21,061 nucleotides of DNA from a virus, in IMG/VR virus record IMGVR_UViG_3300032308_001506, positions 1-21,061 of that record, one strand, 5' to 3'. The notes beneath the pieces are model-generated. The model did no database searches, was not told the DNA's origin, and saw nothing but the letters and a program-made list of their open reading frames with translations. Both the position numbers and the translations under genes were made by a program. This document shows positions 1 to 21,061 of this stretch, piece after piece; the stretch's first letter is position 1; the number at the start of each line of letters is the position of its first letter.

Positions 1-1630
1 CGATCGCGACGCCGTCGATGTCTGCTCTCTTGGCCTGTGCTCCGATGGCGTAGTTGCCTCTGGTGTCTTTGCTTTTGGTCACATGATCAATCGTCAAAAT
101 GCAGGCGTTCTCCATCCGAAGTGGGCGAAGGATGAGCTGCGAGAATGTGGTGGCGTCCTTGTTCTTCTCTAAGTCGAGGCCGAGCAGGTTCATCGCTGCG
201 TTGACGCCGTCGATGACGATCAGGGATGGTTTGTGGATTTGGATTTCGCTTTGGATAACTTCGACGATGCCGCGTGTGATTCCTTCGTCTGGGTTTGCAT
301 ATCTGAAGTGGCGCAGCCCTGTTGCTGGAACTCCCATCGTCTTTAGCCGTCCTCTGATTCCGCGAGCGCTGTCTTCAAAGTCTAAATAAAAGACGCAGTG
401 GCCCTTCTCTAATTCTTGGCGAACGGCTTCGATTGCGATCCATGTCTTGCCGCTTTCGCTCTCACCGAAGATGGCGTTTATCTTGTTTGCATAAAGGATG
501 TGATTGCCGTCTTCGCGTTTAAGAATCGACGGCCCTGGTTCGTCTTCGAGCTGCATGTCGGTGATGTCTTGTGGGATCCATGAGCTCGTTGCGATCTCTT
601 CGTTCTCATCGTGAAGCTGCACGTGGCTCGGATTGTGGGCTTCTATCTGCTGCCAATCGGTTCGCAGTTCTCGGGATGCTCCGAAGCCCTGCGATCGCAA
701 ATGAGCCGCTGCTGCTCGGTAGTCACCTTTGTGTTCGATGTGGGTGTAGGCGGCGAACTTTGAATAACTGCTCTGTGCATCGAATATTGTTGACGTGCTG
801 AAAACAAAGAGTTTGCCGTTGCCGTTGAAGTTCGTCGTCGCCGATATGCCTTCGGACTTGCCGGGACGACGCCATGCTGTGGCTTCGCCCTTGCTGTAAA
901 CCTTGCTCCATCCAAGCGGTTCGAGAATCGATTCCCAAGTAACGGTTTCGTTGTAGGCATCGCCCGGTGTCTCTTGGCCATCTTTGCGTGGCTTTGTCTC
1001 TTCTTCAATCCATTCGGCCTTTGGCACTTCGTCGTAAAGGGCAAAGTATTGGTGAATAATCTGGCGCTCTGCGATCGTGAATGTCGGAATGTTCTCTATG
1101 GATCCTGCCGAGATATGCCACGCATTTCCCGATGGATGGCACTTGCCACCCGATGGCGCTGTGATCACGAATCCGCCTTCGCCTCTTGTTTCGGCTAGGC
1201 ATCCGCCGTCTTCTCCGGCTGCTTGTGCAATCTTCTGGTTGCCTGGAACTTTGCCATCCGAGATCCTATATAACCAATGAATGCCGCCCGACGGAGTTGT
1301 CTCCATGTATCCGTTGACGAGCTTTGTCCAAAGGTGGCCATGTTCGCTGCTTTCAAATATCTGTCTAAGTTCGACGTGCAATTTCTTTGCGACGGCTCTG
1401 CCTTCGAGCTCGAGCATTTCGAGATTGCCTGATACGGATCCGCAAATGATTCCGACGCCGTCTTGCTTCTTTCCAAACCAACCCATCAATTCTTCGGGTG
1501 TCGGTAGCCGCTTCTGGTAAGTCGTCCAGGCTGGCAATCCGGGGCGTTTGGATCCGTCTGCCGCTACTGGAACGGCGCAGATTCCTGCTGCTGCAAATCG
1601 CAGCGCTGTCGTAAGAATTGCATCAGCCAT
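1..1630 (-). CDS. Bifunctional primase-polymerase / RecA-fold ATPase (helicase), C-terminus cut by window edge
   Basis: The open frame starts at ATG 1630 and runs 543 codons without a stop to the left edge, so the C-terminus is missing. Residues 1-180 look like an archaeo-eukaryotic primase-polymerase domain: an acidic LELEG strand at 73-77 where the family usually has DxD, then TPSGGIHW (112-119) with the conserved His. Residues 385-543 look like a RepA-type RecA-fold ATPase: Walker A GESESGKT (389-396), Walker B LIVIDG (470-475) and TIDHVTK with His516. The likely role is primer synthesis and unwinding at phage replication forks. The start has a GGGGGAAAA ribosome site and overlaps the upstream stop by 8 nt. 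The two-domain assignment is strong; polymerase activity is inferred from family. Confidence 0.9.
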   Translation of the reverse strand, partial: MADAILTTALRFAAAGICAVPVAADGSKRPGLPAWTTYQKRLPTPEELMGWFGKKQDGVGIICGSVSGNLEMLELEGRAVAKKLHVELRQIFESSEHGHLWTKLVNGYMETTPSGGIHWLYRISDGKVPGNQKIAQAAGEDGGCLAETRGEGGFVITAPSGGKCHPSGNAWHISAGSIENIPTFTIAERQIIHQYFALYDEVPKAEWIEEETKPRKDGQETPGDAYNETVTWESILEPLGWSKVYSKGEATAWRRPGKSEGISATTNFNGNGKLFVFSTSTIFDAQSSYSKFAAYTHIEHKGDYRAAAAHLRSQGFGASRELRTDWQQIEAHNPSHVQLHDENEEIATSSWIPQDITDMQLEDEPGPSILKREDGNHILYANKINAIFGESESGKTWIAIEAVRQELEKGHCVFYLDFEDSARGIRGRLKTMGVPATGLRHFRYANPDEGITRGIVEVIQSEIQIHKPSLIVIDGVNAAMNLLGLDLEKNKDATTFSQLILRPLRMENACILTIDHVTKSKDTRGNYAIGAQAKRADIDGVAI

Positions 1631-1793
1631 TTTTCCCCCACCCACTACCCTTTAGAATTGTTGGAATTGCGCTATATCTTCTTTTCGCATCATCGCCACA
1701 GACTGGGCAGACAATTGTTTGTGGTGCTTTGCCCATTGCGTAAGTGCGGTCAAACAAACCATCAAGTTCACATTCAAATGAATAGTCGGGCAT
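1623..1793 (-). CDS. FmdB-type zinc-ribbon protein, 56 aa
   Basis: The frame could open further upstream, but the start used here forms a TAATG overlap with the stop of the methyltransferase C-terminal fragment, and the protein then begins MPDYSFEC, as FmdB-family proteins do. An early Cys lies in FEC and a second knuckle is CPVCGD; the first knuckle lacks its usual second Cys. The tail ends in a glycine-rich stretch, GSGWGKNG, as in other FmdB proteins. Family members are small and their function is poorly defined; a regulatory or nucleic-acid-binding role is a guess. It sits between the methyltransferase and the primase and shares 8 nt with the latter. Confidence 0.8.
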   Translation of the reverse strand: MPDYSFECELDGLFDRTYAMGKAPQTIVCPVCGDDAKRRYSAIPTILKGSGWGKNG

Positions 1794-2374
1794 TACTCCG
1801 CAACCATTCGATCGATAATCCATTGAACGACCGGCACTGCTACCGCGTTGCCCATTTGTTTATATCGATTCGAGTCAGCTTGGCCGTCTGTCCAGTTATC
1901 AGGAAACCCTTGAAGGCGTTCACACTCTGTCGGAGTTAGCCGGCGAACTACTGATTCTGAAGTTGCCATCATGTTGAAACGCGAACTATCACCAATGTTT
2001 GTCACTGCGATATTGCGCGAAATATCTGTTTCTTTCCAATTTTCGTCATTTTTTTCAGCCAAAGTTTTTTTGTAGGCTGTCGTTTCAGTCGCATTATTTA
2101 TTGGAAATACCATAGGCACATTTCCACCCCCTGTTCCATATCTTGAAATTACTGTTGGCACGATGCCATCTTCATAAACTCGAACATCATCGACGCGTGT
2201 TCCGTCAATAATTAAAACGCCTGTTGATTGCTTAGTTCCAGCTCTTAATGTGTGATGTGTTTCCGCAACCGAATCGTTGAATTCGTCATAGGCTAGAATT
2301 AAAAACTGATCATTGCTTGTTGCCAATGTAAAACTTTTATCGCTATACATCAATCCCTTCCCCCCCCCGCACAT
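1793..2374 (-). CDS. dcm: C5 cytosine-specific DNA methyltransferase, C-terminal fragment (frameshifted)
   Basis: This frame carries the C-terminal hallmarks of a phage Dcm-like methyltransferase: RRLTPTECERLQGFPDNW (residues 144-161) and the motif X segment QMGNAVAVPVVQW (173-185). It lacks the AdoMet and catalytic motifs, which are in the separate upstream frame. The ATG at 2374 has no ribosome site and falls just before a run of nine G, so it is probably not a true start; the fragment most likely continues a longer protein. Its first half has short repeats of the type TLxA followed by a glycine- or serine-rich linker, typical of the variable target-recognition region in phage enzymes. It is expressed only if the frame is restored. 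Confidence 0.75.
   Translation of the reverse strand: MCGGGKGLMYSDKSFTLATSNDQFLILAYDEFNDSVAETHHTLRAGTKQSTGVLIIDGTRVDDVRVYEDGIVPTVISRYGTGGGNVPMVFPINNATETTAYKKTLAEKNDENWKETDISRNIAVTNIGDSSRFNMMATSESVVRRLTPTECERLQGFPDNWTDGQADSNRYKQMGNAVAVPVVQWIIDRMVAE
2360..2368 (-). repeat. G9 homopolymer tract inside the methyltransferase
   Basis: Nine consecutive C on the plus strand (G on the coding strand) sit exactly where the coding frame changes between the middle segment (ending in REGCAGG) and the C-terminal fragment (GKGLMYS). Ten G would join them in frame. Tracts of this kind slip during replication and are also prone to sequencing miscounts. Confidence 0.9.
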
Positions 2375-2477
2375 CCTTCACGGTTTCGCATAATTACTGG
2401 CTTGCCTTCTTCCATAAGAATTAAAGCTGTTGCAAATGCTTCTCCGTTGTTATCCATCGCATTTAAGGTCGGCATTA

Positions 2478-2485
2478 CCCCCCCC
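2478..2485 (-). repeat. G8 homopolymer tract inside the methyltransferase
   Basis: Eight G on the coding strand mark the frame change between FETWQDGG and GVMPTLNAMD. Seven G would give an in-frame join reading WQDGGVMPTLNA. This is the second of two long G tracts about 110 bases apart in the same gene. Confidence 0.9.
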
Positions 2486-2525
2486 ATCTTGCCATGTTTC
2501 AAAGTCGTCAACATTTTGTGCGCGT

Positions 2526-3341
2526 TTAACTTTCGTGAACCACAAGATCAGTTGCATCTTTGTAATCCCTCGCCTTTAGAGCGGATGAATTTGAATCATT
2601 TGCATAATCACCAAAACCGCGCTGGCGAAATGTCATTGTGTCATGCGCTCTTGAAGCGTTAAGAGTTGGACTTATTGGTTCGGTTGGGAAGTCGTAGAGC
2701 TCAAAGTTTCCAGCGCCGACTGAAGCATCGGTGGCAATGTTTTTTCTCTTCGATTCGCTCTTCGCAAGATGCCCTGCGCGGCCTTCGCTGATAGCGAGTA
2801 TTTCTTCAGGTGCTCTCCCTGTGTTTCCAAGACATCCGACAATGAAGACACGCCTGCGTCTTTGGGGGACTCCAAAGTGCTGAGCATCAAGCACCCTGTA
2901 TGCGACGCGATACCCGCGCTCGACCAACGCTTCAAGAACGACGGCCATGTCTTTTCCGTGATTGCTGGAAAGTAAACCAGGGACGTTTTCGAGGATAAAG
3001 TTTTGCGCTCTTGTTTCGTCAAGCAATCGGCAGATTTCCCAGAATAATCCTGATCTAGCACCACCCAGTCCTGCTCGTTTTCCAGCCACTGATAAGTCTT
3101 GACAAGGAAATCCACCCGTGATGATTCCTCGTTCTGGTTTGAATCCTGCTGCGATGAGTTGTTCACCAGTTACCCCCGTTATGTCGCCAAAAAGTTTTGA
3201 ATCAGGAAAGTGCTTGGCGAGAATTGCACTTGCCTTCTTGTCTATTTCAACCGATGCAACGACTTTTACTCCAGCTCGTTCAAGTGCTAAGTCAAAACCA
3301 CCAACACCAGCAAATAATGAGACAGCCGTTCTTTGTTCCAT
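2526..3341 (-). CDS. dcm: C5 cytosine-specific DNA methyltransferase, N-terminal fragment (frameshifted)
   Basis: The 271-residue frame has the catalytic half of a C5 cytosine methyltransferase: motif I FAGVGGFDLALERAG (10-24), motif IV GGFPCQDLS with catalytic Cys80, motif VI ENV (118-120) and motif VIII QRRRR (160-164). It transfers a methyl group from S-adenosylmethionine to C5 of cytosine, probably to shield phage DNA from host restriction. The start has a GGGGGTAAT ribosome site. The frame ends in HES-stop where homologues run on; the continuation VKRAQNVDDFETW lies one base out of register immediately downstream. Motifs IX-X are in a second fragment. As sequenced it would make a protein without motif X and should be inactive unless the frame is corrected. 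Confidence 0.85.
   Translation of the reverse strand: MEQRTAVSLFAGVGGFDLALERAGVKVVASVEIDKKASAILAKHFPDSKLFGDITGVTGEQLIAAGFKPERGIITGGFPCQDLSVAGKRAGLGGARSGLFWEICRLLDETRAQNFILENVPGLLSSNHGKDMAVVLEALVERGYRVAYRVLDAQHFGVPQRRRRVFIVGCLGNTGRAPEEILAISEGRAGHLAKSESKRKNIATDASVGAGNFELYDFPTEPISPTLNASRAHDTMTFRQRGFGDYANDSNSSALKARDYKDATDLVVHES
2672..3166 (-). CDS. Overlapping 164-codon reading frame within the methyltransferase gene
   Basis: A long frame lies wholly inside the N-terminal methyltransferase fragment, on the same strand in another register. Its product is hydrophilic, and the C-terminal part reads ESPKDAGVSSLSDVLET, then LSAKAAQGILRRA, then a basic and leucine-rich tail. From memory, segments of the type LSxKAxxGILRRAxxRGKxLP recur in predicted proteins of many unrelated phages, which would argue for selection on this frame rather than chance. 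No clear ribosome site precedes the ATG. It may be a genuine overlapping gene or a by-product of conserved methyltransferase sequence. Function unknown. Confidence 0.35.
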   Translation of the reverse strand: MNNSSQQDSNQNEESSRVDFLVKTYQWLENEQDWVVLDQDYSGKSADCLTKQERKTLSSKTSLVYFPAITEKTWPSFLKRWSSAGIASHTGCLMLSTLESPKDAGVSSLSDVLETQGEHLKKYSLSAKAAQGILRRANRREKTLPPMLQSALETLSSTTSQPNQ

Positions 3342-3368
3342 TTATTACCCCCTTGTTTTATTCTTGCG

Positions 3369-3423
3369 TGCGTGTAATCGGATTCGAACCGATTCGCTTC
3401 CCCGACGGCTACCTAGCCCACGC
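3369..3423 (-). ncRNA. tRNA-like element lacking an anticodon arm (truncated tRNA or attP-like tRNA 3' half)
   Basis: In the 123-base gap between the ssDNA-binding protein and the methyltransferase, the minus strand has a perfect T-arm: stem ATCGG/CCGAT around the canonical loop TTCGAAT (3377-3393). It is followed by ACACGC, whose CACGC pairs with GCGTG at 3419-3423 as a 5 bp acceptor-like stem. Between lies a small hairpin GGCT-AGGT-AGCC resembling a D-arm. The whole is about 55 nt, some 20 short of a tRNA, and I cannot place an anticodon arm. It could be a decayed tRNA, a tRNA mimic, or a fragment matching a host tRNA 3' end as attP sites do; no integrase is in the window. Confidence 0.4.
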
Positions 3424-3464
3424 GCCTTCCCCAAGTGAAAGGTTTAACCCGGGAAATGTTTATC

Positions 3465-3938
3465 TTATATTGGCTTTGCACCAAGTTGTGCCAGCAACGC
3501 CACCACTTCTGGTGATAATGCGTCGGCTGTGACAACCTGCTTAGGATCTGCAACCGCCACTGGCGCTGCCGCAGGCTTCGCAGGGGCCGCAGCCACGAAC
3601 GAGTTTGCCTTTGCCAAATCTGCCGGGTTGCTTGTTGCATCAATCAGGATCCACGGAGCTGACTTGCCTGGCTTCGCTGTTCCCTGTCCGATGCGTGCTA
3701 GAACCTTCTGACCGACTTTGTTCTTCAGCGCATTCTTTAGGGCCACATTGAAGAATAAAATGCCTTCGTGAATCTGTCCGGTTTCTAGATTTGTTACATT
3801 TACTTCGATTGCATCGGTAGCGCCATGCACTGTTTCGATGCTTGCCTTGTATTCAATCGGTTCGATGATCAGCAATTGGTTTGCTAAATCTGCAACCTTT
3901 GGCTGTATCCCCCCGATTTGTAGTTCTGCGAAGTTCAT
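3465..3938 (-). CDS. Phage single-stranded DNA-binding protein
   Basis: The 157 aa protein matches the actinophage ssDNA-binding type: an N-terminal segment LLIIEPIEYKASIETVHGATD, then a strand-rich core with LETGQIHEGILFFN, GQKVLARIGQG and KPGKSAPWILIDAT, an OB-fold-like layout. An Ala/Pro-rich linker (about 115-133) and a short C-terminal tail follow; the tail is not the acidic DDDIPF type of bacterial SSB. It would coat single strands at replication forks and recombination intermediates. The start is fixed by GAGGGGGAAAG at the right spacing; an upstream ATG in frame would run through the previous gene. The start overlaps the preceding small gene by an ATGA junction. Confidence 0.8.
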   Translation of the reverse strand: MNFAELQIGGIQPKVADLANQLLIIEPIEYKASIETVHGATDAIEVNVTNLETGQIHEGILFFNVALKNALKNKVGQKVLARIGQGTAKPGKSAPWILIDATSNPADLAKANSFVAAAPAKPAAAPVAVADPKQVVTADALSPEVVALLAQLGAKPI

Positions 3939-4048
3939 TCGCTTTCCCCCTCTGCTTCGGTGTTGCTTGTTTGTTGGTTTTCCAACGCTATTGGCGGATT
4001 GCTTTCCGCGATTTCTTTCATAATGTCCGAGACGCTTTGCTCGATCAT
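3935..4048 (-). CDS. Small acidic protein, 37 aa
   Basis: A short frame fills the space between the Cas4-like nuclease and the ssDNA-binding protein, joined to both by ATGA overlaps, which is why I accept it despite its size. It begins MIEQSVSDIMKEIAE and ends in a Glu-rich tail, EAEGESE. An alternative ATG seven codons upstream lies deeper in the nuclease gene and is less likely. No recognisable family; it may be an accessory to the flanking recombination proteins. Confidence 0.55.
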   Translation of the reverse strand: MIEQSVSDIMKEIAESNPPIALENQQTSNTEAEGESE

Positions 4049-4782
4049 GGCGTGGTATCTCCATTGCATGCCTTTGATAAATCTTTACTGAAAGGCTGGA
4101 AATAAGGGCAGTAATTGCAAAGCCGATCAGGGCTTGCAGGAATCAATTGCCAGAGTTCTGGACTGTTCTCAACGTCGACGGTTGCAAGCAATCCGTAAAC
4201 AGTGTCAAGTCTGCCTAGAGCTGCAATCGCAACCGACTCATCGTAATCGTGAAGTTCCACATGCAGATCATCGAGACTGCCACTTGTAGGCAAATAAACA
4301 AGCGCGACTTGTTTGACTTCGGCTCCTTCTTGTGCCTTGCCGTAGCCGTAAAGTTGGACTTGCACGAGCTGTTGCTCGGTTGCCCCTTCTTTGCGTCGCT
4401 TCTCGAGTCCTGAACTGCCTGTGGTTTTCCAATCCATAACAATTCCGCGACGCTTGTCGAATAAGTCCACTGTGCCACTGAGATTGGCGCGAATAGTTAC
4501 CTTTTGTTCGACTTCGAAGTCTTCAAGTTTGCCGAAGATTTCCGCCAGATGTGCATGGATTGCTGTTCCAACCTGCGCCGCCCAGTTTCCACCGCCCGGG
4601 ATTTCATTTGCTTTATCCCAGTCGAGAAGTTTGTAAGCGATGCGCCTAGTGCATGAGTGACCTATCTCGGATGGCCCGATATAAACCTGCTTTGATCGTG
4701 GCGTCCATGTGCCAGCCTTCGTGATGATTGCTGCTAATTCATCGCCGAGGGCTTTACCTGGTGCGTGCGGTGATACGAACAT
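4045..4782 (-). CDS. Cas4/RecB-like PD-(D/E)XK exonuclease with Fe-S cysteines
   Basis: The 245 aa protein has the RecB-family nuclease signature in order: GTAIHAHL (His76), SGTVDLFD (Asp106), MDWKTTG (Asp117, Lys119) and QLYGY (Gln143, Tyr147). Four cysteines, one near the N-terminus (Cys44) and three near the C-terminus (Cys222, Cys225, Cys239), are arranged as in the Fe-S nucleases Cas4 and AddB. No CRISPR array or other cas gene is present, so a phage recombination or DNA-processing role is more likely than spacer acquisition. It follows a YqaJ-type accessory gene and precedes the ssDNA-binding gene, consistent with an exonuclease/annealing recombination module. Confidence 0.85.
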   Translation of the reverse strand: MFVSPHAPGKALGDELAAIITKAGTWTPRSKQVYIGPSEIGHSCTRRIAYKLLDWDKANEIPGGGNWAAQVGTAIHAHLAEIFGKLEDFEVEQKVTIRANLSGTVDLFDKRRGIVMDWKTTGSSGLEKRRKEGATEQQLVQVQLYGYGKAQEGAEVKQVALVYLPTSGSLDDLHVELHDYDESVAIAALGRLDTVYGLLATVDVENSPELWQLIPASPDRLCNYCPYFQPFSKDLSKACNGDTTP

Positions 4783-4872
4783 TTAGTCGTCGTCCTCTTC
4801 ATCGTCTTCGTAGGGCGTGAAGATGGGCGTCTCCGTTATTTTTGGTCTTGGCAGAATCGTAGGCAGGCTCAT
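4783..4872 (-). CDS. Acidic microprotein, 29 aa
   Basis: A 29-codon frame starts in a TAATG overlap with the preceding stop and ends immediately before the nuclease ATG (TAAATG). The product, MSLPTILPRPKITETPIF followed by a short linker, ends in an unbroken Asp/Glu tail (EDDEEDDD). Tight junctions on both sides and the strongly biased tail favour a real gene. Acidic tails of this kind often mimic DNA or bind ssDNA-binding or replication proteins, but no function can be assigned. Confidence 0.6.
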   Translation of the reverse strand: MSLPTILPRPKITETPIFTPYEDDEEDDD

Positions 4873-5186
4873 TATTCCTGCTCCACTATCGTGAATCGAC
4901 GGCTGATAGAAGTTACTTCGAGCGCTTCGATTAATTGCTCAGGCAGAATCTCTCTAGCCTTCTTTGTGTCAAAGCGTGTGCTCTCCACTTTCGTCCATCT
5001 GATCACCGGACGATTTTGATACATTGCAAGTTCGGCATCGCCCATCGCAGCTTCTAAATGCGATCGGGCGATGTCGGCGACTTCGGCCCAGCGTTTGGCT
5101 TCTGCCTGCGCCTCTTTATATTGGCGCAGCCATTGGCCGATGCCATCGTCAAAATCGACGACGCCATGTTCTATTTCTGTTGTCAC
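4872..5186 (-). CDS. YqaJ-associated recombination accessory protein
   Basis: The 104 aa protein has an N-terminal helical region rich in Ala/Glu (YKEAQAEAKRWAEVADIARS) followed by a small beta region, MGDAELAMYQNRPVIRWTKV, and a C-terminal SRRFTIVE. This layout is typical of the domain found beside or fused to YqaJ/RecE-type exonucleases in phages. The nearby Cas4-like nuclease is the probable partner. The start has an AGGGGGGAA ribosome site. Assignment is by pattern and position; enzymatic residues are not expected. Confidence 0.6.
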   Translation of the reverse strand: MTTEIEHGVVDFDDGIGQWLRQYKEAQAEAKRWAEVADIARSHLEAAMGDAELAMYQNRPVIRWTKVESTRFDTKKAREILPEQLIEALEVTSISRRFTIVEQE

Positions 5187-5195
5187 ACTTCCCCC

Positions 5196-5585
5196 CTAAT
5201 ACCAGCCGTAGCCAGTCGTTGTTTTCTGTTTTGTCCAATGGCTCCAAGCTGCGCAAGGGCCGCCTGATCCATATTTACGTCCTATATAGGCTAGGGCTGC
5301 GATTGTCTGGCTCACTTCTGATTCCGGATGTCGCATCCCTAGATTTTTATATGTGCTGGCAAGGAGTTGACCCACGCCCTTTGCAGAGCTAGTGGGGTTA
5401 TTGACGGATCGCCACGCGCTCTCCTTGCCGATTAATTGCGCGAAGCATTTATATTGCTGTGGCTGCAGCAATTCTTGTGCGAGCTTCTTAGGATCGATGT
5501 GTTGCATCGGTGTCCTTTTCTCGTAAACGACCGGTATTGCTGCCGGTGCTGGTGTTAAGGCTGCCGCCGCGATCGAGCTGCTCAC
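5196..5585 (-). CDS. SLT-like lytic transglycosylase / muralytic protein
   Basis: Residues 46-129 resemble a lysozyme-like transglycosylase fold: CFAQLIGKESAW with probable catalytic Glu55, SAKGVGQLL in place of the usual GLMQ segment, and a C-terminal YGWY end. It would cut peptidoglycan glycan strands. The start taken is GTG 5585, which overlaps the WhiB stop as GTGA. Upstream of this GTG the same frame encodes a good signal peptide (basic RR, then FIFIIGIS and AAAAL, with a TPAPA cleavage-like region) but without ATG, GTG or TTG. From the GTG the N-terminus retains only a weak hydrophobic stretch. Placement in the replication operon, away from the lysis genes, is unusual. Confidence 0.75.
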   Translation of the reverse strand: MSSSIAAAALTPAPAAIPVVYEKRTPMQHIDPKKLAQELLQPQQYKCFAQLIGKESAWRSVNNPTSSAKGVGQLLASTYKNLGMRHPESEVSQTIAALAYIGRKYGSGGPCAAWSHWTKQKTTTGYGWY

Positions 5586-6046
5586 CGTTGAGATTCCAAT
5601 GATGAAGATGAACCGGCGGATTGAATATTTCTGATCTGGTTTGATTGGTCTTCTCGCTTTCTCGCCTTGTTTGCATCGCTGAAGATCCGGTAAACCTGGG
5701 TCACTCTGATGCCTACTTTTCTGGCGATTTCGTCTGTCGAGATTCCTTGATCGCGAAGTTTGACAACGCGTTGCTGCCTGATTTTTACCTCATTGCGTTT
5801 CAAAGGCAGGCCCCTCTCGGACGGCGTCTTGCCGCCCCAGATGCCATGTTGGATCTCTTCTTTGATGGCGTATGCCAAGCATTCCTTTCTTTCAATACAA
5901 GCTCCGCAAATTTTGCGAATGTTTGGGAGGCGATCTGCCTCTTGTTGTTTTGTTTCCGGGAAGAAATAATCGGGATCCCCAATCTCGGCGCATGCTGGAT
6001 TTTTGAAGAGCTGCATGATCGGTAGGTTGAGTTGCGTCCTAATCAT
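5582..6046 (-). CDS. WhiB-family transcriptional regulator with extra C-terminal HTH
   Basis: Residues 17-80 form a WhiB domain: Cys19, Cys47, Cys50 and Cys56 would hold a 4Fe-4S cluster, followed by the GIWGG turn (68-72) that docks on the primary sigma factor. After it, residues 94-121 look like a helix-turn-helix of the resolvase/sigma type (LRDQGISTDEIARKVGIRVT). The tail is polar. WhiB proteins occur only in Actinobacteria and their phages, which sets the host group. It probably redirects host transcription or blocks superinfection. The start overlaps the upstream stop by 8 nt; a second Met at residue 11 lacks a well-spaced ribosome site. Confidence 0.92.
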   Translation of the reverse strand: MIRTQLNLPIMQLFKNPACAEIGDPDYFFPETKQQEADRLPNIRKICGACIERKECLAYAIKEEIQHGIWGGKTPSERGLPLKRNEVKIRQQRVVKLRDQGISTDEIARKVGIRVTQVYRIFSDANKARKREDQSNQIRNIQSAGSSSSLESQR

Positions 6047-6389
6047 TGCGCTTTACCCATTGCTCTAGATTTTCAACAACCCAGGCCTTTTCAATTCCTG
6101 CGTTGCGTCTCTTAATTATGACGTATGCCGGCGGAGTTTGCTCGAGTCCTCTGGCTTTTGCATAATTCTCGGCTTCGGTGATTGCTTCTTCCCAGAACAC
6201 TGGGAGTGAGATGCTTTTTCGATTTTTCAATTCTAGAATATATGTTTTCCCTGCAACGATGCAGACGATGTCGCCTTCATCTTTACTCCCGGCTTTGGTC
6301 AATCGTTCCGCAATTGCTCCAACCGAACGCAGCCATCTGATTACATCTGTTTCAAAGAGTGCGCCTTTACGTCCGTTTGGGTTTGCCAT
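6039..6389 (-). CDS. Holliday-junction-resolvase-like PD-(D/E)XK nuclease
   Basis: The 116 aa protein has the resolvase layout: NGRKGALFETDVIRWL (early Glu13), GSKDEGDI with Asp40, and LELKNR with Glu53 and Lys55, the ExK metal-binding pair, followed by a helical FWEEAITEAENYA segment. It probably resolves branched DNA during replication, recombination or before packaging. The ATG directly follows the preceding stop (TAAATG). Related Hjc/VRR-NUC nucleases are the same size. Strand specificity cannot be judged. Confidence 0.8.
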   Translation of the reverse strand: MANPNGRKGALFETDVIRWLRSVGAIAERLTKAGSKDEGDIVCIVAGKTYILELKNRKSISLPVFWEEAITEAENYAKARGLEQTPPAYVIIKRRNAGIEKAWVVENLEQWVKRND

Positions 6390-6728
6390 TTACTTAACAA
6401 TTTCCAATCGTGGTGGTCTTGGTTCTCTGAGTTCTCTGACTGTAATCAGGATCTGCTGAGCCAAAGTTAAAGCTTCGTCATGGGTAAGCGATGCAATCAA
6501 TAGAACCGTCTCATCGAGCTTGTTTCGATGTTTTGCATAACGATCGAAGCCCTCTTCGGTTTTGAGGTTTTTTATTTCTCCGTAATCGGCCAAGTCTGCA
6601 ATGTAATCTGGATGGACTTCTCTGCCAGTTTCTTCTATCAAATCTAGAACGGCATCGCGTTCTTCTAAATAAATCGCTAGTCGGTCGTCATTGCCATGAA
6701 CTGAAAATAAAGGCTCGCGATATTTCAT
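6390..6728 (-). CDS. Hypothetical protein, 112 aa
   Basis: It starts in an ATGA overlap with the preceding membrane protein gene. The protein is soluble, mostly helical and rich in Asp/Glu/Leu, with a basic C-terminal RELREPRPPRLEIVK. The middle has YIADLADYGEIKNLKTEEGFDRYAKHRNK and a helix DEALTLAQQIL. I do not recognise the family. Position in the early replication operon before the resolvase suggests a DNA metabolism or regulatory role. Confidence 0.75.
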   Translation of the reverse strand: MKYREPLFSVHGNDDRLAIYLEERDAVLDLIEETGREVHPDYIADLADYGEIKNLKTEEGFDRYAKHRNKLDETVLLIASLTHDEALTLAQQILITVRELREPRPPRLEIVK

Positions 6729-6883
6729 TTTTCAAGCGCCTTCGCAATTTTCTGCTTGTTGCTTTCATATCGCATGGCATCTTTGATTTGTTCTTCGAAT
6801 GGATCGTCTTGCCATCGCAATATCGCTGCGATGATAAATCCTGTCGCGGCTGTTCCTGCGAGAATAATAAGCACTGTCTGCAT
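6725..6883 (-). CDS. Small single-span membrane protein, 52 aa
   Basis: The first gene of the divergent minus-strand operon. The start is set by GGGGGAAC seven bases before ATG. Residues 1-20 (MQTVLIILAGTAATGFIIAA) form one membrane span, followed by a charged cytoplasmic tail with an ERD-type mixture of charges (EEQIKDAMRYESNKQKIAKALEK). In-frame ATGs further upstream would add a basic N-terminus, but they lack ribosome sites. Function unknown. Confidence 0.65.
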   Translation of the reverse strand: MQTVLIILAGTAATGFIIAAILRWQDDPFEEQIKDAMRYESNKQKIAKALEK

Positions 6884-7040
6884 TTTGTTCCCCCTTTTGT
6901 CTTGGAGCCTCGCGGCCTTGTTGTCGCTAAGTGTGGGGGCATTAGAGGCTTCTCGGTCGTAGCCACGCCGTAGCTCCGCCCTGGCTGGGGGCATTTCACG
7001 CTCATTTGCCCTCTGGGTGTGGTGCGAATCACATAAAATA
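6884..7040 (-). other. Leader of the minus-strand replication operon; no supported gene
   Basis: About 150 bases separate the putative promoter from the first start codon with a ribosome site. Two frames stay open here, but neither has a convincing start. The leader can form a hairpin AGCTAC-GGC-GTGGCT at 6961-6975 and contains two copies of AATGCCCCCA. It may be a structured 5' untranslated region. Confidence 0.4.
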
Positions 7041-7068
7041 ATCCTATATTTGTGGGGTCATTTGTCCA
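7041..7068 (-). promoter_or_regulatory. Putative minus-strand promoter in the divergent intergenic region
   Basis: On the minus strand TGGACA (five of six to TTGACA) is followed after 16 bases by TAGGAT, a TAnnnT -10 element. It points toward the replication operon. An inverted repeat CATA-CT-TATG (7067-7076) touches the -35 and could be an operator. For the plus-strand operon only a weak pair is visible (TTGTGG, 17 bases, TATGCA). Confidence 0.45.
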
Positions 7069-7131
7069 TACTTATGCAATAATTCTCTTATCGGCAAGGA
7101 GCGAATGTCTCAGCCGGTGGGGGGTAATAAA

Positions 7132-7368
7132 ATGAATCAGCGTCTATGGGTTTCAGATAACGGCGATGTCACTTGTGAAGAGCATGCTGGAGTGTATTTG
7201 CGTTCTTCAATCCAAGCAAAATCAAAAGCAGTCAAGCATCGCACTCCGCTTGGCAATTGGTCGCTCTACTTTACACATCTTCTTGGTGGCGAGAATCTAG
7301 TTTGCGAAACTTGCACTCCCTGGAATTCTCCAAATCATCCTTACAACAAGATAAAGGCAGGTGCATAA
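7132..7368 (+). CDS. Small zinc-binding-like protein, 78 aa (first gene of plus-strand operon)
   Basis: The start is placed at the ATG after GGGGGGTAATAAA rather than 27 bases upstream. The protein has a possible metal site CEEH (Cys15, His18) and CETC (Cys58, Cys61), with TCEEHAGVYLRSSI near the N-terminus and TPLGNWS in the middle. Similar small proteins with CxxH and VCETC occur in actinophages, without known function. The stop overlaps the next start as TAATG. Confidence 0.7.
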   Translation: MNQRLWVSDNGDVTCEEHAGVYLRSSIQAKSKAVKHRTPLGNWSLYFTHLLGGENLVCETCTPWNSPNHPYNKIKAGA

Positions 7369-7535
7369 TGCAAATCTTCAACACTAAAGTTGCTAGTCTT
7401 CCTGATTGTGATGCATGCGATGTCTGGAAAACAATATATAAACGCCAATATGCACATCCAAATGGAGAACGTTATTGGATGAATGTCTGCGTCGCCTGTG
7501 CTCGTAAGAATTCGGATTTTGAGGTGCAGTCATGA
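7368..7535 (+). CDS. Small zinc-ribbon-like protein, 55 aa
   Basis: Translationally coupled to the previous gene by TAATG. Two CxxC knuckles, CDAC (Cys14, Cys17) and CVAC (Cys41, Cys44), separated by 23 residues suggest a zinc ribbon that may bind nucleic acid or protein. Aromatic and basic residues lie between them (WKTIYKRQYAHPNGERYW). The gene ends in an ATGA overlap. No family recognised. Confidence 0.65.
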   Translation: MQIFNTKVASLPDCDACDVWKTIYKRQYAHPNGERYWMNVCVACARKNSDFEVQS

Positions 7536-7687
7536 AGTTCTCGGATCTGTATTGCGTCTTCTGCAATGGTCGCGTCACGAATAATTCGCACTGCGTTCCT
7601 TGTTGGGAATATAAAGGCGTCGTTACTCTGTCGGAATATATCAAAATCAATGGGCATCTGCCCCGAGTCAAAGAAGAGGTGAAGTGA
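7532..7687 (+). CDS. Small zinc-ribbon-like protein, 51 aa
   Basis: Starts in the ATGA overlap with the preceding gene. CVFC (Cys8, Cys11) and CVPC (Cys21, Cys24) form a compact four-cysteine site like a treble-clef or zinc ribbon. The C-terminal half (VTLSEYIKINGHLPR) looks like a small helix-turn. It is the third consecutive cysteine-pair protein of the operon. Function unknown. Confidence 0.65.
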   Translation: MKFSDLYCVFCNGRVTNNSHCVPCWEYKGVVTLSEYIKINGHLPRVKEEVK

Positions 7688-7854
7688 TGGGTGCTATGAA
7701 ATCTTTACTTATGGATATTAGCGAAGGGATGGAGCTGGCTGGTCGCAACCTTGTCGATGCGGCACAGGCCCAGGATCCTGAATTAATGCAGGCGGTCATG
7801 GTGAATGTCTTGTCTGCTCTTCCTTCATATCTAGCTGCATTGAGAGGCGAATAA
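7687..7854 (+). CDS. Small helical protein, 55 aa
   Basis: Joined to its neighbours by TGATG at the start and TAATG at the end. The product is Met- and Ala-rich and predicted fully helical, with no cysteine and no membrane span (SEGMELAGRNLVDAAQAQD, then a leucine-rich helix). I do not recognise it; it may be a small adaptor. Confidence 0.6.
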   Translation: MGAMKSLLMDISEGMELAGRNLVDAAQAQDPELMQAVMVNVLSALPSYLAALRGE

Positions 7855-8021
7855 TGAAAATGGAACGCAAATATGTCCACCGACGCCGCGTGGTGGCATT
7901 CGTGATTTATCTACTTCTAGTCAGTCTGTTCACATACGCCATTCGCGATGTCTGCTGGGTGGGCGATGGCTACGGCTCGTGCTCTGTAATGATTGACGAG
8001 GTCGTTTCCAATGGCCGTTAA
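7854..8021 (+). CDS. Small single-span membrane protein, 55 aa
   Basis: Starts in a TAATG overlap. A basic N-terminus (MKMERKYVHRRR) precedes one membrane helix (VVAFVIYLLLVSLFTYAI), then an outward tail containing two cysteines (DVC and GSCS) that could form a disulfide. The orientation inside-to-outside follows the positive-inside rule. It could act at the membrane in superinfection exclusion, but that is only a guess. Confidence 0.6.
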   Translation: MKMERKYVHRRRVVAFVIYLLLVSLFTYAIRDVCWVGDGYGSCSVMIDEVVSNGR

Positions 8022-8142
8022 GAAGATGCGTTCTGTGCGTGTATCTGATTCCCTGTGGAATGCTGTAAAGGCTCGTGCGGCCGCAGAAGAGAAAACGGTC
8101 AGCGAAGTAATTGTCGATGCTTTGAAAGCTTACATTCGATGA
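8011..8142 (+). CDS. Ribbon-helix-helix DNA-binding protein, 43 aa
   Basis: The protein has the classical MetJ/Arc layout: a short strand MRSVRVSD, helix LWNAVKARAAAEEK, turn TVSE and helix VIVDALKAYIR. This size is that of a minimal dimeric repressor. It overlaps the previous gene by 11 nt and the next by ATGA. It may autoregulate the operon, perhaps through the CATA-CT-TATG inverted repeat in the divergent region; that link is inference. No toxin partner is evident. Confidence 0.8.
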   Translation: MAVKKMRSVRVSDSLWNAVKARAAAEEKTVSEVIVDALKAYIR

Positions 8143-8381
8143 GTTGGTGGAATCTGCTAATTGCACCCATTACTGGGATTCTTGCGCTCGCCTATGGTCG
8201 ACGAATCTGGTTCTGGTTTGCCTTTGGCTTGTTCTTTGGTCTGTGGTCTTTTCTGATTCTCTTGTTACCAAGAAAAGAATTCCGACTTCCTGTTATTCCC
8301 GAGCGCTTCCTTGTCTATTGGGGCAATCGGGTTATTGCTAAGGAGATGCGATCTATCCGAGATCCATCCGATCTCCTTTAG
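8139..8381 (+). CDS. Membrane protein, 80 aa, two spans
   Basis: Start is taken at the ATGA overlap with the RHH gene. Two hydrophobic segments, LLIAPITGILALAYG and WFWFAFGLFFGLWSFLILLL, lie on either side of a short RR turn, followed by a basic cytoplasmic tail (PRKEF...NRVIAKEMR). It is the last gene before the terminator. Possibly a superinfection-exclusion or membrane-associated protein; no family recognised. Confidence 0.65.
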   Translation: MSWWNLLIAPITGILALAYGRRIWFWFAFGLFFGLWSFLILLLPRKEFRLPVIPERFLVYWGNRVIAKEMRSIRDPSDLL

Positions 8382-8387
8382 CAAGAA

Positions 8388-8428
8388 ATGCCCCCCATCG
8401 CCTTTTATCGGCAGTGGGGGGTATTTTT
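8388..8428. terminator. Bidirectional rho-independent terminator between convergent operons
   Basis: ATGCCCCCCA pairs with TGGGGGGTAT (one G-T pair), extended inside by GC/GC across one mismatch, with a loop around CTTTTATCG. The plus strand ends in TATTTTTAT. The minus-strand reading overlaps the epimerase stop and has a poorer U run. It stops the plus-strand operon and probably the late minus-strand operon. Confidence 0.85.
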
Positions 8429-9290
8429 ATTCTGCAAGCGCTCTGGCTATTCCTTCTTCCAGAGTAATTTTTGGCTCATAAATCTGCAACATCTTTATCG
8501 GATCGCCGACTCGATATTCGACTCCGCTTGGCTTTCCTGGGTGCTTCTTGATTGGAGCTAAGTATCCCTGCGCGAGCATAATCATCTCTGCGAGCTGGAT
8601 GAATGAAGTCGCACGCCCGGTGCAAAGGTTCAAAGTTTGGATGTTATTTGTGATCGCTTCGAATGTGGCTGCAACAACGTCGTCGATGTGGATAAAGTCG
8701 CGGACTTGCTCGCCGGTTCCCCATACTTCGAACGGATCCATCTTGGCCTTGCCGCGTGCGATCAAGGATGGGAATGGGTAATCGAGCGCTTGGTCACTGC
8801 CGTAGCCGCTAAATGGTCGCAAGACGTGAACTTTGATGCCTTCTTCTCTGGCATATTGGGCCAAAGTTTCGCCTGTTAATTTCGCCCATCCGTAGCTGAA
8901 ATCTGGCGTCCTTATGTGATCTAGATTGATATCGGGTTCCCGAAGTCGTTGCTTGTAGGCAGCCTTCTGCAAGTAGATTGGGTAGGCGGCAGAACTGCTG
9001 TAATAGACGAGGTGTTTTGGCCTAGTTCTTACCGCCCATTGAAACATGTCGCTGTCGATCGCGAGGTCGCTGGCAACAGCCAAAGGGTTGCCTTCAATCG
9101 TGGCGCGGCCGCCGACAATCGCGGCGAGGTGAATAACGACGTCGTATCTAGTGTCGTCCTTCTTGAAGAAATCCCTGCAATCGATTCCGTTTGCGATGTC
9201 GATGCCGGTGATGTCATGGCCTTTGTCGTCTAATGCTCTGTGAAAGGCGCGGCCGACGAAGCCGGCGTCTCCGGTTATTAAAATCTTCAT
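8427..9290 (-). CDS. NAD-dependent epimerase/dehydratase (extended SDR)
   Basis: The start is placed at the internal ATG that gives an ATGA overlap; a second ATG three codons upstream is possible. Extended short-chain dehydrogenase motifs are intact: the Rossmann loop TGDAGFVG (the first Gly is Asp), VIHLAAIVGG, YYSSSAAYP with catalytic Ser, YGWAK with Tyr and Lys, and RDFIHIDDV. Such enzymes convert nucleotide sugars (GDP-fucose synthase or UDP-glucose epimerase types). With two adjacent glycosyltransferases it forms a sugar-modification cassette, possibly for tail or virion proteins. Substrate cannot be told. Confidence 0.9.
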   Translation of the reverse strand: MKILITGDAGFVGRAFHRALDDKGHDITGIDIANGIDCRDFFKKDDTRYDVVIHLAAIVGGRATIEGNPLAVASDLAIDSDMFQWAVRTRPKHLVYYSSSAAYPIYLQKAAYKQRLREPDINLDHIRTPDFSYGWAKLTGETLAQYAREEGIKVHVLRPFSGYGSDQALDYPFPSLIARGKAKMDPFEVWGTGEQVRDFIHIDDVVAATFEAITNNIQTLNLCTGRATSFIQLAEMIMLAQGYLAPIKKHPGKPSGVEYRVGDPIKMLQIYEPKITLEEGIARALAE

Positions 9291-10003
9291 ATAAGCCATT
9301 CTGCCAGATATCTGTCGCTTCCTGATTCGGCCTTTGCCATTGCCTGGTCAATGCTAAAGACGAAGCGATCATCTGCTTCCAGCGCTGCCCCGATGTGGTG
9401 AAGGATCGCCTTCTTTGCGATCGGGAATGGGCGGCGCTTGCTCTTGCCTTCTGTGGGGGTTTCGTAGCTCTCGTCGTGGATAAGAGCGCTCTCCTTGATC
9501 AAGGGCCAAATATGAGCTGCAAGCCAGTCCTGATCTTGCGTGTAATAATCTCTGGCTTCTTCTGTTTCCTTCAAATCGTCCGGAATCGCTTTGGTTCTTG
9601 CTGCGAACATGCCGGCGCTGATCTGATAATTGTGGCCTGTCGGGTGATCTTTCATAATGTGGAAATCGAGGCCGCTTGCTAGAAATTCTTCGTGTGCAAT
9701 CCGTTCTCGGTGCGTGAGCCTGGCATCCGCATCGCGGCTTAAAACCACGTCGAATTCGCGATCTATCAAAGCCTGAAATCTCCAGAGTTTGGCCCGGTGG
9801 TCTTCGGGGCCTTCTTCTTCTACGAGCTGGACATAGGGGAAGAGGCGAAGGGTTTGCTTAATGGATTCGGGAACGCTTGGCCCGGTGTAAAAGCGAAGCG
9901 TAAATCCTTTGAAATGTCTGCCTGCCAGAATTGCGTTCTTGATCGCACCGATCGTGTATCGCTCTTCGCTGCCATATAACGAGTAGGCGATGAGCTGCTT
10001 CAT
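9287..10003 (-). CDS. Glycosyltransferase-like protein, 238 aa
   Basis: The N-terminus (MKQLIAYSLYGSEERYTIGAI) resembles a GT-A nucleotide-sugar fold. LSRDADARL (near residue 90) gives a DxD metal/sugar-binding motif. Later segments include HNYQISAGMFAART and YYTQDQDWLAAHIWP, as in family 8-like or Mnn-type transferases. It lies between a second glycosyltransferase and the epimerase, all linked by ATGA overlaps. Acceptor and donor are unknown. Confidence 0.8.
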   Translation of the reverse strand: MKQLIAYSLYGSEERYTIGAIKNAILAGRHFKGFTLRFYTGPSVPESIKQTLRLFPYVQLVEEEGPEDHRAKLWRFQALIDREFDVVLSRDADARLTHRERIAHEEFLASGLDFHIMKDHPTGHNYQISAGMFAARTKAIPDDLKETEEARDYYTQDQDWLAAHIWPLIKESALIHDESYETPTEGKSKRRPFPIAKKAILHHIGAALEADDRFVFSIDQAMAKAESGSDRYLAEWLI

Positions 10004-10677
10004 TGCCTTAGCTTGTTCTTCAATAATTCGTAGGCTTCGCTCTGAATATAGTTCTGATAGGCGAGCGCGTCGAATGCGTATATTTCGGTTGCGTTGACTT
10101 CTTTGTATCCTTCATCCCATTCGGCTTTGCCTGCAATTGGATGCATGTGCTCGACAATAACGTCGCCGATATAAGTCAGCGCCCCTAAGTCTTCGCCTAG
10201 TTTTTTCCAGAAGTTGTCTAAATATAAATGCTTTAATTTTGGCGGAACCATTCCATCGAGGGCTTTGACGATGTCGCTTGTCATTGCGATCATGGTGGGA
10301 AGTCGCTCGCCCTGAAGCAAGTCGTTTCCGTAGGCCAGCGACGGTCGCCTTTGCATCGCCTGGATAAGAATTGCATCCCAGCCGGCTGTGCGTGGGCGGT
10401 GGTCGTCGCCCAGGAAGGCGAAGTATTTATATTCGCCCTTCTTTACAATCGCACTCGCAGCTCTGTTGATCGGATAAGCCATGCCCCGGGTTTCGTTCTC
10501 GATGGTCATGCATTTGTCTTTGCCGACTTGCGTTTCGTAGGCGTCGCGCTCTGGGTCATTTGCATCAATGACGAAGAGGATGTCTGAATTCGTGGAAAGT
10601 TTTTCGTGCTCTGCCAGCAATTCGACGGCGTTGCCTGGGCGTCCTCTGGTGGGGACGAGGATAATCATTTCCTTCAT
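10000..10677 (-). CDS. Glycosyltransferase family 2-like protein, 225 aa
   Basis: Starts MIILVPTRGRPGNAVELL, the classical entry of a family 2 GT-A fold, with FVIDANDPE and a metal-binding-like FLGDDHRP in the middle. A later segment, DNFWKKLGEDLGALTYIGDV, would bind the acceptor. Similar proteins are common near the lysis genes of actinophages. Both ends are ATGA overlaps. Donor unknown. Confidence 0.82.
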   Translation of the reverse strand: MKEMIILVPTRGRPGNAVELLAEHEKLSTNSDILFVIDANDPERDAYETQVGKDKCMTIENETRGMAYPINRAASAIVKKGEYKYFAFLGDDHRPRTAGWDAILIQAMQRRPSLAYGNDLLQGERLPTMIAMTSDIVKALDGMVPPKLKHLYLDNFWKKLGEDLGALTYIGDVIVEHMHPIAGKAEWDEGYKEVNATEIYAFDALAYQNYIQSEAYELLKNKLRQ

Positions 10678-10937
10678 TTGCCTGTCGCAATCTCACCGGC
10701 GATGGCGGCGTAGGCCGCTAAATCCACGAATGAATCTTCTGTCTCTGTTTCCATAAGGCGTGCAATTTTTACAAGCGCCATGCAGATTGCCACTTGCTGT
10801 GGTGTTATCTCTTGCTCGAGATATGTCGTCCATAAGTTTGCAATTCTGCAATGATTAGTTTGCGGATCGCCGTATGTTTGCTGGCGGTCTTTGGCTGTGA
10901 GTCTGGCTGCTTCTTGAAGAATATCCCCCCGATTCAT
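10674..10937 (-). CDS. DUF6378-type protein, 87 aa
   Basis: Follows the pattern ILQEAARLTAKDRQQTYGDP, then ITPQQVAICMALVKIARL and FVDLAAYAAIAGE that I associate with DUF6378, a small helical phage protein of unknown function. Length matches. Three bases separate it from the holin stop upstream, and it ends in an ATGA overlap with the glycosyltransferase. Confidence 0.75.
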   Translation of the reverse strand: MNRGDILQEAARLTAKDRQQTYGDPQTNHCRIANLWTTYLEQEITPQQVAICMALVKIARLMETETEDSFVDLAAYAAIAGEIATGK

Positions 10938-10940
10938 GGA

Positions 10941-11135
10941 CTACTTTGTTCCTCGTCCGAATTCGGTTGCTCTTGGATCGATGGCCTTCAGTAGTGGGCC
11001 TGCGATCGCTGCGATGCCTGCTGCAAGGTATTCCTTGATTGGGCGGTTTGGATCTGCAAGATAAAGAGCTGCAATTGCCGCTGCTCCTGCTCGCAGGTAG
11101 GTCATTACAATTGCTTCAAGTTTCTTCTTATCCAT
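10941..11135 (-). CDS. Putative holin, 64 aa
   Basis: The start is set by AAGGAGATC before ATG; a longer frame begins 30 bases earlier. Two membrane segments, IVMTYLRAGAAAIAALYLAD and YLAAGIAAIAGPLLKAI, flank a short polar turn, with a charged N-terminus and C-terminus, as in class II holins. It overlaps the endolysin by 8 nt, and pairing with the endolysin supports the call. A second candidate holin is the membrane protein on the other side of the endolysin. Confidence 0.75.
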   Translation of the reverse strand: MDKKKLEAIVMTYLRAGAAAIAALYLADPNRPIKEYLAAGIAAIAGPLLKAIDPRATEFGRGTK

Positions 11136-11637
11136 TTGTGATCTCCTTGAATTGAGGGCGTCCAAATCCTACGACGAATACCGTAAGCGATGGCTTTAAT
11201 TTGCCGCGATTCTTCTTCTTAAATGCACGTGTCTTCACGCAAACTTGACCGCCGTTTGCTTGGCTGCCCTTCTTGTCTGGGCTGGTGTTTCCTTCAATTG
11301 TAGTGACTGTGCCGTCGCCATTATTTTTAATGACAATTCCGACGTGGCCGATGCGATCTAACTCATCTACTACAAAGTCAAAGAAGACGATATCGCCTGG
11401 CTTTGGATCTGCTTGTTCTGCAATTGTCCAGGCCTTCTTGTCCATGAATGCTGTTGCTCCGGATGGCGTGTATACGCAATTTGGAATCTTGACGCCGGCT
11501 TGCTTCGCGCACCAATTTACAAATGCTCCGCACCATGCTTGGTTTGCTCTTTGATATTTTGTCTGATTATCTTTTGGGCCTTCGATGTAGCCGACTTCTG
11601 CTCTGGCTACTTCTAGAAACTTCTGAAGTTGATTCAT
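11128..11637 (-). CDS. Endolysin with CHAP peptidase/amidase domain
   Basis: The 169 aa protein has a single CHAP-type domain: WCGAFVNWCAKQAG with the catalytic Cys, RIGHVGIV with the catalytic His, and a following polar EGNTS. It would cleave peptide cross-links or the amide bond of host peptidoglycan. The C-terminus is a short basic KKKNRGKLKPS without an obvious separate cell-wall binding domain. Its own ribosome site is CAGGGGGTAGAAA. A membrane-protein gene precedes it and the holin follows. Confidence 0.88.
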   Translation of the reverse strand: MNQLQKFLEVARAEVGYIEGPKDNQTKYQRANQAWCGAFVNWCAKQAGVKIPNCVYTPSGATAFMDKKAWTIAEQADPKPGDIVFFDFVVDELDRIGHVGIVIKNNGDGTVTTIEGNTSPDKKGSQANGGQVCVKTRAFKKKNRGKLKPSLTVFVVGFGRPQFKEITNG

Positions 11638-11852
11638 TTTCTACCCCCTGTTGGTTTTTTGTTTTCTAAGAGTAGAGTATAAATCTCATCCACTCTGATT
11701 TCGACTCTTGAAATTCTATCGCTTACTGAGCTGCCGCCGTTGGGTTTCAATTCTGCAAGATAATGCTTGACCAGCCATCTGGTCATGGCGATAAATGCTC
11801 CGCCGATCGTAAGAAGTGAAACGCTTAGAGCTGCATAATCCTGAGCCGTCAT
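11634..11852 (-). CDS. Small membrane protein, 72 aa, DUF2746-like / holin candidate
   Basis: A single hydrophobic segment (LSVSLLTIGGAFIAMTRWL) is followed by HYLAELKPNGGSSVSDRISRVE, a pattern resembling actinophage DUF2746 membrane proteins, and then a helical region. Such proteins lie in lysis cassettes and may act as holins or antiholins. It is joined by ATGA overlaps to both neighbours, including the endolysin. Confidence 0.7.
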   Translation of the reverse strand: MTAQDYAALSVSLLTIGGAFIAMTRWLVKHYLAELKPNGGSSVSDRISRVEIRVDEIYTLLLENKKPTGGRK

Positions 11853-12103
11853 TGGTTGACTTCCAAAATGTAAACGAGGGCGGTTCCGGTATTAGTTACG
11901 GCCCATACTTCTGTCGTCGCTGGCAAGTGCATTATGTCGTGGCTGTTGTTATCAATCTTGGCTCCGTTTGAAGTGCTGACGGTGTTATCTCCGCCGATCC
12001 AAATGTTGCCAGATTCGTTATGAATGTGGACTTCCCTGAAAATGTTTCCGGTTGCCACAATCTTCGTAGGGCTAGTTGTTACTGTCACTTGCGATGTGCG
12101 CAT
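11849..12103 (-). CDS. Hypothetical virion-associated protein, 84 aa
   Basis: The protein is beta-rich and Thr/Asn-rich, with VTTSPTKIVATGNIFREVHIHNES, GNIWIGGDNTVSTSNG and a C-terminal ALVYILEVNQ, as in small beta-sandwich proteins at the end of tail modules. A GCCAGGAGAA ribosome site precedes the ATG. It may be a tail-tip or spike accessory; the exact family is not recognised. Confidence 0.7.
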   Translation of the reverse strand: MRTSQVTVTTSPTKIVATGNIFREVHIHNESGNIWIGGDNTVSTSNGAKIDNNSHDIMHLPATTEVWAVTNTGTALVYILEVNQ

Positions 12104-12122
12104 GTCGTTCTCCTGGCTTCTT

Positions 12123-12209
12123 CTAGATCCCCGATGCTTCTACTTCGTCTACGGCGTCATCAATCGTCCGGGCTGGTTCCCGGGTGCAGTCGCCATCCTG
12201 GTATCCCAT
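12123..12209 (-). CDS. Possible microprotein, 28 aa
   Basis: A 28-codon frame starts in a TAATG overlap with the previous stop and fills the gap before the next gene. The peptide MGYQDGDCTREPARTIDD continues to an acidic VDEVEASGI. Coupling and a plausible composition are the only support. It may be untranslated leader instead. Confidence 0.45.
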   Translation of the reverse strand: MGYQDGDCTREPARTIDDAVDEVEASGI

Positions 12210-12442
12210 TAAAGGATCAGGGTGTCTGCTTCTTCGGCTGTTAACGGATCGCCGGCGATGAGCTTGGCCTTTGCCGATGCCTTAAGCGCTGCCTTTGCTT
12301 CGGCTGCGGCTTCGGCGGCTTGGCGATCTAGTTCGGCCTGTGCCTGCGCCGCTTCCATCTCTGCCACTTCTGCATCGGTTAGTTCTATCTCTAGAACTTC
12401 GCCTGTTGCGCAGTTAACTTCGACGCGTGTTGGATTTGCCAT
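12209..12442 (-). CDS. Small coiled-coil protein, 77 aa
   Basis: A short N-terminal beta segment (PTRVEVNCATGEVLEIELTD) is followed by a long Ala/Glu/Gln coiled coil (AEVAEMEAAQAQAELDRQAA) and a C-terminal ADPLTAEEAD-like end. This arrangement recurs in small phage proteins next to tail-fibre genes and may be a chaperone or linker for fibre assembly. Ribosome site AAGGAGAAA. Confidence 0.7.
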   Translation of the reverse strand: MANPTRVEVNCATGEVLEIELTDAEVAEMEAAQAQAELDRQAAEAAAEAKAALKASAKAKLIAGDPLTAEEADTLIL

Positions 12443-12451
12443 GTTTTCTCC

Positions 12452-12934
12452 TTATGAGTTCTTGATGCCGTATAGGTAAAATGATGAGTATTGAGCAAAT
12501 GAGGCTGTAAATGTTATAGAAGTAATGGCTGCCGTAGATGACCAGAGTCCAGCAACAAAGCTGCTAAATGCGCCTGTTGCATTGTTCTCATTAACTGCAT
12601 CAACAGAGACAGATTTGAAACTGCTTCCTGCATAATTAGGAATGTATATTTCATTATTAGAAAAGGTTGAAGCGGTTGCGCCTGTCTGAACTGAGCGCCC
12701 ATACAAGGTATAAGTTGCGGATGTTGCGGCCGAACCTGAACCATTTAGATAAATGCTTGATTGGTTAGTGGTAACACCATTAAATCCAAAATCAAAGATT
12801 TCAGATGAACTGGTATTGCGAGAACTAACTTTTACAAGTAAATCAGTATAAGTTGCAGGAATAGCCGAGAAGGTAACGCTGGCTGCCGATGAGCCTAAAG
12901 TCTTTGCCTCTATTAGTTGATATGTATTAGCCAT
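12452..12934 (-). CDS. Tail-tip / fibre-like protein, third of three paralogues, 160 aa
   Basis: The start is taken at the TAATG junction with the preceding paralogue, giving an N-terminus MANTYQLIEAKTL. The protein is a beta-rich Ser/Thr/Ala domain with VTFSAIPATYTDLLVKV near the start and ends FYLYGIKNS. The start, the TYTDL segment, AITSITFTAS and the YGI end align with the two upstream genes. It is a probable receptor-recognition or tail-surface protein. No lectin or enzyme motif is visible. Confidence 0.75.
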   Translation of the reverse strand: MANTYQLIEAKTLGSSAASVTFSAIPATYTDLLVKVSSRNTSSSEIFDFGFNGVTTNQSSIYLNGSGSAATSATYTLYGRSVQTGATASTFSNNEIYIPNYAGSSFKSVSVDAVNENNATGAFSSFVAGLWSSTAAITSITFTASFAQYSSFYLYGIKNS

Positions 12935-13440
12935 TATGCCGCCGCGATTCCGTAAAGGGTAAAAGTTGAAGCAGTTGTCCAATTATCCGAAGGGGCTATA
13001 AATGAAATAGTGTTAATTGCTGAAGTTGACCGCCAAGTGCAGACCTGAGCAGACACGCCTTGAGATGCTTCATTGGCACGTAAAAGAATTGTTTTGTAAG
13101 TAGTTGTATTTCTATAATTCATTAAGTCCATTATTACTAATTGAAAATTAGGCGAAGTAGAGACTGGAAATACAAAATCGGGAGTTGAAAAACTTGTCCC
13201 CCTTTGAGAACCAGCGGTGGAACCATTGCCCCGTAGCACAGTCATTCCGTAATTGTTACCGCTATCTACTGAACCATTGCCAACTCTAAAATAAGGATAA
13301 ACTCCGCCAGAGCTTAATTGCAGGTTCGCAATTAAGCGCAAGTCTGTATAGGCGCTAGAGATGCTGGAAAATGTAACTGTTCCGCTTGACCCTGTTCCAG
13401 TAGTAGTCGCAATTGGTTCATATGTTGCTCCTGCAGCCAT
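12934..13440 (-). CDS. Tail-tip / fibre-like protein, second of three paralogues, 168 aa
   Basis: Same fold type as its neighbours: YEPIATTTGTGSSGTVTFSS near the start, SSAYTDLRLIANL, a central SGNNYGMTVLRGNGS (close to SGNNYAAHYLVGNGS in the first paralogue) and a FTLYGIAAA end. Middle sequences differ strongly between copies, as expected for surface proteins under diversifying selection. Confidence 0.75.
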   Translation of the reverse strand: MAAGATYEPIATTTGTGSSGTVTFSSISSAYTDLRLIANLQLSSGGVYPYFRVGNGSVDSGNNYGMTVLRGNGSTAGSQRGTSFSTPDFVFPVSTSPNFQLVIMDLMNYRNTTTYKTILLRANEASQGVSAQVCTWRSTSAINTISFIAPSDNWTTASTFTLYGIAAA

Positions 13441-13443
13441 TGT

Positions 13444-14001
13444 CTATGCTCCCTTAATTCCGTATAGGGCGAAGTGTGTATATTGTTCAAAATTGGCACT
13501 TGATTCTAAAGATAATGTAACTGTTGTAATAGCGGCTGTGTTTTGCCATAAGCCGGAAGCAAGCCAGACCGTTCCGCTTCCATTTAAGTCAATGCCTGCT
13601 AGAGTGCGAGCTACTTTATATTTATTCGTATTTGAATAATCTAAAATATCCATAACGCCTGCACTATAAGAAGTTGCAGAAGCGGTTAAAATATCTAAAT
13701 AAAAACGACTAACAGATGATTCTGCCCCTGCGCTTGCAGACGAACCATTACCAACAAGATAATGAGCCGCATAATTGTTACCGCTGTCGGAATTGAATCT
13801 TACAATAGTATTAGTATTTCCCGAAGAGCGTCTAGCAATTCCTCTAATTTGTAAATGCGTGAAGGTGCCAGGAATTGAAGTAAAACTGATGCTTGAACTT
13901 CCGCCCGATCCAACAGTTATCGTTGCAATGGATTCGTAGGCCGTAGTCGAACTTTTGCTCCTACTTATCGAGCTGGCCATAATTCCTAATATTGGAGTCA
14001 T
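13444..14001 (-). CDS. Tail-tip / fibre-like protein, first of three paralogues, 185 aa
   Basis: The start is set by a TAATG overlap with the upstream stop; a longer frame has no ribosome site. After a polar leader (MTPILGIMASSISRSKSSTT) the domain begins YESIATITVGSGGSSSISF, then SIPGTFTHLQIRG, SGNNYAAHYLVGNGS, AITTVTLSLESS and FALYGIKGA. The longer N-terminus could anchor it to the tail. Probable receptor-binding role. Confidence 0.75.
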   Translation of the reverse strand: MTPILGIMASSISRSKSSTTAYESIATITVGSGGSSSISFTSIPGTFTHLQIRGIARRSSGNTNTIVRFNSDSGNNYAAHYLVGNGSSASAGAESSVSRFYLDILTASATSYSAGVMDILDYSNTNKYKVARTLAGIDLNGSGTVWLASGLWQNTAAITTVTLSLESSANFEQYTHFALYGIKGA

Positions 14002-14705
14002 TACGCGAGGTCGCCAACCACTAACCAAGAATTTGCTGCAAGTTTGATTGCGCTCGCGGCTGAATTGACCACTCTTAACTTAGGCGTGGCGCTGGTTGCG
14101 CCGGTCGAAATCACAGTTGTTGTTCCTGGTGTTGTCGCCCCTATTGTCGGTTGACCTGCTCCTGTGATCCAAACGAAGTGGACTTCGGTTCCAATCGCAA
14201 AGTTGAAAGTGGCGTCTGTTGGAATATTAAATTGCTGCGTTGCAGCGTTGTTCATTGAAAATAAATAACCTTCGTCGCCGCTTGCAATTGTGTAGGCCGC
14301 AGTTTTGGCTGAATAACCAATTGCTATCTTTGGCGTGGTGATTACTGGGCTGGTAAGCGTCTTATTTGTCAGCGTCTGGCTACCAGTTAAAGTCGCAACG
14401 GTAGAATCAATTGAAAGCGTTACGGATCCAGAAGTGCCGCCGCCAGATAATCCTGTGCCTGCTGTTACTCCCGTGATGTCTCCTGGGTTGCTTACTGGCT
14501 GGAATGCTGCGCCGTCGTAATATTCAAGTGAATTTGTATCAAGGAGATATGTCAGCATGCCTTCTGATACCACTCCTGCTAAGGCTGTGGTTCGAGCTGC
14601 TGAAGATGCAAATACCATCGTAGTCTGTTGCATCAGAAAAGTATTTACTTGCGCTGCTGTAAGCACGTCTCCTGTTGCGAATAACTTGTATCCTGCTCCT
14701 GCCAT
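14001..14705 (-). CDS. Minor tail / fibre protein, 234 aa
   Basis: The N-terminus YKLFATGDVLTAAQVNTFLMQQT matches the attachment segment of many siphovirus tail proteins (LTAADVNTYLMQQ type). The middle carries TLTGSQTLTNKTLTSPVI, a repeat-type motif common in tail fibres, preceded by a glycine-rich ITGVTAGTGLSGGG. The C-terminus is beta-rich. It likely anchors the following paralogues to the tail tip. Ribosome site AAGGAGAAA. Confidence 0.82.
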   Translation of the reverse strand: MAGAGYKLFATGDVLTAAQVNTFLMQQTTMVFASSAARTTALAGVVSEGMLTYLLDTNSLEYYDGAAFQPVSNPGDITGVTAGTGLSGGGTSGSVTLSIDSTVATLTGSQTLTNKTLTSPVITTPKIAIGYSAKTAAYTIASGDEGYLFSMNNAATQQFNIPTDATFNFAIGTEVHFVWITGAGQPTIGATTPGTTTVISTGATSATPKLRVVNSAASAIKLAANSWLVVGDLA

Positions 14706-14717
14706 GATTTCTCCTTA

Positions 14718-15974
14718 TTAGTAACTGAGAACGCCTGCGACGCCCAGAATTCCTTGCGATGTGCTGTCAAGAATAAACGCCTGGATAATGGGTTCGCTTG
14801 TCAGTATCTTAGTGGTGAATGTTGTCCTTGTTATGTCGTGTTGAAGCCCTTGCACGAATAATTCGCTGGTGATTGATGTGGATCCTGGCATCGCCTTTGT
14901 AATGTTGACTAGGTCGAATATCTCCAAGTTAATGCCGGCGATGTTTCGGGCGACTTGGCCGTCGTCGACAAGGTTGAGCGTCATTGAATCAATGCGAAGC
15001 GTTGCCTCTTTGCGTGATTGCAAGATCATCGTCGCTTGATTAAGAGATTCGGTATCGCTCTGCACCAGAATGCCGGTTCTAGCTCCTGAATGGATGAAGT
15101 AGTTATCTATCGAAGTCTGATCGGTAACGGTCTGGTTTGTTCCATTCAGTCTTTGAACCGAAACATCATTCACAATGAGCGTATCATCAAAACTCAGGTC
15201 GATTTGGGCATAGCCGATTCCTGATCCGTCGTCGCTGAAAACCGTCGGCGTTGAGTCTGCGTATTGGCTTACGGTGCTTCTTGAGTAGAAGGTTGCATTT
15301 CCTTCGGCGTCAAGAAAGAAGGCCCCGAACTCCGAGGATTCTACGTTCTGGATTGCTTCTAGAACGGTGCGGTCTACTGTTCCCGGATCTGCTTGCATCG
15401 AGCTGTCGCCGGCGTTGATGTCTCTTTGTGATGCAGGCCAGTCGACAACGTCTAGAAGTTTGTTGATGCGCGTTCCGCTTAGTTGTCCTGCTCCGGTATC
15501 TGGCACTGTGCTAATCGCTGCGTTATTTAGAAGGCGAAAGCCATCAACACATTGCAGGATTACTCTTGAAACTTCATTTGCTCCGATTGCGAACTGGGTG
15601 TCGTAGCTGGTGATAAAGCCTGAAAATAAATAATAACGAATGCCTTCATAATCGGCCCAGATTCGAATTTTACGTAAAGGAATTAGTTTCTGATAATAAG
15701 GCCCGGCGGTGTTGGCAGGATTGAACGCGCCTGTATCGTCCTTAATTTCAACGACTGCCGTTCCTGCTTCGAACTTGTTGAGGATTCGATTTCGCCCTCT
15801 TCGAATTGATGAGCGAAGAATAATGTCGGTAAGGTCGACGGAATCATCCGCGTCTGCGAGCTGGCCTGTTCCAAGTCGTCCTTTTACTGGATCGTCAAGC
15901 GTGAAGGCGGTTGCGATAAAGGCTGGGCCGTTGACGAAGTCGATGGCGGCGCCGAGCTGGGGAATGCCTGCCAT
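14718..15974 (-). CDS. Minor tail protein (tail tip / baseplate hub-like), 418 aa
   Basis: Directly follows the tape measure (TAATG junction), the usual place of distal-tail or hub proteins in siphoviruses. Segments include DVTDI-like VDLTDIILRSSIRRGRNRIL, FEAGTAVVEIKDDTGAFNP, IRIWADYEGIRYYLFSGFI and RVILQCVDGFRLL, typical of actinophage minor tail proteins with a gp27/Gp37-type hub layout. It would link the tail tube to fibres. No catalytic motif seen. Confidence 0.85.
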   Translation of the reverse strand: MAGIPQLGAAIDFVNGPAFIATAFTLDDPVKGRLGTGQLADADDSVDLTDIILRSSIRRGRNRILNKFEAGTAVVEIKDDTGAFNPANTAGPYYQKLIPLRKIRIWADYEGIRYYLFSGFITSYDTQFAIGANEVSRVILQCVDGFRLLNNAAISTVPDTGAGQLSGTRINKLLDVVDWPASQRDINAGDSSMQADPGTVDRTVLEAIQNVESSEFGAFFLDAEGNATFYSRSTVSQYADSTPTVFSDDGSGIGYAQIDLSFDDTLIVNDVSVQRLNGTNQTVTDQTSIDNYFIHSGARTGILVQSDTESLNQATMILQSRKEATLRIDSMTLNLVDDGQVARNIAGINLEIFDLVNITKAMPGSTSITSELFVQGLQHDITRTTFTTKILTSEPIIQAFILDSTSQGILGVAGVLSY

Positions 15975-18262
15975 TAGAGTGTAATCGCGTTCTTTGTGAT
16001 CGCCTGACCGTTATTTTGGCCCTGAAGAATCGCGTTACGGATCGCATTGACGAGGTCGCCTTCGGTGGTAACGCTGCCGTTGACAACGATGTTGACGGTG
16101 GATCCGCCCATCGATCCCATCCGGTTTAGTGGAATCACGGCCTCTGGCCCGGCTTCGCCGATCAGCGCTGTTGTTGGGCTGTTTACAATTCCGCCATTTG
16201 CCATCGGTATCAATCGGCCGAGAAAGTCTCTTCTCATAAAATCGTCGACGTATCCGCTTAAATCTACCGCTGGTTTTGATGGGATGTCTGGGAAAGTGGT
16301 TCCAGGCGTTCCTTGTCCACCACGACCAAAGCCTTTGAAACTCAGATTTGTTTCTGAAGGTGGCGCTGAAATCGTTCCCCCTGTCGCTGCCACATAATTG
16401 TTAAGAGCTTGGAGTGCTCTTCTCCATGATTCTGCTGCTTGGTTTCCTGGTGTCGGCCAAAGGTCAGAAGGCGTGACTCCTTCTGCAATTTTGCTTGCAT
16501 AATTTGAGACTTGTATATTTGTTAAATTCCATTTGTTTGCAAGGTTATTGACTTCTTCATCTGAAAGTTTGCCATCGTTTAGCGCTGCAAAGAAATCGAG
16601 ATAAACCTCTGCCTGTCTCTTTGTGACGCCCCATTGTTCTGCTAGGGCATCGACTTCTCTTGTTGAAATCTTTCCGTCGTTGACGGCAAAGATGGCAGTC
16701 GTGTATGCAACGACGGCGTCTTTGCTTATTCCCCACTTCTGGGAAAGGATAATTACTTCTTCTGGTGAAATCTTTGAGTCTGCAACAACGCCGAGCAGAT
16801 CGGTGTAACGCTTGATTGCATCGTTTGCCTTGAGTTGCGCATCAAGGTTTGCCAGAAGGGTTTTGACTCGCTCTGATTCTTGCAGATTTGCCTGGCGAAT
16901 AAGATTCAGGCGTGCTGCTTCGAGCTGTATCGGATCTGTTTCTGTTGTTGGTTTGATTCCAAACTTTCGAAGCGCTGCAAGCGCCTTCTGTGTTGCAATA
17001 AGTTTCGCATCTGCTGCGGTTTGTGCCTTTGTCTTTCCTGTGGTCTTGCCAAGATTGACATTAAGACCGCCGAGGCTTTTCATGAAGTCTTCGGTGGTTG
17101 CATTTAATCCATCGAATGAGAATTCTAAATCTTCACCCGAATTGTCTAACTCGCCCATCGCGCCATTTGCAGATTTGATTGCAAAATAAAGACCGCCAAG
17201 TGTTGCCGTAAATGCGGCAAGGCCAGCGGCTCCGGCTGCGATTGAAATTCCGCCTGTGGCTACTGCCTGCGCTGCGGCTGCGGCGATTGCGGCAGCTCTG
17301 ATTGCCTTGTAAGCGTTGACCAGTGTTGTGATCGCTCCAACAAATGCAATGACTTTGGTTGCTACAAATGTTGCTGCGAATATTGCGCCGAGTGCCACGA
17401 AGACTTCTTTATTCTTTGCTACAAATGCAAAGATTTTGAATACTACGAATCCAAAGCCGACAACGGCTTTGATTGCGCCACTCATAACACCGACAAGCTT
17501 TGTGCCATTTTCTTCTAAGAATTTTTGTATTGCTGGAATAACTTTAGTAACTAAGGTTGTAAATAATTGTTCAAGGGTAGGTAGCAACGCTGTGCCAAGT
17601 GTTTCTTTGGCTTCGTCGAATGCAATCGCTAAGCGCTTCATTCTAAATTCGAATGTGTTTGCTCTGGCTGCTGCTGCGCCAGCGAATGTCTTTGCTGTCA
17701 AAGTAAGAACGGCGTTTAAGTCTTTTGCTTTAACCATTGCATCTGTGATTGGCACGCCTAGATTCTTGAGCGCTCTAAAGTTTCCTTGCAACGCCTTTGT
17801 TACGGCATTTGTGGCTGTGCCCATGTCAACGGATCCGCCGGCTGAGACATCCATCGCTAAACCTAGAAGTTGTTGCCCTGCTGTCAGGCTGCCTGTTACT
17901 GAGGCCAATTTTGCAAGCGCTGGACGAAGGTCGTCATCGACGACTCCGAATGCTCGCTGAGTTTGATCTATAAATACTTCGGTTGCAGCGATTGCTGCGT
18001 CTGTTGCGCCTGTGGTGTTTCTAAGTGAATTTGCCAGAAGCGTCTGGGATTTTTCGTCTGCGATTGCGGCCTTGACGGAGTCGACGCCAATCTTGACGGC
18101 GAATGCTGCGCTCGCTGCTGCGGCAATCGCAAATGATTTAGCTACTTTGCCTGCAAATTTATCGAAATTCTTGCCGAGCTTGTTGATGTCTCTGGCTGCT
18201 GCCTTGCTGCCCTTGTCTGAATATTGAGTGATAATCCGGGCGGTTACTGCGCCTATTGCCAT
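15974..18262 (-). CDS. Tail tape measure protein, 762 aa
   Basis: The length, the Ala-rich helical character, two membrane-like hydrophobic regions (about 266-312 and 322-362) and the C-terminal tape-measure signature ALIGEAGPEAVIPLNR (699-714) identify it. It fixes tail length and is injected with DNA. Residues 484-590 hold three tandem copies of a ~34-residue module containing a DGKIS-type loop followed by EVxxLxxxW. Ribosome site GAGAGGATAA, six bases after the previous stop. Confidence 0.93.
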   Translation of the reverse strand: MAIGAVTARIITQYSDKGSKAAARDINKLGKNFDKFAGKVAKSFAIAAAASAAFAVKIGVDSVKAAIADEKSQTLLANSLRNTTGATDAAIAATEVFIDQTQRAFGVVDDDLRPALAKLASVTGSLTAGQQLLGLAMDVSAGGSVDMGTATNAVTKALQGNFRALKNLGVPITDAMVKAKDLNAVLTLTAKTFAGAAAARANTFEFRMKRLAIAFDEAKETLGTALLPTLEQLFTTLVTKVIPAIQKFLEENGTKLVGVMSGAIKAVVGFGFVVFKIFAFVAKNKEVFVALGAIFAATFVATKVIAFVGAITTLVNAYKAIRAAAIAAAAAQAVATGGISIAAGAAGLAAFTATLGGLYFAIKSANGAMGELDNSGEDLEFSFDGLNATTEDFMKSLGGLNVNLGKTTGKTKAQTAADAKLIATQKALAALRKFGIKPTTETDPIQLEAARLNLIRQANLQESERVKTLLANLDAQLKANDAIKRYTDLLGVVADSKISPEEVIILSQKWGISKDAVVAYTTAIFAVNDGKISTREVDALAEQWGVTKRQAEVYLDFFAALNDGKLSDEEVNNLANKWNLTNIQVSNYASKIAEGVTPSDLWPTPGNQAAESWRRALQALNNYVAATGGTISAPPSETNLSFKGFGRGGQGTPGTTFPDIPSKPAVDLSGYVDDFMRRDFLGRLIPMANGGIVNSPTTALIGEAGPEAVIPLNRMGSMGGSTVNIVVNGSVTTEGDLVNAIRNAILQGQNNGQAITKNAITL
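16499..16813 (-). repeat. Three tandem 34-residue repeats in the tape measure
   Basis: Copies are centred on VADSKISPEEV, VNDGKISTREV and LNDGKLSDEEV, each followed by LxxxW(G/N)(I/V/L)(S/T). The loop D-x-K-I/L-S-x-x-E-V resembles half of an EF-hand or dockerin module, though the first Asp positions of a canonical calcium loop are incomplete. DNA copies have diverged. Confidence 0.8.
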
Positions 18263-18268
18263 GTCGGG

Positions 18269-18820
18269 TTATCCTCTCTCTTTATTTAGATTGGCTTGCA
18301 GGGTCTTCTTTGCGTCGTCCATTGCTGATCTGATATTGGCATAAATCCGAGGGCGATCACGATCAATGACGGCATAAATTCCGCGACTGGCTTTGCGGAA
18401 GCGATCGTTCATATTGCCGATCAGTTTGCGTCCGGTTCCTTCGCCTGGGCTTCTGCGTCCTGCCACTTCAAAGATAACGCCCGAGGCGGTCTTGTTTAGG
18501 AGTGCGCCTGCGCTGGTGGTGTAATCGGCTCTCACGCGGCCTTCTGCGCGAGTTTTAATAATGCCCTGGCGAATCGCTTGCGGATCCCATGCTGGCCAGC
18601 CCTGGCCACCTCTGGTGCTCTTGCGTGGGTTCTTTGCGGCTGTGGTGCGCCATCCACTCATTGGGGGTTTGTCTGGAATCTGCTCTTTGGCAGCTCCTTC
18701 GGCAAGACGCAGTTCGTCGTTGATAACTTTGTTCAATCTACGAGCTGCGTCTTCGTCGAATTTTTTCAAGGCTGCAACGGTTTCCTTGATGCCGCTAATT
18801 GCAACGACTTCATTGGCCAT
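18269..18820 (-). CDS. HK97 gp10-like tail/neck protein, 183 aa
   Basis: The N-terminus (IKETVAALKKFDEDAARRLNKVINDELRLAEGAAKEQIP) resembles HK97 gp10-type proteins: a helix followed by proline. A basic middle, KNPRKSTRGG and GRRSPGEGTGRKLIG, and a C-terminal helical RIYANIRSAMDDAKKTLQ follow. Such proteins usually lie before the tail tube; here it lies between the tail chaperone and the tape measure. It could also be an unrelated minor virion protein. Confidence 0.55.
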   Translation of the reverse strand: MANEVVAISGIKETVAALKKFDEDAARRLNKVINDELRLAEGAAKEQIPDKPPMSGWRTTAAKNPRKSTRGGQGWPAWDPQAIRQGIIKTRAEGRVRADYTTSAGALLNKTASGVIFEVAGRRSPGEGTGRKLIGNMNDRFRKASRGIYAVIDRDRPRIYANIRSAMDDAKKTLQANLNKERG

Positions 18821-19225
18821 GTTTATTTGCCGCCTTTGCCTTCTCCTTTAGATAAATCACAATCGCTTCAAGGATGCCATCTGGTGCATCTAATAAAGCG
18901 ACCGGACTTATTCCCGTCTCCACAGAAACTGCTGCTATTGAATATGTCAGGCTATCTCTGTGGATTCTGAATTTGGGTCTGTGTCCAGGGAAACATTTTC
19001 GAGCGTATCTAAGAAATCGGGGCCGAATGGTTTTACAATGACTCCGTTTGCTTTAAGCGCAAGCCACCCGAGGTAGTAGATATGCTCAAGTTTCTGCTCT
19101 TCGCCGATAAGTTTTGCTAGGCCTTTTCCATACTTCTGTTCAAAGTCGACGATGATGCGTGGCCGTAATGAGAACGTTTTTTCCACGCCATCAGTCGTCT
19201 TGACTTTGATGTTTAATCCATCCAT
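18810..19225 (-). CDS. Tail assembly chaperone, -1 frameshift product (gpGT-like), about 138 aa
   Basis: Slippage at C CCA AAT after Pro84-Asn85 would give FRIHRDSLTYSIAAVSVETG, then ISPVALLDAPDGILEAIVIY and a basic LKEKAKAANKHGQ end. The segment ETGISPxxLLDxP...EAIxxxLKEKA is typical of the second (T) domain of actinophage chaperones. The -1 frame is open from about 19057 to its stop, which overlaps the next start by 11 nt. No ATG opens that frame on its own. It would be the minor product that brings tube subunits to the tape measure. Confidence 0.8.
18947..19225 (-). CDS. Tail assembly chaperone, short form (gpG-like), 92 aa
   Basis: Gene between the tail tube and the tape measure, the fixed place for tail assembly chaperones. 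The protein has KVKTTDGVEKTFSLRPRIIVDFEQKYGKGLAKL and a central WLALKANGV, as in gpG-type chaperones. The start has CAGGGGGAAAAG. The C-terminal TEIA ends just after a slippery heptamer, so a minority of ribosomes should read on in the -1 frame. Confidence 0.88.
   Translation of the reverse strand: MDGLNIKVKTTDGVEKTFSLRPRIIVDFEQKYGKGLAKLIGEEQKLEHIYYLGWLALKANGVIVKPFGPDFLDTLENVSLDTDPNSESTEIA
18971..18977 (-). promoter_or_regulatory. Programmed -1 ribosomal frameshift site CCCAAAT
   Basis: The heptamer matches X XXY YYZ in the zero frame (C CCA AAT) and lies 21 bases before the zero-frame stop. Both codons can re-pair one base back (CCA to CCC, AAT to AAA). I did not identify a clear downstream pseudoknot. 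Confidence 0.7.
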
Positions 19226-19243
19226 CTTTTCCCCCTGTTTTCT

Positions 19244-19651
19244 TTAGGTTGTTGTCTTTGTAATTGCGCCGGAGATCGGCCAAGTTACACTTGCTGTCGC
19301 TAATTCACCGACGGATCCGTTAATCGGAGTCCATTCTGAAACTAGCGCCGAAAATTGGTATTGCGGATTGACTGATGTTGTTGTTCCTGCTACTGGCTTT
19401 GCTACTACGCTGACTGCTGTTCCAAGTAACGGATAAATTGTTTGTTCTACTTCTCCTGTTGCATAGTCCTGGTGAAATTCGAACGTTACGGAATTGTCTG
19501 CGAGGCCCGCCACCCGAGTTTTCGCAGAATTTCCGAAGGCCGTTGTCTCGACGATATCAAATGTCGAATTTAACGAAATGCTCGAAATATAATCAGAGAG
19601 ATCTGTGCTTCCAAATACAACAGATGCGTTTGTTAATACGAGTCTTGCCAT
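19244..19651 (-). CDS. Major tail (tube) protein paralogue B, 135 aa
   Basis: About 60% identical by eye to the gene just upstream, with shared LTNA, DLSD, ETTAF, AKTRVAGLxDNS, EFHQDYAT, EVEQTIYPLLGT and the near-identical SEWTPINGSVGELATASV near the end. The predicted beta-rich fold and position before the chaperone fit a siphovirus tail tube protein. It is joined to paralogue A by a TAATG overlap. Either both build the tube or one is a specialised end or decorated form. Confidence 0.82.
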   Translation of the reverse strand: MARLVLTNASVVFGSTDLSDYISSISLNSTFDIVETTAFGNSAKTRVAGLADNSVTFEFHQDYATGEVEQTIYPLLGTAVSVVAKPVAGTTTSVNPQYQFSALVSEWTPINGSVGELATASVTWPISGAITKTTT

Positions 19652-20061
19652 TATACGACCGCCTTAGTGATTGCTCCGGTTATTGGCCAAGTCACACTTG
19701 CTGTTGCCAATTCGCCGACGGATCCGTTTATCGGAGTCCACTCTGAAATAATAGCAGAGAAGCTAAAGCTTGGATTGAATGCGCCAGTGGCTGAGCCATT
19801 TGGCTTAACGATTACTGCTGCTGGTGTTCCGAGAAGTGGGTAAATTGTCTGTTCCACTTCGCTTGTTGCGTAGTCCTGGTGGAATTCCAGGGTGATTGAA
19901 TTGTCTTCTAATCCAGCAACACGAGTCTTTGCTGCTGTTGATGAGAATGCGGTGGTTTCAATAACGTCGAATGTTTCAGAGAGTGTTACTGATGCGACCA
20001 AATCGCTCAGGTCTACTCCGCCGACGGAGATAAATGCGTTAGTTAAAACTATGCGAGGCAT
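19651..20061 (-). CDS. Major tail (tube) protein paralogue A, 136 aa
   Basis: First copy of the tandem pair. The sequence VLTNAFISVGGVDLSDLVAS opens a beta-rich domain, the conserved centre includes TRVAGLEDNSITLEFHQDYA, and the end shares SEWTPINGSVGELATASV with paralogue B. The most divergent segment is around residues 83-103. It starts in a TAATG overlap with a small upstream gene. Confidence 0.82.
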   Translation of the reverse strand: MPRIVLTNAFISVGGVDLSDLVASVTLSETFDVIETTAFSSTAAKTRVAGLEDNSITLEFHQDYATSEVEQTIYPLLGTPAAVIVKPNGSATGAFNPSFSFSAIISEWTPINGSVGELATASVTWPITGAITKAVV

Positions 20062-20252
20062 TATTTAGTCGCTCCTTCTTCTGTTTCGGTTTTGATGGAT
20101 GGGGTTTGTGGTGCTGTGTTACTTGCTTTGATGTGGTTTCCAGCGATCAGAGTTTCTGGGCTGAGTCCTGCATCTTGCAATTCTTTTGCTGTGATTGTGT
20201 CGCCTTTGATTTTGCCGCAGACTTCTCGGCTTGAGATTACTGTATATGTCAT
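20061..20252 (-). CDS. Small hypothetical protein, 63 aa
   Basis: Sits between the tail terminator and tail tube. The first 40 residues (TYTVISSREVCGKIKGDTIT, then AKELQDAGLSPETLIAGNHI) look like a small folded domain, followed by a Thr/Glu-rich polar tail. Ribosome site AAGGAACC. Not recognised; perhaps a head-tail joining accessory. Confidence 0.7.
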   Translation of the reverse strand: MTYTVISSREVCGKIKGDTITAKELQDAGLSPETLIAGNHIKASNTAPQTPSIKTETEEGATK

Positions 20253-20261
20253 GTCGGTTCC

Positions 20262-20666
20262 TTATCCGTAGATTGTTAGGCGGTATCGGTAAGAGAGAAA
20301 AGTATTAGATTGCGAATCGTATGTTCCAGACTCTGCGCCGATTACTCGCAATGTCTGGCATGTTCCACCGAGTGTTCTATCTGCTTCGATTGCTGCTTTG
20401 ATAGATGTTGCTCCTGTGCCTGCAAGGTATCCATCGAGCTTGTCTTGTCCTGCTCGCTCTGAGAAGCGCTGAACGATTACATAAATATCCACATTCGCCA
20501 GGTCTAATCCCCGAGCGTTATCGATATCGAATGTAAAATCGAGCTGCCCCACGATTGCGCATGGCGGCGTCACTGGTTCTGGAATTACATCGTATGCGCG
20601 AAGTCCTGAAATTGTTTGCAGTCTTGTCTTGAGTGCATCTCGCACTTGGCTTGGTTGCATCGGCAT
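20262..20666 (-). CDS. Tail terminator / tail completion protein, 134 aa
   Basis: Follows the connector and precedes the tail tube. The protein has MPMQPSQVRDALKTRLQTISGLRAYDVIPEPVTPPCAIVG, a signature opening of tail terminator or minor tail proteins of this fold, then VDIYVIVQRFSERAGQDKLDGYL, and a C-terminal beta segment ending RYRLTIYG. It caps the tail tube at the head-proximal end. Starts in a TAATG overlap. Confidence 0.78.
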   Translation of the reverse strand: MPMQPSQVRDALKTRLQTISGLRAYDVIPEPVTPPCAIVGQLDFTFDIDNARGLDLANVDIYVIVQRFSERAGQDKLDGYLAGTGATSIKAAIEADRTLGGTCQTLRVIGAESGTYDSQSNTFLSYRYRLTIYG

Positions 20667-21061
20667 TATTTAGCCAGCCCATTATTCTTGCGGAATGGTC
20701 GAATCAAGGCTTCAACGTCTGCATCGAATTTGGCGGTAAGTCGGACTGTGCCTAAGTCTGGGCTTCCTGCGATTCCGAATGGTGACTGGCGGCGTGTGAA
20801 AAGACGAGCTGCTTGGATCAAGGTTGCCATGTTGATTTCTGCTGGAACTGCTGTCCATCCCCAGACGCCTGTAATCTTGCAGGCCTGTGGTAAATAATAA
20901 GGCCAAACATATCGGCCGATTGCAAGAATGCGGTTGACTGGCCATCCGCGCTGTGGGTTATTTACTGGCTCGAGCATGTAGTCGCTGGTTGACCAGACGG
21001 TATCCCATGTCTGATTAAAGTTATCGTCTGTCGCGACTTGTGTGATGGAAACATTATCGTC
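20666..21061 (-). CDS. Head-tail connector protein, N-terminus cut by window edge
   Basis: The frame is open to the right edge; in-frame codons before the first internal Met read DDNVSITQVATDDNFNQTWD and so on, so the internal ATG at 20977 is not the true start. The segments WSTSDYMLEPVNNPQRGWPV, INMATLIQAARLFTRRQSPF and the charged C-terminal VEALIRPFRKN fit a gp6-like connector that joins portal and tail. At least 131 residues are present. Confidence 0.75.
   Translation of the reverse strand, partial: DDNVSITQVATDDNFNQTWDTVWSTSDYMLEPVNNPQRGWPVNRILAIGRYVWPYYLPQACKITGVWGWTAVPAEINMATLIQAARLFTRRQSPFGIAGSPDLGTVRLTAKFDADVEALIRPFRKNNGLAK

Follow-up and report, generated by a model that had tools for sequence, protein, structure and literature searches.

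A second reading frame in a phage C5 methyltransferase gene

Does a phage methyltransferase gene carry a second gene in another reading frame, and if so, what might the second product be? This question was raised by a virus record of IMG/VR (IMGVR_UViG_3300032308_001506; 21,061 nt), which was analysed over its whole length and is called the window here. A sequence-only reading of the window had claimed a 164-codon overlapping frame at 2672-3166. This frame is indeed present, on the minus strand and inside the ORF of a C5 cytosine methyltransferase (2526-3341, minus strand, 271 aa). The methyltransferase frame, referred to below as frame 0, matched PF00145 in Pfam (6.4e-56, residues 6-175) and phrog_116 in PHROGs (5e-66), and it contains motifs I-VIII, including PCQ and ENV, as expected for a C5 methyltransferase; it is alpha-like in its extent. 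The nested ORF (2672-3166, minus strand) lies in the +1 frame of the methyltransferase and starts at a GTG (3164-3166, minus strand); most relatives keep this start, either as GTG at the same position or as ATG a codon further on. Its 164-aa translation includes ESPKDAGVSSLSDVLET and LSAKAAQGILRRA. Motif VIII of the enzyme, FGVPQRRRRVFIV, and the nested sequence ESPKDAGVSSLSD are read from the same bases (2838-2876, minus strand), and the nested protein has a conserved core, LSDVLE..KYSLSAKAAQGILRRA..LPPMLQSAL, encoded at 2711-2842 (minus strand). The methyltransferase is flanked by genes for a PD-(D/E)XK nuclease (4045-4782, minus strand) and a small zinc-ribbon protein (1623-1823, minus strand).

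Stop codons are depleted from the nested frame

Openness of the nested frame was investigated by resampling the synonymous codons of each gene from its own usage and counting +1 stops over the tested stretch. Relatives were gathered with the methyltransferase protein as well as with the nested protein, so the set was not selected solely for an open nested frame. In the window alone, we observed no +1 stop where 5.0 were expected. Across 96 close relatives, the genes contained 0.20 +1 stops on average compared to 5.2 expected, and the +1 frame was fully open in 81 of the 96 compared to 1.6 expected, which bears out the anticipated stop depletion across methyltransferases. The third frame (+2) of the same 96 relatives served as a control and showed 7.6 stops compared to 7.9 expected. 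Moreover, the depletion was confined to the overlap: +1 stops amounted to 0.18, 0.00 and 0.00 of expectation in three successive segments inside it, and to 1.7× and 1.3× expectation upstream and downstream of the nested ORF in the same genes. This pattern was unchanged when the analysis used 15 clusters below 70% identity. Conversely, when codons were resampled so as to preserve the nested protein, frame 0 was open in 71 of 71 genes compared to 21.4 expected. Chance or composition as the cause of the open frame was thus ruled out by codon resampling together with the third-frame and flanking controls.

Both frames appear to be under selection

Because of the +1 geometry, every third-position change in the methyltransferase alters a second codon position in the nested frame, so that the overlap can be tested cleanly. 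At amino acids shared between relatives, the same codon was used in 39% of cases upstream, 70% in the core and 37% downstream, rising to 81-86% at codons +20 to +60 after motif VIII (numbered from the D of DAQHFGVPQ in that motif). The synonymous constraint looked for in the overlap was therefore found, methyltransferase synonymous variation being strongly reduced there. At codons +40 to +60, identity was 0.60-0.68 for the nested protein and 0.24-0.28 for the methyltransferase. Divergence at methyltransferase codon positions 1, 2 and 3 was 0.29, 0.20 and 0.64 outside the core and 0.59, 0.41 and 0.26 within it. The free position in the core is thus the wobble position of the nested frame, a pattern that a nucleotide-level signal would not produce.

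Both frames are therefore open beyond expectation, synonymous change is reduced only within the overlap, and the overlap has the periodicity of the nested frame. The earlier proposal that the region is dual coding if divergent homologues keep the frame open is supported by the open frames, the codon constraint and the phage homologues described below; as judged from comparative sequence data, 2672-3166 is almost certainly dual coding, with both frames under selection.

The nested start is preceded by a mobile Shine-Dalgarno signal

In the window, a Shine-Dalgarno (SD)-like GGGGGT (3172-3177, minus strand) lies upstream of the GTG, with a duplex energy of -9.9 kcal/mol. The nested ORF opens right after an in-frame stop, either with this GTG or, in other lineages, with an ATG one or five codons later, and the SD sequence shifts along with the start codon (GGGGGTAACAG-GTG, AGGAGGTAACAGGAA-ATG and AAGGAGGTAACAGGAA-ATG). 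Relatives carrying AGGAGGTAACAGGAAATG and AAGGAGGTAACAGGAAATG reached -11.6 and -12.2 kcal/mol, and the median was -9.3 kcal/mol at nested starts compared to -2.8 kcal/mol at other +1 ATG or GTG codons. Some distant relatives have a weak SD (P1, -5.6; a Caulobacter phage, -3.6). An SD that moves with the start codon and forms a strong duplex favours a separate product over a frameshift fusion.

The nested core is widespread in phages and plasmids and accompanies the methyltransferase

The nested sequence had been noted as a recurrent phage pattern, and this proved to be correct. Searches with the core (tblastn) returned 123-147 phage records, essentially all with the match beneath a methyltransferase gene, and homologues of the nested product occur in hundreds of phages. 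The core was also found in 531 plasmid records, which are mostly from E. coli and resemble P1 in size and annotation. It lay in +1 relative to motifs I-VIII in 250 of 251 fetched loci, P1 dmt among them, and no stand-alone or in-frame copy was found among the 251. In Faecalibacterium phage FP_Toutatis (L301), the core appears to be in frame only because of an upstream indel. Thibault gp104 was considered as a stand-alone nested core and rejected, the region having methylase pieces around HNH insertions; the methylase has been stated to be absent there (PMC3706429). In Omegavirus mycobacteriophages (L395-L398), HNH-bearing insertions break the methylase gene; the annotated gene product gp104 of Thibault corresponds to the nested core.

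The nested frame of the window matched phrog_16143 (3.7e-10, profile positions 19-133 of 139). In PHROGs, phrog_16143 and phrog_1008 are both labelled DNA methyltransferase; both are profiles of the nested frame, and the label conceals its out-of-frame position relative to the enzyme. No match for the nested protein was found in Pfam, NCBIfam or PADLOC.

A sister group carries a longer nested ORF

In a sister group (L304-L383), the nested protein has repeated WPTP and a terminal LNPxWVEWLMGFPxGW, and these WPTP-type proteins matched phrog_1008 at 2e-25 to 1e-59. Their +1 ORF, of about 200-370 codons, contained 0.04 stops compared to 3.5 expected (76 viral loci). In many members, such as L304 and L313, the methyltransferase sequence WPEVPxYxDV encodes a GGAGGT site and an ATG. 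Profile alignment of the nested proteins of both groups scored 107 against at most 17 for decoys, a score that is inflated because both overlap homologous enzymes. The similarity of the phrog_1008-type protein to motif IX is suggestive only (hhalign score of 18.0, compared to 9.6±2.1 and a maximum of 21.8 for decoys), and its structural model was of low confidence (mean pLDDT of 59).

In Mycobacterium phage Dylan (L215:1712-2663), genes 7 and 6 overlap and are both annotated as DNA methylase. Dylan gp7 comprises motifs I-VIII, frame 0 stopping after motif VIII. Dylan gp6 is read in the +1 frame and ends in motif IX-X-like sequence; it matches phrog_1008 (1e-59) and, over motifs IX-X, the C5 profile phrog_116 (9e-6).

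The enzyme is split in most relatives

In the window, the C-terminal part of the methyltransferase, with motifs IX-X, forms a separate +1 ORF (1793-2374, minus strand; PF00145, 5.6e-17, residues 95-190). This part was separate from alpha in 82 of 95 scorable relatives and formed one ORF with alpha in the other 13. In 60 it was a separate +1 ORF, the class of the window, which in most cases begins at a TTG or ATG lying a few codons ahead of the stop of frame 0; in 10, several of which have an ATGA or TTGA overlap, it lay in +2; and in 12 it was separate within frame 0. At the conserved alpha/C-part junction of the window (2526-2545, minus strand), a TTG-initiated +1 ORF (LWFTKVKRAQ...) overlaps the frame-0 stop (HES-TAA). 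Conservation of this junction in about 60 relatives points either to recoding at this site or to enzymes that are split by nature. The C-part of the window also changes frame at runs of C at 2360-2368 (9 C) and 2478-2485 (8 C), which may be sequence errors or a variable tract.

C5 enzymes such as M.AquI and M.EcoHK31I function as two chains, and C5 fragments reassemble best if the C-terminal one begins past motif VIII but ahead of the recognition domain (PMC3404938). The nested piece sits at this very boundary. The two subunits of M.AquI are split between motifs I-VIII and IX-X (PMC3404938), the same split as that between alpha and the C-part in the 82 relatives; unlike M.AquI, the window family has a predicted third, nested product.

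M.EcoHK31I offers a closer likeness for the nested ORF. In that enzyme, the small chain comes from an alternative frame within the large gene, and the window likewise has a small ORF nested out of frame in the large-subunit gene. According to the published description, the large polypeptide of M.EcoHK31I (YGGCCR) contains motifs I-VIII, X and the TRD and the small one contains motif IX (PMC3404938). In contrast, motif IX of the window (RRLTPTECERLQGFPDNW) lies in the ORF at 1793-2374 and is missing from the nested protein, which has the post-VIII segment instead; likewise, motif X belongs to the large subunit in M.EcoHK31I and to the C-part ORF in the window. The window was not assigned to the M.EcoHK31I type because its nested protein lacks motif IX; it is a variant of that arrangement, not a member. 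The phrog_1008-type relatives do fit: their frame 0 has motif X, and their nested frame encodes the motif IX-like LNPxWVEWLMGFPxGW.

The nested protein resembles a displaced part of the enzyme

AlphaFold2 predicted a helical core in the nested protein of the window (residues 121-160, pLDDT of 90-97 over most of it), the first approximately 60 residues being predicted as disordered; the pTM of the model was 0.36. In ordinary single-frame C5 enzymes, a segment such as KLGDILERLVPDKYTLSDKLWAGHQRRKAEHK directly follows motif VIII. Alignment of the nested core SLSDVLETQGEHLKKYSLSAKAAQGILRRANRREK with this canonical segment by hhalign scored 31.4 (P = 7.8e-5; 200 column-shuffled decoys, 11.0±2.0, maximum of 18.7) against a profile of six sequences with little diversity (Neff of 1.8), and by HMMER the match had an E value of 0.1-2. 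The alignment covers 37 columns at 35% identity, at the corresponding place in the enzyme; the frame-0 sequence at that place scored 11.6, which is decoy level. A fold search of the PDB with the nested protein model returned no relative, and a search of a viral library returned just two hits, one of them an annotated fragment of the nested frame and the other a phage methyltransferase. Taken together with Dylan gp6, the similarity of the core to the post-VIII segment suggests a displaced enzyme part and not a wholly de novo protein. The nested protein is thus probably a small beta-like partner subunit of a split C5 methyltransferase, and we infer that it may be made, bind the alpha chain and be needed for methylation or tune it. 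In some relatives, namely P1 dmt and single-ORF enzymes such as L023 and L033, frame 0 has the later motifs as well, so that in these the nested protein is not required just to round off the set of motifs.

A possible origin and function of the overlap

The following scheme would account for these observations. Directed by an SD site that forms part of the coding sequence of the methyltransferase, ribosomes would begin at GTG 3166 within the mRNA of the enzyme and produce a protein of about 164 residues in the +1 frame. Its helical C-terminal core would be the piece located after motif VIII in single-chain C5 enzymes, at the start of the DNA-recognition domain. This piece was probably shifted into +1 by an ancestral frameshift or deletion immediately past motif VIII, and would have persisted there as a separate polypeptide as frame 0 was rewritten across the same bases. 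Extended to a large phage C5 class, P1 Dmt included, the scheme proposes a catalytic chain plus a nested chain that supplies the ancestral recognition-domain piece in trans, with a single ancestral shift to +1 followed by joint selection, and with TGVTGEQ (in the window) or WPEVPxYxDV (in the sister group) conserved in part because they spell out the hidden gene's start and its ribosome-binding site. We put this general account forward tentatively, at somewhat short of even chances.

The nested gene could also be real and its product have an unrelated job, in anti-restriction, regulation or another host interaction, the overlap serving only to save space and link expression. Conservation of the nested frame even where one ORF carries the later motifs in frame 0 (L023, L033) is consistent with this notion, as is the lack of a Pfam, NCBIfam, PADLOC or PDB fold match; nonetheless, we consider it rather unlikely, since the core was never found apart from a methyltransferase (250/251 in +1) and is collinear with the canonical post-VIII segment, and since Dylan gp6 has motif IX-X within the same +1 protein. 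Less probable still is programmed frameshifting near motif VIII, which would fuse motifs I-VIII to the +1 core and so restore a canonical enzyme, leaving the upstream nested ORF incidental. Such a fusion would agree with the nature of the core, which represents, in +1, the sequence that continues motif VIII in canonical enzymes, but stops are also scarce in the upstream half of the nested ORF (0.00 and 0.18 of expectation), codons there are constrained, the SD and start of the ORF are conserved, frame 0 is kept open beyond motif VIII, and motif VIII has no obviously invariant slip heptamer. A noncoding shadow ORF, open through the composition and codon bias of a conserved gene, can practically be dismissed: long open +1 frames with few expected stops are possible in high-GC cellular relatives, but at about 50% GC the nested frame is almost free of stops where five would be expected, the third frame behaves as expected, the nested protein is better conserved than the enzyme, and the codon periodicity is inverted.

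Hundreds of phage methyltransferase genes, P1's too, together with more than 500 plasmid records that are mostly P1-like, appear to conceal a second conserved gene that is currently unannotated or mislabelled. If so, the cloning and testing of such enzymes would change, and the hidden gene could account for some enzymes that look inactive or broken. The two genes would form a deeply conserved overlapping pair in which selection can be measured on each frame. The openly licensed papers that were searched yielded no account of a gene nested in a phage methyltransferase.

Elsewhere on the minus strand of the window, we observed an epimerase gene (8427-9299; PF01370, 1e-34) and, at 10000-10677, weak similarity to a TET-associated glycosyltransferase (PF20691, 2e-4, below the cut-off); these are possibly DNA or surface modification genes.
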